In this document: piece by piece, positions 1 to 64,000 of the stretch
Position numbering within the stretch: the first letter of the stretch is position 1
Layout: every line of letters starts with the position of its first letter
Assembly (NCBI GenBank): GCA_000415965.1
Contig: KE356560.1
Span: 1,870,596 to 1,934,595, forward strand
DNA: 64,000 nt
DNA from: Haloquadratum walsbyi J07HQW1
GTDB lineage: Archaea > Halobacteriota > Halobacteria > Halobacteriales > Haloferacaceae
Direction: 5' to 3'
Made by a program: the position numbers and the translations under genes
Notes under the pieces: generated by a model
What the model was told of the DNA's origin: nothing
Database searches by the model: none
Seen by the model: the letters and a program-made list of their open reading frames with translations, nothing else

Positions 1-152
1 TTGTGAACAATAACCAAGATGCTAATTACTTCGGACAAAACGAGATTATGATTGCTCTGCCTCAGGATGCATCGAGCGAGTGACGCCGGAGCATACTGTG
101 AAAATCAGTGTATCGGTGGACTCTTATTTAATCACAGAAAAACCCAATCTAC

Positions 153-431
153 ATGGAAACAGTCCTCTGGCAAGCCCTCGCTGGCACGCGTGGAGGACCC
201 AACCGGGCGCGAATCCTGCGCACACTGGATGATCGCCCCCGGAACGCCAACCAACTGGCGGATGATCTCGGACTGGCATACAATACTGTTCGTCACCATC
301 TCGATGTGCTGGAGCAGAATAATATTATCACCAGTGGCGAAAAGAGCTACGGGACAGTCTACTTACCGAGTGACCGAGCGCGATCCAACTGGGACACTGT
401 GGAGACGATCATCTCACAGGTGGAAGAATAA
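153..431 (+). CDS. ArsR-like winged-helix transcriptional regulator
   Basis: This 92-residue acidic protein is a single winged helix-turn-helix domain. The stretch RILRTLDDRPRNANQLADDL forms the first helices, and YNTVRHHLDVLEQNNII has the recognition-helix pattern of ArsR/MarR-like haloarchaeal regulators. There is no sensor domain or metal-binding cysteine cluster, so the ligand, if any, cannot be told. It lies about 60 bases upstream of a small membrane protein on the same strand. This regulator/membrane-protein pairing is familiar in haloarchaea and suggests joint expression. The fold is clear from the sequence; target genes are unknown. Confidence 0.85.
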   Translation: METVLWQALAGTRGGPNRARILRTLDDRPRNANQLADDLGLAYNTVRHHLDVLEQNNIITSGEKSYGTVYLPSDRARSNWDTVETIISQVEE

Positions 432-488
432 TACCCACCAGCACAACTACTCTTGTACCGTGATTACACACGGGGGAACACAGATTCG

Positions 489-770
489 ATGAGTCTCATG
501 CTTGACACGGCACGCGTCGCTGCGGTTGTGAACACTACATTTCTTGTCGGTCTTATTATTATGTGGGCGCAGACATACCGTGAGATTCGTGCTCCCCTAA
601 CGCTTGGTTCGATTATCTTTGCCACACTACTGCTTGCAGAAAATATCGTTGCGCTTTATTTTTATCTCACTGCACCCACGATGCCGAGACCTGCTGTCCA
701 GTTCATGATGATTCTTCAATTATTGGAGACAGTTGCCATTGCAGTCCTCACATATGTCACCTGGCAATAA
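489..770 (+). CDS. Small membrane protein paired with a winged-helix regulator (DUF7521-like)
   Basis: A 93-residue integral membrane protein with three hydrophobic segments (around residues 8-26, 34-55 and 66-92 of the chosen product). An in-frame ATG 36 bases upstream (453) would add a polar tail; the start at 489, which begins MSLMLDTARV, is preferred because the protein then begins just before the first membrane helix. It follows the winged-helix gene directly on the same strand. The pair resembles the haloarchaeal helix-turn-helix plus DUF7521 arrangement, recalled from memory and not searched. A role in membrane signalling to the partner regulator is conceivable but unproven. Confidence 0.75.
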   Translation: MSLMLDTARVAAVVNTTFLVGLIIMWAQTYREIRAPLTLGSIIFATLLLAENIVALYFYLTAPTMPRPAVQFMMILQLLETVAIAVLTYVTWQ

Positions 771-927
771 TGATGAGATGCATGTTACTCACTTACTACC
801 AGTAGATCACCCGACGACGAACGATTGCAACCATATACGAGTGACCTACCGACTGACCGGATATGACCCTTATTCAGACCTCGAATGAATAAGATGAGTT
901 TATTCTGCTAGGGTGGCAACTGACTGT

Positions 928-1281
928 ATGCTTCTTATTACTGGGCTGGCGGGCGGGACGGGAACGACGGGGACACTTTATGAACCAGATGAGACTGCGC
1001 CGTCTTATATGGGGGCACCCACATCCGAAGCCCCGTACACGTGGATTTGTGATACGTTCTATCAGGTAGACTCTGGCGGTCAGCAACTGGACACAGACGA
1101 TGGGGAGATTCGCGTCGCATTCGATAGACCAACCGTTCAAGGCTTCGAACAGCGCGATGAAGCCATCTCCGCGGCAAAGACACACATCCACACCCAGTTT
1201 TCACGGATTGGGATCCACGCCGAGCCCGAGTTTTATGTGAATCCACCTGACGAAACCGACCACGTCTCAATCAATCCGTGA
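928..1281 (+). CDS. Conserved haloarchaeal protein, DUF7113-like
   Basis: A 117-residue soluble acidic protein. A GTG at 913 extends the frame by five residues, but the ATG at 928 gives the N-terminus MLLITGLAGGTGTTGTLYE, which fits my memory of a conserved haloarchaeal family (DUF7113). The central APYTWICDTFYQV stretch and the C-terminal helix rich in Ala and His (AISAAKTHIHTQF) look like a compact alpha/beta domain. No catalytic motif is evident and no function is known to me. It stands alone, with no same-strand partner within 200 bases. Confidence 0.7.
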   Translation: MLLITGLAGGTGTTGTLYEPDETAPSYMGAPTSEAPYTWICDTFYQVDSGGQQLDTDDGEIRVAFDRPTVQGFEQRDEAISAAKTHIHTQFSRIGIHAEPEFYVNPPDETDHVSINP

Positions 1282-1496
1282 GTGCCTCTCGGAATCCCGG
1301 CACTCGTCGTTTGAACATGGCTTTTGTGCAGGCACAGGGACCCGATAGCTACAGGACGGAGGACAAAAAACAGTCTGAGGTGGGGATACAACGCGCGTAT
1401 TTATTACGTCGGACATAATGAATTAAGCGCCGTCTGATTCGATCAATACAGCGTACACACGTAATCTAAATGTCTGTGGCGGTGTAGCCGGTTAGT

Positions 1497-1682
1497 ATGG
1501 GGCAGTACAGAACGCTCACGTACCTTGATTGGGGTCTGATAGGTATCCTTACTGTCGGCGGAGTGCTGTGGCAGCTTTCTATCGGTAATTCGTTCACGTC
1601 GAGAGCTACCAGCGCAGCACTGGCTGGCGGACTCACTCTCGCAATCAGTATGCGCTTGGCTCGGCGGTATCACGAGCGGTGA
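1497..1682 (+). CDS. Very small membrane protein
   Basis: A 61-residue protein with two hydrophobic stretches (about residues 11-28 and 36-52) and a basic C-terminus (RLARRYHER), as in many haloarchaeal two-helix mini-membrane proteins that keep the basic tail in the cytoplasm. I recognise no family. A similar-sized gene, now frameshifted, lies 240 bases downstream and also ends in a basic Arg-rich tail, so the two may once have been related. The small size makes the call tentative. Confidence 0.45.
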   Translation: MGQYRTLTYLDWGLIGILTVGGVLWQLSIGNSFTSRATSAALAGGLTLAISMRLARRYHER

Positions 1683-1922
1683 CCACCCACGCTCAATCTG
1701 GCAGCGAGCTCAGGACAGACCGGTTGAAACAAACAAAGTCAGTATAGTGCATCCACCCTCTATATCGGTCATCCGGCTCCCTATCAGCTATTCAGCGTGT
1801 CATAGATTCGTTAACCGGGGGTTGACCTCATCGACATTCGATTTACAACAGCGGCTCGGTGATTGTGCGTAGTCGTGGTTAGGTGTAGCCATTATTAGGA
1901 TCTTGATAGCGAAGAGTCGCCA

Positions 1923-2119
1923 ATGTCTGAGACAGACGCTCCGAGCTCGTGGCTCGATCTGCAATACGTCTCAACTGTTGTCGGAGCTATTGCCACAGGC
2001 GCGTTTTTTACGGTAGCCTTGTGAATCCCGCGCCATCTCCTGAGACAATCGGATTAGTTGTCCTCTGGATTTCCATTCCGACAACTGTCGCACACGAAGT
2101 CACACGCAGATGGCGATAG
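1923..2119 (+). pseudogene. Frameshifted two-helix membrane mini-protein
   Basis: The ATG at 1923 opens a frame (MSETDAPSSWLDLQYVS...) that runs through one hydrophobic helix and stops at 2022. The second half continues in another frame (NPAPSPETIGLVV...) through a second hydrophobic helix to VTRRWR and a TAG at 2117-2119. Joined, the two halves give a 65-residue two-helix protein of the same style as the gene just upstream. A single-base change near 2019-2024 explains the break. This could be a real lesion or a sequencing error; the composite is convincing as a former gene but the function is unknown. Confidence 0.5.
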
Positions 2120-2381
2120 CCTCTACATAGTCAGTTTATTGAGGACAAGAACCTGGATTCTAAACCTATATATCACATACTATCGGTATGTGGTGGGTAT
2201 ATTACTACTCAAGTCATAGCTCTAGATTCAGTTGAGAATTATTCTATGACGCGTTGAGTTTGATTAGGTCGGGCCGGTCAGCGATTGAAGCATATATCGC
2301 CCAATACAGAGGCTATAGATACTGTGTAGCGCTTTTTTAGTTATCAGTGCCCTTTATTAAACTAAAATTTGATTAATAAGT

Positions 2382-2669
2382 ATGGAAGTAGTTCGACAGA
2401 AATTGTTTCGTGAGCCAGATGGACGGGGAAAAGCACTCCCTCAGTTGTTGCTGTCATCTATTGCATTCTTTGCGTGGGGATATATTGGCATTGTACTTGA
2501 TGGCTCCCACCTTTTGTTGGTTATGGGTATTGCGTTCGGATTTGCTGGAGTCGCCGAATTACTGCCTCCAGATCAACGACGTTCAGCAGGCATACTTCGA
2601 ATCTTAAGTGTTAGTGTTATTATTGTCTTTCTCGGCTTACTCGCGACGAATCCAGAGCTAATAATATAA
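2382..2669 (+). CDS. Small membrane protein with a conserved PPDQRRSAG loop
   Basis: A 95-residue protein with three hydrophobic helices (about residues 20-36, 43-60 and 74-92). Between helices two and three lies AELLPPDQRRSAGILR. The same motif recurs as AESLPDDQQQSAGVLR in another small membrane protein of this window (44052-44360, minus strand), so the two are paralogues. An AT-rich stretch just before the ATG could carry the basal promoter. No function is known to me; the polar loop is the most conserved part and is the likely functional element. Confidence that it is real is raised by the paralogue. Confidence 0.7.
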   Translation: MEVVRQKLFREPDGRGKALPQLLLSSIAFFAWGYIGIVLDGSHLLLVMGIAFGFAGVAELLPPDQRRSAGILRILSVSVIIVFLGLLATNPELII

Positions 2670-3007
2670 TGTGAGAGATCAGTCGTCTTATAACAAAAGT
2701 AGCTGTTATCAATCTTAGTGAAAACGGTGCCGTGTGGGAATTGATAGACAATTTTGCGATGGATACAATCTCTGTATCTTACACGCGACTCCTGACAATA
2801 ATGAGGTAGATAGTGTGGTAATTTTTTATGACACGCTGTGAGTAGTGAGATAGCCACCAGATTGGAATGAGACTCGTACTGGTATGCAAGATACAAAGCG
2901 TATATGCGTCAAGAGACGCATAGCCATTTGCTAGGATAATAAAAATATACCTGTGCCAATATTTTTTCACTGATTGTGTCCTCAACACTTGAGTCCCTCC
3001 TGGAAAT
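2670..3007. other. Intergenic region without a recognisable gene
   Basis: AT-rich DNA. Open frames here have frequent basic and Cys residues unlike the acidic proteins around them and look accidental. No repeat or RNA gene was recognised. Confidence 0.4.
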
Positions 3008-3196
3008 GTGGAGAGCCTAACTACTTTTAATTCAGGATGGGTATGTGTATGGCTTCTTATTGTTGCAGTTGCCTATGATGTTGGACTGTTCATAACTTGG
3101 GAACTGACTCAGCTCTGGAAACACTTGCTCGGGTACTCCTCAGTAATTACCCACCTGATGGGGATATTCGTTCTTTTGTCTTCCTATTTTATCTGA
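3008..3196 (+). CDS. Possible small membrane protein
   Basis: A GTG-started frame of 62 residues with two long hydrophobic segments (VWLLIVAVAYDVGLFITW and the C-terminal VITHLMGIFVLLSSYFI). It ends immediately before an IS-type hairpin at 3203, so its 3' end may have been altered by insertion. There is no paralogue in the window and no recognised family. It could be a real mini-membrane protein or a chance hydrophobic frame. Confidence 0.3.
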   Translation: MESLTTFNSGWVCVWLLIVAVAYDVGLFITWELTQLWKHLLGYSSVITHLMGIFVLLSSYFI

Positions 3197-3202
3197 TAGC
3201 AG

Positions 3203-3296
3203 GCGCTCAGCCCCCTTCCTCAAGGACCACCACAGTCTGCGCACGCGGCGCAAGCGGCGCAACGAAACGAGCGCAGTAGGGAGGGGATACAGCGCC
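3203..3296. repeat. Solo IS200/IS605-type hairpin
   Basis: The outer arms AGGCGCT and AGCGCCG and the inner arms AGCCCCCTTCCTC and GTAGGGAGGGG can pair into a long imperfect hairpin. The same layout (CCCC..CCCTCAAGGA ... GCGCAGTAGGG.GGGGATACAG) recurs at 48421-48490, and related hairpins lie at several other places. This copy stands 100 bases upstream of the broken tnpA and may be a separate older remnant or the left end of that element. Confidence 0.6.
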
Positions 3297-3391
3297 GTCA
3301 TCGTCTTCCATACACTGTTTTTTGTCTGACCCACAGACCCACGCAGTCATAACTTCTTTGTCCTAGCCTCGACAAGTATTAACTGAACATA

Positions 3392-3803
3392 ATGGAGTAC
3401 GACCTCGACACGGGGGCGCACTCTGTGCATTCACTCCACTACCACCTGATACTCGCCAGCAAGTATCGGCGTGGTGTGCTCACCGAGGAACGAACCCAAT
3501 TCAACTCATTCGCGGGGTCATCGAGGGGTTCGCGGACAAGTATGGTGTCAGACTGACCAAGACCAATCTCGACGGCGAAGACGACCACGTTCACATCCTG
3601 TTCCGGGCTGAGCCGACCACAGATCTCGTGAAGTTCATCAACATAAGGGTGCAACTGCTCGACGCATCCGCAACAAGTACGAAGATGAACTCAAAACCGA
3701 CCTGTGGGGCGACTCCTTCTGGAACGACTCGTACTGTCTCATCTCGACAGGACAAGTCTCACTGGATCTGTTGAAAGAATACGTCGCAGACCAACGAGCA
3801 TGA
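3392..3803 (+). pseudogene. tnpA: IS200-type Y1 transposase TnpA, frameshifted
   Basis: In its three frames the sequence reads as a complete IS200-like transposase of about 136 residues. It has HSLHYHLILASKYRRGVL at the start, then DGEDDHVHILFRAEP (the His-hydrophobe-His metal-binding motif HVH), and finally FWNDSYCLISTGQVSLDLLK near the end. Frameshifts lie near 3505 and near 3645, so no single frame covers the gene. The enzyme class cuts and rejoins single-stranded DNA through a tyrosine. The stop codon overlaps the ATG of tnpB (ATGA at 3800-3803). Inactive by sequence. Confidence 0.85.
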
Positions 3804-5128
3804 ACTTGAACTACAACGACAGGTATCGCCTCAAGCCGACCGACAGCCAGCGTGAGACGCTGGACTCCCACCGTGATACCTGTCGCCAACTCTACAACCA
3901 CGCCCTGTATCGCTTCACCCAGATTCCCGAAGACCAGGGCACCGTCAAACAGCGTGTCCGCACGATTCGTGACGAGCTTCCTGACCTCAAAGACTGGTGG
4001 GACGCACTCACTGATATCTACTCGAAGGCGCTTCAGCCCACGGTCATGCGGATTGGGAAACATATCAAAGCACTCGGGAAACTCAAAGACCAGGGCGACA
4101 GGGGGTGGTGAACTCCGGTGGAAATCACCTCGGGAGTTTCGCAGTTTCACCTCCAACCAGTCTGGCTTCGAACTCGACAAGAAGGGTGGGCAGACCGCGT
4201 CATCGTTGTCGCTGTCGCTGTCGAAACTCGCTGATATTCGTATCGAAGTTCACCGACCGCTCCCTGATGATGCCACAGTCAAGGAGGTCACGCTCAAAAA
4301 AGCGAAACCCGGCGAGTGGATCGCTATTTTCGGCATCGAGATGGACACAGAACCACCAAAGCCACCGCTGGAGGATATTGACACTGGCGAGATGGTCGGG
4401 ATTGAGGTTGGGATTCTGAAGTATGCCCACGATACAGACGGCACAGCAGTCGAATCACTCGAGTTCTCGGAGGAACGCGACAGGCTTGAGCGAGAGCAAC
4501 GGAAGCTCTCGCGCAAAGAGTACGGGTCGAACAACTGGGAGAAGCAACGTCGGCGTGTTGCAGAGTGGCATCTCGACATCAAGCGCAAGCAGCGTGATTT
4601 CCTGCACAAACTCTCGAACTACTATGCTCGGGAGTACGACTTGGTGGCCGTCGAAGACCTCGATATAAAAGGGACTGGAATCGCCACCTAACAGCCACAA
4701 CACCGCGTCTGCTGCGTGGAACACGTTTACCGATCTGCTCGAATATAACTGCAAGCATGAAGGCACGCACTTCGTAGAGGTTGACCCGGAAGACACGACC
4801 AAGGAATGTGCGTCATGTGGCGTCAAAACAGAGAAGCCGCTATGGGTGCGTGAACACTCCTGTCCTGTGTGGGTTCGAGGCGGACAGAGACGCAAACGCA
4901 GCGTGGAACATTTTTTCTCGCGGACTCACCGACCTAGGAGTGGGTCACTCCGAAGGCACGTCCCCAGAAATCGGCGATTTCTGGTGTGCGAACGAATCGC
5001 CCCGCGATTCGTCACCGCCTGTGGAGACTGCGCTCGCTGTGGGAACCACGGTGGTTTCTGCAAAGCGTGTCGTGGAAACAGGAAGCCCCGCCCTCAGCGA
5101 GCGCGTCAGCGCGAGCAGGCTGGGGTAG
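3800..5128 (+). pseudogene. tnpB: TnpB RNA-guided nuclease-like protein, frameshifted
   Basis: Across three frameshifts (near 4105 in a run of G, near 4680, and near 4866) this reads as a full TnpB of roughly 430-440 residues. It has the N-terminal helical part, a RuvC-like core with MVGIEVGILKYAHD, the VAVEDLDIKG motif, a zinc ribbon (CASCGVKTEKP ... SCPVCGFEAD after frame correction) and DRDANAAWNIF. The first RuvC acidic residue appears as Glu in GIEVG where TnpB proteins usually have Asp. The 3' end continues into a Ser/Val-rich tail ending VETGSPALSERVSASRLG, whose DNA forms the terminal hairpin. Intact TnpB proteins are RNA-guided DNA nucleases; this copy cannot make one. Confidence 0.85.
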
Positions 5129-5133
5129 TTCAC
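5091..5133 (+). ncRNA. Right-end hairpin of the IS element (guide-RNA scaffold-like)
   Basis: GAAGCCCCGCCCTCAGCGAG pairs with the downstream GCAGGCTGGGGTAGTTC, giving a GC-rich stem with a loop rich in GCGC. It overlaps the tnpB stop codon. In IS200/IS605 elements this place holds the right end and the 3' part of the guide RNA that TnpB binds. Similar hairpins occur at 13310, 24886, 39305, 48421 and 50501. Transcription is inferred from the family, not shown by the sequence. Confidence 0.5.
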
Positions 5134-5348
5134 ATGTCAAGTACGGCAGATTATCTCAATTTGTGACTACAGGCGTTACTTCAAGATACTTCCGGATCAT
5201 AGCTTCATTTAAGATAGCTTCGCGGGCACTGTCTCAGAGAGAATAAAAACGGGCTACTGTTGGCAATCTGAAGCTAGATACAACAGTCTGCCGTGCTCCA
5301 CAGGAGCGGACGGGTAATAGGACAAAGATTCATACTCACAAAGACTGA

Positions 5349-5645
5349 CGTGCTTGTCCTAATGATTCGGAACAAAAGGAACCCGGGCAGTTGTTTGATG
5401 ACGATGAGATATGCTCGTTCTGTCGTAATGATGTCGCAAGTTATCCGAACACAGGCTCCTCGTGCGCGAGTGCTATCAGCCGATGCGACTATGAGGAGGC
5501 GATTAACGGTGAGTGAAGCAGAGTCAGAAACACTAGAGTTTGAAAATAAATTAGGGGGGCTTCTCAAAAGGAGTATCTTGAGGCACTAGCTATGAGTGAC
5601 TTACCTGTGTCAACTGCCGCAGAAAAAAATATTGGAAATGTTTGA
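5349..5645 (+). pseudogene. Decayed gene with a small Cys-rich segment
   Basis: Three reading frames follow each other and make sense as one former acidic protein. The first reads SEQKEPGQLFDDDEICSFCR followed by ASYPNTGSSCASAISRC. The next reads SEAESETLEFENKLGG, and the last KEYLEALAMSDLPVSTAAEK. The first frame has no start codon in this sequence. The CSFC pair and two later Cys residues could be a small zinc knuckle. Because the pieces overlap in frame changes only a few bases apart, a decayed or mis-sequenced gene is more likely than three separate ones. The family is not recognised. Confidence 0.4.
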
Positions 5646-6026
5646 TTTTGAGGATGAAGAGTAGTAGGGGACTAGAGGGTGGTGTATACGGTTGTAATTA
5701 TTTGTTAGTTCTGCGGCGATATCCATAGTATCCGAGTCAGATTTCGGTATGACGGTCGATGAATAGTCGATAGTAGACAGTTCTGTACAAGGATCTTATG
5801 CAGCATATTACACTGGTCAAGTTGTGTATTCGCTTGAGCCATGCAATTGCCGACTGGGAGTCGTCAGTGACATCTCTGAGTATCTCGAATAAGATTTTTC
5901 CGAGCGTACGCGGTGACCACACAACGATCACCGTCGAGTAGTCGGTCCTCCATCAGTTGGTATTCGAGCCATATCGGAAAGTACTCCAGAGAGTTTTATG
6001 CCAATCGAGACCGGATTATATAGTAT

Positions 6027-7916
6027 ATGAGTCATGTTGCAGATACAGAAGAATTACTTGAGGAGCTTGCGACACTGCCGACGCTCGCCCACCCGACAGT
6101 CTCCCCAGACGGTGATCAGATCGCGTTCTATTATGACATTACTGGACGCAATGAGTTGCACGTTCTTAATGTCGACAGCGGCGAGGTGAGTCAGTGGAGC
6201 GAGGGTGAGGTTCCTCGAAACGCCCGATGGCCCATTAATTGGGCTGCCGACGGAGACAGCGTCTTTTTTCATCTCGACAATAACGGTAACGAGCAAAACG
6301 ATATCTACCGGATTTCTCGGGATGGCAAGACCGAGGCTACTATCGAAATGGACGGACAGGTCGCTATCAACGATATCGGCGAAGACGGCGACACACTGAT
6401 TATTGGCTCCAGCCGCGACGGTCAGATGAATCTTTATTATCACGACCTCCCATCCGGTGAGACGACGAAAATCACCGAGTACGAGCGAGCCGCCGCCGGC
6501 GGTATTCTTTCACCGGAGTGTGACCGGATTGCTTATGCAACAAATGAAAGCGACGACTTCGATAATCAGGACGTCTACGTTGCCGATATCGACGGATCGA
6601 CACCACAAAATCTCAATCTCGGAGACACTGGTGCAGAAGCCTCGCCTGCTGATTGGGGACCAGATGGGGAGCGGCTTCTTATCTCGGATAACTCGCCAGA
6701 TCTTGGTCGTCTCGGGGTCTATCATTTCGACTCTGAGGAGGTAACGTGGCTCGAAAATGATGCGTTCGAAGAGAGTCCAAAGGCGTTTCTCCCAGACGGT
6801 GAACGTGTCTTAGGCTATCGAAGCCGGGAAGCCGAATCAGTGCCGATCATCTACGATATTGAGACCGGCGAGGCGACCGAGTTTGACCTCCCTGGTGGTG
6901 TCGCAAGCTTCGGTACAGAGGCAATAATAGATGACACGCGAGTCCTCCTAACCCACGCGACTCCGACCCAGCGTCCGGAGTTGCTTGTCTACAACCTCAA
7001 GACGCACGAGCATGAGACGCTGGTTGAGGCGGAGTATGGTCCCTTCAATACAGAGGATTTTGTTGACGCAGAGTACATGACTGTCGAATCCGATGGTGTT
7101 CCCGAAACCAATCAAGCAGCAGTCAAACACGACCCGTATGAGGAGCGTGAGATTGGGGCACTCTTTTTCGACTCGGGGCAGCGTCCGTCGCCACTCATCA
7201 TTAACCCTCACGGCGGTCCACGAGCACGTGATACGAAGCGATTTAATCTTTATACACAAGTGTTGGTCTCACTTGGATTCTCTGTTTTACAGGTGAACTA
7301 TCGCGGTTCGAGTGGTCGGGGTCGAGAGTTCGTTGAAGAATTGTACGACGACTGGGGTGGTGCAGAACAAGGCGACATCGTTACTGCTGCCGAATATGCT
7401 CTTGATGAATACGACTGGCTCAATGATGACCAAGTCGTCGTCTTTGGGGGCTCTTACGGTGGGTACTCCGCGTACTGGCAGATGGTCCAGTATCCTGACC
7501 TCTACGAGGCTGGAATCGCCTGGATTGGACTAACAGATCTTGCAGACATGTTCGAGACAACTATGCCACACTTTCGGACTGAACTAATGGAGAAATACCT
7601 CGGCACGCCGACGGAGAGTCCCGACATTTACGAGGAGCGGTCCCCGGTAAATTACGTTACGAATCTTGATGCTCCAATTTTCGTCATTCACGGCGTCAAC
7701 GACCGACGCGTCCCCGTCTCACAGGCGCGCATCTTCAAACAGGCTCTTGATGACCACGGCTTCGAGAAAAGTGACGACTATGAATATAAAGAACTCGGCG
7801 AGGAGGGGCATGCTTCCTCAGATCAAGCACAGAAACTCCGGACATTCCAGGCACTTGCGGATTTCCTCGACCGTCGAGTTGGGACAGAACCCAAATCAAT
7901 CGTCGCTGACGACTGA
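6027..7916 (+). CDS. S9 family serine peptidase (prolyl oligopeptidase/acylaminoacyl-peptidase type)
   Basis: A 629-residue cytoplasmic protein. Residues 1-370 are a WD40-like beta-propeller with repeated SPDGDQIAFY- and SPECDRIAYA-type blades. Residues 380-629 are an alpha/beta-hydrolase domain with NPHGGPRARD (oxyanion region), FGGSYGGYSA (nucleophile Ser476), HGVNDRRVP (Asp559) and GEEGHASS (His595), the complete catalytic triad of S9C-type peptidases. Such enzymes cleave short peptides or release acylated N-terminal residues. A T-rich TATA-like stretch (TTTTAT) lies about 30 bases before the ATG, as expected for a leaderless haloarchaeal transcript. It stands alone between a decayed region and another poorly coding gap. 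Confidence 0.93.
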   Translation: MSHVADTEELLEELATLPTLAHPTVSPDGDQIAFYYDITGRNELHVLNVDSGEVSQWSEGEVPRNARWPINWAADGDSVFFHLDNNGNEQNDIYRISRDGKTEATIEMDGQVAINDIGEDGDTLIIGSSRDGQMNLYYHDLPSGETTKITEYERAAAGGILSPECDRIAYATNESDDFDNQDVYVADIDGSTPQNLNLGDTGAEASPADWGPDGERLLISDNSPDLGRLGVYHFDSEEVTWLENDAFEESPKAFLPDGERVLGYRSREAESVPIIYDIETGEATEFDLPGGVASFGTEAIIDDTRVLLTHATPTQRPELLVYNLKTHEHETLVEAEYGPFNTEDFVDAEYMTVESDGVPETNQAAVKHDPYEEREIGALFFDSGQRPSPLIINPHGGPRARDTKRFNLYTQVLVSLGFSVLQVNYRGSSGRGREFVEELYDDWGGAEQGDIVTAAEYALDEYDWLNDDQVVVFGGSYGGYSAYWQMVQYPDLYEAGIAWIGLTDLADMFETTMPHFRTELMEKYLGTPTESPDIYEERSPVNYVTNLDAPIFVIHGVNDRRVPVSQARIFKQALDDHGFEKSDDYEYKELGEEGHASSDQAQKLRTFQALADFLDRRVGTEPKSIVADD

Positions 7917-8066
7917 TTCTCGCGGCTCGTCTCCTATGAGACAAGAGATGGAGCAAACGGAACGGAATCTGAGAGTGGTACTATCAGCTCCATGGCACGT
8001 ATATTGCGGAAGTTTAACACTGAAAGTAAACAAACAACCATCTACTGGTGATGAGAGTGAGAAAGC

Positions 8067-8262
8067 ATGTGGTCCAATGAGTCACGATTGTTGCCCGATT
8101 GGATTGAACGCGAACGCGGATACCGGATCCTATCGGCTGAAATTGCCGACGCCGGTAGTGAGGGGGCTTGCTCGCGACCGTGCCCGTGAGGAATTTCTTA
8201 TACACGAGGGATTAAGCGATGAGCCCTCTGATGCAGCGTATGCGATTAAGCTGCCGTGTTGA
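8067..8262 (+). pseudogene. Frameshifted short hypothetical gene
   Basis: From ATG 8067 the frame reads MWSNESRLLPDWIERERGY... and stops after 40 residues. In the neighbouring frame the sequence continues LARDRAREEFLIHEGLSDEP and ends at 8262. Joined near 8165 they give a plausible acidic protein of about 66 residues. Both halves have the Asp/Glu-rich composition of real haloarchaeal proteins while the alternatives do not. No family recognised. The rest of the gap from 7917 to 8608 shows no gene. Confidence 0.33.
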
Positions 8263-8608
8263 AAAGCGGTCTCTGAGCCACGGTGAGACGAGACCAATCT
8301 TGAGATCACTCACAACAATCGCCAGCAAGCCGACTCAAATTCCGACCCATCGGTCAGCACCGCTATTCAACAGAGCACGTCACAGTAATTTCTAACACGC
8401 TCGCCTTAGAAAATAGTGACAGAAAGGCGTTGAACGACCTCTTAGACACCCGTTATCGAATAAAATATGCGTGTTTCAACTGGTAACCATGGTATCAGTG
8501 TACGCCGACAGTTGTGATGATTTCATCAGTGAGCATTTGACATCACCTTAGGAAACTGACTGTGATTCGGGTTGAGACATCGGCGTCATCAGATCCGGAG
8601 TATCACAC

Positions 8609-9334
8609 TCATGCGACAGTCGCCGTGGATTCTGATGAGTCATATGCGTCATCAAAAAAGGCGACTTCGTGGGCAACCGCACGCTCAAACAATCGGGCAA
8701 CGCGGCGCTGACGACGGGGTGAGAGCGTCGGACCGACCGTGTCAAGTTGCTCTCGAAGCCACATGACAAATGTATTGAATCCACTATTGGCGTGGAGGTC
8801 AATCCATTCGCTGAAGTAAAACGCCTCGGGTGGATCCTCACATTCGCGGGTCGCCCATGAGAGATAAATCCACTCGACGGGCACTAACACAGCAAGTGTC
8901 TCAGCGTATCCACCCTGCTCTTTTGCGAGTTCAAGGAAGTCAATGAACGCTTCGGTCGTCTCTGTTCGCTCTGGATCATCCCAGCGAGCCGTTGAGACAT
9001 CAAGAGCCTCAAAAGAGCGCTCGAAGTAGTCATCTTCGTCATCGGTCACAACATCAAGAAATTCAATGAACTGTCGTTTCTCAGTCATCGTCGGTGCCTG
9101 TCCAACCGCATAACCGAGCACACCGACCAGTGTGTTAACGAAGACGTAGTCTTGAACAAGATACTGTGCCATTACAGTCTCCGCAAGCATGCCCGTACCC
9201 AATTCGTGTGTCATCTGATGCTCCGTTGCCTCGGTCCACGTCGGTTCAGATCGCTCGCGAAGCCAGTCGCTGAATCGCGCGTCATCGCGCTCCTCAGCGT
9301 ACATAGCAAAACTATCGGCGAGTTCGTTGCTCAT
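8609..9334 (-). CDS. TenA-like protein lacking the usual active-site Cys
   Basis: A 241-residue all-alpha protein of the TenA/thiaminase II superfamily. A longer frame adds 12 residues, but the ATG at 9334 overlaps the stop of the upstream TenA gene (ATGA), which fits coupled translation. The region aligned with the catalytic LYPCMQGY of its neighbour reads VLVPVEWIYL, so the nucleophilic Cys is replaced by Val. The conserved aromatic and acidic pattern (YLVQDYVFVNTLVG, FYFSEWIDLH) is kept. It may be a catalytically changed paralogue or a partner subunit of the adjacent TenA. A role in thiamine or pyrimidine salvage is inferred from the family only. Confidence 0.85.
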   Translation of the reverse strand: MSNELADSFAMYAEERDDARFSDWLRERSEPTWTEATEHQMTHELGTGMLAETVMAQYLVQDYVFVNTLVGVLGYAVGQAPTMTEKRQFIEFLDVVTDDEDDYFERSFEALDVSTARWDDPERTETTEAFIDFLELAKEQGGYAETLAVLVPVEWIYLSWATRECEDPPEAFYFSEWIDLHANSGFNTFVMWLREQLDTVGPTLSPRRQRRVARLFERAVAHEVAFFDDAYDSSESTATVA

Positions 9335-10002
9335 ATGTCCCACCCCTCCGTTGTGTAAGCCATCTCCCAAAATCGGTATTCGAGTTTAGCGCTCATGAGG
9401 AACGCCTCCTCCATCGCCTCACGCTCACCAGGGTATCGCTCCCAGCAGTCGTCGACAAACCTTCGTCCCCACGCAACATCTTCGCGGAATTCCTCGCTGG
9501 TATATGTGTCAATAAAGGGCGTATACTCATGGGTGCCATCGGTCAACTCAGCCATATGATCAGCGATATCAAGATACCCCTGCATACAGGGATACAGTGC
9601 CGCAGCGATTTCGGCGATGCTGCCCTCATAGGCTGTTCGCAACAGAAAATTTGTATAGGCAACGCAGGTGGGGGCTTTCGCCGTGGCTTCGAGTTCCTCC
9701 TGTGAGATGCCATAATCGGCTGCAAACGAGCGGTGGAGATCCATCTCAGTCTCAAGGATGGTATGTGCGACATCCAGCAAGGCTGTCATCCGCATCTCCT
9801 CGCGAGCTTTGGTGCCAGCGAGCGCCCATAATCGGGCGTAATCCTGCAAATAGCGATAATCCTGTTTCACCCAGTGTTCGAACGCTTCGCGATCAAGCGT
9901 CCCATCGGCAAGTTCGACGACGAACGGATGTGTTTTTTGAGCCTGCCAGATCGATTCGCCTGCATCAAGAAGGTGGTCGCTACCAGAGGAGCTCATAATC
10001 AA
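9331..10002 (-). CDS. tenA: TenA family protein (aminopyrimidine aminohydrolase/thiaminase II type)
   Basis: A 223-residue all-helical protein with TenA signatures. It has an N-terminal THPFVVELADGTLDREAFEHW, the substrate-pocket YRYLQDYARLWA, CVAYTNFLL, and the active-site Cys139 in ALYPCMQGY, followed by a C-terminal LEYRFWEMAY. TenA-C enzymes hydrolyse aminopyrimidine breakdown products of thiamine so that HMP can be reused. It is the first gene of a two-gene operon, and the second gene overlaps by four bases. I saw no thiamine riboswitch upstream; the region holds a (CCCCAA)n tract instead. The substrate has not been shown. Confidence 0.9.
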   Translation of the reverse strand: MIMSSSGSDHLLDAGESIWQAQKTHPFVVELADGTLDREAFEHWVKQDYRYLQDYARLWALAGTKAREEMRMTALLDVAHTILETEMDLHRSFAADYGISQEELEATAKAPTCVAYTNFLLRTAYEGSIAEIAAALYPCMQGYLDIADHMAELTDGTHEYTPFIDTYTSEEFREDVAWGRRFVDDCWERYPGEREAMEEAFLMSAKLEYRFWEMAYTTEGWDI

Positions 10003-10675
10003 ACCGTATCACTGCCAAATAATAAATGACTGCTCTCATTGGGTTTTCTCCCGTCGAGTCTGGTATTTCCTGGCGTCTCTCCCAGAGGCAGAGTCAACTC
10101 AACAGTGCTCAGTCGGATGAGACAGAACTTGTCGGTGTTCACAATCCCCAACCCCAACCCCAACCCCAACCCCTTCACTCGGAAGTTGGCTCTGAGCGCA
10201 GAATGAATATCCTCCGGCGTCACTGTCTCTAAATTCACCCCTGTACCCTGGGCAAACTGAGCATTCTTCACATGTGATTGTGATTCGTTTTCCATCCTCA
10301 ATAAGGAGCAAAGTCTGGATACGCCACGAAACCACCCAGAGCACAGATCGGGCGAGAGGAGTCCAAAGTGGCATCATCATGAGTGATCACGAGTAGTTGC
10401 ACCGAAATCGAAGTCGAAGTTGAAGTTGGCTTTCTCAGATAATCTCTTTGTGTCATCATGTACTCAGTTGGTATCTTGGAGAGACGTTGCGAAGGTATCT
10501 GGTTTTATGACTATCAGTTTCTGTGGGACAAACTCAAGATAGCGTCCCACTTTGTAGCAAGGAAATAACTCATATATAGGATCCCAGAGTGAACTGGACG
10601 ATAGTGGCAGATTTTGAGAGTGCGGTCAGTCATATTCATCACGGATGAAAACAATCGCGTGAGGAGAGAATCAGC
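10003..10675. other. Intergenic region with a hexanucleotide repeat
   Basis: The gap between the tenA pair and the PqqB-like gene. On the minus strand a short stretch with CEECSVCPGYRGEF (around 10250-10290) hints at a lost zinc-finger protein, but frames break quickly. The (CCCCAA)n tract at 10146 is the only clear structure. Confidence 0.35.
10146..10173. repeat. (CCCCAA)n hexanucleotide tandem repeat
   Basis: Four perfect CCCCAA units plus CCCC. It lies between genes, upstream of the tenA pair, and belongs to a set of hexanucleotide tracts spread over the window. Confidence 0.9.
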
Positions 10676-11536
10676 GTGAAAGTGAAACTGCTTGGAACAG
10701 TTCAAGACGGAGGCGTTCCACACATGGGGTGCAGTTGCGAACTCTGTGAGTCCGCCCGGAAGAACTGTAAGAACCGAATGTACGTTGCGGCGCTGATGTT
10801 GAAAGAGTGTGGTGAGGAATATTCCACCAGATATCTAATCGATGCGACCCCTGATATCAGATATCAGATCGGAGGAGGGATGCTGGACGGGGTATTTCTC
10901 TCACATGGGCACCTCGGACATACCGCTGGACTTCCGTTTTTCGGCAGAGAGTCGATGGATACCGATAATTTATCTGTATACTGCACTGCGGACATGAAGG
11001 AGTATATAATGAATAATGAGCCATTCAAACTGCTCGCTGAGAGAGGACACATACGGTTACATGAAACGCGAGACGGAGAGAGAATTAAGATAATCTCCAA
11101 GTCTAAGTCTGAGTCTAAGTTTGAGTCTGGGTCTGGGTCTGGGTCTGGGTCCGGGTCTGTGGAATTCCGGCAGGTGGCTCATAGATGTCTCAATACCGAT
11201 ACGGTATCGTTCATGATACGCGGATCAAAGCGGACACTGTACTATCTGAGTGATATCGATGAGTGGACAGAAAACGCCCTCGACAACGTCAGAGCGGCTG
11301 ACATCGCTATCGTTGACGGGACGTTTTATAACAGGGATGAGATAGACAGATATGATGAGGTACCACATCCATGCATCAAAAAAACGATTGAGCTCACTGA
11401 GGACTTCGAGACCGATATCAAATTTACCCACCTCAACCATACAAACCCAGCACTCCGTGAGGACTCACAGGAGCGAAGGGAAATTCAAAACCGTGGCTTT
11501 CAGGTTGTTAAAACGGGCATGGAGATAACACTGTAG
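10676..11536 (+). CDS. PqqB-like metallo-beta-lactamase-fold protein
   Basis: A 286-residue protein starting at GTG 10676. The N-terminus KLLGTVQDGGVPHMGCSCEL with a following Cys is the hallmark of PqqB-like MBL-fold proteins. The metal site reads LSHGHLGHTAGL, an HxHxGH rather than the usual HxHxDH of hydrolytic MBL enzymes. YYLSDIDEW and FTHLNHTNP near the C-terminus are the later conserved motifs. Residues about 142-161 are a Ser/Gly/Glu/Lys low-complexity insert encoded by a hexanucleotide repeat. No other pqq genes are nearby, so PQQ synthesis is not supported; PqqB-like hydrolase or oxygenase activity remains open. Confidence 0.85.
   Translation: MKVKLLGTVQDGGVPHMGCSCELCESARKNCKNRMYVAALMLKECGEEYSTRYLIDATPDIRYQIGGGMLDGVFLSHGHLGHTAGLPFFGRESMDTDNLSVYCTADMKEYIMNNEPFKLLAERGHIRLHETRDGERIKIISKSKSESKFESGSGSGSGSGSVEFRQVAHRCLNTDTVSFMIRGSKRTLYYLSDIDEWTENALDNVRAADIAIVDGTFYNRDEIDRYDEVPHPCIKKTIELTEDFETDIKFTHLNHTNPALREDSQERREIQNRGFQVVKTGMEITL
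11099..11158 (+). repeat. Coding hexanucleotide tract (AAGTCT/GAGTCT/GGGTCT)n
   Basis: About ten degenerate six-base units inside the PqqB-like gene, encoding alternating Ser with Lys, Glu or Gly. The downstream half is purer (GGGTCT) than the upstream half, suggesting recent expansion on one side. The unit length keeps the frame. Confidence 0.9.
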
Positions 11537-11633
11537 GAGAGAGTCCACCTGAAGTGATGAGACAGAGAGATAGACCGCACGCAAAATACATCACAGAAGT
11601 TACTGATGAACTCTGGAGAAAATAATGTCTACT

Positions 11634-13260
11634 TGATATCCTTCTGCGTTTAAAGACGCAGGAATCCCAAGCGTGGGGATATTAACATCGACAGTCTACC
11701 GCCTCTGTCTGCGGTTGGAATCCGCAGGAGAGGTCGCACAGGTAGACTCCTGGCTGTGCCAACCAACCGGTACACCTATCCCCGGACAACTGCCCGGAAG
11801 ACTCGGAGTTACTTTCATCGTCGCTGTTTATATCGAGACGGATGTTCTCCGCCCCATTCACATCCGCATTGAACGCATCATTGTGTTCGTCGCACACGTA
11901 CAGACCACGTTCAACCCGCTAATTCTCATCTGTATCTGTTTTCCCGCACACGCAACACGTCTGAGTGGTATCGCGTTCGTCTACTTCGTTCACTTCAATA
12001 TCTTCCACTTTCGCCTTGTACGTGAGAATCTTCCTGAAGCGGTCGAACGCCCACCCGTGCAAGTCGAGGTTGCCGTGCCAGTTTTTCGCCTCACCATCGC
12101 TGTCTTCACGCACTCCCTCCAACTCACCAATATTGATTCGACCAACCTGTGTTTTAATACACTGCTCAACGATGTGCTTGCTGAGACTGAAAAGAAGTGG
12201 CTGCAGCGTGCACTCCATTTCGCATGGAGCCGGGTTGCTCGCTTGCCGCTTGAGTCGTCGCAGTGAGCGATTTCTTTCGGGAAGTAGTACCCGTCTTGTT
12301 TCAGCCGGGTGCCCGGATACAATTCGGCTTCTTCGGTACTGTACAACGGCGGCGAAATTGCAGATTCCAAGGTCGATGCCAGCGGTCTCATTACCGGGAC
12401 ACCGGAAGCGTCTGGGGTTTCAATCTCGTCTTTGCAGACGATGCGAAGCTCCCAGCGACCTTTCGTACGGGTGGAGACAGCACGTACCTGTTGGGCGTTC
12501 TCAACAGTCGCGTCAAGCCGGGTTTCGTATTCGACCAGCAGATACTCCCACGCTTTCGGGCGTTGTTTGGGTTTTGCGCCTTTGCTGAGGCGAATCTTGT
12601 TGTGTTTTTGATCGTGGTTGAAACCCGTTCCGTTTCCATGTCACCGTGCTACGGGGGTGTTCTTCGTGAACACGATTGCCGTCTTGGTCGGAGTAGTTGC
12701 GTTTGCGGTAGCCCGGCGGGTTCGCACGATCATCGGAGTTGCGTTTCTGATCCCACGAGTGAAAGCTTTCAGCAAGCTCCTCCAGAACTCGCTGACTGGA
12801 CTGTGAGTGCAGTTCTTTGTATTTTGGATGGGTCTTCAGCTCGCGTTTCAAGTCTTCATGATCGGGAATCCCGCCGGTTTCGTCGCAGACGTTGCGGGCA
12901 TGGTAGTTGGCAACGTCGTGAGACTACATCGCACGGGCTCTCAGACGCCGTCTGAGAACGTTCCAGAGTTTGCTGGCACTCTACCCATGTCGGTTGAGCG
13001 ACCCTGCAACCCGTGAGTGGTTGCAGATTTTCGCTTGGTGGGGACGGTGAACTTCTAGCATCGTGTGAAGTGCCTCTACAGCCGTTTATAATAGGTTAAA
13101 TTCCAAAGGTTGTGGTTGGCGTTGAATATCCAGCCGTGGTGTAGCCGGTGGGTTGATCATCGGAGTGTCGGCTTCATGACCCGCCTGTTCGGTCCTCGGT
13201 TCCGAGTTGCAGTCGGAACACCCGCACGGGAAGGCGGGTGTATTCGCCTCGAATTGCTAT
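11634..13260 (-). mobile_element. Decayed IS605/IS1341-type element with tnpB only
   Basis: A minus-strand element whose single gene is a frameshifted tnpB. The right end near 11634-11684 has a hairpin (CCTTCTGCGTT/AGACGCAGGAAT) followed by CCCAAGCGTGGGG. The left end near 13200-13260 carries GC-rich palindromic DNA (CCCGCACGGGAAGGCGGG). No tnpA is present, as in IS1341-type elements. Borders are approximate. Confidence 0.75.
11682..13061 (-). pseudogene. tnpB: TnpB-like protein, multiply frameshifted
   Basis: Starting from the ATG at 13061 (MLEVHRPHQAKICNHS), the minus strand reads as a complete haloarchaeal TnpB in several frames. The order is ELKTHPKYKELHSQSSQRVL, then NRVHEEHPRSTVTWKRNGF, the RuvC start AGIDLGICNFAAVVYST, RLHAKWSARCSHFF, RINIGELEGVRED, the zinc ribbon TCCVCGKTD with a second CDEH half, and AFNADVNGAENIRLD. 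It ends in WLAQPGVYLCDLSCGFQPQT. At least four frame changes separate these blocks. This is a different TnpB lineage from the one at 3800. Not functional as it stands. Confidence 0.85.
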
Positions 13261-13309
13261 AAATTCAGTATACCCTCATTCTCAGTTTCAAACGAAGAGG
13301 TCACTGACA

Positions 13310-13369
13310 AGCCCCACCCTCAACGAGCGAGCCAGTTCCGATGAGCGAAGTAGGGTGGGGGGGAGTTGA
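13310..13369. repeat. Solo IS200/IS605-type hairpin
   Basis: AAGCCCCACCCTCAACGAGC and GAGCGAAGTAGGGTGGGG form a stem that matches the right-end hairpin of the element at 3392. No transposase sequence is attached. It lies just past the left end of the second tnpB element and about 240 bases before the DUF6498 gene. Confidence 0.65.
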
Positions 13370-13609
13370 CGGGACGGTCTAAGTGCCAACTTTGGCTGTA
13401 ATCAGAGTACTTAGAGGCACCGGAGCGGTCGTCTTGGTGTTTCCTATCTATATTGAATCGAACTGTTGGGGATCGGCGTCGACACGGTTTGAAGTTCCTG
13501 ATTGCACAACCCACGACAGCGGTGTAGGCATCCAGGTTAGTGATATTCATACTCTCTGTCAAAAGTTATTTTCACAGCGGAGTCTGAGCTAGAAATCGAA
13601 TGGAAACAG

Positions 13610-14782
13610 GTGCATGTGATTCGACCTGACGGTCCGACACGCATCGTGCGGGCTATCTTAGCCAATCTCGTCGCTGTCGTCGGTGTCGCTGTGCTTGGAT
13701 GGTCGGTCGGCGCATTACTGATTGTCTACTGGGTGGAAGCAGCCGTCGTCACGGTCCGAGGAGCGTTCCAGGGCTTATTCGCACAGCGTCAACCGGAGGA
13801 TACTGCACTCACATCCCTCCCTGGGCAGTCATGGGATGAAAAACGCGGTGGTGTCTCGTTTGGACCACTTCCACCGATTTATCCCCGCAACATCCACGTT
13901 GTCCTCAGCGGAATCTTGGCGATGCTTATTTTCTGGCCAATCGCTGGCGCGGTTGTGGTTGTCGCTGTCGAGTCGAGTTCTGGGGGAATCCCCGCCGGGA
14001 GTCTCGCGCTCGCAGTGCTCGGTGTGATTGCCAGCCACGTCGTCGGGATTGTCGAGTATTTTTGGACCACACAGTACACAGATTGGTCCGTTCGATCAGC
14101 AATGCCTGGAAGCTACGTAGTTGGCGTATTCATCCTCGGGATCGGTGGGCTCTCCGCGCTCGACGCGAGCGGACGGGCTGCGCCAGTGGGAGTATTGATT
14201 GCCGCGACCACAGTCAAACTCCTTGTCGATCTCTCTCGAGGTGCACTCGGATTCGGCTTGCGCAGTAGCCCGAGTCCCGTCGACTGGGCGGACGAATCAC
14301 TCGAACAGCAGGTACCAGACGGCGACCCAACCGCAGTGTTCGAAACAGACCGTCGAAGTCTCCTCGTCAGAGCGCCGGCACTGACCCCATTGGTTCTGAT
14401 GGCGCCACCATACGCTATCCTCCCGCTCCTCGCCGGGGTCATTGGATTATTTGTCGGTACACAGGCTGGGATACTGACACTCGGCGCTGCGGTCGCCCTG
14501 GTTGCCGGTGGTCGGGTTATCGGAGTTGACGTAAAACGCGGGCATCTGGAATACCGAGTGTACCACAACCAAGTTGTTGCCTACGATACCCTGCTTGAGG
14601 CGCCACAGTGGACAGTCCAACGAAAGACAATCGAGAACATCGCTATTGTGTCGAGCATATTTGATCCAATTCGTCCGGGAACACCGACCGTTGTTGTGTC
14701 GACGTATGGGGACGACCGGCGACTCTATGCGCTTGCACGTCCCACGGATTTTGTCGATACAATTCGCGGCGAGGACCGTTGA
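13610..14782 (+). CDS. DUF6498-type integral membrane protein
   Basis: A 390-residue membrane protein started by GTG 13610; a nearby ATG at 13600 runs into a stop. Two N-terminal helices with LLIVYWVEAAVVTVRGAFQ match the DUF6498 family. Four or more further helices follow, then a pair of helices around residues 255-310, and finally a soluble C-terminal part (GVDVKRGHLEYRVYHNQ, ENIAIVSSIFDPI) that reads like a PH-like beta domain. The function of the family is not known to me. No operon partner is close by. Confidence 0.85.
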   Translation: MHVIRPDGPTRIVRAILANLVAVVGVAVLGWSVGALLIVYWVEAAVVTVRGAFQGLFAQRQPEDTALTSLPGQSWDEKRGGVSFGPLPPIYPRNIHVVLSGILAMLIFWPIAGAVVVVAVESSSGGIPAGSLALAVLGVIASHVVGIVEYFWTTQYTDWSVRSAMPGSYVVGVFILGIGGLSALDASGRAAPVGVLIAATTVKLLVDLSRGALGFGLRSSPSPVDWADESLEQQVPDGDPTAVFETDRRSLLVRAPALTPLVLMAPPYAILPLLAGVIGLFVGTQAGILTLGAAVALVAGGRVIGVDVKRGHLEYRVYHNQVVAYDTLLEAPQWTVQRKTIENIAIVSSIFDPIRPGTPTVVVSTYGDDRRLYALARPTDFVDTIRGEDR

Positions 14783-15036
14783 GCTAGCGCCCTGGGCATC
14801 CGTCTCAGATTGTCATCAGGACATATCCAGTATCACGCATGCTGACGTGAATCAGAAAGTAAGTCATGATCTTCATTGATATTTTCGTAATCGTACTTCA
14901 CATCTCGCCGATTGTGGATTCGTCATTTACTGTACTTTCTCTGCCGACGGACCAGGTGAGTGTACAATCTTGCCTATAATGAAACCCTTCAGTAATAAAC
15001 ACCCACCCCACATGGCAGTAGTTAAATTACTCACAG

Positions 15037-16056
15037 CTATAGATCCATATCTCTGATAGACGCGATGATGTCCTCAACATCTGGGAGGACCTCATTTTCC
15101 ATTGAACGGGCAAATGGGATTGGGACATCCGGGATTGCAAGCCGATCGATATTATCGACGACAGTTGGATCGTGTTCAACGACTCTGGAAATCACTTCAC
15201 CAGTAACCCCATATGACTGGTAATCTTCATCAACGACAAGTAGATTTCCGGTCTTTTTGACTGATGAAATGACTGTTTCTTCATCTAGTGGGACGAGTGT
15301 TCTAAGATCAACAACCTCAGCCTCGATCCCATTATCCGAAAGCTGGTTCGCTGCTTCCAGTGCACGATGGACATGCAGACCCAAAGTAACAATTGTCACA
15401 TCCTCCCCGTCACGCTTGACATCAGCTTCGCCGAATGGTAATAGATAATCCGCCTCAGGAACAGCTGTCTTCGCCCCCTCTGGTGCTGGAAGCCAATCAA
15501 TACCCATCAGACGTTTATGAAAGAGATAAACGACAGGATCATTATCACGAATTGCATTGTGCATTAACCCTTTAGCGTCATACGCTGTTGATGGGACGAC
15601 AACTTTCATTCCAGGAAGATGTGAAAATGTCGCATACAGTGTCTGGGAGTGCTGTGCCGCGTCATTATATGTCCCACCAATGCCGGCTGTTAATACCATT
15701 GGAACACTGGTATTACCCCCACTCATGTACGTGTTTTTCGCCATGAGATTATATATTTGATCCATCCCAACCCCAAAGAAATCAACAAACATCAATTCAG
15801 CTATTGGTCGCATTCCCTCCATCGCAGCACCGACTGCTGCCCCGATATATGCTGTTTCACTAATCGGAACGTCCATGATTCGATCACGATCGAATTCATT
15901 GAGTAACCCATCAGTTGAATCAAATATTCCACCATAATCCGCTACATCCTCACCCATGTAGAAAACCTCCTCATCCTCACGCATTTCATGAGCGACTGCA
16001 CTCACCATAGCGCGACTCATCTTCAGTTGCCGCTCTGTAGCCGTTTGCTGGCTCAT
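15037..16056 (-). CDS. acoB: 2-oxoacid (acetoin/pyruvate-type) dehydrogenase E1 component, beta subunit
   Basis: A 339-residue protein matching the beta chain of thiamine-diphosphate-dependent E1. It has EVFYMGEDVADYGGIFDST, PISETAYIGAAVGAAMEGMR, the ring-contacting EIMFVDFFGVG-like segment (LMFVDFFGVGMDQI), HSQTLYATFSHLPGMKVVVP, and the C-terminal transketolase domain with VVDLRTLVPLDEET. With the alpha subunit it forms the alpha2beta2 enzyme that decarboxylates a 2-oxoacid or acetoin and passes the acyl group to an E2 lipoyl protein. Its ATG overlaps the alpha-subunit stop, showing coupled translation. No E2 or E3 gene is in the window, so the complex must use subunits coded elsewhere. Confidence 0.92.
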   Translation of the reverse strand: MSQQTATERQLKMSRAMVSAVAHEMREDEEVFYMGEDVADYGGIFDSTDGLLNEFDRDRIMDVPISETAYIGAAVGAAMEGMRPIAELMFVDFFGVGMDQIYNLMAKNTYMSGGNTSVPMVLTAGIGGTYNDAAQHSQTLYATFSHLPGMKVVVPSTAYDAKGLMHNAIRDNDPVVYLFHKRLMGIDWLPAPEGAKTAVPEADYLLPFGEADVKRDGEDVTIVTLGLHVHRALEAANQLSDNGIEAEVVDLRTLVPLDEETVISSVKKTGNLLVVDEDYQSYGVTGEVISRVVEHDPTVVDNIDRLAIPDVPIPFARSMENEVLPDVEDIIASIRDMDL

Positions 16057-17117
16057 TAGTCATCACCTCGAATTACGTTATCAGTATTTTCACCGCCAGT
16101 AACGCCTTCCTCGGGATTGCTAAACATGTCTGTGTACGCCTCCTCTGGATCTGGTTTTGGTTGGCTTTTCGCCCATTCAATTGCCTCTTCGACGCGATTT
16201 TGTGCTTGTGAGCGCATCTGTTCAATCTTATCAGAAGCCACGCCTTGCGATTCTAAATCGTTCTTTATTCGGGTAATTGAGTCACGTGCATTTGCCTGTT
16301 CGATATCATCATCTGGACGATAGCCCTCTGCATCACCCATGAAGTGTCCCATTCGTCGGTGTACTTGCACCTCGAGTAAGCTTGGTCCACTCCGATCTCG
16401 TGCCCTCCCAATAGCATCAGCAGCCGCTTGATATATTTCGATTGCATCATCTTTGTCAACGCGATACCCAGGAAGATCGAATCCATTAGCCCGATTTGAC
16501 CCATCACTCACATCCGTAACGCGACCTTTCGGCATGCTGATAGCCCAGTCATTATCTTCAATCACGAATACCACCGGAAGATTCTGGACAGATGCAAAGT
16601 TGAGTGATTCAAGAAATGCTCCCTGGTTGATCGCGCCTTCACCAATAAACGCCACAGCGACACTGTCTTTCCCTCGTTTTTTTGCTGCAAGACCTGCACC
16701 GACAGCAGGTGGACAACCCTCTGCGATAATACCGCTGCAAGCAAAGCCAACGTTTGGATCATATAGGTGCATATGACCGCCCTTTCCTCCTGAGAGACCA
16801 GTTTCCCGACCAAAGATTTCCGCTGTCATTCGCTTTAGATTGACGCCCTTCGCAATAGCAATGTGATGTGGACGGTGTGGTGCAGTCACGGTATCATCGT
16901 CATCAAGATGCTGACAAATCCCAGCACCAGATGCTTCATGACCAGCTGCTAAATGTAACTCACCAGGTATTGGTCCGGCACTGATATCGAATGAAGGCTG
17001 CTTTCCTTCGAGGTACTCCTCCCGAAGTCTCTCCTCATAGTGCCGAGCAGTCACCATATTGGAGTACATCTCCTTCATTTGAGTAACGCCAACTATTGCC
17101 ATGATTTGATCTAACAT
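16056..17117 (-). CDS. acoA: 2-oxoacid (acetoin/pyruvate-type) dehydrogenase E1 component, alpha subunit
   Basis: About 353 residues when started at ATG 17117 (MLDQIMAIVGVTQ). The open frame continues to 17189 but that extension is Cys- and hydrophobe-rich and unlikely; ATG 17102 is an alternative. The thiamine-diphosphate binding motif is GEGAINQGAFLESLNFASVQ...NN-like (FVIEDNDWAIS). The phosphorylation-loop region GHFMGDAEGYR and the GGKGGHMHLYD motif are typical of acetoin- and branched-chain-type E1 alpha chains. It is the first gene of the acoA-acoB operon. The substrate (acetoin, pyruvate or branched-chain oxoacid) cannot be fixed from sequence. Confidence 0.92.
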   Translation of the reverse strand: MLDQIMAIVGVTQMKEMYSNMVTARHYEERLREEYLEGKQPSFDISAGPIPGELHLAAGHEASGAGICQHLDDDDTVTAPHRPHHIAIAKGVNLKRMTAEIFGRETGLSGGKGGHMHLYDPNVGFACSGIIAEGCPPAVGAGLAAKKRGKDSVAVAFIGEGAINQGAFLESLNFASVQNLPVVFVIEDNDWAISMPKGRVTDVSDGSNRANGFDLPGYRVDKDDAIEIYQAAADAIGRARDRSGPSLLEVQVHRRMGHFMGDAEGYRPDDDIEQANARDSITRIKNDLESQGVASDKIEQMRSQAQNRVEEAIEWAKSQPKPDPEEAYTDMFSNPEEGVTGGENTDNVIRGDD

Positions 17118-17417
17118 TAAAGATAATAACATAAATAATATTGGATAGCTTTGAACACAATAGTAATCAGAGCACTTCGTCATACTCATTGATTCCCGAA
17201 TGAGTCGTTAGGACGTGCCTGCAGCGCACACTAAGCAATCTGATCATCGTTTTAGATGTCACTCCAATGTCAGTCATCAAAACCCAGTACGGGGGGTGCA
17301 TAGATAACGAAAAGAAACTGGACGGCTTTCAGGATGAGAGCATTAGAAACCAACGCCGAATTGGACCCACATTATGAGCATTGCTGGATACTCTCTTATC
17401 GTTGAGACGAATTCGAC

Positions 17418-18281
17418 TCAGGATGAAATATCATTACATTCAGTGTATGAATTATACATTCCAGCGACGAACAGGATCACGTTCACGCGCATCGCAAACC
17501 GACCCAAATCGCGGAATCCTCCGTGTTCGTCCGGATGGAACGGTCGGTACTGCAGAATGTCCTTGCGAAGCAGTTCGACAAAAAAGTAAATCAATACGAA
17601 CACATCATAGAATACAGCGATGACGAACACTGTCACAAGGTTGTACGCCATATATGAAATTGCCTCCCACGGCTGAAATGAGGTGAAAACAAACGGCAAC
17701 GAGAGCGGACCAAGCGCAACCACCAGTGCAAACACGAGTGAGCGCGGGAGCTCGATGGGAATAGCCTCATGTGTGTACGAGGATCCAAGCTTCTCAGTCA
17801 TGTCTGTATAAAATGTGCCATACGCATTCGAATTGACGATGCTTGTCTTCCCGAGCTGATCGAGGAGATGCTCTGTCTTGAGCACTAACCCATCATACAC
17901 GAGATGTCCGACGATGAGAACAAACAAAAAATAGCCGGCCTGAACTGTCATAGCTGGCTTTCCCGCTGAACCGGACACAATTAAGACATCGTACAACGTG
18001 TATATGGTTCCAATGCCGAGTGGGATGGCCGTCCCGAAGAATATGATACTTCGGTGAAGTGACGACCCATACAGTGGGTTTGTCATAATACGGTAAATAA
18101 GGTATAGCCAGATTGCGGCGATCAGAACGCCGGGGATAATTAGCCCAATCGTTGCTAGATCCGGCGCTCTGACGGAGACCGATAGTCGTTCCTCATCAAT
18201 GAACCCGAAAGCGAGCGTTGGGATATAGACCACTAGCACAGTCTTGACATCCTCCTCCGGGTTCACGCGGAGGAATCCCAC
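17418..18281 (-). CDS. Membrane protein, 5' end replaced by an IS remnant
   Basis: A 287-residue open frame, but its first 14 codons (MGFLRVNPEEDVK) come from the right-end hairpin of an IS remnant that also occurs at 39104-39155. The native gene therefore probably began upstream of the insertion and is truncated. The remaining protein has about six membrane helices (for example IGLIIPGVLIAAIWLYLIY and LPRSLVFALVVALGPLSLPF) and a polar central loop. It is not recognised as any named family. The C-terminus (AGMYNSYTECNDISS) also looks unusual and may be out of its original frame. Expression as a shortened protein from an internal start is possible but doubtful. Confidence 0.6.
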   Translation of the reverse strand: MGFLRVNPEEDVKTVLVVYIPTLAFGFIDEERLSVSVRAPDLATIGLIIPGVLIAAIWLYLIYRIMTNPLYGSSLHRSIIFFGTAIPLGIGTIYTLYDVLIVSGSAGKPAMTVQAGYFLFVLIVGHLVYDGLVLKTEHLLDQLGKTSIVNSNAYGTFYTDMTEKLGSSYTHEAIPIELPRSLVFALVVALGPLSLPFVFTSFQPWEAISYMAYNLVTVFVIAVFYDVFVLIYFFVELLRKDILQYRPFHPDEHGGFRDLGRFAMRVNVILFVAGMYNSYTECNDISS

Positions 18282-18902
18282 GGCACCGCACCGCTGCGTT
18301 GGGAATTTCAGGTTGACAGACTACCAACCAACACACCGTTCGAATCGGTATGTGGCCGGTCGTGGGCAGTCTCTTGGGAGTGCCAAGCCCCCGGTACTCC
18401 TATCCATTATCATGTTCGGGCTCCCAAAGTTGTTTGTGCCTCGGGGAGTCCGGCAGATTTCGACGGACTCGGAGTTACTTTGTGTGGTGTTTGCCCGGTG
18501 GTTGTTGTTTGATTCCCGCATTGGGGCGCACTCTGTTTCCAGAGTGGGCGGACACTCGAACCGCCAGTTTTCGGGCGCTCGGTCACACTGGGGTCGTAAC
18601 CAGTGCACCGACGCTGATATGTGTGCCGTTTTGGAATAAAAACGTTTGGGAATTGCCGCTGTGACGGTGCGTATCCACAGCCTCAGTGGGATTGCACCTG
18701 CTCCACATATAACAACAGCAGGAAAATTCCGGAGAACCCATCGGGTAATTCCGGAGGTCACCTCGATTTCCGGTTTCGTCTTCGAAGAGATATCTGTCGT
18801 GTCTCTGAATGGAATAACGGCGCAGGCACGATAGAACGGTCCCGTCTCGCCACTCCACCGCTTCCAGTGTGACTGCTGAGCCGAGTTCGACTCATCATCC
18901 AT
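18243..18902 (-). mobile_element. Remnant of an IS605/IS1341-type element
   Basis: The right end (about 18243-18290) is nearly identical to 39104-39155 on the opposite strand: GCGGTGCCGTGGGA, then a TCCTCCGCG/CGGAGGA hairpin, then GATGTCAA. Further in, SNSES and GGLALPRD, read from the minus strand, resemble the TnpB tail of the element at 11682, and PENWRFEC resembles a TnpB zinc ribbon. Frames are broken throughout. The element interrupts the membrane protein gene to its left. Confidence 0.6.
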
Positions 18903-19124
18903 ACATTATGTGGGAAAGTTGACTTGAATTAATCATTCGGATACAGATAGACAATCTCATGAGTTGTGATTATATTGTACTGAGAATGTACTTTCGCATC
19001 TCTTTTCAATGTACATAGAACGATATTATATACAGACACTACCAGTAATGTAGGTGGGTGTGGAGTTCAGTCCACAGTCCAGTTATTATCAGAAAATAAT
19101 CGTCTTATTCAAACAGATAATCGC

Positions 19125-19355
19125 TCACTCAGCTTTTCTCATGCTACCGGAGAGATACTCACGTGGATGCTTTGCTTTCTCTCGAGGGACATTTTCGATA
19201 ATATATTTTTCATCACACTCATTACAGAAGACATGAATATTCACGGATTTGCCACCGATTGTACTTACTGCGAATCCCTCATGATTTGAGTGATCAAGAA
19301 TCGCTGATGCTGTTTCATTCGTCTCGACTGTCGTGACATTGGTTGTCATTGCCAT
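19125..19355 (-). CDS. Small hypothetical protein with one CxxC pair
   Basis: A 76-residue soluble protein beginning MAMTTNVTTVETNETASAIL. It carries HVFCNECDEKYIIENV, a single Cys-x-x-Cys that could be half of a metal site, or could bind metal as a dimer, and a basic C-terminal tail. Thr and Asn-rich N-terminal composition and moderate acidity fit a haloarchaeal protein. It stands between two decayed regions, and no family is recognised. Confidence 0.5.
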   Translation of the reverse strand: MAMTTNVTTVETNETASAILDHSNHEGFAVSTIGGKSVNIHVFCNECDEKYIIENVPREKAKHPREYLSGSMRKAE

Positions 19356-20338
19356 TGTGTATTATATCATTCAACTTCAAATTATGGTGTCATGTCTCGG
19401 ATCACAGCCACGATTGCACTTGTTCGAGACAAAGACCCATCTTGAACCGTTGGACGAACCCGGCACATATGAGACGAATCACCATCCGATAGCCGGACCA
19501 GACGGGAATTGTCTCGCAAGCGTTTCAACTCGATCCTCACATACCATGTTGTGACGGTGTTTTCCAAGTCATGACATGTGATTATGGTTTTCGTTTTCGA
19601 CCCGACAGACGCGTCGTGTCTCCGCGTCTCCAGCCCATAGGAGAAAAACCGGCCACCAGCCCACGGCGTCACACGTGAGATAACGCGAACCGTAGTACCC
19701 AGTCAGTTCAACACCCGATTGTGGAGGGACGAGTGGCATTCCGTCGTATTGAACCACCCGGCACGTTCGGGTGGGAAGACCCATGTGACCGGGCTGGACG
19801 CGGTGGAAAGCACGCTTGCGGTAATGATTGAGTTCGAGTGGCGACCGTCGAATACCCCCGCAAACCCGTGTTTTTACGACCACAGACGGGATTATCAATG
19901 GACATCAAGAGTATATTTTTCAACTGACGACAATCATTAAATTTATTACTATCCTTTTTGCATGTTATAACAACTGTACTCTCATTATACTATTCGCCGC
20001 TTCGTCCAATCCAAAAATGGAACAATTCATACTCAGGTATGTCCTGAGAAATTGTATATATTCGATAATTGCTGATTTCAGAACGTTTGTATTCACACCA
20101 GACGCCGAAATCACAGGGTTATAAATCATATACCGGACATAGTCACATCAAGCGTTAATTAACAGTAGTTTGCCAGACACGCAGTTTATTTACTGAGAAT
20201 TGTGAAAGAACGGCGTCGAACCGCTGTCTACACACTCGTTAGTGAAAACATATCCGTGTTTTAATTACTGTCAACACTCCCATCTCGTGTCGGTGATCGA
20301 CTTATTCAGATGGCCTGACGGCTGACCCATCGGCGTGG
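19356..20338. other. Gene-poor region with decayed DNA
   Basis: From about 19400 to 19930 overlapping minus-strand frames (for example GRKNTGLRGYSTVATRTQ, RYLTCDAVGWWPVFLLW) look like scraps of former coding or mobile DNA, but I cannot name a source. From 19930 to 20338 the DNA is AT-rich and empty. Confidence 0.35.
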
Positions 20339-21124
20339 TTATATCAGTCCCAATCCACCGCTGACCAGACGTAATCCAACAGCAGTGAGAAGTCCTAATA
20401 CGACGAGTCTACGAGAACGTTCACTGGCAGTCACCCGGAGGCGTTTCCCGATAGCGACTCCAATCGCGGCTGGGACAGCAGCGGCAATAGACACAACCAG
20501 AAGCTCTCGGCTCGGATACAGTCCAAGCAGACCCGCCACACCGACGCGAACCCCGTTGAGTCCCAAGAACACGAGTGCGACGACACCGACGAAAAGTCCA
20601 TGAGAAAGCTCAAAACTCCGAAGATACGCGATAATCTGAACACCAACGTTCGTTCCGCCGAACAGTAGTCCTGAAATTCCACCCACACCGACCATCCCAA
20701 CTCGTGTGTGAGCAATCGTCCCAATCTCGCCCGTCGACCACGCCGGAAGGGGAATTCGTCGTTGAGCAGTCGCGACGAATCCAAGCGTCAACAGCCCGAG
20801 ACCAACACGCAATGGAGCAGTCGGAATGGTATTGAGGACTGCCATTCCAACAACCGTGCCGACCAGTGCTGCAGTGATAAGTGGTCCAAATCGTCGACTA
20901 CAACTTCGAAGCTCCTCTTGGGAGAGTTCGCGAACCAGTGAGAGATTCACTGCAAGAATCGGGATAATCATGAAGACAACTGCTGTTGCTGGGTCGATTA
21001 CCGTTGCAAGTGCCATCGTCCCAACAAGGGCAAACCCGAAGCCAGCAAGTCCATTCGTTGTTCCGGCGATCAGCATGACGAGCGTCATTACTGCGATTAT
21101 TGGTCCATCGAGTGCTGAGATCAT
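20339..21124 (-). CDS. TSUP (TauE/SafE) family membrane permease
   Basis: A 261-residue protein with seven to eight membrane helices. The N-terminal GTTNGLAGFGFALVGTMALA and the mid-protein VGVGGISGLLFGGTNVGVQI are the two half-repeats typical of the TSUP/TauE family. This family exports or imports sulfur-containing or organic anions such as sulfite, sulfoacetate or taurine-derived compounds. Its ATG overlaps the stop codon of the upstream M20 peptidase by four bases, so the two are co-translated. The permease may move the product or substrate of that peptidase, which is an inference from the operon. Confidence 0.88.
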   Translation of the reverse strand: MISALDGPIIAVMTLVMLIAGTTNGLAGFGFALVGTMALATVIDPATAVVFMIIPILAVNLSLVRELSQEELRSCSRRFGPLITAALVGTVVGMAVLNTIPTAPLRVGLGLLTLGFVATAQRRIPLPAWSTGEIGTIAHTRVGMVGVGGISGLLFGGTNVGVQIIAYLRSFELSHGLFVGVVALVFLGLNGVRVGVAGLLGLYPSRELLVVSIAAAVPAAIGVAIGKRLRVTASERSRRLVVLGLLTAVGLRLVSGGLGLI

Positions 21125-22389
21125 CTATTAACGCTCGTGAGTTGCTCATAGAGGACTGGAAGCGTCCCATAGCTGATGGCGTTTCGAACCAGAGCCTCGG
21201 TCGTTGTGTACTCATCAGTTCCGTGTGCTGTCTGAGTACCGAAGCCGAACTCAACCGTTGGAATGTCGTTGTGTCGAAGCACTTTGGCGTCGCCACCACC
21301 GGTTGCGCTTCGTCGGTGAACCCGCTCGTCGACGACGTGTCCAGCTGCTTGTGCGCTTGCTTCGACGATTGGACTCTCAAGGGATTCATATGACCCACGA
21401 GTCCATGAGATATCGGTAATTTCGATGTTGTCCATTCCAGTCAGACAGTTCCGTATTCCGCTGAGCGCCTCCCTCGTGTCAACGCCAGCAGTTAATCGAA
21501 TATCCACCCGTGCGCATGCTGAGGCCGGCACTGTATTGATTGCTGTTCCGCCTTCGATAGTGCCGAGATTGATTGTTGGGTATCGATACAGATTACGGGT
21601 AGCCTCGGCTCCGGCTTCCGGCTGATAGAAGTTGACGGACTCCGTGATAATCTCATCCATCGAGGAGTCAACTGAGAGTTCTTGTTGTCCGAAGTCACCT
21701 CGTAACTGCTGGACTGCCTCTGTCAGGTGATCAATTGCGTTTTCTCCAATCATCGGTCGGGAGCCGTGGGCAGCCTTTCCGGACGCTTCGAGTGTCAGCC
21801 AGATTTTCCCACGATCAGCAACTGACACTGAGTGACGCCCATTACGAGCTGTTGTCTCGCCTATCACACAGGCGTGAGGGTCGAATCCTGTTGTCTCCAA
21901 GAGCGTCGTGAGGCCGGCATCGCCACCTGTTTCCTCATCGCTCACGAATGCAAACTGGAGTGTTACTGGGGGCTCAGTCCCGGTTCGAGCGTAGCTAAGA
22001 GCGATCTGTATCATGGCGGCGACAGCACCTTTCATATCGGTCGTCCCGCGTCCGTAGATCTTCTCGCCATCTCGCTCTCCCAGTGGATCATAGGACCAAT
22101 CACTCTCATGAAACGGAACGGTGTCGAGATGACCATTAAAACACAGTGTTCGATTGGTCTGTCCGGGAAGTGTCGCAACAAGATTCGGCTTTCTCGGGTC
22201 GACCTCAAAGCGCTCAACCGACAATGCTGGCTCGTCAAGTGTATTCTCAAGCCACTCGACGATGGTACGAGTTTGACCTGGAGGGTTCTGTGTGTCGTAG
22301 CCAACAAGTGTCTTCGTGAGTTCGAACAGTTCGCTGCGATTATCGCTGAGATATTCGGCAACTGCTATCGGCAAGTGAGATGTATCCAT
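21121..22389 (-). CDS. M20 family metallopeptidase (ArgE/DapE/CPG2-like)
   Basis: A 422-residue protein with all M20 motifs. FNGHLDTVPF has the first metal His and Asp. GRGTTDMKGAVAAMI has the bridging Asp, SDEETGG has the catalytic Glu and metal Glu, and the C-terminal TAHGTDEYT has the last metal His. The lid domain (AAHGSRPMIGENAIDHL) lies in the middle. Such enzymes release acetyl, succinyl or amino-acid groups from amides using two zinc ions. It is the first gene of an operon with a TSUP permease. The exact substrate (acetyl-ornithine, succinyl-diaminopimelate or another amide) cannot be told, and no arginine or lysine genes adjoin. Confidence 0.9.
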   Translation of the reverse strand: MDTSHLPIAVAEYLSDNRSELFELTKTLVGYDTQNPPGQTRTIVEWLENTLDEPALSVERFEVDPRKPNLVATLPGQTNRTLCFNGHLDTVPFHESDWSYDPLGERDGEKIYGRGTTDMKGAVAAMIQIALSYARTGTEPPVTLQFAFVSDEETGGDAGLTTLLETTGFDPHACVIGETTARNGRHSVSVADRGKIWLTLEASGKAAHGSRPMIGENAIDHLTEAVQQLRGDFGQQELSVDSSMDEIITESVNFYQPEAGAEATRNLYRYPTINLGTIEGGTAINTVPASACARVDIRLTAGVDTREALSGIRNCLTGMDNIEITDISWTRGSYESLESPIVEASAQAAGHVVDERVHRRSATGGGDAKVLRHNDIPTVEFGFGTQTAHGTDEYTTTEALVRNAISYGTLPVLYEQLTSVNR

Positions 22390-22839
22390 ATGTAGTGTGT
22401 GATATTCACACTTTGGTCTTTACACCTATCTTGATTGTGAAATCGCTGTGAAGAACCCAGTTGATAACACTCCACTCATTTCATCTTTCCTATCGAGGAT
22501 TAGACATGACCGTCGTAGATAGCAAACCCGGTTGCGTGCCATTCAGCTCATCAAATCGGAGTGTTCAAACCTCAGAAGATGCGTGAGTCTCATTAGTTCG
22601 GATCATGTGTATATTTTGATCAGCCCGTGCCCGTGCCCGTCAATCGACCGTACTCGTCTTCTCGTGTGTTCTCCGCGCCTCTGTAGGGCAGAGAGGACAT
22701 AACACTGACATCGCAGCCGTATTTACTCTCACGATTGTATTGATATTGGTGTTGGTGTTGGTGTTAGTGTTGATAAAATCATGAAAGCACGAGAGCACTG
22801 AAATCATCAATAGAAGAGATGAGCGTAATGAAAGTCCCC
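22390..22839. other. Intergenic region with two hexanucleotide tracts
   Basis: Between the M20 gene and the MFS gene, both read leftwards. Contains (CCCGTG)n at 22624-22640 and (GGTGTT)n at 22747-22773. No gene recognised. Confidence 0.6.
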
Positions 22840-24204
22840 TCAGATATATGCCTCAAACTCTTGACCGAAAACGAGAAAGTATCCAGTCCCAACAATACCG
22901 AGTACTGCTGCAATTGTGAATGCGATTTCTGGACTCACAAACTCCCAAAGATAGCCACCGAGTGCGGCACTTGGAATGACAATCGTGTTTCGCAGTAAAT
23001 AGTATGTCCCAGTCACGCGCCCTCCAGCACCCTTCTCGGCGGGACCGACAATTAGCGCCTTATGCGAGGGTAACCCGGCGAAACGAAGCCCAGAGAACGC
23101 AAAAATAAGAATCATCCCCCATGAAACCGGCATCACCGAGGCAAGAACTTCCGGTCCACTGATCAACACGACGGGAAACAGCGCATACACCGCGAATCCA
23201 AGAGCAACAATTGGCTTGAGCCCGACACGCTCGGCAACTTTCGCGGCTGGGGCCATTGAGACGAGCGCAATCAACATCTCGACACCAAGCAGATAACCGA
23301 AGAACGCTTCGGGCGAGAGATTGACCCCGTATGAGAAGTTCGCCAGCGAGAGTGTTGTCTCAAATCCAACCTCATAAAGTTGCGTGATTACCAGCACAAA
23401 GAAAACGTAGACCATCCCATTCGCAAATCGGACAAACGTATCACCCACAAGGAGTGGACGGAGTGGTTCGGGCATCTCACGCAGATCACGTCTTATCTGC
23501 TCGATACCGTTAAATGAGTCACCCATAGAGTCCTCGCTAGCATCGTAGAGGATGTGTTGAGCAACGGTCCCGACGATCCCGAAAGTGACCGCCACGGCAA
23601 GGACGTACTGGAAGCTCACCGTGAACTCCGGATGGAAGCTGATGAGGACAGCCGCAATCACCGGACCAATGAGGAACGCAGTCCGACGGAACGTTTCAGT
23701 GCTTGCAAAGCCAGTCGCCAATCGCGAGGGGTCCGTCGCTTGTTTGACGACTGCGAATGTCGCGCCGAGACCAAACGACTTCCAGCCCTGTGCGAGCAAC
23801 AGACCAACGAAAATCCAGATCCATGGCTGAACCGTGATGCCGGCAGCGGTAATGACGCCGAGATTCGGGGCAAGGAGCCAAACCCCGAAGCCAAGTGTTG
23901 AGACGAACCCGAACAGTGTAAGCGCATATCGTGATCCGATGCGATCTGAAATCGCGCCGCCAGGATATGGAAACACCGCCGAGATGATGTTGCCGGCAGT
24001 CCCGAAGAGACCGACCACGAATCCCGATGCCCCGAGTGCGACAATATACTCAGGGAGGAATCGGTTGGTCATCTGAAACCCCAGACTGAACACAAACATC
24101 GACAGCGAAAGCACCAGCACATCCCGCTCGAGTGCAAAGAACTGTCGAAATGCATCCAGTGGTCCCGATTTATCTGCCTCAACAGTGATTTGTTCCTGAC
24201 TCAT
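22840..24204 (-). CDS. MFS transporter
   Basis: A 454-residue protein with twelve predicted membrane helices and a soluble loop of about 40 residues between helices six and seven. The loop between helices two and three reads GGAISDRIGSRYALT, the MFS A-motif (G-x-x-x-D-R-x-G-R-R type). Its second-half counterpart is AAKVAERVGLKPIVAL. The substrate is not evident; the overall look is that of drug or sugar-type exporters in haloarchaea. It stands alone on the minus strand, with repeat-rich DNA downstream. Confidence 0.9.
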   Translation of the reverse strand: MSQEQITVEADKSGPLDAFRQFFALERDVLVLSLSMFVFSLGFQMTNRFLPEYIVALGASGFVVGLFGTAGNIISAVFPYPGGAISDRIGSRYALTLFGFVSTLGFGVWLLAPNLGVITAAGITVQPWIWIFVGLLLAQGWKSFGLGATFAVVKQATDPSRLATGFASTETFRRTAFLIGPVIAAVLISFHPEFTVSFQYVLAVAVTFGIVGTVAQHILYDASEDSMGDSFNGIEQIRRDLREMPEPLRPLLVGDTFVRFANGMVYVFFVLVITQLYEVGFETTLSLANFSYGVNLSPEAFFGYLLGVEMLIALVSMAPAAKVAERVGLKPIVALGFAVYALFPVVLISGPEVLASVMPVSWGMILIFAFSGLRFAGLPSHKALIVGPAEKGAGGRVTGTYYLLRNTIVIPSAALGGYLWEFVSPEIAFTIAAVLGIVGTGYFLVFGQEFEAYI

Positions 24205-24885
24205 TGTCGAAGTGATAATATCTTGATATTGGATGTGACGTCTGTCACTCCGAAATAACTCATTCGTTCGGGGGATTTCACAGACGATTTTGCTTTTATT
24301 ATCGGTATCGGCATGGGTGTCGGGTATCTGATCACGAAACAGGGCACATATGTCTCTTCTGGCGAATGATGAATAATATTTCTATACCCACGCCGTTCAT
24401 CTAAACTATGTTCAGTCAAGGCAGGCTCCTTGAGTCCGACACTCTCACCACGCTCTTGAGTTCTTCCCCTGAAAGAATGGCTTTTGTTATCTCCATGTCA
24501 GTCTGATTGCTTGAGCGACTGAGGTGAGTCAGACCCACGCAATGATATTCGTGCCTCCCGATAATTGGTGGTGTCGTCCGCATGACAAGAAGGCTGGTGA
24601 GAGTGAGAACGAGTAAGAGCATCACAGCGCGGGAGATGTGACAACAGCATGAGTAGCACAGTATTTCGAGGAGTATCTGTGGAGTGGTGGGTCATAGGAG
24701 CAGTCGGACAACACTGGAGCGGTACGGTAGGGCAGGTATCCAGCACGACGATTGAGTAATATAGAACGAACAAAGCACACGCAACTGTCGACTTCACCCG
24801 CTTGAACTCACATTCAAGCGATAAGCCACTCAGCTTCGGTATTCATAAAACAGGTCCGTCTAGTCTGGGGGATTTTATCCGCTGT
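24205..24885. other. Intergenic region without a supported gene
   Basis: Minus-strand frames such as MEITKAILSGEELKSVV (about 24420-24500) are too short and isolated to call. No hairpin or repeat before the IS-type hairpin at 24886. Confidence 0.35.
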
Positions 24886-25130
24886 GAACTACCCCACCCT
24901 ACTCAGCCACTGGCGTGGCTCCGGTGAGGGTGGGACTTCCTGTTTCGACGAGCGCTTTCCATCCACGACATCGGACGCAGCCGTTTTTCACCGAACTGCG
25001 AAAGCAGTGATTGAGTGAAGAGGAAAATCGCCCTCTGCCGTGTCTCAAAGAGCATCACTTTTGAAACCGGAGAGGATCTTCGTTCAAGAGTAAGCGTTGT
25101 TTCATCTGCTACCGAAATCATCGGGGATCC
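24886..25130 (-). mobile_element. 3'-end remnant of a tnpB element with hairpin
   Basis: On the minus strand the end reads like the tail of TnpB (VETGSPTLTGATPVAE, compare VETGSPALSERVSASR in the element at 3392). Its DNA forms a hairpin with stem CCCACCCTCAC and GAGTAGGGTGGGG, followed by TAGTTC. The rest of the transposase is lost or scrambled. Confidence 0.65.
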
Positions 25131-25170
25131 CACAGAGAATAACTAACGCCGTGAGAGAGGAAATCATACA

Positions 25171-25350
25171 ATGGAAAAAGAGACAGCTTCAATAAAGATA
25201 TCAAGTAAAACAAAACAGAGAATTCAGGAAATGGCTGATGAAAGAAACGACACCGTAGACGACATGACTGAGTATCTGGTGCAGAAAGGGTCAAGCAGAA
25301 CAAAAAGCGAATCCGAATCTGAATCACGAGTCAAGGACACCTACCGATGA
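25171..25350 (+). CDS. Ribbon-helix-helix-like regulator, 59 residues
   Basis: A short gene (ATG 25171, TGA ending 25350). The product begins MEKETASIKISSKTKQRIQE, a basic-amphipathic beta strand followed by a helix, then ADERNDTVDDMTEYLVQKG as the second helix. This strand-helix-helix order is the ribbon-helix-helix (CopG/MetJ) pattern used by antitoxins and small repressors. The tail SESESES is encoded by a GAATCC/GAATCT/GAATCA hexanucleotide tract. A small membrane protein starts five bases after the stop, so the two form an operon. Toxin-antitoxin function is possible but the partner does not look like a known toxin. Confidence 0.65.
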   Translation: MEKETASIKISSKTKQRIQEMADERNDTVDDMTEYLVQKGSSRTKSESESESRVKDTYR

Positions 25351-25354
25351 TGGA

Positions 25355-25573
25355 GTGAAACCCAACATAGGGCTAAACCAAGCGGTCCAGAAAATACGGA
25401 CTGACATCTCTGAGCATAAGCTATTGTACGGACTTGACGCTGCCGGAGTGGTGTATATCAGTGTATATCTAGCAGTGGACATACCAATTGACCTATCGCT
25501 TGCGACCGGCATTCCCCTTGGGATTGGACTTTTAGTGAGTAGTTCAGTAAATATCTTCCACCTGACAAAATAA
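25355..25573 (+). CDS. Small membrane protein downstream of an RHH regulator
   Basis: A GTG-started 72-residue protein. An amphipathic N-terminal helix (NQAVQKIRTDISEHK) precedes two hydrophobic segments (AAGVVYISVYLAV and LATGIPLGIGLLVSSSVNIF). It begins five bases after the RHH-like gene, so translation is probably coupled. The nearest ATG, at 25347, stops after three codons, which supports the GTG. No family recognised. Confidence 0.6.
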   Translation: MKPNIGLNQAVQKIRTDISEHKLLYGLDAAGVVYISVYLAVDIPIDLSLATGIPLGIGLLVSSSVNIFHLTK

Positions 25574-25712
25574 TAACCCTATACAGAGAGTCAATCAGTT
25601 CTCTTGATATGTGCTGACCGTACTGACTCGTTGGGGGATGGCACACTCGCTGATACCAATTTCGCATCCCCATTCAAAAGAGTGACATCTCTCAGATATC
25701 AAACGGCTTAAC

Positions 25713-26357
25713 TCAACAGATTGGTTTCGGGTCGATACCGAGTGCCTCAAGATCGGTAACATACGTCTCGTAAGCGACTTCGATTGTCGTGACGGCGGCA
25801 TCACGTGCTCGTTCGTACTCGTCGTCCGATCCACATATTGTGTCAAGCAACTTGACCCCACGCTCAAGCGTCGTGTCAGTCTCACTTCGAAGATCACGAA
25901 AGAGGTCGGCGGCTGTGGTGTTTCCCTCATTGATAAAGAAGTTGATGACCTGCAGTAACGATCGTAAGGTGACAAGCGGTCGACCCACAAGTCCTGCACC
26001 AACGCGCTCTGGCGTTTCCTCAAGAGTGCGGAGATGCTCGTGGAGCGAATGAGGGCTTGGCTTCGGGTTCGGGTCATCAGGAGCAGTATCAGCGAGCGCG
26101 ATGACCCGCTCATAGTGATCAGTCTCTGTCGTAGCGACCTTACGGAAAGTCTCCGCCGCCGTCGGGTGATCCTCGTCATCTTTCCAGATGCTAAATGTCG
26201 TATGTGCATGCATCTCAGCGATAGCTGCCTCAACCAGCACCCGGTTCCGGTCGAGCTGAGCATCCGTGCTTGCTATAAGCGACTTTTCGGAGCCAAGTCG
26301 ATCAATCTCTGTTGCACATTCCTCGCGGGTCGCCTCAAGTACACCCATTCCATCCAT
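25713..26357 (-). CDS. Rubrerythrin-like ferritin-fold protein
   Basis: A 214-residue, strongly acidic, all-helical protein; a start three codons in (MGVLEATREE) is equally possible. Helical ferritin-type motifs are visible: EAAIAEMHAHTTFSIW (E-x-x-x-H-like), ATTETDHYERVIAL (E-x-x-H) and NFFINEGNTTAADLF. This matches the haloarchaeal rubrerythrin-family proteins that lack the C-terminal rubredoxin domain; indeed no CxxC pair is present. Such proteins bind a di-iron centre and remove peroxide, but the ligands here are not all certain. It is read alone on the minus strand. Confidence 0.75.
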   Translation of the reverse strand: MDGMGVLEATREECATEIDRLGSEKSLIASTDAQLDRNRVLVEAAIAEMHAHTTFSIWKDDEDHPTAAETFRKVATTETDHYERVIALADTAPDDPNPKPSPHSLHEHLRTLEETPERVGAGLVGRPLVTLRSLLQVINFFINEGNTTAADLFRDLRSETDTTLERGVKLLDTICGSDDEYERARDAAVTTIEVAYETYVTDLEALGIDPKPIC

Positions 26358-26918
26358 ATCGACTATGTGGTAACCGTGCGTATAGTTTTATCTGTCAGTT
26401 CCCAAGAGTAACACCACACATGAATAAGGAAATTCCAACGGCGGTCACTCTGTCGATGAGGCACAAATCGACAGTATCATTTTAATATAACCCAATACTC
26501 GCCGTCATAGTTGTATTCCTGATGATTTAACATGCTCGTCACGCGGACGAGATACTTTCAGAGTCGACACCTCGGGCGCGTTACTGATCAGTCGACACGA
26601 AACAGGACTTCACAGACGGTTCGTCAGGATGGGTAACATATCTTGACATGCACCGAAGGTAAAATATAAATATATTGAATATCGGGGCATCAAAGAGGTG
26701 GTCAAAGAAGGGACCTGCCGATGGCAGACCGCAAGCAACGGTCGCTGCTTATCGCACCAGTACATACACAGGGAGTCCTCTATACTGATGGCGGACGTAT
26801 CTGTTGGCTATCGAGTGATTAATTGTAATTGTGTCTGCGTTGAGTGATCAATCAGGACCAACCCGGGTGGTCGCCTGCTGGACCGTACTCTTATGACCGA
26901 GCCGATTCGTTCCAGTGT
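26358..26918. other. Intergenic region
   Basis: Lies between the divergent rubrerythrin-like and rhodanese-MBL genes and so holds both promoters. No repeat or RNA gene was recognised. An in-frame upstream ATG at 26844 for the next gene is judged non-native. Confidence 0.5.
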
Positions 26919-28064
26919 ATGGATAATTCGCTGTCACCTGACGCGCTCGCGACCCGTCTTGACCACGGTGAGTCACTCACACTGCTTGACATCCGGAACC
27001 GCTCAGAGATTAACAAATGGCGTATCGAGTCCCCATCGCTCACGCGTATTGAGGTATCGTATATGAAGTTTCTGGCTGCGAGAGCAAGCGGTGACCCTGC
27101 AGGTCTCCTCCCGGCGCCCGCAGGCACTCCTGAGCCGGTTGTCACTGTCTGTGCACGCGGCGAAGCAAGCGATGAGGTAGCCACAATGCTTCGCGAGGCA
27201 GGCGTCAAGGCGGTCAATCTCGCCGGAGGGATGGAGGGGTGGGCGCATGTCTACCGTGCGACCGACTGTACAACTGAGAGTGGGGTTCTCCGACAGTATC
27301 GTCGCCCCTCTTCGGGCTGTCTTGCCTATCTGTTCGTCACGGGTGAGTCGGCGCTCGTTATTGACCCATTACGTGCATTCGCCGACCGCTACGTAGCGGA
27401 CGCTCGGGAAATGGGTGCAGATCTCGTTGCGACCGTCGACACACACGTCCACGCTGATCACGTTAGTGGTCTTCGTGCGGTCGCATCCCGGGTCAGTGAT
27501 GCGACTGCATACATGTCACCGAGAGCTATCGAACGGGGGGTGACTTTCGACGTGGAACCGCTTGCGCCCAATAGCGCATTCACTGTTGGTGACACGGCAG
27601 TTGAGGTGCTTGCCTCACCAGGACACACCACAGGCGGTATCTCGCTCGCCGTCAACGGGCATCTCCTCTGTGGTGATACGCTATTTATCGATGGGATAGC
27701 ACGCCCCGATCTTGAGGCAGACGACGACGCCGAAGCGTTTGCATATGAGCTTTATCAAACGGTGACGGAGCGGTTCGCTGACCGACCCAGTGACACTGTC
27801 ATCGCGCCAGGGCACTACCGCACTGACGCGCCACGGGCGCCTGATGGGAGCTATACCGCTCGGATAGGCGACCTCCGTGAGCGACTGTGGCCGTTTACTT
27901 CCGACGCGGACACCTTCGTCGAGCGGGTGCTTACCGATCTTGGACCGCGTCCGGCTAACGACGAGCGTATCATCGCTATCAATCTGGGTCGTGAGCAAGC
28001 CGATGATGAAGAGGCGTTTGAACTCGAACTTGGACCGAATAACTGTGCTGTCGCTGCAGACTGA
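26919..28064 (+). CDS. Rhodanese-MBL fusion protein (persulfide dioxygenase-like)
   Basis: A 381-residue protein. Residues 1-105 are a rhodanese domain ending in VVTVCARGEASDEVATMLRE, with the catalytic Cys in VCARGE, followed by NLAGGMEGW. Residues 115-381 are a metallo-beta-lactamase fold with DTHVHADHVSGLRA (HxHxDH), SPGHTTGGIS, LLCGDTLFIDG and APGHYRTDAP, which match persulfide dioxygenase/glyoxalase-II-like enzymes. It should oxidise glutathione or other low-molecular-weight persulfides; haloarchaea use gamma-glutamylcysteine instead of glutathione, so the thiol carrier is uncertain. Domain order is rhodanese first, opposite to many bacterial fusions. ATG 26919 is chosen because the rhodanese fold begins there. 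Confidence 0.9.
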   Translation: MDNSLSPDALATRLDHGESLTLLDIRNRSEINKWRIESPSLTRIEVSYMKFLAARASGDPAGLLPAPAGTPEPVVTVCARGEASDEVATMLREAGVKAVNLAGGMEGWAHVYRATDCTTESGVLRQYRRPSSGCLAYLFVTGESALVIDPLRAFADRYVADAREMGADLVATVDTHVHADHVSGLRAVASRVSDATAYMSPRAIERGVTFDVEPLAPNSAFTVGDTAVEVLASPGHTTGGISLAVNGHLLCGDTLFIDGIARPDLEADDDAEAFAYELYQTVTERFADRPSDTVIAPGHYRTDAPRAPDGSYTARIGDLRERLWPFTSDADTFVERVLTDLGPRPANDERIIAINLGREQADDEEAFELELGPNNCAVAAD

Positions 28065-28560
28065 GACGTCAGAGGTTAATCCCATGCAGACCACAGCTAC
28101 CACTGTGATTGATGAAGGTAGTGTGGACTTGGAGCACACAGTCGGAGATTCGAACAGCCCCGTTGACAGAGCAATGACACTCAATTAAGACCTGAGCTCA
28201 GATGGATCCGTCTGGTAAGTGAGGTCGGGTTCAGATACCATGTCGAAAGCAGAGATGTGGAACATAACGAATCATTCGAGACAATCGAGTCGATGTTCGC
28301 TAGACGGGATGAGTTTCACACACAGTCTCGAGAGAATATGTTTGAAACAATAGAGATTCCCTCGCCGACTCATTGAGTCATGAATGTCATTCAGATTGAT
28401 ATCTGCATATTCACTCAGGATGGCAGCACAGTCAAGAGCCTTTCAGTTATCAGTCTGTATGCTTTCGCCAAAGCCAAATCAAAAAGCAGTATCGAACCAC
28501 GAGCGTGCACTATTATGTGAACGGAGGAGTCATATCGAGACAGAACAACAACAGATACTC
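28065..28560. other. Intergenic region
   Basis: No gene recognised. The open frame before ATG 28561 (from 28384) has a Cys, Met and Ser-rich composition unlike haloarchaeal proteins and is taken as leader DNA. Confidence 0.45.
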
Positions 28561-28953
28561 ATGGTTCAAGAAACAGTGCGATATTCCGAGTCCATTGTTG
28601 AAGCCGTCCAGACACTGGTTAATGAAGGCACATTCGAGCATAAATCGGAGTTTTACCGATTCGCGACCGAGCTACTGTTAGATTCACTACGAGAGGACTA
28701 CAATCCAGAGATGCTCAACTACGATACCCTCGCTGAGACCACTCATCAGCAACTGGGGGAGTTCATGAGTGAACAGTCGGCTGGGAGCGGGAGTATGTTC
28801 TATGAATCTGCAATTATTATCCGTCGGCACGCCCGTCGTGGAGAAATTGATGCCGCCGAGGAGTATATTGAGACACACTACCCCTCAGAGCGAGGAGAGT
28901 ATTTGCTTCTTGAGGCGTTATTGGATTACTATCACGACACAGAGGCTGAATGA
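28561..28953 (+). CDS. RHH/CopG-like transcriptional regulator, 130 residues
   Basis: Starts at ATG 28561 (MVQETVRYSESIVEAVQTLV). The opening QETVRYSESIVEAVQTLVNE and following FEHKSEFYRFATELLLDSL are the strand, helix and helix of a ribbon-helix-helix DNA-binding domain. The C-terminal half (FYESAIIIRRHARRGEIDAA) is helical and probably mediates oligomerisation or ligand binding. Similar regulators are common in haloarchaea. Its stop overlaps the start of a small single-helix membrane protein (ATGA at 28950-28953), so the two are likely co-translated. Confidence 0.8.
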   Translation: MVQETVRYSESIVEAVQTLVNEGTFEHKSEFYRFATELLLDSLREDYNPEMLNYDTLAETTHQQLGEFMSEQSAGSGSMFYESAIIIRRHARRGEIDAAEEYIETHYPSERGEYLLLEALLDYYHDTEAE

Positions 28954-29186
28954 CTGAAGTCGAGAGTGAGACCCGAACCGCTCACTCTCACCTTGTTGGC
29001 AGCGAGGTGAGATATATTGAGCTGCAACTGTGTCTGCTAACGGTTATCCCTGTGCTTCTCTCCCTTCTCGTAGTTTGCATATCGACTGATATTTGGGACG
29101 GAAACGGAACCCTCCACATTGACCAGAAGTTAGATTCAACCTCAACCTCAGGCTCAGAGATTTCAAACGGTTCCCAATCCACATGA
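28950..29186 (+). CDS. Possible single-helix membrane protein coupled to the RHH regulator
   Basis: A 78-residue frame overlapping the regulator by four bases. It has a polar N-terminus (MTEVESETRTAHSH), one long hydrophobic segment (LCLLTVIPVLLSLLVVCIST) and an exposed Ser/Thr-rich tail. The tail is encoded in part by a degenerate TCAACC/TCAGGC hexanucleotide tract at 29136-29159. The overlapping start and the plausible topology support it; a lack of recognised homologues weakens it. Confidence 0.5.
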   Translation: MTEVESETRTAHSHLVGSEVRYIELQLCLLTVIPVLLSLLVVCISTDIWDGNGTLHIDQKLDSTSTSGSEISNGSQST

Positions 29187-29604
29187 TCGTTGGTTGAGTT
29201 AATGTTTGGAATCAGTGATACTGATATCAAGGACTCTCTGATGCTGTGCAATTGCCCGAGTTAATTCCTGTAAGTGTTACTACAAAATATCATTTCAGCG
29301 AAATTTTTTGTGAGAACGAATCGTGGTTATCCGTGATGTCGTGTGGAATCACTACACAGATAGTCACACTCTGTGAAAAGTTACACAACGGGAGCCGGAC
29401 ACAGAGGGCGTTGGTGAAATCACCAGCAGTATCGAAGAAAGGTGGGATGATGCATGAAGCGACAATCAACAATCAGGAGATCATCAAGCAGACGCACCGA
29501 TTCGGACAAGAACTTGCTCTGTGCGCTGGTATGATATCGTGCTCTAACATGACTGTGCGAGTCCCCGCCATCATAACCGACAATCGAGTATAAAACTGAG
29601 AGAT
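29187..29604. other. Intergenic region
   Basis: Frames here are short and rich in Cys, His and Ser without the acidic bias. Nothing recognised. Confidence 0.4.
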
Positions 29605-30624
29605 ATGAAGGCAATACAGCTGAGAGAAACCGACGGGATCGAGTCACTACAGTACGAGGATGTGCCCCGTCCTGAACCAAGACAAGACGAGTATCTCGTT
29701 CGAGTTCATGCGGTTGGAATCAATCCTCTCGATTGGCTCATATGTCGAGGAATGCTTCCGCACCTCATTGACAGCGACCTTCCGTGGATACCTGGCTGGG
29801 ACGTGTCGGGCGTCATCGAATCGGTCGGAACCAACGCGACAGCATTCACTCGTGGTGACACCGTCTACGGGATGTCACGTCTTCCTGATGGCGGAGGGAC
29901 ATTCGCCGAGTACACTACGATGTCAGGCGACGAGATTACCGACAAGCCAGATACGCTCTCGCACAGTGAGGCCGCAGCCGTTCCTATGGGAGGGCAGACA
30001 GCCTTTCACGCACTCTATGAGGCAGCCAAGCTTGATGCAGACGAGCGCGTGCTTGTGCACGCAGCAGCCGGTGGTGTCGGACATATGGCTGTTCAGTTCG
30101 CGACAAATACAGGGGCACACGTGATCGGAACTGCCTCTGGACGCAATAAGACGTTTCTTCGCAAACTTGGGGTCGATGAGTTCGTCAACTACCGGAAGGA
30201 GCGATTCGAGAACGTCTTAGACGATGTCGATGTTGTCCTTGATACGATTGGCGGGGACGTTCTCAAACGGTCGGTTGACGTTGTTCAGCCAGGCGGTGTT
30301 GTCGTCACACTTCCAGAGTCACCCTCTCAAGAAACTGTCAAGCGATATCAGGACGAACACGATGTCACTGTCCGCTTTTTTGATGTGATCAGGGATTCAG
30401 AGCCGGTGACACTCCGACAGGTCGCTGCTCAAATTAATGCCGGTGTGGTTGCGCCCAGCGTCAGTGATGTGTATGGATTCTCTGAGATACAAAACGCACT
30501 CAGCAGGAGCGCAAATGGTCACGTTCGTGGCAAACTTGTCGTCACTCTCATGGAAATGATTGATAAACGGGGGTTCGAACACCGGGCAAATCAAAACATG
30601 CAACCGACTGATGATATCCACTAG
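29605..30624 (+). CDS. MDR-family NADP-dependent oxidoreductase (quinone oxidoreductase-like)
   Basis: A 339-residue medium-chain dehydrogenase/reductase. The N-terminal GroES-like domain has VHAVGINPLDWLICRGML and WIPGWDVSGVIESVG. The Rossmann domain has VLVHAAAGGVGHMAVQFA (the AAGGVG dinucleotide motif) and LDTIGGDVLKRSVDVV. No zinc-binding Cys cluster or catalytic Cys is seen, so it belongs to the zinc-free quinone oxidoreductase/zeta-crystallin branch. It probably reduces quinones or enones with NADPH. It stands alone; downstream DNA is empty except for a transposon scrap. Confidence 0.9.
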   Translation: MKAIQLRETDGIESLQYEDVPRPEPRQDEYLVRVHAVGINPLDWLICRGMLPHLIDSDLPWIPGWDVSGVIESVGTNATAFTRGDTVYGMSRLPDGGGTFAEYTTMSGDEITDKPDTLSHSEAAAVPMGGQTAFHALYEAAKLDADERVLVHAAAGGVGHMAVQFATNTGAHVIGTASGRNKTFLRKLGVDEFVNYRKERFENVLDDVDVVLDTIGGDVLKRSVDVVQPGGVVVTLPESPSQETVKRYQDEHDVTVRFFDVIRDSEPVTLRQVAAQINAGVVAPSVSDVYGFSEIQNALSRSANGHVRGKLVVTLMEMIDKRGFEHRANQNMQPTDDIH

Positions 30625-30729
30625 CGGCGATGACACGGGACTGACTCGGTGAAAAATTCCCAACGGTGATAGCGGCTTTCAGTGTCAGAGTTGGATCTAC
30701 ATATAAAATGCTATTAAGACGGTGTACGC

Positions 30730-30990
30730 GAGTCAGTGTTGTTCACAGTATGGATCACGAGGGGATAACCGCCCCCCCAACTGTGGTCAGGATGGGTTCT
30801 GTTGGCTAACCCGGAGGACGATGCTCACGCGGATGACGATGCAGCGAGGAATATCAACCTGAATTGTCTCTACGATCAACAGAAGTCCGAAAACAAGGAC
30901 GTGCACATTGCAGTTGAAAACTAGGATGGCAAAAACGAATGGCGAGCATTCGCCTCTCTGTTTGAGGGGTTACAACGGGAGTCCATACTG
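30730..30990 (+). mobile_element. Scrap of a TnpB-like transposase gene
   Basis: Broken frames contain QCCSQYGSR, PPNCGQDG and PEDDAHADDDAARNINLN. The order resembles the zinc ribbon and the final D-x-x-A-A-x-N-I motif of TnpB. A second scrap (NEWRAFASL) follows. No hairpin or intact frame remains. The identification is tentative. Confidence 0.4.
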
Positions 30991-32020
30991 AATGCCACGC
31001 TTTTCAGAGGTGTGATTGCTTATTCATTTCATCATGTCACATCTGAGTATGAGTGAGTGGAGTGAGTCAGACACGAGCGTTATCTGAGCACGAAGCTAAT
31101 CACACACAGTCACTGCAGTAGCGGGGATACGAACGCGAGTCGGACAGAGCTGATGTGAGAATGTCTCTGAGGTTGGCAAGGGTGATATGACACTGAGAGT
31201 GCTAATCGTTTCTAGAAGGCGCTTATTATACACACGTATCTGTATGACTACTTTTTCATATGCTCTTCTCTCAGTGACGGACATGACGTGAGGGGACGGA
31301 GTCTCGAGTTATGACTCAAAAATCAAACATGCCAGACGGGTTCCAGGGACAACCACTCTCGCCCCCTCACGACATCTGCAATATGTCACGCGAAGATGGT
31401 GAAATATCACACATAATATAACGGTGGGTTGTCATAAATAAGATCGAACAGTGGATCCGGAGATAATCTCAGTCAATATAGATTATTATTCTCAATCGGT
31501 TCAGTCTCCAGTATCTCTGTGAGCAGCTATCCGATACCTATCGTCACAATGCGATATCGGGGCATCGCCTGTTCTTATGATGCTCACGGCTCATTTGAGA
31601 TATCACATAGCTATCTCTCATTCTTATCTAATCATACTTATTGCTGGCACAGTTCGTTCCCAAGGGCGTGTGGCTTCATTCTTTTAGAACACGTCTACAG
31701 ACATCGAATCGATATCCATTGGAAGTGCAGTGTTCACAGACGGTGATTCAGGACAATCTGTCCACTGTGTCTGAGGACCGCGAGACAGACTGGTCGGCAG
31801 TCAGTGCGATATTAGGATAGGGTAATGTTCTGATAGTGCAACGAGCCAAGACATGCCATGCCGTACAGATGCAATCACGACGGGACTGTATCAGAACCGG
31901 CGTAAGCGTCGCGGTTTGATGTATCCAATGAGATGGCTTACTGAAGAAAATTTCAGTAAGTTCGAGTACAAAAATGTTATTCAGATTATCTTTTAGTGAG
32001 TATGGTCCCTACCTGTTAAT
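30991..32020. other. Long gene-poor region
   Basis: About one kilobase with no convincing frame, repeat or RNA gene. Local inverted repeats such as TATCACATAG are short. Probably decayed DNA. Confidence 0.4.
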
Positions 32021-32209
32021 ATGATGCATTCACACGTTGCACGGCCTTCCCACCGGGTCTCAATACTTGCTAATTACTCACTTGGTGAGCTGATTCTGCC
32101 TGCTGTGTTACCGATAACTGCAATCGCCCTATGCGCGATCCCGATGGTGACGCTCGCGTTTGCATCTGGCGTTGCCAGCACAGTCGTTCTGACGCAACTG
32201 AAAAAATAA
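32021..32209 (+). CDS. Small hydrophobic membrane protein
   Basis: A 62-residue protein with a polar, basic N-terminus (MMHSHVARPSHRVS) and two closely spaced hydrophobic stretches (LGELILPAVLPITAIALCAI and VTLAFASGVASTVVL), ending in QLKK. A positive N-terminus is unusual for an acidic haloarchaeal proteome, but the hydrophobic pattern is regular. No family recognised. It lies upstream of a winged-helix regulator on the same strand, giving one more case of a small membrane protein beside a regulator. Confidence 0.45.
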   Translation: MMHSHVARPSHRVSILANYSLGELILPAVLPITAIALCAIPMVTLAFASGVASTVVLTQLKK

Positions 32210-32342
32210 AGCATGAACACAAGAGACAATCTCATGACTGCGGTGATCTGGCGTGAACTGCGATATAAAAACCTGTTTCGCGTGAGAGTTGCTCGCTCCG
32301 ATTCGGCTGGTAGTAATATTTGTGAGTTTCTACTTGAGGGAT

Positions 32343-33224
32343 ATGAGTAAGGCCGACGACCTTACTGAGTGTACCGAATGCGTCCCACCAGCTGACGCGT
32401 TCGGATTAATTGCAGACGAAACCCGGATTTCGATTCTTGAAGCACTGTGGAAACGAGAAACACCTGCTCGATTCTCCGATATTCGTGCGACTGTCGGGAT
32501 GTCTGACAGTGCACAATTTAATTATCACCTTGGAAAGCTTACCGGTCAGTTCGTCCAGAAGACCGACTCTGGATACGAACTCCGGACTGCCGGCGAACGG
32601 ATCGTCCAAGCAATCCTTGCTGGATCCTTCACTGAGCATCCGACCCGCGAGATTGAGATCAATGATTCATGTGTCGTCTGCAGTGAGTCACTTTTCGCTC
32701 AGTACACCGACGAGATGCTTCAAATTAAGTGCTCGAAGTGTGGACACGGTCATGGACGATACTCGTTTCCACCCGGTGGTCTCCACGGTCGGACCGACGC
32801 TGAGGTGCTCGATGCGTTTGATCAGCGTGTCCGTCATCTCCACTGTCTTGCGAAGGATGGTGTCTGTCCAGAGTGTAATGGGCAAATGCGAACTCACATT
32901 GAAGAGGGCGGAAACTGTTGTCTCGGAGCATCCATACGAGCGAATCACGTCTGCCAACAGTGCAGCTCTGAGCTTTGCTCGGCTGTTGGGTTGGGACTAC
33001 TTGATCAGTCGGCAGTGGTCGGTTTCTATGATGACCACGACGTGCAGGTATCCAACACGCCGTATTGGCAGTTCCGCTGGTGTGTCGACGATCAGACGGT
33101 CGAAATTAACCCGGAGGGTCCCGGTACCCTCTTAATCGAAATTCCAGCCGAACAAGAGTTCCTTCGAGTCCTTCTGAGTGATGAGCTCTCAGTCATACAC
33201 ACTGAACGTGTCACAATAGACTGA
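32343..33224 (+). CDS. Winged-helix regulator with zinc-ribbon domain
   Basis: A 293-residue protein started at ATG 32343 (MSKADDLTECTECVPPADAF). Residues 15-95 are an ArsR-type winged helix (LIADETRISILEALWKRE, AQFNYHLGKLTGQFVQ). Residues 105-205 hold paired cysteines (SCVVCSESL, IKCSKCGHGH, VCPECNGQM, VCQQCSSELC), enough for two zinc ribbons. The C-terminal part (WQFRWCVDDQTVEINPEGP) is a beta-rich domain seen in haloarchaeal regulators of the DUF7351/DUF7347 type, which I name from memory. It probably binds DNA and an unknown signal. No operon partner downstream. Confidence 0.85.
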   Translation: MSKADDLTECTECVPPADAFGLIADETRISILEALWKRETPARFSDIRATVGMSDSAQFNYHLGKLTGQFVQKTDSGYELRTAGERIVQAILAGSFTEHPTREIEINDSCVVCSESLFAQYTDEMLQIKCSKCGHGHGRYSFPPGGLHGRTDAEVLDAFDQRVRHLHCLAKDGVCPECNGQMRTHIEEGGNCCLGASIRANHVCQQCSSELCSAVGLGLLDQSAVVGFYDDHDVQVSNTPYWQFRWCVDDQTVEINPEGPGTLLIEIPAEQEFLRVLLSDELSVIHTERVTID

Positions 33225-33503
33225 CTGCTCATCAGAACAGTAATGAGCAGACGTGTAATTGTAATCCGCCCAGTGTGCTATGATACTCACATACTGTGCT
33301 GTGCGATTCTCAAGACACCACTCGTCAAGCCACGCTCCTGGTGTGAGCAGCGATCCGGCGAGGTCCGGAGTCGTGTGGGTAACCAACAACGGTCCCCACG
33401 GTGATGCTGACATTATACTCTCCACGCGGGTATAAACCGCTCTCTAGTAGTAGTGAGCACAGGTGACCCCGTCCAGACGGGTACTATATAACGTTATTAT
33501 TCG

Positions 33504-33944
33504 ATGGACAGCGTCTTCGAGTGGATGTTACCAGACCGACAGGGCATCGATGACACGTTCGCGCCTGATCCTGGGGGCGAAGCTGGGATTGAGATTGAGT
33601 ATAAAGAGACTCACCTTCGTGAGGGAGTAACAGGAACAAAACGTGCCCGGTCATACGACATCACTATTACCGGTAATCAAGTGGACAACTGCCCAGTCGG
33701 CATTCTTGCCCGCACTGTTCCTGCCGACGCAGAGGATCAGCAAGCCCGCGAGACGGACAGACCCTACAGTTTCACTATCACGGGCAATACTGTCAGCAAC
33801 GCAGCCAACGCCGGCATCCGCATCCGCTCGGGCGCAGACGGCGTCGTTGCAACCAACACCGTCCGGGGAGTAGACACGGCTATCGACATTGCTGAGGAGT
33901 TCACAACAACCATCCAGCAAGACCTGAACGTGGTCCGAGAGTAA
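33504..33944 (+). CDS. C-terminal fragment of a right-handed beta-helix protein
   Basis: A 146-residue frame whose middle and end have repeated beta-helix turns (YDITITGNQVDNCPVGILAR and YSFTITGNTVSNAANAGIRI, then ADGVVATNTVRGVDTAI). These are pectate-lyase-like parallel beta-helix rungs. Full-length members have 350 or more residues and often a Tat signal, so this is probably the surviving 3' end of a secreted or surface protein. The N-terminal 40 residues do not look like a signal peptide. The region is richer in G and C than its surroundings, which may indicate transfer. Confidence 0.55.
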   Translation: MDSVFEWMLPDRQGIDDTFAPDPGGEAGIEIEYKETHLREGVTGTKRARSYDITITGNQVDNCPVGILARTVPADAEDQQARETDRPYSFTITGNTVSNAANAGIRIRSGADGVVATNTVRGVDTAIDIAEEFTTTIQQDLNVVRE

Positions 33945-34299
33945 AGAATCGGACGCTGGTCATTCGGTCGCCTCTCTACGGGAAGAAGCTCCAGGTCCAG
34001 GGTTTGACCCCGGAGCAGTTCACGATGGGTATATCTCGATTGGTCGAGTCACTCTGGAAAGGCAGTGTCCTGAACCATCACAAAACGACCTGTTAACGAC
34101 GCTGACAAACTATTTGTTTGTCAATTCAGGCGAACAGCACTGTCCGATTGAGAGATGGTGACTGCCAGATTGGACCTGACTGTTGGGTTCACAAAGCGGT
34201 GTGCTCTGCTGAGCGAGTGAGTCGATTACTGCTTGAGTGTAATATAACCAATATGATACTCAATATGTATTTTGCGATTGCTGGCTAATTACGAGTGTC
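33945..34299. other. Intergenic region with a possible gene scrap
   Basis: The forward frame 33942-34096 reads PLYGKKLQVQGLTPEQFTMG before a stop. PIHGKKIQDFDRDVTPEQFT in the small zinc-finger protein at 49425-49685 is similar. This could be a remnant of a related gene or a chance match; no start codon is apparent. Confidence 0.25.
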
Positions 34300-34815
34300 A
34301 TGCACGTCGACAGCGACGACATCGACTGGAATGAACCTGACACTGACGAGAGGGCAACGACATTCCGCCGGAAGCGACTGTCAGCGGCAACAGACGCCAA
34401 AGACATCGGTTGTAGTCTCTATAAGCTTCCACCTGGAAACCGCTCGTGGCCGTATCATTATCATGAAGCCAACGAGGAGGCAATATATGTCCTCAGTGGG
34501 ACGGGGACTATCCGGCTTCAGGACAGTACTCACGCGCTGTCAGCAGGTGATTATGTGTCTCTTCCGGCGGGCGAGACCGGTGGTCACCGCGTTATCAACG
34601 ATAGCGACGACGATGTCACATTGCGATATCTTGCCATCTCAACAATGCAGGACCCAGACGTGGTGATATATCCTGACATGGACAAGCTCGGCGTTTACAC
34701 TGGAACACCGCCAGGGCGTCATGAAGGGCGGAAACTGACAAAGTATTACCCCGAAAACGCCGACGTCGACTACTGGTCGGAGAAACCGAAAAAATCAGAA
34801 GCTGACCCCGAGTAG
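34300..34815 (+). CDS. Cupin-domain protein
   Basis: A 171-residue acidic protein with a single cupin barrel. Motif one is SWPYHYHEANEEAIYVLSGT (two His and a Glu as metal ligands, then the Gly turn), and motif two is LSAGDYVSLPAGETGGHRV. A C-terminal extension (YPDMDKLGVYTGTPPGRHE) is typical of cupins annotated as sugar-phosphate isomerase-like or of unknown function. Metal binding is likely; the substrate is unknown. It stands alone. Confidence 0.88.
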   Translation: MHVDSDDIDWNEPDTDERATTFRRKRLSAATDAKDIGCSLYKLPPGNRSWPYHYHEANEEAIYVLSGTGTIRLQDSTHALSAGDYVSLPAGETGGHRVINDSDDDVTLRYLAISTMQDPDVVIYPDMDKLGVYTGTPPGRHEGRKLTKYYPENADVDYWSEKPKKSEADPE

Positions 34816-35066
34816 CCTAGTTCCCGCTCACTATAGTCTTCACATATATTATCCAACAGGATTGAACGCGATCCCCAAGCATCGACTGGAGAGCAATTCA
34901 ATGACCCATCTCCGAAGAAGTTGGCTTCCGCTCGCTGCGTGTCATCCTCCTAGTGATCGATTCGCGTCCACTTGGCTTGATTGAGAATTCTCAATCTTGA
35001 GAGCGGAGTTCTGTGTGAATAGAATTTAGTTGCTCCACTCACTCGCACACATCATGAGGAGTTAGA

Positions 35067-35579
35067 CTACGACTCATCATCCAGTGAGTGTGAGTCATTG
35101 ATAAATTGTCCGGATATACGGAGCACGATGGTATGAAACAGCACAAGCGTAATGACACTTCCAACGATAATGCTAACACGAAGTGGCGTTGACAACAATC
35201 CAAGCGAGACAATGAGCGTGGTCGCACACGCTGGTGGATGAACCGTATCGGTCGCGGTCATCGCCCAACTCGTCAGCATGACCGATGTTGTCGCACTTGC
35301 TGCTAAGCGGAAGCCATCAACAGAGAGCGGTGATGTCGCAGTGATTGAAGCTCCGGTTGCTACGACAACCCACGCCGACAACCCAGCAAGGCCGCCAATG
35401 AGGTGACTTCCGATGACGCGATAACTCTGTGTTCGGTCACTCTGACGATTAAAAGCGAGGACGAACGCCGTTGGTCCGAGACTGGGAAAAATAAACGGCT
35501 GCCCACTCCCCCACGCGATTACGCCAAGCACTGAAAAAATGAGACCAGTATAAAGGCTCGTGCCAACACGGCGTCGCAT
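35067..35579 (-). CDS. HPP family membrane protein
   Basis: About 170 residues from ATG 35579 (MRRRVGTSLYTGLI); the frame extends eight codons further upstream. There are four to five membrane helices, with FIFPSLGPTAFVLAF after the first and the family-defining DTVHPPACATTLIVSLG near the C-terminus. HPP proteins have been linked to nitrite transport in some phototrophs. In archaea the role is open. It is a single gene; the upstream region is AT-rich with no repeat. Confidence 0.85.
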   Translation of the reverse strand: MRRRVGTSLYTGLIFSVLGVIAWGSGQPFIFPSLGPTAFVLAFNRQSDRTQSYRVIGSHLIGGLAGLSAWVVVATGASITATSPLSVDGFRLAASATTSVMLTSWAMTATDTVHPPACATTLIVSLGLLSTPLRVSIIVGSVITLVLFHTIVLRISGQFINDSHSLDDES

Positions 35580-36136
35580 GAATATATTGTTCCGATTGAT
35601 CAATAAATCACTCCTGTTTTTCCCTCTTATCGGATAATTGGAGCACTAGAAACGGAACAAAAGAGTGAGAGCTAAAAAATCCTCTGGGAATGTTCCTCTC
35701 CTCACCATGGCGGTACTTATTCTCTGATAAATCTCGGGGGAATTTCGAGTATCAGACACGCATTCCGTTTCTCTGTGTTTATAACCCGATATATGACTGA
35801 ACACTGCGGCGTGTTGAGATACACAATTAGCCCACCGCAGGTTCTATCGATTAGCGTGTCATAGAAATGTCCACATCTGAGTTGATGCGATCCAAACGGG
35901 GGCAGAAACATACTGGAGTGAGTCTGATTATCGAAGGAACTGCAAGATGGAGAGGGTAAACTCAGCATAACATAGCTCTGGGTGTCACCGCACCGACGCC
36001 GAAGCACCAGCCAGGTCGCCTCTGTGAGTTTAGCCAACACACTGATTTGAGTGTTCACATTCGTGTCTGTCTGAGTACTGACGCTGAGTCCCCGCGTCTC
36101 TCGGTTCTCATTCCGGGTCTGCAGCGTCTGAGATAA

Positions 36137-36337
36137 GCACAATTTGGTGGAGTGTTGGCACTGCTCGTTGGAGTCAGCCAAATGCTCGTGGAGGTTGGTA
36201 CTCTGGATGGACTGCTGACGGTCGCTGTCGGGTGAGGAGGAGGACTGCTTGTACTGTTCGGCTCTAATCTTATACAGAACAGACCTGCGTTTTATCATGG
36301 GTGGAACGAAGATAGAAACCAGAGGGAGTTCAACTGA
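36137..36337 (+). pseudogene. Decayed membrane-protein fragment
   Basis: The forward frame reads VLALLVGVSQMLVEVGTLDG, then LLTVAVG, an in-frame TGA near 36232, and continues GGGLLVLFGSNLIQNRPAFY to a stop at 36337. Two hydrophobic helices separated by one stop codon, with no start codon, suggest a broken small membrane protein. Another hydrophobic stretch (TSILITVGLILLGKLVVEP) follows at about 36360-36415 in a different frame. The remainder of 35604-36651 has no recognisable gene; the long minus-strand frame there is rich in Ser, Cys and His and judged spurious. Confidence 0.3.
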
Positions 36338-36651
36338 CTGATATTAACACTGACAACGACATCCATTCTCATTACTGTCGGACTGATACTCCTCGGTAAA
36401 CTCGTCGTTGAACCGCGAGGCTACTCCAGTGTCGATTGTCAATGCTACCAATCAATAACACGCACTCAGTCGGACCGCTTTCGCGTGAATAGTTTCAGTT
36501 CAACTCAACTGAGTGTGGTTCCGAAGAGAAGCAGTGCTCAGAGTGCCACCGACTGATACGGGAGGGTGGAGTCTTAATCGAGGCGACGATACGTGAGTCA
36601 TGATTACCGTGCAATGATAGATGTCATTTTGAATGAACCAAATACAACGTA

Positions 36652-37179
36652 ATGTATATTATCTTTCAATTAGCATTCTCATATGTGCCCTCCAATCAAT
36701 CATTTCCGGTCAAACGTGGCACCGTATGCATCACCGATGATGCTATCCAGATCAATGAGTCACTCAGCGGGTATATTCAGTCTCTCTACACAGAGTATTG
36801 GAAGAGTGATAGGTGGTGGCAGAAATGTATCTTTGCCGGGTACGTACTTGCGTTTCCGCTTGGAGCGGTGGGGATTATCGGGGCAATTCGAGATGCGAAT
36901 ACTCCGCTTATTGGCGCCGTCATCGGGATTGTTATTCTTCTGTGGGGACTGGACTACGCCCGAGGATTCAGATCGCCTGATAGATTACCCCTTGATGCGA
37001 TTGATTCTGTCTCTTTCACTCGTGGAATCAAAGGATTGACGCGTCCTCGGATCATCATCACCTACATCGACGACAATTCTACCGCTAAACGGCGTATTAA
37101 TCTTCTGTCTCTTTGCACAACTCGTGGTGAGACGGCGTACCAACAAGCACAGGCGGCATTTGCAGAACGGGGGTTCTGA
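36652..37179 (+). CDS. Membrane protein of unknown function
   Basis: Up to 175 residues. The start is uncertain because the first 20 residues (MYIIFQLAFSYVPSNQSF) may be leader DNA; the conserved-looking part begins VKRGTVCITDDAIQINESLS. Two membrane helices (CIFAGYVLAFPLGAVGIIGA and PLIGAVIGIVILLWGLDY) split a cytoplasmic N-terminal part from a C-terminal soluble part (LPLDAIDSVSFTRGIKGL, RPRIIITYIDDN) with a PH-like beta pattern. I recognise no named family. It stands alone. Confidence 0.65.
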   Translation: MYIIFQLAFSYVPSNQSFPVKRGTVCITDDAIQINESLSGYIQSLYTEYWKSDRWWQKCIFAGYVLAFPLGAVGIIGAIRDANTPLIGAVIGIVILLWGLDYARGFRSPDRLPLDAIDSVSFTRGIKGLTRPRIIITYIDDNSTAKRRINLLSLCTTRGETAYQQAQAAFAERGF

Positions 37180-37571
37180 GTGTCTCCTCTCATCGGTGAG
37201 TGCCTGAACTATCAATACTCAACACCAGTTCGTCAATGTTGAGTGCAACAGGAGAAGTTCAAATGAACGCCTCTGTGTATGACTGGTAACTAATGAAATC
37301 ATACAAACGAGTGCAGAGTCTGTTTTTCACACATAAACTGGCTGTATATCCAATACCTATTAATTCTCTCTATTATATGTATACGATGTTAGCTGCACTC
37401 TCGTTCCCTTCGCTCGCTTTTGATTAGATCCTCCGTTTCCAAATTGGGAATCTACTAACAGTGACTGTGAGATAGGAATAAATAAGAACTCACTCCGCGT
37501 GGATAGTGTATAATTGATTATCAAGAGACTCCTAGCCTCACTCAGGTCGGGGATGCGACACAGATCTACAT
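37180..37571. other. Intergenic region
   Basis: AT-rich DNA upstream of the nuclease gene with no repeat or frame worth calling. Confidence 0.45.
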
Positions 37572-38288
37572 ATGACACAATTAAACGCAATCGTTGATTC
37601 ACGAGAACCGGGTCGTGTCGTTGAGCTCTTGAGGCGACATGATGATGTCTCATCGGTTGAAAAAGACCAACTTACTGTGGGAGATATTGTGTTGGGACCG
37701 GGTGATGTACACGTCGATACTGGTAATTTCGGTTCCGATGTCGGTGTTAATGTTGATCTGGTAGCAATCGAGAGAAAGTCGCCGGCTGATTTTGTGCGGT
37801 CAATTCAAGATCGGCGATTGGAGGATCAGATTGACCGAATGTATGAGTGGTTCGGCGCCACAAACTCGTATATTATCGTAGAGGGAAGCGTAAACGATCT
37901 GATAGCCGAGCCATCGGGGATCCCGGACAACGGTATCTATGGGTATATCGGGTCGCTCGCGGCGCGCTGGCAGATGGTGCCGTTGTTCGCGGGGTATCCA
38001 ACAATGGAGATTGAGTTATTAACCCGTGTCGCACGCAAGCATTTTGAGGAAACGAACCGCGTTGTTCGATCACCTGACTCCACCCCAAAGCGCAAGAATG
38101 ATGCCTACTATCTCCGCATGTTGATGGAATTGGATGGAATTGGAAGAAAAACAGCGAATAATATTGCAGATGAACTCGGGAACCCAGAGGATCTGATTCA
38201 CGCAGATACAGAACGGCTACAGGAAATCGATGGGATTGGAAAAAAGCGGGCGGAGTGTATTCGGACGCAGATCTGGAATGGAGAATGA
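37572..38288 (+). CDS. ERCC4-domain nuclease with helix-hairpin-helix domain (XPF/Mus81 type, no helicase)
   Basis: A 238-residue protein. Residues 1-140 are an ERCC4 nuclease domain: IVDSREPGRVVELL, TVGDIVLGPGDVHV, and the catalytic IERKSPADFVRSIQDRRLED (the E-R-K-x3-D signature). Residues 175-238 contain two helix-hairpin-helix motifs, LMELDGIGRKTANNIADELG and LQEIDGIGKKRAECI. Archaeal Hef/XPF proteins use this pair to cut branched DNA at forks and flaps. Here the large SF2 helicase of Hef is missing and the protein has the compact length of XPF-short proteins. It could act in repair or derive from a virus or plasmid. A DUF1289 mini-gene follows 120 bases later. Confidence 0.92.
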   Translation: MTQLNAIVDSREPGRVVELLRRHDDVSSVEKDQLTVGDIVLGPGDVHVDTGNFGSDVGVNVDLVAIERKSPADFVRSIQDRRLEDQIDRMYEWFGATNSYIIVEGSVNDLIAEPSGIPDNGIYGYIGSLAARWQMVPLFAGYPTMEIELLTRVARKHFEETNRVVRSPDSTPKRKNDAYYLRMLMELDGIGRKTANNIADELGNPEDLIHADTERLQEIDGIGKKRAECIRTQIWNGE

Positions 38289-38410
38289 GACGCGGTAAGT
38301 ATCATGCTAACCGTGTTTTCTATTATCGGGGGCAAGAGCCTGAAGAAACAAGCCGCGCAAACGGTGAGTACGACAGAAGATATCACCAAAGGAAAACATA
38401 AAGAAGAATA

Positions 38411-38590
38411 ATGGGAGAAATAAATACTCCATGCATCGGGGTGTGTAACATTGATAACTCAAAGAATGCATGCGCTAATTGCGGTCGGACATTGGATCAA
38501 ATTACAATCTGGGCGGAGATGACCCCATCTGAGCGCCAGAGGGTCATAGAGCAGTTAGAAGAAATGAACTATCCAAACCCAGATGCGTGA
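38411..38590 (+). CDS. DUF1289-family Cys-rich mini-protein
   Basis: A 59-residue gene (ATG 38411 to TGA 38590). The product reads INTPCIGVCNIDNSKNACAN followed by CGRTLDQITIWAEMTPSERQ. The pattern P-C-I-G-V-C-x-I-D, then C-x2-C-G-R-T-L, then W-x-x-M-x-x-x-E-R matches DUF1289, a family I know mainly from proteobacteria. The four Cys could bind zinc or an iron-sulfur cluster. Function unknown. It follows the ERCC4 nuclease on the same strand. The match is by motif memory only. Confidence 0.75.
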   Translation: MGEINTPCIGVCNIDNSKNACANCGRTLDQITIWAEMTPSERQRVIEQLEEMNYPNPDA

Positions 38591-38689
38591 GGGACAACTA
38601 GACTACGACTCTCTCACCGTCGAAGAACAGGAGGTTCAGTTATAGGTGATATAGACCCAATCCCACGGCCTTTAGCCCGTCACGCCGTT

Positions 38690-39155
38690 GGGGGGTTCCG
38701 AACAGTGCTGTTGCAACATGATATCCCTGTAAGTGCCGGCGCACTGGCTCTGACCCCAGTGTCGCCGCATGTCCGACAGGTGGCGGTTCGAGTGTAAGTG
38801 TGAGTGTCCGCTCACGCTGGAAACAGGATTTGTGTGGGAATCACATGACAAGCGACGGATAATCATCAACGTAAGTAACTCTGAGTCTGGTGAACGACCG
38901 ACCACCGCTCCTATAGCACAACTCACACGGGAACGTGTTTTCAGCTGAGGAGAGGAATCCTTGGGGCGGGGGTTTGGGTTTGGCACTCCTAATCAACAGA
39001 GGCTGTCCCTTGCCCGGATCCGCCTGCAGACCGATTCGCACAGTGTGTGAGCTTGGCAGTCTGTGACCCTACACCTACACCTGACACTCTCAACTCAACT
39101 CAGCGATGCGGTGCCGTGGGAGTCCTCCGCGTTCACCCCGAGGAGGATGTCAACA
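38690..39155 (+). mobile_element. Remnant of an IS605/IS1341-type element
   Basis: Homologous to the remnant at 18243-18902: both share GCACTGG..TGACCCCAGTG, a GGCGGTTCGAGTGT stretch, CGCTCACGCTGGAAACA-like DNA, and the terminal GCGGTGCCGTGGGA plus TCCTCCGCG/CGAGGAGGA hairpin ending GATGTCAA. No frame is intact. It lies 100 bases after the DUF1289 gene. Confidence 0.6.
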
Positions 39156-39516
39156 AGAGGATCTAAAGACGATTTAATTTATCTCCGTGCTCAAGCGACG
39201 AACCGCGTCGACGGTGAGCGAGCAGAGCGGGAGAATTCACGACTGAAAGAGTGGCTTTTATTCCGTTGGAGAAATCCGATGTTGTGGATAGAGCACACGT
39301 CATAGAAACAGGAAACCCCACCCTCAAGAAACCCCGCGCAAGCGGGTGAGTAGGGCGGGGTAGTTCGCTATGGCTGATCTGGCGTCTGCCATGTTATGAT
39401 CCAGACAAGATCTCTCAGAATTCATACCCAACTGAGAAAACAGAAACAGAGAGAATTCTCGTAGCCGCAACGATTAATTCAAGAAGACAACAGGAGAAAA
39501 AAGCAAGAGCGGTCAG
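39156..39516. other. Intergenic region with a solo hairpin
   Basis: Between the element remnant and the HTR-type kinase. Besides the hairpin at 39305-39366, a short basic frame (ERAERENSRLKEWLLFRWRN) is seen, probably a transposase scrap. Confidence 0.4.
39305..39366. repeat. Solo IS200/IS605-type hairpin
   Basis: GAAACAGGAAACCCCACCCT and GAGTAGGGCGGGGTAGTTCG match the right end of the element at 3392 (GGAAACAGGAAGCCCCGCCC ... GGGGTAGTTC). The loop holds CCCCGCGCAAGCGGG, itself a small stem. It lies next to an unrelated element remnant. Confidence 0.65.
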
Positions 39517-40971
39517 CTACGCCGTTGCTCTCTGTCTCGGATACAGCTCAACATTACTGAATACAAATCTAGCACCACCGTTAGCACTGTCCTCGACTGT
39601 GACCGTCCAACCGTGGGCGTCAGCAATCCGATGAACAATTGCGAGTCCGAATCCAGTGCCGTTGTCGTCGGTCGTCACGCTTGGCTCAAAGACACGGTCA
39701 TAATTGTCGATCGGAATCCCCGGACCGTCGTCTTCTATGTAGAATCCTTCTGCTTCTTCTTGTTCTTCTCTGTCGTCTAACTCCGTGAGTACGCCGACGG
39801 TGACAGTCACATCTGGACCGGCGTGGGTATCGGCGTTTGCAATAATATTTTCGAATAGCCGGCGCATCCGACCAGCCTCCCCCTCCACTGCAGCCTCAGA
39901 TTCAATTTGGAGCGTCATGTCTGTTGTGACGGTCCTGCCTGCCTCCTCAGCAAGTGTCGAGAGGCTCAGACAGTCTCGGTGCGTCACTGACTTGCCCGTC
40001 TGTGCGAGCGTGACCAGTTCAGTGATCATCTGCTCCATCCGGTCATGTGCAGCCGTTACTTTCTCAAAATACGCCGCTTCATTGGTTTCCTCGGCGAGTT
40101 TTGTCGCGGTTTTCGCCATATCAAGCGGCGATCGGAGGTCATGTGAAATGATTGAGACGAACTCCTCAAGCCGCTCGTTTTGTCTCCTCAGCTCGCGTCG
40201 TTGCTGTTTTTGTTCCGAGACATCCTGCAAAATCCCGACCGAGCCGCGGAAATCATCCTCAAACGGCAGCGCAGCCATGTGATCCTGGCACGGAATGACC
40301 TCGCCGTCGTTGGTGTAGATATCGACCGAGAATTGCTTACTGTCCGGACCGGTACTTGAAACGATTTGTGCGAGCATCTCGTCAGCCTGTTCAACACCTT
40401 CGTCGGATTTCATCAACCCTGGTGAGGCACCGATAATTTCTTCACGATCGTATCCGGTGAGTTCAACGAATGCGTCGTTTACATACTCGAAGTTCGCTCT
40501 CTCGTTGACCACATAAATCGGGTATCCAAGTGCCTGCAACACCGTCGAGTATCGTTCTGATTCGCGTTCTGTGCGGTATTCATTTGTGGCGTGTTCGATA
40601 CGATTTGCAAGCCGTTGATACTGGTCCGGACCACCCTTTTGAAAATATCCCGTGACGCCGACATTGAGAGCCTTACTCGCAATCTCCTCGCTCCCTTTGC
40701 CTGTGTACAGCACAAACGGGAGACGTGGCTGGCGCTCGTTGACCGTCTCAAAGAGCTCAAGACCATCCATTTTCGGCATATCGTAATCGCTCACAACACA
40801 GTCGAAGTTCCTATCAAGTTCGTCGAGCCCTGCCTGCGGGGTATCTGCGGTAACGACCGTCGCGGCAGGCAATTCTCGCTCAAGATATGTTTGTGAGAGG
40901 TCTAGAAACGAACTGTCGTCATCAATGTGCAGCACTCGTATCGGCTGCTGAATCTGTTTTCTTGGAGACAT
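39517..40971 (-). CDS. HTR-type hybrid sensor: receiver-PAS-histidine kinase
   Basis: A 484-residue soluble protein. Residues 12-125 are a receiver domain (RVLHIDDDSSF, phospho-acceptor Asp62 in VVSDYDMPKMDG, Lys in YTGKGSEEIASKAL). Residues 140-255 are a PAS domain (YPIYVVNERANFEYVNDAFV, GSVGILQDVSEQ). The kinase part has a His277 box (FVSIISHDLRSPLDMAKTAT) and an ATPase with NIIANADTHAG, EDDGPGIP and GTGFGLAIVHRIAD. There is no membrane helix, so it senses a cytoplasmic signal. The partner is unknown. An Asp/Glu-rich insert (LDDREEQEEAEGF) sits in the ATPase. Single gene. Confidence 0.92.
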   Translation of the reverse strand: MSPRKQIQQPIRVLHIDDDSSFLDLSQTYLERELPAATVVTADTPQAGLDELDRNFDCVVSDYDMPKMDGLELFETVNERQPRLPFVLYTGKGSEEIASKALNVGVTGYFQKGGPDQYQRLANRIEHATNEYRTERESERYSTVLQALGYPIYVVNERANFEYVNDAFVELTGYDREEIIGASPGLMKSDEGVEQADEMLAQIVSSTGPDSKQFSVDIYTNDGEVIPCQDHMAALPFEDDFRGSVGILQDVSEQKQQRRELRRQNERLEEFVSIISHDLRSPLDMAKTATKLAEETNEAAYFEKVTAAHDRMEQMITELVTLAQTGKSVTHRDCLSLSTLAEEAGRTVTTDMTLQIESEAAVEGEAGRMRRLFENIIANADTHAGPDVTVTVGVLTELDDREEQEEAEGFYIEDDGPGIPIDNYDRVFEPSVTTDDNGTGFGLAIVHRIADAHGWTVTVEDSANGGARFVFSNVELYPRQRATA

Positions 40972-41048
40972 AGATATACTACCAGATAAGTGTCTTAGTT
41001 AGGGACTACTCGGGCAAAACGATACCGACTGTGGATTAATTTCCCATT

Positions 41049-41542
41049 TTGATTACATTGAGAAATCACCTCGAACGCCTGAGGTCGGCTTGTTACTATC
41101 TGGTTGTCCCTATTGTATCGCGACCGAAGTCCCCATCAAGTGTCCTGAGACTCACAGACTATCTGAGATCTGTCGTGACTACCTTCTGTGACTATATATT
41201 AATAATAATTGAAATTATCTTATTTGTCGTCGGTCTGTAAATGTTCGTCATCACTATTGTGATGTTTACCCTCGCACTGACGCTCGTCACTACTCCCCTC
41301 AACTGGATACCCGGCATCGACTACGATGTGACACGGACGAGTGGGACCGTCGACGTTGGATCAGTGACAATTGATATCGGGTCAATCGCCGGTGCCAGTA
41401 TTCACACGCTCCCGGAAGCCTACTCGCTTCGGGACTGGGCGTCATCTGTTGTCTGATCGGTCTGCACGCCCTCAACCTGATTGGGTGGATACTGAAAACG
41501 CTGACAGAGCGACTGCTTGCAATCGGGGGTTCCTCAGAATAA
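41049..41542 (+). pseudogene. Broken sensor-domain membrane protein
   Basis: One frame runs from 41049, meets an in-frame TAA at 41238, continues as MFVITIVMFTLALTLVTTPL to 41456, and its natural continuation (LIGLHALNLIGWILKTLTER) is in another frame ending at 41542. Joined, the order of a hydrophobic pair, a polar loop with DYDVTRTSGTVDVGSVTIDI and HTLPEA, and a final helix pair resembles the extracytoplasmic Sensor domain (PF13796-like) of haloarchaeal kinases. One stop and one frameshift show that it is inactive. The kinase part is absent. Confidence 0.45.
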
Positions 41543-41827
41543 CATCTTCCGGCGAGTGAATCCGTTCTGCCAGGGATGAACCCAAGACACGGAGAGACTC
41601 GTCAGTTGACCGTCGTGGTGAATCATATTGTATGGTTTGGATTGTACAGACGGTCACGGCGACTGCCCCGGAGTCACATCAGACTCCCGGGTGGGTTCAC
41701 CAGGACAATCGACTTACGATATTTCGAGGGTCTCTGCAAAGGCTCGCGTGCCGAGATTCTTTGCGGGAGGGTTGTCTATCCCGAGGTGAATACGCTGCCG
41801 GATGGTGTGATCGAACTGTGTCCGTGT

Positions 41828-42088
41828 TCACTCTTCAGTTTGAACCATTCTGTCCCACTGTGGAACCCAAGAGATGTTATCACAGACGACCGTCAGGAGG
41901 TAAACAAACAGTATCACACTAAGGCCTAAGCTAGCGAGATATATGCGATTAATCTCTCCGGAGGGACCAAACACTCCGACATATTGAAAAATTGCAGTTG
42001 TTATCAGGATAGTTGCTACAGACTCCACATAGTCTCGATGTGAATGGGAGGGCAATCTCATACCATCATCGGACTGTCGAAAAATCAT
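41828..42088 (-). CDS. Small two-helix membrane protein
   Basis: An 86-residue frame; a start at the second Met (MRLPSHSHRDYVESV) is likely since it removes a doubtful nine-residue tail. Two hydrophobic helices (VATILITTAIFQYVGVF and IYLASLGLSVILFVYLLTVV) are joined by a short polar loop GPSGEINR, ending with an acidic tail. No family recognised. It lies in a poorly coding stretch between a broken sensor gene and an MFS gene. Confidence 0.5.
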   Translation of the reverse strand: MIFRQSDDGMRLPSHSHRDYVESVATILITTAIFQYVGVFGPSGEINRIYLASLGLSVILFVYLLTVVCDNISWVPQWDRMVQTEE

Positions 42089-42347
42089 AAATCCCCCTGC
42101 TCACTGTCACAATACGCAATCAGCCGGGGGGAGTTCCCTCAGTAACTGAGGGCAAGGCGGTTTTAATCCCAGCTGATTCAACATGAGAGTTTCATCAAAC
42201 ACACTGAGACTGAAAGAGAAGATGACTGGAGCGTCCAAAGCACCAGTGAGCGCGAGCACAGTCGTGCTAACAACTTCTGCTTTCGGTGCTGTGATCCCAA
42301 CCCAGCGCTGCAGTGCTGTGATTTCTCCGTGTTTATGTAGGGAGAAT

Positions 42348-43583
42348 TCAGTATTCTACAGAACCGACAGGTCGGAGAGTAAACACAGAGAGTCCAGCCA
42401 GCCCCATTAGGATAGCACCAAACAGAAACGATACTGACCAACCGACTCTCGTAATAAGAACGCTTGCAACGGAACCGGCGAACAGACTCCCCCAGAGTTT
42501 TGCCGTATAGAGGGTCGCGTAGTTCTCTGATGAGTACCTACGTCCGTAGTATTCACCAATCAGTGTCGGAAAAATAGCAAACACCGGACTCCTGAAGAAC
42601 CCAGCCACTGCGATACACACAATAAAAATCGGAGCGATACCATTCGCGCCACTGACGACAGCGCCAGCAATTCCAATTGCACTGAGTAATAAAGAACTCC
42701 CGACTGTCCGGACTGACCCAAGTCGGTCCGAAAGCCCTCCGACGATGAGAACGCCAGAACCATCTGCGACAGCAATAATCGATGCGGCAGCCGTTGCGAT
42801 GCCGGTCGATAACTCCATTGCATCGCTAAATGCAATGAGTTTCCCAATGAGCATGAGACCAACACCATTGACAATCACAAAGGCACCATAGAGGATCCAG
42901 AACTGCCAAGTCTGAATCACATCGGTCCACGTATACTCCTTTGTGTTCGTGCTCGTGTTCGCCACTGAATCTGTTTGTTCGGTCGCTTTGCTCTCAGTAT
43001 TATCACGCTGGGGATCACGCAGAACAATGGCGGCAAGCAAACAGCTAACTGCAGCGAGGGCTGCAAAAAAGAGCAATGTTCGCTGGAAGGTTCCAAGAAT
43101 ACTCCCGCGTGTGAGTGGGATGAGCCCAAAGCTCAAAACCGCGTACGACATCGTGATAATCCCGGTTGCAAGACCGCGATACTCATCAAACCATTTCACG
43201 GGTGTATTCACTGCAACCGTGTATATCGCCCCAGCACCGCCGCCACCTGCAATGACCGCAAGACCGGCGGTGACCGGTGATGAAGCAACTGAGAGTCCAC
43301 CGTACCCGCCTGTCATAAGAATTGCTCCAGCGAGTGTCGGAATTCGGGGACCATACCGATCTCGGATCCATCCTGCAGGGAACTGGACAACCGTCTGGAC
43401 TGCAATCACGAGCGTAAATAGCGTCCCCAGTGTTGCCTCTGTCGTGCCGAGTTGTGTCCCGAGTGGTCCGCGGATGGATGACCAAACAAACTGGAAGGTG
43501 CCTGCCATTCCCATGGCTAAGCCACCACCGACGATGAGCCACCACCGGGAAAACGAAAGCGAACGCCGCTTTTCAGCCATCAT
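42348..43583 (-). CDS. MFS transporter, OFA (oxalate/formate antiporter)-like
   Basis: A 411-residue protein with twelve membrane helices. The N-terminal WLIVGGGLAMGMAGTFQFVW, the A-motif-like AGWIRDRYGPRIPTLAGAIL after helix two, and YTVAVNTPVKWFDEYRGLAT match the oxalate/formate antiporter branch. The second-half motif is GGLSDRLGSVRTVG. A central loop rich in Thr/Asn/Ser (ESKATEQTDSVANTSTNTKE) separates the halves. The substrate is a small carboxylate by family only. No carboxylate metabolism gene adjoins. Confidence 0.88.
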   Translation of the reverse strand: MMAEKRRSLSFSRWWLIVGGGLAMGMAGTFQFVWSSIRGPLGTQLGTTEATLGTLFTLVIAVQTVVQFPAGWIRDRYGPRIPTLAGAILMTGGYGGLSVASSPVTAGLAVIAGGGGAGAIYTVAVNTPVKWFDEYRGLATGIITMSYAVLSFGLIPLTRGSILGTFQRTLLFFAALAAVSCLLAAIVLRDPQRDNTESKATEQTDSVANTSTNTKEYTWTDVIQTWQFWILYGAFVIVNGVGLMLIGKLIAFSDAMELSTGIATAAASIIAVADGSGVLIVGGLSDRLGSVRTVGSSLLLSAIGIAGAVVSGANGIAPIFIVCIAVAGFFRSPVFAIFPTLIGEYYGRRYSSENYATLYTAKLWGSLFAGSVASVLITRVGWSVSFLFGAILMGLAGLSVFTLRPVGSVEY

Positions 43584-44051
43584 CTTGAGTCATGAACGTA
43601 TAATTATTTCCTGTTGACATGAATTCACTCGTACGACTGAGGTTGGTGCCGGTGGCGGTGTCGGTTAACCAACGCTGGTTTCTCAACCTCAGTTCGTGAT
43701 CTGATAGTTTTGATCTGTGTAACTGTGCCCATTATATCTCGCTATTTACAGGAGTAGACCGTATGGTGCGACTGAGCAGACGCAGACGCAGACGCAGACG
43801 CAGACAGACATGGTATTACCTCAGACATAGAAAACTCAAATGTTGGTCATACTTCTGGTGTAACTCCATGGATAACGTATATCAATGTTCTTGCTGACGG
43901 AAAATGTGAATTTGGATTTCTATTTTGACTCAGTTTTCCCATCTCGCTCGTATGCACGTTCAAGCGGATTATCTCGCACGGCATCTCATATATATCCAAA
44001 TCAAATCCAATCACCCCGATTGTGTGTTTCGAGTTTATTGAATTTAATATC
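43584..44051. other. Intergenic region with a hexanucleotide tract
   Basis: Upstream region of the MFS gene. Its only clear structure is the (GCAGAC)n tract. No frame is convincing. Confidence 0.5.
43776..43805. repeat. (GCAGAC)n hexanucleotide tandem repeat
   Basis: Five perfect GCAGAC units. Non-coding; about 190 bases upstream of the OFA-like MFS gene start. Confidence 0.9.
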
Positions 44052-44360
44052 TCAATACATACCGATCGCGAGTATAACTTCAGGAGCAAACAAACTCATC
44101 ACAGGAAGAGACAAAAAGAGGAATATCGCTCCGAGACGGAGCACACCAGCACTCTGTTGTTGATCGTCTGGGAGTGACTCCGCGATACCAACAACAGTGA
44201 CCCCACTCAGCATGACGATACTCCCTCCACTGATCGACTTTCCTGTGATCCATGCATATAGTATGATCGAAGACAAAATCGCCGAACCACCAAAGTGAAC
44301 GACCGCCATTGTATATCCAGATGGTCCGCGAAATATTGTCTTGATAATCAAAGAGAGCAC
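44052..44360 (-). CDS. Small membrane protein, paralogue of the one at 2382
   Basis: A 102-residue protein with three to four hydrophobic helices. The polar loop AESLPDDQQQSAGVLRLG matches AELLPPDQRRSAGILRIL of the protein at 2382-2669, and the flanking helices align as well (GVTVVGIAES/GFAGVAELL before it, FLFLSLPVMSLFAPEVIL/SVIIVFLGLLATNPELII after it). The N-terminal 15 residues (MLSLIIKTIFRGPSG) take the place of the partner's LFREPDGRG. Function unknown. Two copies in one window suggest a haloarchaeal family worth naming. Confidence 0.7.
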   Translation of the reverse strand: MLSLIIKTIFRGPSGYTMAVVHFGGSAILSSIILYAWITGKSISGGSIVMLSGVTVVGIAESLPDDQQQSAGVLRLGAIFLFLSLPVMSLFAPEVILAIGMY

Positions 44361-44827
44361 AACAGACGATTCTGATTCGACAACGAAATAAAACCACCAC
44401 AGTGTATGGTGTCTGAAATTCTCGAATCACTGGAAGTATGAGCATATACCCGTGTGATGAAAATCAGTTCTCCCCTGATTACTTGCCTCGTCTTTTCGAC
44501 TCGCCGGTCGCTGAAGAGGACCGAGCCTGTGAAGATCAAAACACACGTCTAGTGCCGATATCATCAAGTATCCATGGCTGAGGTCCAGGGTTTTATTTTA
44601 CAGTCTAAAGCTTGTGCGAGTCCTGAGTTGGTATGGAAAAATCTCGGATCGGGTCTTTGGGACTCACTCTGCCTGCGATTATTTCACTCTCTGTCTCGCG
44701 AAGACGCAAACCGTCGGAAGCTACGCCATTCATAACGTGATCGTGATTCACTCTGGCATCCAGAGAAACACGACAACAGCTCGAATCTGCGCCCTATCGC
44801 TGTGAGATTAACACAGTACACAGTGTA
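44361..44827. other. Intergenic region
   Basis: A 35-codon frame from ATG 44632 (MEKSRIGSLGLTLPAII...) has a hydrophobic centre but is too short to support. Nothing else seen. Confidence 0.35.
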
Positions 44828-46384
44828 TTACGCGTCGATTGATTGTTCAACCCAGCCATGGGCACCATTCGGGAACGAGTCAGTCTGTTCCTGCTGCTGG
44901 AGGTTTCCCTCCTTATCAACAGCCCGCACGACGACTGTTCGGCTATTTTCAGGTTCAGGCTCAGGCTCGAACTCGTGGCGCCACTGACGCCAGACATCCT
45001 CCCCATCAAGCGGCTCAGAGAGTTCCGCGTGAGCCCAACTGTCGCCGCCATCAGTTGATATCTCAACCCGGTCAATCCCACGGGTTCCAGCATAGGCATG
45101 ACCGGCTAGCTCAATATGACCGTCGTCGAGACGCGTGTCTGACCAGATTTTTGCCACGGTATTGACAGGTCCTGTGCCGTGCCACCCGCGCTGTTCCCAG
45201 TATCCTTTCATCTCCTGATTAAGCATCTCGATCTCGCTGAGCCATTTCACATTGGTCTCACCCCAATGACCGGGTAACAGCACCCGCACTGGTCGTCCGT
45301 GTGATTGAGGGAGCGGTTCGCCGTTCATCCCCCATGCGAGGAATGCGGTCTCTAAAGCGTCGATAGGATATTGGATAGAGTAACCATCCTCAGCGCGTAG
45401 CATCGCACACTGACACTGACCATCAGAGTCAATCTGGTCAAGAATTGGCTTGATTGGAGTGCCAGTCCAAACCGCATTGTCAAGCTTCTGCCCGTTGAGA
45501 CTCTCGCCGATACACCGCAGCGTAACAAAGCGGTGCTCAGTAGACATATCTGTGAGCTCATCGAATGTAATCGTCAGTTCATCATCAACCTCACCGGTGA
45601 TTGTCACCGACCAGTCGTCAGCCGATAACTCTGGGTCAAACTCAGCAATGTCGACATTGTAAAATTCATCAAAGGTGCTGACCAGACCGGGGATATCGCC
45701 GTCGATGTCCAGGGCTTTCTGTTCTGCGTGTTGTATCATCGTCTCAACTCCATCGGTATCACTCTTCTCAGTACCTGTGTCCTCACTGACTCCAGAGAGT
45801 CTGTTTTCGTCAGATCTGTCATTACCAACCGTTCTTGTCCTCCCAAACCCAATACCACCAAGCACCGCAGCGACCGTGGCAACGCTAGCGGTCAAGACAC
45901 GGCGTCGAGATGGGTTATGATTGGGCTCGGCGAGCGGATTGATCCCTATCCCTATGCCGGCTACCAGTGTCACCGGTCCAGCAGCGGAAAGCGAAAGAAC
46001 AGGAAGCCCAGTGATTGCGCCTGCGATGCCCCAACTGAGGAGACCGGTCGATAAAATGCCGAGGAATGGTCGATTGCACTCGCTCGAAAGACGAAGACCA
46101 ATTAGCGCTGCTACGCTCAACAATCCAACTGCAAGAACATACGAAAGCGCAATGTGGAGCAGATGCGCTTCTTCACCGACGGTATCAATCATAAATGCAA
46201 CAATTCGACCAGGAGTCATACGAACGACCATAGCGTCGATTGGGGCGACAATGAAATCCCGAGTGTATCCAGCCGCTGTAAATGACCCAGCCACACCGGC
46301 GATACCTGCCAGAGTGGCGATTATCAACTCAATCCGGGGTACCCGACCGATTTGGCGTCTCCAATATGGCTTTATCAGGCACAC
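44828..46384 (-). CDS. Membrane-anchored molybdopterin-dependent oxidoreductase (sulfite oxidase-like)
   Basis: A 518-residue protein. Residues 15-180 contain about five membrane helices (for example IELIIATLAGIAGVAGSFTA), ending at a basic SRRRVLTASVATVAAVLGGI helix like a second anchor. Residues 235-420 are the molybdopterin domain: WSVTITGEVDDELTITFDEL, the molybdenum Cys in FVTLRCIGESLNG, AVWTGTPIKPIL, and GRPVRVLLPGHWGETNVKWL. Residues 425-510 are the Mo-cofactor dimerisation domain (RGIDRVEISTDGGDSWAHAE). A Glu-Pro repeat (EPEPEPE) in it is encoded by a hexanucleotide tract at 44949-44972. It likely oxidises or reduces a sulfur or nitrogen compound outside the membrane. No heme-binding subunit adjoins. 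Confidence 0.9.
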   Translation of the reverse strand: MCLIKPYWRRQIGRVPRIELIIATLAGIAGVAGSFTAAGYTRDFIVAPIDAMVVRMTPGRIVAFMIDTVGEEAHLLHIALSYVLAVGLLSVAALIGLRLSSECNRPFLGILSTGLLSWGIAGAITGLPVLSLSAAGPVTLVAGIGIGINPLAEPNHNPSRRRVLTASVATVAAVLGGIGFGRTRTVGNDRSDENRLSGVSEDTGTEKSDTDGVETMIQHAEQKALDIDGDIPGLVSTFDEFYNVDIAEFDPELSADDWSVTITGEVDDELTITFDELTDMSTEHRFVTLRCIGESLNGQKLDNAVWTGTPIKPILDQIDSDGQCQCAMLRAEDGYSIQYPIDALETAFLAWGMNGEPLPQSHGRPVRVLLPGHWGETNVKWLSEIEMLNQEMKGYWEQRGWHGTGPVNTVAKIWSDTRLDDGHIELAGHAYAGTRGIDRVEISTDGGDSWAHAELSEPLDGEDVWRQWRHEFEPEPEPENSRTVVVRAVDKEGNLQQQEQTDSFPNGAHGWVEQSIDA

Positions 46385-47058
46385 CAGCAGTCATGAGAGT
46401 CGGTCCCACAGAACAACTCTGCTCAACAATCCCCCCGTGTCAGATCGATTGGCGTCAATTTTCGTCAACGGCTCTAATTCGGGCTGAGACTGAGAGCATG
46501 ACACTATCGGCATCTATTAATAGAGATATTTGTATAATAAAAAGGATTTTCAACAGACCAATCTGAATCAGTATAATCGGCACCGACAGACCGAATGCGG
46601 CGAGTGCTTTGAGGCTCCGGGAAGCCCATCACAGTGTTTCACCTCCCATGGGAGACACTACTGAGAGTGGGCGCAGTAGGTGTTAGAGATCTTACCGCGG
46701 AGCATCCGTCCGAAGGAAATGCGCCATCGCTTGAACACCGCGACACTGCATGACGGTCGCGACGGATGTCGTTTGGAGCCTCGATTCTTTGTGAACCGTG
46801 TGGGGCTTCACACCAATGATCCTGGGAAGCATTCATTCCAAACCCGCGGAAAGGCCTTAGCGATTTGATGTTGACGTTAACGTTGATGTGACCCCGGAGT
46901 GAGTCACATCGATTCCTTCGTAATTTTTTCGAGCGAGTTATGAACGACCTGGAGCATCAGCCCGCGAAGCAGGCATATGATACTGAATCTGTGAGCACGC
47001 GCACGACACCCGCACGGATGTGATTGCCATATTTGTATGTATCACCGACGCTTCATTT
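46385..47058. other. Intergenic region with one open stretch
   Basis: The forward frame 46613-46753 has no start codon but reads SGKPITVFHLPWETLLRVGA and then VGVRDLTAEHPSEGNAPSLE before a stop. Its composition resembles coding DNA, perhaps the tail of a lost transposase gene. No hairpin was recognised and nothing else was seen. Confidence 0.3.
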
Positions 47059-48114
47059 TCACAGGTGCTTTGCCGCCAGGCGTTCTATCCGAATCCTCGC
47101 AAAGTACTGAACCCTAACAATGTCCTTGAGATACCGGAACACAGGATGTCTCCACGAGTTATCACCAAGGATGAAAACGCCAGTGTCGCCAAGCGATAGA
47201 TCTATGATCTTTTTGCCCTCGCCCAGCAGTGTCAATTCCTCGTCGTCAGATTTGTCAACGTTTTCGGCCGCCACACCTGCCTGTATCATAGCGTTGTGAG
47301 CCGTCTTTATTTGCCCAGTGTCGGCGCAGTCACCCAGAGCATAGACGTTGTCGTAATCAGTCGAGACTAAGCCGTTGTTGACAGCCATTCCCTGTCTGCC
47401 GCAGTCGAAGGAATTCTGCACCACAGGATTCGCAGAGATTCCGCCCGCCCACACCACGAGATCAGCCTCCACATCGGACCCGTCTTCGAAAATAACTGTG
47501 TCCTCGATAGCTTCTTCAACTCGCTGCCCGCCATCGAAGACGATTCCCACATCGTTCATATACTCCAGTATCTTTCGTGAAACCTCGTCACTGGAGTTGC
47601 TCATCGGTCGGGTTGATGCGTCCACGACGGTTACCTCGTGACCCGACTCAGCAAGTTCGCCTGCCAGCTCAACACCGACATACCCACCGCCAACAATCAC
47701 AGCCTCATCGCCCGGATCAAGACGGGTCCTGACCCGCTTGGCGTCCTCGGCGGTATAGAATCTTTCAACGCCATCCCCGAGTTCGAACGGTTCAAACGTC
47801 ACACCGCCGAGCGCCACGACAAGATCGTCGTACTCCAGATTCCCGTTTGCGGTTTCCAGCATATCTTCTTCGGGAACAAAGCAGGTTACCGACTCTTTTC
47901 GTAGTTCGACGCCCGTTTCGTCAAGAAAGTTCGCAAGATCAAGCAGGTTGACGTCCTTGTGTTTCCTATTTCGTATGCGATCAATTATACCAGGAATGAA
48001 CTCATGAACACCGTCCTCGTCCACGAGAGTCACATTGTGCCCCTTTCTGGTTAACTTCAATGCGGTGCTGAGACCTGAGAACCCCGCGCCCGCTACTACC
48101 ACATCGTGTGTCAT
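47059..48114 (-). CDS. FAD/NAD(P)-dependent oxidoreductase (type II NADH dehydrogenase-like)
   Basis: A 351-residue flavoprotein. It has the FAD-binding VVVAGAGFSGLSTALKL, the NAD(P)-binding AVIVGGGYVGVELAGELA, the conserved DLVVWAGGISANPVV, and the FAD C-motif NVYALGDCADTGQIKTAHNA. The length and the C-terminal basic amphipathic part (YLKDIVRVQYFARIRIERLA) fit the NDH-2/sulfide-quinone reductase family, which binds the membrane peripherally. The redox Cys pair of sulfide-quinone reductases is not evident, so an NADH- or NADPH-quinone or carrier role is more likely. Single gene. Confidence 0.9.
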   Translation of the reverse strand: MTHDVVVAGAGFSGLSTALKLTRKGHNVTLVDEDGVHEFIPGIIDRIRNRKHKDVNLLDLANFLDETGVELRKESVTCFVPEEDMLETANGNLEYDDLVVALGGVTFEPFELGDGVERFYTAEDAKRVRTRLDPGDEAVIVGGGYVGVELAGELAESGHEVTVVDASTRPMSNSSDEVSRKILEYMNDVGIVFDGGQRVEEAIEDTVIFEDGSDVEADLVVWAGGISANPVVQNSFDCGRQGMAVNNGLVSTDYDNVYALGDCADTGQIKTAHNAMIQAGVAAENVDKSDDEELTLLGEGKKIIDLSLGDTGVFILGDNSWRHPVFRYLKDIVRVQYFARIRIERLAAKHL

Positions 48115-48269
48115 GAATTCTGTTGCACCTGTCGGGTAATATGCGTCCGGCGAGTATGCGTGGCGGCCTTCATCCCCCGATGAGTTGAAAAGATAGTGTG
48201 AATTCTATGTTGCTCCCGTGCGTCCAACTCACATTAAGTGGCTTTGACCTCACCTTCGATGAGCTCGTG

Positions 48270-48520
48270 TCTATCCATCACCAGAGTGTAGATATTATAT
48301 CAATACAAGCGTCTCAGTTCGTGGGATTGGGACTGCACCGGGACAGTGTATATGAGATAATGACGGCGTTGACGAATCGCGGAGCGATTCGTTCTCACAC
48401 CAGAACTCACATTCTGGGGACACTGTATCCCCGCCATACTGCGCTCCTCGCTTTGCTGCGGTACTCCTTGAGGACGGGGGCTAATCGCCTGCAAACCTAC
48501 AAAAAATGATGTTCGAAAAA
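48270..48520 (-). mobile_element. 3'-end remnant of a tnpB element with hairpin
   Basis: The minus strand contains SGVRTNRSAIRQR, which matches SGVRTNRPAIRHR in an off-frame of the tnpB tail at 4980-5020, so the DNA is homologous. At 48421-48490 the hairpin AGCCCCCGTCCTCAAGGAG/GCGCAGTATGGCGGGGATAC matches the solo hairpin at 3203-3296. No transposase frame remains. Confidence 0.6.
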
Positions 48521-48834
48521 TTGGTGTGTGGGGGTGTGCCGATTCGAGTGAACCAGGTCTGGCGTTTCTGTTTGTCGCGGGTCTCAATACTCCAGTCGCC
48601 ACATTATCCTGATTCTGGTTCTGGTTCTGGTGTGTACATCCCACTGCAGAACCGCAAGTAAGCGCCGCTGGGTCGCAGAGAGTCTCAAGACACTCGATTC
48701 GTCTTACGCACCTGAAAACTGGCAGCTTGCGTCACAGTCTGTATTTCAACCGTGTAGTTGCACTCTTTTGATTGGCTGGGGCTGGGCTGGGGTTGGGGCT
48801 GGATGATTCCGTTGGAATCTCCCCCGAGAAAACG
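48521..48834. other. Intergenic region with a hexanucleotide tract
   Basis: Contains (TTCTGG)n at 48613-48630 and a G-rich GCTGGGGCT-type run near 48775-48803 close to the SHOCT gene 3' end. No gene. Confidence 0.5.
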
Positions 48835-49215
48835 TTATTTTTCGCGCTCCACCTCACGCTCGCTGTGAGAGAAATCAGGTCGATCGCCATCAGACTCCGT
48901 TTCAACCAGCTTTTCGACCTGATTTTCAAACGCTTCATCAGTGAGTTCCCCGCTTGCGTACCGCTCTCGGAGCGTATTGATTGGGTCATCCTCTGAGGTC
49001 TGATTGGTTGTCTGAGAACGTCGTCGGAAAAGACGCATGAGACCAATCGTCAGTGGGAGCACCCCGCCGAAGCCTACTGGGAAAGCGACCCAAAAATAAG
49101 AGACATCGGCAATCAGAAGCCCGAATCCTAGAAGTAGGGTCAAGATTGTGACTACTCCAGCGGCAATCGCAATCATCGTTGCTTCGTTGGAATGTGGGTT
49201 TTCTCGGGGACTCAT
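48835..49215 (-). CDS. SHOCT-domain membrane protein
   Basis: A 126-residue protein with two membrane helices (MIAIAAGVVTILTLLLGFGL and VSYFWVAFPVGFGGVLPLTI), a basic stretch (RLFRRRSQ), then a SHOCT domain: DPINTLRERYASGELTDEAF followed by ENQVEKLVE. SHOCT (short C-terminal) domains are oligomerisation helices very common in haloarchaeal small membrane proteins. The tail is strongly acidic. Function unknown. Single gene. Confidence 0.88.
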   Translation of the reverse strand: MSPRENPHSNEATMIAIAAGVVTILTLLLGFGLLIADVSYFWVAFPVGFGGVLPLTIGLMRLFRRRSQTTNQTSEDDPINTLRERYASGELTDEAFENQVEKLVETESDGDRPDFSHSEREVEREK

Positions 49216-49424
49216 CAGTAAGCACCTATGTAATCACGCTTTCTGAATATCCAAAAATCGTGGACTCTGTTTCACTGCGGTGAAAACACCAATAGACTCC
49301 CTCACCGGCATACCTTCTCTCGATTGTGCTCTTGTATTCATTTTCTTTATCAATATGTCTAATTGGTCTTGTTTCAGTGTTTCTCTCGTCGTTATCCACA
49401 TCCTTCGTCTCATTGAGTCAGTAT

Positions 49425-49685
49425 ATGAGTATGGGTAATTGCTACTCCACCCTCTCAACAGAGATAACAGGCAGTGGGGTCTGTGGACGCTCCGACTGTG
49501 ACCCACCACACTACTGGAGGTCACCAGAGCAATACTGTGTCGGGTGTGTTCGACCAATCCACGGAAAGAAGATTCAGGACTTCGACAGAGATGTGACCCC
49601 AGAGCAGTTCACACTACCTACTGCCGAAGCACTGGCAGTTACCAGAGACTTCGAGTTAACCCAGAGTGATGAAACACAATTATAG
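49425..49685 (+). CDS. Small zinc-finger-like hypothetical protein
   Basis: An 86-residue protein from ATG 49425 (or 49431, MGNCYSTLSTEITG); the longer frame upstream is a hydrophobic run and less likely. The centre GVCGRSDCDPPHYWRSPEQY followed by CVGC has four Cys and a His that could form a zinc knuckle. PIHGKKIQDFDRDVTPEQFT follows and resembles a broken frame at 33942-34096. The C-terminal part is an acidic helix. Function unknown. It is followed on the same strand by another zinc-finger-ended protein. Confidence 0.5.
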   Translation: MSMGNCYSTLSTEITGSGVCGRSDCDPPHYWRSPEQYCVGCVRPIHGKKIQDFDRDVTPEQFTLPTAEALAVTRDFELTQSDETQL

Positions 49686-49829
49686 TACACAATTATACTC
49701 ATGCTCAGGGTTCGCGTTTGAGGATTATCAGCCGAAGCCAAATGACAGTGTGTGCTGAATAACCAACATTTTCAGCCTCAACTCAGGGATAGTTTTATTA
49801 TCGAATCCATCTGTGGTTTTGATATCAAA

Positions 49830-50300
49830 ATGGTACGAGAAACCGAGCAAATCGTGCTTGAATCGCTATGTGAGAAAATAACTGACCGATTTGAGTATAT
49901 TGCAGAGATATACGTCGCTCATGCCCCATCCGCTCTTGACGTCTCATGGTTACATATTACTGTACATACGACCGAAGCAGACTCGCTCAAACAATCGCTT
50001 GAGATCACAACCGCTGAAAAGAGTGCCGTGATGGTCGATACTGGCAGGGCTAAGCCGCTCTCAATTCCATTCGATGTGATGGCGACTATCGACGGACCTG
50101 GACACAGACAGGGTATTAATGGAACAACCGTCTATATGAACGACCGTGTGATGAGCGCAGACTCACGTGAGTTGGACACTGGATTATTGATGCTTCGACA
50201 GAAACTCGCCGGTGAGTGTCCATCCTGTGGTGATAGTGTTGAGTCATTTAGTAATCATTACAAGAAGAGTCGGATATGTCGTGAAAGAGAAAGAATATAA
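49830..50300 (+). CDS. Hypothetical protein with C-terminal zinc finger
   Basis: A 156-residue protein from ATG 49830 (MVRETEQIVLESLCEKITDR); the frame opens at GTG 49752 but the extra part is not protein-like. Residues 1-115 form an alpha/beta domain (FEYIAEIYVAHAPSALDVSW) of no recognised family. The end reads GECPSCGDSVESFSNHYKKS and then RICRE, a C2HC- or C2H2-like finger with CPSC and HYKKSRIC. DNA or RNA binding is possible. It lies 150 bases after another small Cys-rich protein on the same strand. Confidence 0.65.
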   Translation: MVRETEQIVLESLCEKITDRFEYIAEIYVAHAPSALDVSWLHITVHTTEADSLKQSLEITTAEKSAVMVDTGRAKPLSIPFDVMATIDGPGHRQGINGTTVYMNDRVMSADSRELDTGLLMLRQKLAGECPSCGDSVESFSNHYKKSRICRERERI

Positions 50301-50612
50301 TCTCTCTATCAACTAAAATTACGCTGTATCGGTCATGAGAGTCCCCCGAATACCTTATTCCGCTTTTATTATGTCATGTTTTGGAATCATATATCTTACG
50401 ACTCAGTCGATTCTAACTGATTGAGTAATGCTGATGCTGCAATTCCATGCGTTTTGAATCGGAGTCACTGATACGCTGATTAGTGGGTTGCAGGCAGTCA
50501 ACGACTCCACCCTCCCTCGCTCGCCGACGGCTCGCTCCTTGAGGAAGGGGACTCCACCTCGAAGATGTTGAACCAACTTCTGTGCTGCATGAGATGAATG
50601 TGTTGAGATGAT
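50301..50612. other. Intergenic region with a solo hairpin
   Basis: Between the convergent zinc-finger and kinase genes. Holds the IS-type hairpin at 50501-50560; the rest is empty. Confidence 0.5.
50501..50560. repeat. Solo IS200/IS605-type hairpin
   Basis: GACTCCACCCTCCCTCGCTC pairs with GAGGAAGGGGACTCCACC-side sequence around the small GCCGACGGC loop. Read on the minus strand it gives CCCCTTCCTCAAGGAGCGAG and AGGGAGGGTGGAG, matching the hairpin family at 3203 and 5091. It could also act as a terminator-like structure between convergent genes. Confidence 0.6.
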
Positions 50613-51770
50613 TCAGTGAGGGATTGACGGTCGTTGTCCGGGAGACGACATTGTGGCTCGGATAAGTATAAGCTCAAAAACGGTTCCATCAGAACCTGTT
50701 TCAGGTACTCTGATTGAGCCATTATAGCTATTGATAATCGCCTGTGCGAGGACAAGCCCTAACCCGTGGGTATCATCATGTCGGATTTTCTGATCAAAGA
50801 GCGTATTTAACTCGTCTTTAGGAATCCCTGACCCATTATCCGAAATCTCTATTATAATTGCATTTGATTTTTTCTCAACTGTCACCGCAATGTGTGGCGT
50901 CTCTGCATTGTTGTGCTCAACGGCATTATGAAGAATATTGGCGAATACCCGCCGGAGAGGTTGGTCTGCCTCTGCGACTGCGTATTCTGGAAGCGAGGTA
51001 TCGATTGATACGTCGGGATGTGTGTGTTGAATCGTCTCAATTTCGTTAGTCAGTAACTCGATAATATCAATCGGTCGTGTCTCAATGTCGCCCTTCGACG
51101 CCCGTAAGAGTAGGCGTACGTCCTCAATCACATCTTCCATGTCTTGAGTGTGTGATTTGATTATCGATAATCTATCACGAATTGACTCGTCTATTTCTTC
51201 CTCGGAGAGGGCAAGATCTGCATGCCCAACGATAATGCTGGCAGCATTGAGAATTTCGTGACGAAGTGTGGCATTCAGATACTCGAGTATCTCAGTCTCA
51301 TCCTCCGCTTCTTCGGCCCGGATACGTTCTCGTTCTGCCTCAATCGCCTTTTTAATACTCCGAGCCTCAAATACTCCAATCAAAAGTCCGATTCCGGCGC
51401 CGATTGTCGTTGCCCACCGTCCCCATGAGAGTAACTCAAACACAGTGTCAGGCGGCATCGTAATCATAATGATAAGATTGATTAGAAGAAAGATACCCAG
51501 ACCGCCTACATACCATAACCCAACGCGTTGATATCGATACGGCGAAATGAAACTCGTTGGAAGCCACGCCCCTGCATATATCACTGCAAAAGTAAAGGGC
51601 AAACTCGTCATGAGGCCTGCTGTCCATACATCTCCCAGCGGATTCGAAATAAATAAGATATAGTACGTCTCAACAATGATAATGCAGAAACACAATATCC
51701 CTGATGCGAGGATAAGCTGGGGGATCACATTCTGGCGCTGCTTCCATCTCTGTTTCATAAATTCCTCCAT
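50613..51770 (-). CDS. Membrane histidine kinase
   Basis: A 385-residue sensor kinase; ATG at 51770 or the second Met (MKQRWKQRQNVIPQ). Residues 15-135 hold four membrane helices in an arrangement like the haloarchaeal sensors. A linker helix (RSIKKAIEAERERIRAEEAE) leads to the His box LNATLRHEILNAASIIVGHA. The ATPase has FANILHNAVEHN, EISDNGSGIPKDE and THGLGLVLAQAIINSY. No receiver domain is fused and no response regulator adjoins. The signal is presumably membrane- or electron-transport-related, by topology only. Confidence 0.9.
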   Translation of the reverse strand: MEEFMKQRWKQRQNVIPQLILASGILCFCIIIVETYYILFISNPLGDVWTAGLMTSLPFTFAVIYAGAWLPTSFISPYRYQRVGLWYVGGLGIFLLINLIIMITMPPDTVFELLSWGRWATTIGAGIGLLIGVFEARSIKKAIEAERERIRAEEAEDETEILEYLNATLRHEILNAASIIVGHADLALSEEEIDESIRDRLSIIKSHTQDMEDVIEDVRLLLRASKGDIETRPIDIIELLTNEIETIQHTHPDVSIDTSLPEYAVAEADQPLRRVFANILHNAVEHNNAETPHIAVTVEKKSNAIIIEISDNGSGIPKDELNTLFDQKIRHDDTHGLGLVLAQAIINSYNGSIRVPETGSDGTVFELILIRATMSSPGQRPSIPH

Positions 51771-52136
51771 TTTACTCGCGATTCAATCTGAATTTTCGTG
51801 CTTATGATTAATATTATTCCCTCTGTAAGACACAATGAGTCACCATATCACAGATCTGAATCGTATCATCCTCTCTGTCACAACATCCTGGTGGTGAGCG
51901 AACCGACTATCTAACACAATAGGAGCATCAAAAAGAATAGACTCGTGCATTTATCAGGAACATATTACTGTATCTTAAATTATAGGTGCTATCTGAGGAC
52001 ATCATAAACGATGACTACTGATAGACATTGGCATCATCTGTTCATCCCCTCCATCAGTGGGGAGAGGGGAAAAACTGAGATGCCCAACTCGTTTGCGGTA
52101 CGTCGCTGACTCAGATCTTCGTTTCGGTAGAATTAC
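51771..52136. other. Intergenic region between divergent genes
   Basis: Should hold the promoters of the kinase (left) and the GH31 gene (right). No repeat, hairpin or frame stands out. Confidence 0.5.
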
Positions 52137-54695
52137 ATGAACAGTTCCCGACTCCCGCTGTTTGATCAAATCAAGTCAACTCGGGAGGATGTTTATATTT
52201 ATTCAAAGTATGTGCTGAAAAATCCCACCAACCCCGGATGGATGGGAAGTTCACACATATCAACGCATATTTACTCATTATTTCCGTGTATGTTGACAAT
52301 GTGGTTGGAACTCACCGATGTCATCACGACAGATTTCGATGACACAGTGACATTTGAGTGTGGAGTTGACTCTGTTTCTCCCGACTATCCAGTCCCCGAC
52401 CGTGGGTTTCCACTCACTACCCAATTTTTAGACGACCAGACACTCAGAATCCTTTTTCGACCGAATCCTGAGGCATCTTCGATAGATTGTTCACCGCTTT
52501 CTCTCGCATATGATGCATATGACCGGCGTCCACAGGTAAGTATTAATCAAGATAACGATACAGCGAGCGGTAGCGGTGCTGTTGAAGTTACGACCGAGAA
52601 GATGTCATTTCAGATCGATACAGAGACAGCGAGATTTAGCGTTACACATGATAATAAACGACTCATCGATACAAATGTCAATGTTTCGAATAATCGTGGG
52701 GAGTTGAGTGTTCCTTCATTCGGGTATGAAGAGACAGTCGTTGAGAATTATCCCTTAGAGGTGACCCGGACGGGGTTCACGACCCGGTCACGTCCCACGG
52801 AATCTTTCTTTGGGCTTGGCGAGCAATTTGGACCCTTTGAGAAGCGTGGGCAGCGAATAACCACTTCAGTGACACAGGCACACGGCACGAACAGTAATAA
52901 CACATATGCACCAATTCCATTTTTTCTCTCTGATCGGGGATATGGAGTGCTTATTGAGACAACAGCGGATGTCACCTTTGATTTCGGCTATACAACACCC
53001 GACGTGACGGCTATTGATGTCGAGTCACCGGTCCTTTCAGTCGTTCTGTTTGCTGGGTCCTCATTGAAAGACATTCTCTCATCATACACCCGATTGAGTG
53101 GACGGGCACCTTCGCTTCCTCCATGGACATATGGTGTGTGGATGTCCCGAAATTCATATCAAACACAGACTGAGGTGCTCACCACTGCATCTGAGTTGCA
53201 AGACCGTTCAATGCCATGTGATGTCATTCATATTGACCCACAATGGATGGATATTGATTCTCCAGAAATGGCGTTTGACCCAGAATCATTCCCGGACCCT
53301 GAGGAAATGTGCACACGTCTTGGTGAGGACGGATTCAAACTCTCAGTGTGGGAGTATCCATATCTCAACACGGAGACGGATCTCTTTCAGACGGCTCAGG
53401 AAAATGGGTATTTACTCCGCAATCACGAGGGTCGGGCATATATTTTCAGACGACCGAGTCACGCACAAACGCGCGCCGGGATTCTTGATTTTTCGAGCCC
53501 TGAGGCGGTCGAATGGTGGCAAGATCTCCATCACGATTTGATTGATATCGGCGTCGACGTATTTAAGACTGATTTTGGTGAATATCTTCCACCGCAGACG
53601 ACAACGAACAATCGACACACAGGAAAAGGAGCAAAGAATACATATCCACTCAAGTATCAGCGAGCGGTTGCAGGGGCATTTGAGAAAACGAATAAACCGC
53701 CAGTGCTCTGGTCTCGATCTGCATGGGTTGGGGCTCAGCAATATCCAATCCACTGGGGTGGTGACACACGGTCAACATTCGACGGCTTCCGGGCAAGCGT
53801 TCGCGGTGGATTGAGTTTACTTCTATCAGGATTTCAGTTTTGGAGTTGTGATATCGGTGGATACAAACCGACCCCATCGGAGACACTGTACATTCGATGG
53901 GCACAGTGGGGATTGCTTGCTCTTTCGCATCCCCGATTCCACGGGAAAACCCCACGAGAACCGTGGGAATTTGGCGACACAGCGGCTGAGATCGTTACAA
54001 AATTTGCCAACCTCCGCTATCGGTTACTTCCATACTACATCAGCTATGGATGTGACGCTGCTTCAACTGGAATTCCGGTGATGCGGCCAATGGCACTTGA
54101 GTTCGAGGATCATATCGACTCACTCACGTCAGCAACGCAACATATGGTGGGCGAGGAATTCCTTCTCGCTCCAGTTCTCTCGAAAGACGGAGTCGTGACC
54201 ATTACCCTCCCACCCGGCGAGTGGATTGATTATTGGAGTAACACACATCATGTTGGTCCAGAGCGCCAAGAACTAACTGTTGACATTTCGGAACTTCCAT
54301 TCTTTATCCGAGCTGGCAGTGTCATTCCAGAGCATCAATCAGAAGCGAAAGCACAAGCGGGAGCAACAGCAGAATCAAAATTAGGATTGCATACTGATGA
54401 GTTGCCAACGAAACTCCGGTATCATGTATACCCAAAGCAAAACACGCAGACATCCGCTCAGTTCACACTCCGGCACCCGAAGTTTCCTGAGTCTGAAACA
54501 ATCACCGCTGTGATTGATGATTCACACGATGAGATTACAATCACTTGCTCAGAGAATTTGCCATCAGGGACGGTGGTGATTGAAGATGTTCATTCGCCGC
54601 CAGATTATGTCATGATCAACGAAACGGTCGTTGAGACGGCTGCAATGACCCATGATACCGATACTAAGACACTCCAGTTCAACCTTGGGCAGTGA
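52137..54695 (+). CDS. Glycoside hydrolase family 31 (alpha-glucosidase/alpha-xylosidase type)
   Basis: An 852-residue cytoplasmic protein. Residues 1-300 are the N-terminal beta-sandwich (FFGLGEQFGPFEKRGQRIT, the GH31 FGLGE/F-type loop). Residues 310-640 are the barrel: PPWTYGVWMSRNSYQTQTEV, HIDPQWM, the nucleophile Asp479 in VDVFKTDFGEYLPP, and the acid/base Asp543 in HWGGDTRSTF, with WSRSAWVGAQQYPIHWGG between. The C-terminal beta domains follow (EFLLAPVLSKDG, LPPGEWIDYW). It hydrolyses alpha-linked glucosides or xylosides from oligosaccharides. No signal peptide. The start is uncertain, but EDVYIYSKYVLKNPTNPGW looks like native sequence. No sugar transporter adjoins. Confidence 0.92.
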   Translation: MNSSRLPLFDQIKSTREDVYIYSKYVLKNPTNPGWMGSSHISTHIYSLFPCMLTMWLELTDVITTDFDDTVTFECGVDSVSPDYPVPDRGFPLTTQFLDDQTLRILFRPNPEASSIDCSPLSLAYDAYDRRPQVSINQDNDTASGSGAVEVTTEKMSFQIDTETARFSVTHDNKRLIDTNVNVSNNRGELSVPSFGYEETVVENYPLEVTRTGFTTRSRPTESFFGLGEQFGPFEKRGQRITTSVTQAHGTNSNNTYAPIPFFLSDRGYGVLIETTADVTFDFGYTTPDVTAIDVESPVLSVVLFAGSSLKDILSSYTRLSGRAPSLPPWTYGVWMSRNSYQTQTEVLTTASELQDRSMPCDVIHIDPQWMDIDSPEMAFDPESFPDPEEMCTRLGEDGFKLSVWEYPYLNTETDLFQTAQENGYLLRNHEGRAYIFRRPSHAQTRAGILDFSSPEAVEWWQDLHHDLIDIGVDVFKTDFGEYLPPQTTTNNRHTGKGAKNTYPLKYQRAVAGAFEKTNKPPVLWSRSAWVGAQQYPIHWGGDTRSTFDGFRASVRGGLSLLLSGFQFWSCDIGGYKPTPSETLYIRWAQWGLLALSHPRFHGKTPREPWEFGDTAAEIVTKFANLRYRLLPYYISYGCDAASTGIPVMRPMALEFEDHIDSLTSATQHMVGEEFLLAPVLSKDGVVTITLPPGEWIDYWSNTHHVGPERQELTVDISELPFFIRAGSVIPEHQSEAKAQAGATAESKLGLHTDELPTKLRYHVYPKQNTQTSAQFTLRHPKFPESETITAVIDDSHDEITITCSENLPSGTVVIEDVHSPPDYVMINETVVETAAMTHDTDTKTLQFNLGQ

Positions 54696-54886
54696 ATTCC
54701 TCGATTATTGTCCTGACCTGGGGAGGCTGGTACTGCTATTATACTATCTCATAGTCCCTATGGCTCAAATCGTAGGCTGTTCTATCGTACCTGTCAAAAA
54801 ACCAGCGAATGAAGAGAGTATGTATTTATATAGATGTCTGTCGCCCAAGCACTAATAAAATCGGTATAATTTGTCGGTGTATCGGG

Positions 54887-55213
54887 TTACTGGTTTGCTC
54901 CTTTCGCAGGTGCATAAAGGACTGACATGACTAGTTCATCCTCAAACTCAAGGAACTGATGATCAGTGCCTGGTTCAAGATGGATCACGTCACCTGCGGA
55001 GACAGGAGTGATATCTCCCTCAATATTAATTTTTCCAGCACCAGAATCAACATGATAGATTTCTTCTTCAGCATGCGCATGCATTGGATCCTCATCGCCC
55101 GGTTCAAATCGCATTACTTCAAGACTAAATGAGTCTGTTCGGATAGACTCAGTAGACTCTTCACCTTTTTGTTCCAATTCAGCGGCTTCCTCGGCGATTT
55201 CGATTGCGTTCAT
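54887..55213 (-). CDS. Cupin-domain protein, 108 residues
   Basis: A small acidic cupin. It has an N-terminal helix (MNAIEIAEEAAELEQKGEES), motif one MHAHAEEEIYHVDSGAGKIN (His, His, Glu metal ligands and the later Gly) and motif two AGDVIHLEPGTDHQFLEFED, with the last metal His in DHQF. It most likely binds a metal and serves as a small dioxygenase, isomerase or sensor; no substrate can be named. It is unrelated in length and neighbours to the 171-residue cupin at 34300. It stands alone between the GH31 gene and the cobalamin cluster. Confidence 0.88.
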   Translation of the reverse strand: MNAIEIAEEAAELEQKGEESTESIRTDSFSLEVMRFEPGDEDPMHAHAEEEIYHVDSGAGKINIEGDITPVSAGDVIHLEPGTDHQFLEFEDELVMSVLYAPAKGANQ

Positions 55214-55583
55214 CGACAGATGAATATAGGAGTGCTAGTAGGTTGTATGTTTTGGTAACGCGGATATAGGTAGTGTTATATTGGATATATACACGAACAA
55301 AGATTGCTCATGACCCAGCACGACGTCGCGAGCAGGAGTAAATACGCGAGTACTTGGGACACATATTGGTTGCTTTATATTCAATCGACGCGCACGGATG
55401 AAATATTGGAGACAGTATATACGTTATATCTGTAATTTGACTTAATTGATAATCAAATATCGAATATCGATTATCAAAAGCGAAAAAACATATATATTAT
55501 GTCCAGATCGATATCTGAACATAGAGATATGTTAGACAGACTCTCCGATAGAGTGCTTTCTGTGCAGTTGAGTGAGCGGCGGA
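55214..55583. other. Intergenic region with an AT-rich palindrome
   Basis: Upstream of the cupin and downstream of the chlD part. Near 55447-55480 it holds TTGATAATCAAATATCGA and the inverse TATCGATTATCAA, an AT-rich inverted repeat that could be a protein-binding site or terminator. No gene. Confidence 0.45.
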
Positions 55584-57074
55584 TTATTTGTTGCCCCGTG
55601 CGGTAGAAACCGCTGCATCTACGCGTTCAGCTGTCAATGCTGAGAGCGGAATCCGCTCACCGTTCGTCACAGAAACAATCGTCTCGGTGACCGTGGCTCG
55701 CGAGCGCGACCCGGCATCAACAACAACAACATGTGGATTATGTGCTGCAAGGGTCGTTGTAGCTGAGCGGACTGCGGCTGTCGGTCGCTCTCCAACAGCG
55801 TTCGCGCGACCATCAGTGACGAGTACGACAATTCCGGTGTCAGGGTCTGCACGCGACAGTACCTCTGTTGTTGTCTCGATTCCTGCAGTAAGTGGTGTTT
55901 GATCACCAGTCGGTAGCTCCTTGAGATGCCGCGCTGCTAAGCTTACATTGTCCGTTGGTGGGAGCATAACGTCAGCATCATCACCTGCAAATGCAATGAG
56001 TGCTACTTCATCGCGTTGCTGGTATGCATCCTTGAGAAGTTCAATTGCGACACCTTTTGCCGTCCGCATCGGACCGCGCATTGAAGCGCTTGCATCAACA
56101 GCAAAAACCACGAGTGCTGATGTTTCACCTGCACGAACCGACTGTCGAAGGTCTCGGGACGTGACATGGTCTGCTCCGCGTGAGGCAGCCGCTCGAATTG
56201 AGGCGCCAGCATCGACGTTCGAGTCTGTCGATGCTGCCTTTTCAGTTCGAACGCGGGCACCGCGATTTGTTGTATCTGCTGTCCCCGGCTGTGACCCGCC
56301 ATTAGATGCATCAGTTGATTGATTTTGATGCTCATTCTGTGCATCAATAGTGATATCAGGAGCTCGTGTGATCGACTCATCCGGATCGACTGCCGTTTCA
56401 GTGGATGGCTGTCCAGGAACTCGTGGCGTTGCCGTTTCAGTATCGGATTCATCATTATCCTCACCCGCCTGATTACTCTCTATTTCATTACTGGGATTGG
56501 ACGCATCCCCATCTGCGCCATCACTCTCTGCGGATGTGCTCTTCTCGGATGATGCGCCACCTGATTGCGGTGATGATCGACTGGATCCATCATGTGTTTC
56601 ATCGGTGTCTGCCCCGTCCTCAGGATGATCAGGAATATCCGCATTGTCATCATTCTCACTCTCGGTAGCACCCCGACTGTTGTCATCGTTTGATGATTGC
56701 GCTGATTGTGAGCGACCACCCTGAGAGTTACTTTCTTTCTGTGCGTCAGCATCATCAGCGGTATCAGCATCAGTGTCTGCGTCTATATCTGCGTCATCTG
56801 CTGTGTCCTCGGTATCACCCGATTCATCATCGAGATGCTCATCAAGAACGTCCTCTGGATTCGGTGCATCCTCAAACGGCGTCGATTGTAATCGATGTGG
56901 TAGTGCAAGTTCAGCTGCTCGACGGACATCCCCCTCAATGACTGTCGTCCGTCCCGCGAGTGCAGCAAACGTGATTGCAGCGCGAGCTGTTGCAATATCA
57001 GCGCGATGACCATCAACACCAGCGTCACGACAGAGTTCTGCGATATCAGTGGTGAACCCTGACGGAAGTGTCAC
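55584..57074 (-). CDS. chlD: ChlD-like VWA part of a ChlI-ChlD cobaltochelatase accessory protein (frameshifted from chlI)
   Basis: As read here, 496 residues from GTG 57074. The first residues (MTLPSGFTTDIAELCRDAGV) are the continuation of the ChlI lid (upstream in this frame: RERIIRARELLPS), so the native protein began further upstream in the chlI part. Residues 30-75 finish the lid. Residues 75-300 are a very long Asp/Ser/Asn/Glu-rich linker. Residues 305-496 are a VWA domain with the metal site FAVDASASMRG (D-x-S-x-S) and VVLVTDGRAN. With ChlI it should form the AAA+ ring that drives CobN. The shared gene is interrupted by a frameshift near 57200. Confidence 0.8.
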   Translation of the reverse strand: MTLPSGFTTDIAELCRDAGVDGHRADIATARAAITFAALAGRTTVIEGDVRRAAELALPHRLQSTPFEDAPNPEDVLDEHLDDESGDTEDTADDADIDADTDADTADDADAQKESNSQGGRSQSAQSSNDDNSRGATESENDDNADIPDHPEDGADTDETHDGSSRSSPQSGGASSEKSTSAESDGADGDASNPSNEIESNQAGEDNDESDTETATPRVPGQPSTETAVDPDESITRAPDITIDAQNEHQNQSTDASNGGSQPGTADTTNRGARVRTEKAASTDSNVDAGASIRAAASRGADHVTSRDLRQSVRAGETSALVVFAVDASASMRGPMRTAKGVAIELLKDAYQQRDEVALIAFAGDDADVMLPPTDNVSLAARHLKELPTGDQTPLTAGIETTTEVLSRADPDTGIVVLVTDGRANAVGERPTAAVRSATTTLAAHNPHVVVVDAGSRSRATVTETIVSVTNGERIPLSALTAERVDAAVSTARGNK

Positions 57075-57925
57075 TGATGGCAGTAACTCGCGTGCGCGAA
57101 TAATCCGTTCACGAGTGGCGGCAGGACTATGTGTGTCTGTCGCATCGTCGGACGGATGTGTATCGGTCTGATTCGATGAAGATGAAGATGAAGATGAAAT
57201 AATCCAGTCCCAGTCCCAGTCCCAGTCTCAGTCTCAGTCTCTCGATCACTCTGAAGTGCCTGCTCGATTACATCAACGCGATCAGGAATTTCCTCAAGCC
57301 CACTGACAGTCGCTTGCAATGCAAATCGATCCTTTAGTTGTGGTCGGAGGTCGCCCTCTTCGGGATTCATTGTTCCAATAAGCGTAAATGAAGCTGGATG
57401 AGTAACACTCACTCCATCACGCTCAACTCGATTTTCACCGCTCGCAGCGGCATCAAGTATCACATCCACAAGATGGTCATCAAGAAGATTGACCTCATCA
57501 ATATACAGTAAACCACGGTTGGCAGCCGCAAGCAACCCTGGATTGAATTCAGACTCGCCCTCAAGCGCAGCCTCGACTGAGAGACTCCCAACGACTCGCT
57601 CTCGAGTTGCCCCGAGTGGAAGTGTTATGAGTGGAACTGGACGGGACTCCACAGTTGGATTTATTCGCTCCTGACAGTCTGCACACTGCACCGACGGTCT
57701 ATGAGGTGGGCATCCATATGGACACTCGGTAATGACACGCTGTTCGGGTAATATCGCTCGTAACGCCCGTACAGTCGTTGATTTTGCTGTTCCTTTCTCA
57801 CCTTGAATGAGTAATCCATCAAGTGATTTATTCACGACAACCGACATGAGCGCATGCTTCAACTCATCCTGCCCCACAATGTCGGCGAACGCGACTGGCG
57901 TCGAAGTTTTTTTACTGTTCGCCAT
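57071..57925 (-). CDS. chlI: ChlI-like AAA+ ATPase part of the cobaltochelatase accessory protein, C-terminus out of frame
   Basis: Starts at ATG 57925 (MANSKKTSTPVAFADIVGQD); a longer frame to 57976 would run into the divergent cobN start. It has Walker A IQGEKGTAKSTTVRAL, the Cys-rich CPYGCPPHRPSVQCADC insert typical of haloarchaeal ChlI, Walker B LLYIDEVNLLDD, and sensor I TLIGTMNPEEGDLRPQL. After a Glu-Thr/Gly-Thr repeat (about residue 242) the frame reads an unnatural LFHLHLHLH and ends. The proper continuation (IISSSSSSSSNQTDTH) is in the frame of the downstream ChlD part. So the original gene was most likely one ChlI-ChlD fusion (55584-57925), broken by one base. Confidence 0.8.
   Translation of the reverse strand: MANSKKTSTPVAFADIVGQDELKHALMSVVVNKSLDGLLIQGEKGTAKSTTVRALRAILPEQRVITECPYGCPPHRPSVQCADCQERINPTVESRPVPLITLPLGATRERVVGSLSVEAALEGESEFNPGLLAAANRGLLYIDEVNLLDDHLVDVILDAAASGENRVERDGVSVTHPASFTLIGTMNPEEGDLRPQLKDRFALQATVSGLEEIPDRVDVIEQALQSDRETETETGTGTGTGLFHLHLHLHRIRPIHIRPTMRQTHIVLPPLVNGLFAHASYCHQ
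57175..57242 (-). repeat. Two adjoining hexanucleotide tracts, (GATGAA)n and (CCAGTC)n
   Basis: Plus-strand (GATGAA)4 at 57175-57198 is followed by AT-rich spacer bases and then (CCAGTC/TCAGTC)n at 57204-57242. On the coding strand these give Ser-Ser and Thr-Gly/Thr-Glu repeats. The reading frame changes exactly at the spacer between the two tracts. Confidence 0.9.
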
Positions 57926-57968
57926 ATCAACCTTTTTTGCACTAATACAATAGAGGTTTAACAACATT
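57926..57968. promoter_or_regulatory. Short divergent promoter region of chlI and cobN
   Basis: Only 43 bases separate the divergent starts of chlI (57925, minus) and cobN (57969, plus). Both promoters must overlap each other or the genes. Leaderless transcription, normal in haloarchaea, would put the TATA boxes partly inside the neighbouring gene. No riboswitch could fit here. This compact layout favours joint control of the chelatase subunits. Confidence 0.5.
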
Positions 57969-60900
57969 ATGCCCACAATCGGTCTTTATACGGCGACTGA
58001 GAACGAACTCGGATCGGTTCAGCGTGCTGCTGCTAGTCTTGCTGATGATATTTCTCTTGTCGTTCGGTCAGCAAGTGATCTTGATGACCCAACCGACACT
58101 GAGGCGTTTCTCGAGGAGGTGACTGGCACCGGCACCGGCACCGGCACCGGCACCGGCACCGGCACCGGCACCGGCACTGACACCGACCCAGCGGCAACGG
58201 TCTTTTGGCTCCATGGAGGCGAAGAAAGTCTTCCAGGGTATGAACAGGCCGTGACCAAGCTTGCTGAAGCAGGGGTCCCACTCATTGTCAAATCAACCGG
58301 TGATGCATACGCAATGGAGGACACATCCGTTGATACCACCACTCGCAATCAGGCATATGAATATCTTGAGCGTGGTGGAACGAGCAATATCACAAATCTG
58401 CTTCGATATCTGGCTGAAACATTCGGATCTGAGACATATCCATATGATGATCCGGTAACGCTTCCCACAGAAGGAGTATATCACCCTGATCACCCGGGAG
58501 TGAGCTATGATGAACTTCGATCGACGTTCGATCCAGGTCGTCCAACGGTCGCAATCTGGTTTTATGAGTCTCATTGGACACATGAGAACACACAATATAT
58601 TGATGCGCAGGTGCGTGCGCTCGAGGCGAATGGTGCGAATGCACTTCCAATCTTCTGTAATCCAGCGACGGACACTGATGATCAACAAGACGCTGAATGG
58701 GTTACTGACACGTGGTTGATTGATGATGGTGACCCGGTTGTTGATGCCGTGCTCTCCTCATTCATGTTCTCATTATCAATGGATGAGCGAGGGCGAAGCG
58801 CCAGCGACGAGGGTAACAGTGCAGAAGATGTTTTTCTTGATCGACTTGGTGTCCCTGTGCTTCAGACTATTACGACAATGCGCTCGCGCTCGCGATATGA
58901 GGGCAGCACCACCGGAGTGATGGGATTTGAACTCGCACTCTCAGTTGCTCTTCCAGAGTTTGATGGGAACGTCATCACCCACCCAATTAGCGGGAAAGAG
59001 CGACTTGATGATGACGCCGGGATTGGAAGTGCACCGAAACAGCATCATCCGATGGCTGACCGGATTGATCATGCGACTCGTCTTGCAGTCAACTGGGCTC
59101 GACTTCGATATCTCGAAAATGATGAAAAACGTGTTGCGGTTGTACTGCACAATTACCCGCCGAGTGATGATGGTATTGGGACTGCATTTGGGCTCGATTC
59201 CCCAGAGAGTACTATCAACCTCCTTGATGAACTCGCTGAACGAGAATATGACCTTGGTGGTCGTCGACCAGAGAGTGGACAAGCCCTCATCGATCAACTG
59301 ACAGCACAACTCACACTCGATGATCGCTGGGTCGCCCCAGCAGATGTTCGCGATCTCAGTGTTGATGTCGTCTCCGCTGATCAGTATCGCGAGTGGTTCC
59401 TCGACACTGATGACCGATTCCAAGAAAACCTCCGTGATGAGTGGGGCGCCCCGCCGGATCGACCCTTTGCAATTCCAGGTATCGAGTTTGGAAATGTTCT
59501 CGTTACTGTCCAACCACCGCGTGGATTTGGGATGGACCGATCCAAGATATATCACGACTCAGATCTCCAGCCACCGCATGACTATCTCGCGTTTTATAAA
59601 TGGCTCCGCGAAGAGTTCGCAGCTGATGCAGTCGTTCATCTTGGCACGCATGGGTCCTTAGAATGGCTCCCAGGCAAGACTGTTGGACTCAATGCAGAGA
59701 GTGCTTCTGACCAACTTGTCTCAGCGCTTCCGAACATCTATCCATATATTATTAATAATCCTGGTGAGGGAACACAAGCCAAGCGGCGGTCATATGCTGC
59801 GGTCGTTGATTATCTCACGCCCGTTATGTCAAATGCGGGAACGTATGACGACCTGCAGGAACTCGAATCACTCGCTGAGCAGTACCGAGAGGCGGGCATG
59901 ACCGATGCTCGGAGCGACGATGGTGAACAACTTGAGACGCATATTCGCGAGCATGTTGACGAGCTTGATCTTGCAGTCGAATTGGGTATCACAGGCACTA
60001 TCGATGAGAAAGCAGAGGTTCGCGGTCCTGATGCTGCGGGGTCAACACTTGCATCCGGGAATGTGACGGGGGATGTTGTCGATATTGACACTCTCGTCGA
60101 ACGCATTCATGAGTATTTGACAGATATAAAAACGACCCAAATTCGCATGGGACTACACACAATGAGTGAGCCGCCAATCGACGAGCGTCTCATCGAATAT
60201 CTCGTTGCACTCACCCGACTTGAAAACCCAGGAGTGCCGAGTCTTCGTGAGGCGGTTGCTGGTGTCCTTGGTGTTGATTATGATCGGCTTCGTAATGATC
60301 CCGGAGTCTATGATGCGGATCTTGGAATGACATATGCTGCTGCTGCGGATGTTGTCTATGAGACAAGTTGTGACCTCGTTGAAACACTTGCGGCTGAGGA
60401 GTTTTCGATTCCAGCATCTGAACGCGAGGCTGGTCCTCATGATGAGGTAAATATGAATCTGCTGGTTGTCGATATCGACACAATTGGTGACGCCCGAGCC
60501 ACTGCTGGTGCACACGATGATCTTCGGGAGGTACTCGAGTTTATCTGTACAGAGGCTGCCCCGCGTGTCGCTGCAGCTGAGGAAGAAATCCCGCAGACCG
60601 CAGACGCACTCGATGGTGCGTATGTTGAACCCGGCGGATCAGGTGCCCCAACGCGCGGTGGCGTTGATCTCCTGCCAACTGGGCGAAACTTCTACACACT
60701 TGATCCACGCAAAGTCCCAGCAAAAACGGCGTGGCGTGTTGGTCGTGAGGTTGCTGCTGGCGTCGCCGAGCGACATTATACCGAATCTGGAGAATACCCG
60801 GAGGAAATCGGTGTTGTTGCATGGGGGACGCCGACGGTTCGAACTCGTGGAGAGACAATCGCACAGGTACTTGCATTGATGGGCGTCGAACCACAGTGGA

Positions 60901-61949
60901 CTGACGCCGGTCGGATTGACGATGTTGAGCCCATCCCTCTGGCAGAACTCGATCGACCGCGTATTGATGTGACAACACGGGTCTCTGGACTGTTCCGAGA
61001 TGCCTTTCCACAGGCGGCAAGTGTCATTCATGATGCAGTTGAAGCTGTTGTCGAACTTGATGAGTCTCATGACGAGAATTATATTAAAAAACACGTTGAG
61101 ACTGAAACAGCAGAATATGAAGCCGATGGTATAGATACAGACGATGCCCGAAGCACTGCCATGCATCGAGTGTTCACAACGACACCTGGCGGGTACGGTG
61201 CTGGGACAAACAAAGCAGTTGATGAAGGAAACTGGGATGACCAAAGTGATCTCGCATCCGTCTACGTCCAGTGGGGTGGATACGCACTCGAAAGTCGTGG
61301 ACGAGTGACCGATGCACATGATGCATTCAAACAGCGATTGAGTACTGTCGAGGCGACTGTCAAAATCGAGGATACTGCCGAACAGGATGAACTCGATTCC
61401 TCTGATTGGTATGCTTTCCACGGTGGATTCATCACCGCAGTCAGTGAGCATGCTGACTCAGAACCGGCTTCATACGTCGGTGATTCAAGTGACCCTGATA
61501 ACGTCTCTGTGTATACCAATGAAGAAAAAGTTCGCAAAGCAATGCGAGCACGTGTTCTGAATCCAGCATGGATTGATTCGATGAAAGATCATGATTATAA
61601 GGGCGCTGGTGACCTTTCAACGACGGTTGATGTCGTACTTGGTTGGGATGCAACAACAGGTGTTATCAGCGATACGCTATGGGAGGATGTCGCAGATGCA
61701 TACGCCTTCGATGCAGACCGACAGGAGTGGCTTCGCGATGTCAATCCATGGGCACTTGAATCGATCACTGACACATTGCTTGAGGCCGCCGAACGCGATC
61801 TTTGGGATGCGTCTGCGGAGACAGTCGAACAACTCCGCGATCTCAATCTTGCCGTTGACGGTGATATCGAAGCTCGTGACCGCAGTTCAACACCTCACGG
61901 GATATCTGAGACCGATTCCGAGCCAGGAGTGACAAATGATGACGACTGA
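57969..61949 (+). CDS. cobN: Cobaltochelatase large subunit CobN
   Basis: A 1326-residue cytoplasmic protein of the CobN/BchH family. It has the N-terminal IGLYTATENELGSVQRAAAS, RPTVAIWFYESHWTHENTQY, the conserved FHIGTHGS-type motif (AVVHLGTHGSLEWLPGKTVG), NPGEGTQAKRRSYAAVVDYL, GRNFYTLDPRKVPAKTAW and TPGGYGAGTNKAVDEGNWDD near the end. With the ChlI/ChlD AAA+ partners it inserts Co2+ into the corrin ring at ATP cost. A Gly-Thr repeat of about 18 residues (58125-58178) sits near residue 55-70, in a surface position by the look of its flanks. It overlaps cbiC by 14 bases, so the genes are co-translated. Confidence 0.95.
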   Translation: MPTIGLYTATENELGSVQRAAASLADDISLVVRSASDLDDPTDTEAFLEEVTGTGTGTGTGTGTGTGTGTDTDPAATVFWLHGGEESLPGYEQAVTKLAEAGVPLIVKSTGDAYAMEDTSVDTTTRNQAYEYLERGGTSNITNLLRYLAETFGSETYPYDDPVTLPTEGVYHPDHPGVSYDELRSTFDPGRPTVAIWFYESHWTHENTQYIDAQVRALEANGANALPIFCNPATDTDDQQDAEWVTDTWLIDDGDPVVDAVLSSFMFSLSMDERGRSASDEGNSAEDVFLDRLGVPVLQTITTMRSRSRYEGSTTGVMGFELALSVALPEFDGNVITHPISGKERLDDDAGIGSAPKQHHPMADRIDHATRLAVNWARLRYLENDEKRVAVVLHNYPPSDDGIGTAFGLDSPESTINLLDELAEREYDLGGRRPESGQALIDQLTAQLTLDDRWVAPADVRDLSVDVVSADQYREWFLDTDDRFQENLRDEWGAPPDRPFAIPGIEFGNVLVTVQPPRGFGMDRSKIYHDSDLQPPHDYLAFYKWLREEFAADAVVHLGTHGSLEWLPGKTVGLNAESASDQLVSALPNIYPYIINNPGEGTQAKRRSYAAVVDYLTPVMSNAGTYDDLQELESLAEQYREAGMTDARSDDGEQLETHIREHVDELDLAVELGITGTIDEKAEVRGPDAAGSTLASGNVTGDVVDIDTLVERIHEYLTDIKTTQIRMGLHTMSEPPIDERLIEYLVALTRLENPGVPSLREAVAGVLGVDYDRLRNDPGVYDADLGMTYAAAADVVYETSCDLVETLAAEEFSIPASEREAGPHDEVNMNLLVVDIDTIGDARATAGAHDDLREVLEFICTEAAPRVAAAEEEIPQTADALDGAYVEPGGSGAPTRGGVDLLPTGRNFYTLDPRKVPAKTAWRVGREVAAGVAERHYTESGEYPEEIGVVAWGTPTVRTRGETIAQVLALMGVEPQWTDAGRIDDVEPIPLAELDRPRIDVTTRVSGLFRDAFPQAASVIHDAVEAVVELDESHDENYIKKHVETETAEYEADGIDTDDARSTAMHRVFTTTPGGYGAGTNKAVDEGNWDDQSDLASVYVQWGGYALESRGRVTDAHDAFKQRLSTVEATVKIEDTAEQDELDSSDWYAFHGGFITAVSEHADSEPASYVGDSSDPDNVSVYTNEEKVRKAMRARVLNPAWIDSMKDHDYKGAGDLSTTVDVVLGWDATTGVISDTLWEDVADAYAFDADRQEWLRDVNPWALESITDTLLEAAERDLWDASAETVEQLRDLNLAVDGDIEARDRSSTPHGISETDSEPGVTNDDD
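58125..58178 (+). repeat. (GGCACC)n hexanucleotide tract in cobN
   Basis: Eight perfect GGCACC units and one GGCACT, coding for alternating Gly and Thr near the CobN N-terminus. In frame, so the reading frame is preserved whatever the copy number. Confidence 0.95.
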
Positions 61950-62727
61950 GAACAACGCACACATGAGTCTGTCCACTGACGGCGGGAGCAGTAGTACTGA
62001 TGAGACTGATGACGAGTACGAGGAGTATGCAGATCTTGGAGCAACAACTTCCGATGCGATGGAGATTGCAGAATCGAGTATGGATCGCGTTCGTGAGCTT
62101 GTTCCTGATGAAACCCTTGAGGACCGCCTTCGACAGAAGGCTGTCCACGCAACCGGCGATCCTGAGTTCCAGCATCTTGTCCGGTTTGCAGGTGACCCTG
62201 TTCGGACCGGTGCTCGTGCAGTTCTCTCTGAACAGCCAATCGTGACTGATATCACAATGGTAAAAGCCGGTATTACCGGTCGTGGTCATCAGTGTCCGGT
62301 CAAAAAAGCGATTGGCAATGGGTCCGAACTCGCCGCTGAGACAGGGATGACTCGAACAGCCGCGTCCGTGCTTGAGTTAGACCGACAAGGTGTCTATGAT
62401 GATGCAATCGCGACGATTGGAAACGCCCCAACTGCAGCGCTTGCGCTTGCTGACTGTATCGAATCGGGTACCCGTCCTGCCGCGGTTGTTGCAACCCCGG
62501 TTGGATTTATTAAGGCAGCTGAAAGTCGGAATCGAATTCGAGCCGTTGCGACTAAATACGGTGTCCCGGCAATCACAACTGTTGGACGACGCGGTGGAAG
62601 TGGACTCGCAGCGGGATTGACAAACGAACTTGTTCACGTAGCCAGCGATGTACGTGATGATGAAGTAACACTTGAGAACGCAGCAACAGAAGCGAACAGA
62701 CATGATCACAGAGAGGCCGAACGATGA
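61936..62727 (+). CDS. cbiC: Cobalt-precorrin-8 methylmutase (CbiC/CobH)
   Basis: A 263-residue protein. After an acidic, Asp/Glu/Ser-rich N-terminal extension (residues 1-40) comes the CbiC fold: AVHATGDPEFQHLVRFAGDP, PIVTDITMVKAGITGRG, AIATIGNAPTAALALADC, the conserved PVGFIKAAESR, and PAITTVGRRGGSGLAAGLTN. It moves the C11 methyl group of (cobalt-)precorrin-8 to C12 to give (cobyrinate) hydrogenobyrinate. It overlaps cobN by 14 bases and cbiE by four bases (ATGA), so all three are one operon. A start at MTTENNAHMSLS one codon later is also possible. Confidence 0.95.
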   Translation: MMTTENNAHMSLSTDGGSSSTDETDDEYEEYADLGATTSDAMEIAESSMDRVRELVPDETLEDRLRQKAVHATGDPEFQHLVRFAGDPVRTGARAVLSEQPIVTDITMVKAGITGRGHQCPVKKAIGNGSELAAETGMTRTAASVLELDRQGVYDDAIATIGNAPTAALALADCIESGTRPAAVVATPVGFIKAAESRNRIRAVATKYGVPAITTVGRRGGSGLAAGLTNELVHVASDVRDDEVTLENAATEANRHDHREAER

Positions 62728-63506
62728 GCGAGACTGACGAATACGATCTTGAGTCTGGACCTGATCCAGCGACAATCGCAACCGATCGCCCGGAGCCGAG
62801 AGAAGCAGTCAATCCAGTTCATGCAGTCGGAATCGGACCAGGGTCGAGTACGTATCTTACGCCACGAGGGAAGCGTTCGATTACCGAAGCCGATGTGATT
62901 GTTGGATTTGAAACCGTCGTTGAGTTCATCCGCGATCAAATCGGCGATGAAGCGACGGTTTTCACATGTGGATATCGTGACGAGGCTACTGCATTAGAGA
63001 ACTTTGCCGATCGTGTTGCAACAGGAGCGAGTGGAACAGCCGTTCTAATGGGTGATCCAAATCACTCTGGGTATCAATTTGTCGGGAAGGTACAACGTGT
63101 CGTTGACCGTCCCGTTCGGATTATTCCAGGAATCTCTGCATTACAGATTGCTGCAAGTCGAGCGCGAACGCCGATGGAGGCAACGACATTTGTTACCTTA
63201 CATAAAAGCGGAGAGATTGATGATGCCCTCACACGGATCCGACGTGATGTCGGGACACGCAATCTTCTCATTCTCCCACGCCCATTCGATTGGATGCCTG
63301 AGTCGATTGCAGCAATGCTGTGTGAGGCTGGAGCAAATCCAGAGCTTGAGACTCTCGTTTTCGAACGGCTCACGCATGAAAACGAGTCACGAACACAATC
63401 AACACTTGGCGCACTTGCATCAGACACAGCGGTCGCAGAACCAACACGGGAAGATACTGACTTCTCAGATCTCTCTGTTCTGGCGATTAGACAGAGCACA
63501 ATGTAA
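62724..63506 (+). CDS. cbiE: Cobalt-precorrin-7 C5-methyltransferase (CbiE)
   Basis: A 260-residue protein. After an acidic lead of about 30 residues it has the SAM-dependent tetrapyrrole methyltransferase motifs VHAVGIGPGSSTYLTPRG, TEADVIVGFETVVEF, AVLMGDPNHSGYQF (the GDP motif), RIIPGISALQIAASRA and LLILPRPFDWMPESIAAML. It matches CbiE, which methylates C5 (and in the fused CobL the C15 step is done by CbiT). No CbiT follows here. It starts in a four-base overlap with cbiC. After it a gap of 173 bases precedes the adenosyltransferase. Confidence 0.9.
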   Translation: MSETDEYDLESGPDPATIATDRPEPREAVNPVHAVGIGPGSSTYLTPRGKRSITEADVIVGFETVVEFIRDQIGDEATVFTCGYRDEATALENFADRVATGASGTAVLMGDPNHSGYQFVGKVQRVVDRPVRIIPGISALQIAASRARTPMEATTFVTLHKSGEIDDALTRIRRDVGTRNLLILPRPFDWMPESIAAMLCEAGANPELETLVFERLTHENESRTQSTLGALASDTAVAEPTREDTDFSDLSVLAIRQSTM

Positions 63507-63679
63507 TTTTATACCAAGCCCCAGCCCACACGCAGACTGATTGCAGCTGGAATGCCCGGTTCCGGTTGCGCGCTCCGCTTCGAAGACAGAAATCACAGTC
63601 TCAACAACTGTGACAGACACACAAGACAGGAATCAAATCGAAACTAACCCTATCATACATACATAAATAACTCCATAGC

Positions 63680-64000
63680 ATGAAGATTTACACGAAACGC
63701 GGTGACAGCGGACAGACAGACCTTCGAGATATGTCGCGTATCTCGAAACAGCATCCACGAATCGAGGCATATGGGCATGCTGATGAACTCAATTCATTAG
63801 TTGGGACCGTTCGTCCAACAGGATATGATGATATCGATACGACTCTTCACTCAATACAGAATCATCTCCATATTGTTCAAGCTGATTTCGCAAATCCTGA
63901 TCCTGATGAGGATGACCCGACCGTCGATATGTCGCATGTTGATGCTCTTGAAGAGTGGATTGATACCTTCGATGAGGAACTTGAACCGCTTGAGGACTTC
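63680..64000 (+). CDS. pduO: ATP:cob(I)alamin adenosyltransferase, PduO type (partial, cut by window end)
   Basis: The first 107 residues. KIYTKRGDSGQTDLRDMSRI is the PduO/MMAB ATP-binding N-terminus (T-K-x-G-D-x-G-x-T), followed by IEAYGHADELNSLVGTVRPT, another conserved block. The enzyme transfers the adenosyl group of ATP to cob(I)alamin to form coenzyme B12. Its place behind the cob genes fits the last steps of the pathway, though with 173 bases of gap it may have its own promoter. The C-terminal helices with the cobalamin-binding end lie beyond the window. Confidence 0.93.
   Translation, partial: MKIYTKRGDSGQTDLRDMSRISKQHPRIEAYGHADELNSLVGTVRPTGYDDIDTTLHSIQNHLHIVQADFANPDPDEDDPTVDMSHVDALEEWIDTFDEELEPLEDF

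What the first reader, a model, noticed from the sequence alone, without database searches (positions are those of the whole stretch)
57071..57925. ChlI-ChlD cobaltochelatase gene broken exactly between two hexanucleotide repeat tracts
In the chlI frame the coding strand reads Glu-Thr/Gly-Thr repeats and then an unnatural LFHLHLHLHR tail. In the frame shifted by one base it reads IISSSSSSSSNQTDTH and continues into RERIIRARELLPSVTLPSGF, the normal ChlI lid, and on into the VWA domain. The frame change falls at the spacer between (CCAGTC)n and (GATGAA)n. So a single-base deletion (or two-base insertion) at a repeat junction splits a fused ChlI-ChlD protein whose partner cobN is intact. Either the chelatase works as two pieces, translation shifts frame here, or cobalt insertion is lost. 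The local sequence does not look like a classical slippery heptamer.
Basis: partly seen in the sequence, partly recalled or inferred. Interest (0 to 1): 0.75.

Follow-up and report, generated by a model that had tools for sequence, protein, structure and literature searches.

The report
Frame-broken chelatase gene, likely consensus error
An ordinary cobalt-chelatase helper gene of a square salt-lake archaeon is out of frame at short six-base repeats in this environmental composite genome, most likely a sequence-consensus error or a very recent private mutation rather than a new way of making the protein.

Summary
On the minus strand the ChlI-like AAA+ core (57925-57071) and the lid-linker-VWA part lie in frames that differ by one base; the change falls at two hexamer tracts (57175-57198, 57204-57239). 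By exact length the genome is Haloquadratum J07HQW2, a composite Lake Tyrrell metagenome consensus. The break is private: 65 of 65 haloarchaeal loci (64 distinct) keep core and lid in one frame, and 64 of 65 show no stop between core and VWA; the exception carries an Illumina adapter. C23, the closest, has one ORF and no tracts. Lid and VWA show strong purifying selection (dN/dS 0.044, 0.051) and no stops, so the break is very recent or not real. It is unlike programmed -1 frameshifting of chlD: 17 of 17 such loci break after the lid at a run of 7-10 A; here the break precedes the lid, with no run above 3. Whole-unit slippage keeps frame. Verdict: consensus error about 0.5, recent real null allele about 0.37, functional split or recoding about 0.06; only reads can separate the first two. 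Six-base "polyrepeats" are a published Haloquadratum feature, dense in this genome.

The parts
57071..57925 (-). ORF1: ChlI-type AAA+ core without its lid, followed by tract-coded residues and an out-of-frame tail, ending at TGA 57073-57071
55584..57227 (-). Second open frame: poly-Ser tract reading, AAA_lid_2, acidic linker, VWA domain; only start codon inside the overlap is GTG 57074
57204..57239 (.). Hexamer tract 1, (CCAGTC)n on the plus strand, read as ETETETGTGTGTG in the ORF1 frame; absent from C23
57175..57198 (.). Hexamer tract 2, (GATGAA)4 on the plus strand, read as poly-Ser in the lid frame and FHLHLHLHR in the ORF1 frame; absent from C23
57164..57230 (-). Interval in which the reading frame changes by codon usage (within 3 nats of the best change point)
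57071..57074 (-). GTGA overlap of the ORF1 stop and the only start codon of the other frame within the overlap
57969..61949 (+). cobN, intact, divergently oriented partner gene; carries its own in-frame (GGCACC)n tract at 58125-58185

Best explanation
This is an ordinary single-gene haloarchaeal ChlID (AAA+ core, lid, acidic linker, VWA), neighbour and presumed partner of CobN. In this lineage two hexamer 'polyrepeats' have grown in a core-lid loop whose length varies among relatives. The net one-base frame change at that insertion is most likely a consensus error of the composite metagenome assembly, where reads of a mixed population were merged across a tandem-repeat site; the living gene would then be in frame. 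Inferred: that the wrong base count arose in the consensus rather than in the cell.
For: The genome length equals that of J07HQW2, a Sanger plus 454 consensus population genome. Completeness is 89.62, and no alanyl-tRNA synthetase reaches the family cut-off although C23 and J07HQW1 have one. Break private: 65 of 65 relatives (64 distinct) keep core and lid in frame. dN/dS 0.044 (lid) and 0.051 (VWA), like cobN 0.050, with no stops. The one other broken relative, L077, carries a sequencing adapter. PMC3711429 (passages) expects homology-validated singleton frameshifts to be sequencing errors. Frame breaks coincide with 3 of 24 tracts in conserved genes, where a rough uniform expectation is 0.06 (it assumes 20 breaks and 55 nt per tract).
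Against: No homopolymer above 3 at the site, and coverage of J07HQW2 is described as mainly long-read Sanger (PMC4330952 passages), which makes few such errors. The rate of frame-broken genes, 18 of 418, is not significantly above that of J07HQW1 from the same project (2 of 139, p 0.18) or of C23 as seen from J07HQW1 (4 of 136, p 0.62). Three of four essential families tested are intact here. Tract-associated breaks are equally expected from real mutation at unstable repeats.
Confidence: 0.5

Rival explanations
1. A real, very recent (possibly still polymorphic) indel at the unstable tracts made a null chlID allele in this population: the start of loss of the CobN-ChlID chelatase.
For: cobN, chlID and cbiC give no orthologue in G016 (J07HQW1 by length, 98% complete), nor in G012 and G014 (68 and 72% complete), so the system is dispensable in near relatives. 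The function may be cobalamin salvage (PMC8305020 passages). The genome is rich in hexamer tracts and 3 of 24 in conserved genes break frame. No homopolymer at the site.
Against: Purifying selection on lid and VWA and no further stop in 507 codons; cobN intact and constrained. These allow only a very young lesion.
Confidence: 0.37
2. The chelatase works despite the break: a -1 frameshift during translation joins the halves, or translation restarts at the GTG that overlaps the ORF1 stop and the two pieces assemble.
For: A -1 shift is the same direction as in fs-chlD genes. Both frames are open for 154 nt and the stop and start overlap as GTGA. Both halves look selected.
Against: 17 of 17 fs-chlD loci break after the lid at a run of 7-10 A; here the break is before the lid, without heptamer or run above 3. 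No haloarchaeal relative has it. The GTG lies 48 nt inside the conserved family match and I see no Shine-Dalgarno-like sequence in the 20 nt upstream (by eye). A stop preceded by A or G arises often by chance. ORF1 lacks the lid, which carries the sensor-2 arginine of such ATPases (recalled).
Confidence: 0.06
3. The two tracts form a phase-variable switch that turns the gene on and off by repeat slippage.
For: Two adjacent tandem tracts in a coding region that are absent from C23.
Against: Gain or loss of 6-base units never changes the frame; 21 of 24 conserved-gene tracts here and 8 of 8 in C23 keep it, and the published polyrepeat indels in coding regions conserve frame (PMC3119063 section 13).
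Confidence: 0.02

Closest known systems
Haloarchaeal chlID beside cobN (Haloferax volcanii HVO_B0050 and HVO_B0051; NCBIfam TIGR02442)
   Same: Domain order core, lid, acidic linker, VWA; neighbour cobN; 90% identity of the core to the C23 copy
   Different: One continuous ORF in 64 of 65 loci examined; two frames here
fs-chlD genes with programmed -1 ribosomal frameshifting (PMC3711429, PMC9227772)
   Same: A chlD-type gene in two overlapping frames, downstream part in the -1 frame
   Different: Break before the lid instead of after it; no A-run or other slippery site; not shared by any relative
Haloquadratum 6-mer 'polyrepeats' (PMC3119063, section 13)
   Same: 6-mer tandem units whose copy number or presence differs between strains and that code dipeptide repeats
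   Different: Published coding examples conserve the frame; here the net change does not

Membership tests
Haloarchaeal ChlID (TIGR02442) | ChlI-type AAA+ core, AAA lid and VWA domain in this order | tested here: met
   (in two frames)
Haloarchaeal ChlID (TIGR02442) | cobN next to it | tested here: met
Haloarchaeal ChlID (TIGR02442) | One continuous reading frame | tested here: not met
Haloarchaeal ChlID (TIGR02442) | Score over the curated cut-off (779 bits) | tested here: inconclusive
   The pieces score 347 and 289 bits; in the genome search the C23 gene is not over the cut-off either
fs-chlD (programmed -1 frameshift) | Downstream part in the -1 frame | tested here: met
   same in 17 of 17 control loci
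fs-chlD (programmed -1 frameshift) | A-rich slippery site in the overlap | tested here: not met
   No run of 4 or more and no X-XXY-YYZ heptamer; 17 of 17 controls have 7-10 A
fs-chlD (programmed -1 frameshift) | Short product holds core and lid | tested here: not met
   Break before the lid; after it in 17 of 17 controls
fs-chlD (programmed -1 frameshift) | Frame transition conserved among relatives | tested here: not met
   0 of 65 haloarchaeal loci
Haloquadratum polyrepeat | 6-mer tandem unit differing between strains | tested here: met
   Present here, absent from C23
Haloquadratum polyrepeat | Reading frame conserved when in a gene | tested here: not met
   Frame differs here; kept in 21 of 24 tracts in conserved genes
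Translationally coupled split gene | Start of the second ORF overlaps the first stop | tested here: met
   GTGA, 57074-57071
Translationally coupled split gene | Second ORF starts upstream of its conserved domain | tested here: not met
   TIGR02442 match begins at 57122, the only start codon is at 57074
Translationally coupled split gene | Two proteins are actually made | not testable with these tools
   Needs proteomics or reporters

The most novel reading that the evidence does not exclude
Repeat growth in the core-lid loop has split ChlID into an AAA+ core without its lid and a lid-VWA protein started at the overlapping GTG (or joined by a -1 shift without a classical slippery site), and the pieces assemble into a working chelatase: an AAA+ motor divided between core and lid.
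Probability: 0.05. Interest if true: 0.65.

Novelty: not a real feature. Interest (0 to 1): 0.17.

Why it matters
Mostly as a caution. chlD is a textbook gene for programmed frameshifting, so a frame break in it invites that reading; position relative to the lid and the lack of an A-run separate the two cleanly. It also points to a genome rich in period-6 tracts (97 in 1.2 Mb against 44 in 1.2 Mb of C23 and 3 in 0.5 Mb of other haloarchaeal loci), at a few of which conserved genes lose frame (3 of 24). If the break proves real, it catches the loss of a cobalt chelatase in progress.

Tried and rejected
Programmed frameshifting was tested against 17 fs-chlD loci and set aside on site, position and conservation. 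Five of the 22 non-haloarchaeal loci (L080, L084, L085, L095, L098) gave no VWA hit and were not counted. Phase variation was set aside because units of 6 keep frame. A second intact copy: none found in this genome.

A genome-wide excess of frameshifts as proof of assembly error did not hold up. 18 of 418 C23 genes look frame-broken in 1.2 Mb of J07HQW2, plus one with a stop only; the reverse count is 13 of 426, plus one with a stop only, and by eye 8 of those 13 rows mirror the same J07HQW2 events. J07HQW1 shows 2 of 139 against C23 genes and 5 of 93 against J07HQW2 ORFs; J07HQW1 ORFs give 4 of 136 broken in C23 and 2 of 87 in J07HQW2. The two comparisons tested are not significant. I did not curate the 18: one holds an assembly gap (312), some C23 ORFs may not be real genes, one (514) may be broken in C23 instead, and one (563) may be an N-terminal difference. 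A first 400-kb census is superseded. By eye, four more of the 18 (202, 472, 477, 595) have 6-base-like repeats in the inserted stretch; of these only 472 passes the 18-nt tract test. Essential families: valS, ileS and the Rpb2 domain intact, alaS not found. No structure was predicted; it would not decide between the explanations.

Full report
What is there. On the minus strand, ATG 57925 opens a 284-residue frame that begins with a ChlI-type AAA+ core (Pfam Mg_chelatase, AAA_5; TIGR02442 positions 3-222) and ends at TGA 57073-57071. The frame one base off is open from 57227 to 55584 and carries AAA_lid_2, an acidic linker and a VWA domain. The tracts are (GATGAA)4 at 57175-57198 and (CCAGTC)n at 57204-57239. 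In the ORF1 frame tract 1 reads ETETETGTGTGTG, and in the lid frame tract 2 reads poly-Ser, each a plausible linker in its own frame only. Codon usage puts the change between 57230 and 57164.

Where it comes from. The window lies in a 3,475,501-base single contig. That is the length printed for 'Haloquadratum walsbyi str J07HQW2' in Table 1 of PMC3630111 (passages and section 6 seen), a consensus population genome assembled with Celera from Sanger and 454 reads of Lake Tyrrell, mean depth 8.8x. PMC4330952 (passages) gives 8.7x Sanger coverage and gaps along 0.5%. G016 (3,594,539 bases) matches J07HQW1 in the same table, and G015 contig 3 (3,148,033) matches the C23 chromosome (PMC3119063 Table 1, passage). 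These identities rest on length only. The assembly seems imperfect: completeness 89.62, and the alanyl-tRNA synthetase family, over its cut-off in C23 and J07HQW1, gives only two partial hits here. Against that, valS, ileS and the Rpb2 domain are intact.

Relatives. In C23 the gene is one ORF, 762 residues from the homologous ATG, without tracts. The 58 come from the best 80 of a capped list. Core and lid share a frame in 65 of 65, and no stop lies between core and VWA in 64 of 65; for 5 of the 7 same-genus loci the fetched stretch ends inside the VWA. The exception, L077, has an Illumina Nextera sequence at its stop (the adapter is recalled). The core-lid segment varies naturally, 62-131 residues in the 62 of 65 loci where I could measure it, so insertions there are tolerated. 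cobN carries its own tract (58125-58185), absent from C23 and in frame.

Selection. Against C23, dN/dS is 0.082 for the core, 0.044 for the lid, 0.303 for the acidic linker, 0.051 for the VWA and 0.050 for cobN; there is no stop in the 507 aligned codons after the break. Whole halves measured over BLAST segments give 0.125 and 0.182, and the median of 370 unbroken genes is 0.090. The gene was therefore functional until very recently, or still is.

Known frameshifting of chlD. Programmed -1 frameshifting is reported to make two chelatase subunits from one chlD gene (PMC9227772, parts 1-3 of 4; PMC3711429, passages, with tested efficiencies of 63, 40 and 10% at A-runs; the 2020 paper on this gene is not held). 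The non-haloarchaeal loci among my hits served as a positive control: in 17 of 17 loci whose VWA was found (of 22 loci), the VWA is in the -1 frame, core and lid are together in the first ORF, and an A-run of 7-10 sits in the overlap. The window's break has the same direction but lies before the lid, has no run above 3 and no X-XXY-YYZ heptamer, and occurs in none of the 65 relatives. The GTG that overlaps the ORF1 stop lies 48 nt inside the family match, so restart there would drop conserved lid residues. I consider recoding or a coupled split unlikely, though not excluded.

Hexamer tracts. Period-6 tracts of 18 nt or more number 97 in 1.2 Mb here, 44 in 1.2 Mb of C23, 12 in 0.4 Mb of J07HQW1 and 3 in 0.5 Mb of the 58 haloarchaeal loci. 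In this genome the next commonest period is 9 (31, two copies suffice at that length), others 7 or fewer; C23 also has period 9 (42) and 10-13 each of periods 7, 8, 10 and 12. At 24 nt or more the counts for period 6 are 28, 14, 2 and 0. Such 6-mer 'polyrepeats', with dipeptide repeats of different length and conserved frame in several coding regions, are already described between C23 and HBSQ001 (PMC3119063, section 13). Two searches listed, among the best 15 of 1,216 and of 1,701 papers, no other Haloquadratum paper on them; I looked no further. Of 93 merged tracts here, 24 lie in genes aligned with C23: 21 keep frame and 3 do not (this gene and two others); in C23, 8 of 43 lie in aligned genes and all 8 keep frame. 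Slippage by whole units keeps frame, so the one-base offset is a separate event beside the tracts, or an error of reading across them.

Error or mutation. For error: composite consensus, missing alaS, strong selection, privacy, and the published expectation that homology-validated singleton frameshifts are sequencing errors. For a real mutation: no homopolymer at the site, Sanger coverage, and absence of cobN, chlID and cbiC from G016, G012 and G014, which suggests dispensability, although G012 and G014 are only 68 and 72% complete. The rate of frame-broken conserved genes is 18 of 418 here, 2 of 139 in J07HQW1, and 4 of 136 for C23 seen from J07HQW1; the differences are not significant. I therefore cannot settle this and give 0.5 to error and 0.37 to a recent real indel; only reads will decide.

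Noticed in passing
G000 whole genome (J07HQW2 by length): No alanyl-tRNA synthetase over the family cut-off, only two partial hits, while C23 and J07HQW1 have one: a universally needed gene seems to be missing from this single scaffold.
   Followed up: partly
G000:C1:1330596-2530595: Period-6 tandem tracts of 18 nt or more are about twice as dense as in C23 and some 13 times as dense as in 58 other haloarchaeal loci (97 in 1.2 Mb, 44 in 1.2 Mb, 3 in 0.5 Mb).
   Followed up: partly
window 58125-58185: (GGCACC)n tract inside cobN, read in frame as a Thr-Gly repeat; C23 cobN has no such repeat there.
   Followed up: yes
L077:5118-5140 (Haloferax prahovense contig): chlID interrupted in its acidic linker by an Illumina Nextera adapter sequence, with an N at 5146: a public-assembly artefact.
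   Followed up: yes
L011, L012, L014-L017, L019, L020 (G003, G005, G006, G013): Some relatives carry a second, neighbouring pair of chelatase-like AAA+ genes, one frame of 366-396 aa and one of 672-699 aa, 53-56% identical to the window's core: a separate ChlI plus ChlD arrangement.
   Followed up: no
G016, G012, G014: cobN, chlID and cbiC all lack an orthologue in these near relatives, suggesting joint loss or lack of the cobalamin cluster.
   Followed up: partly
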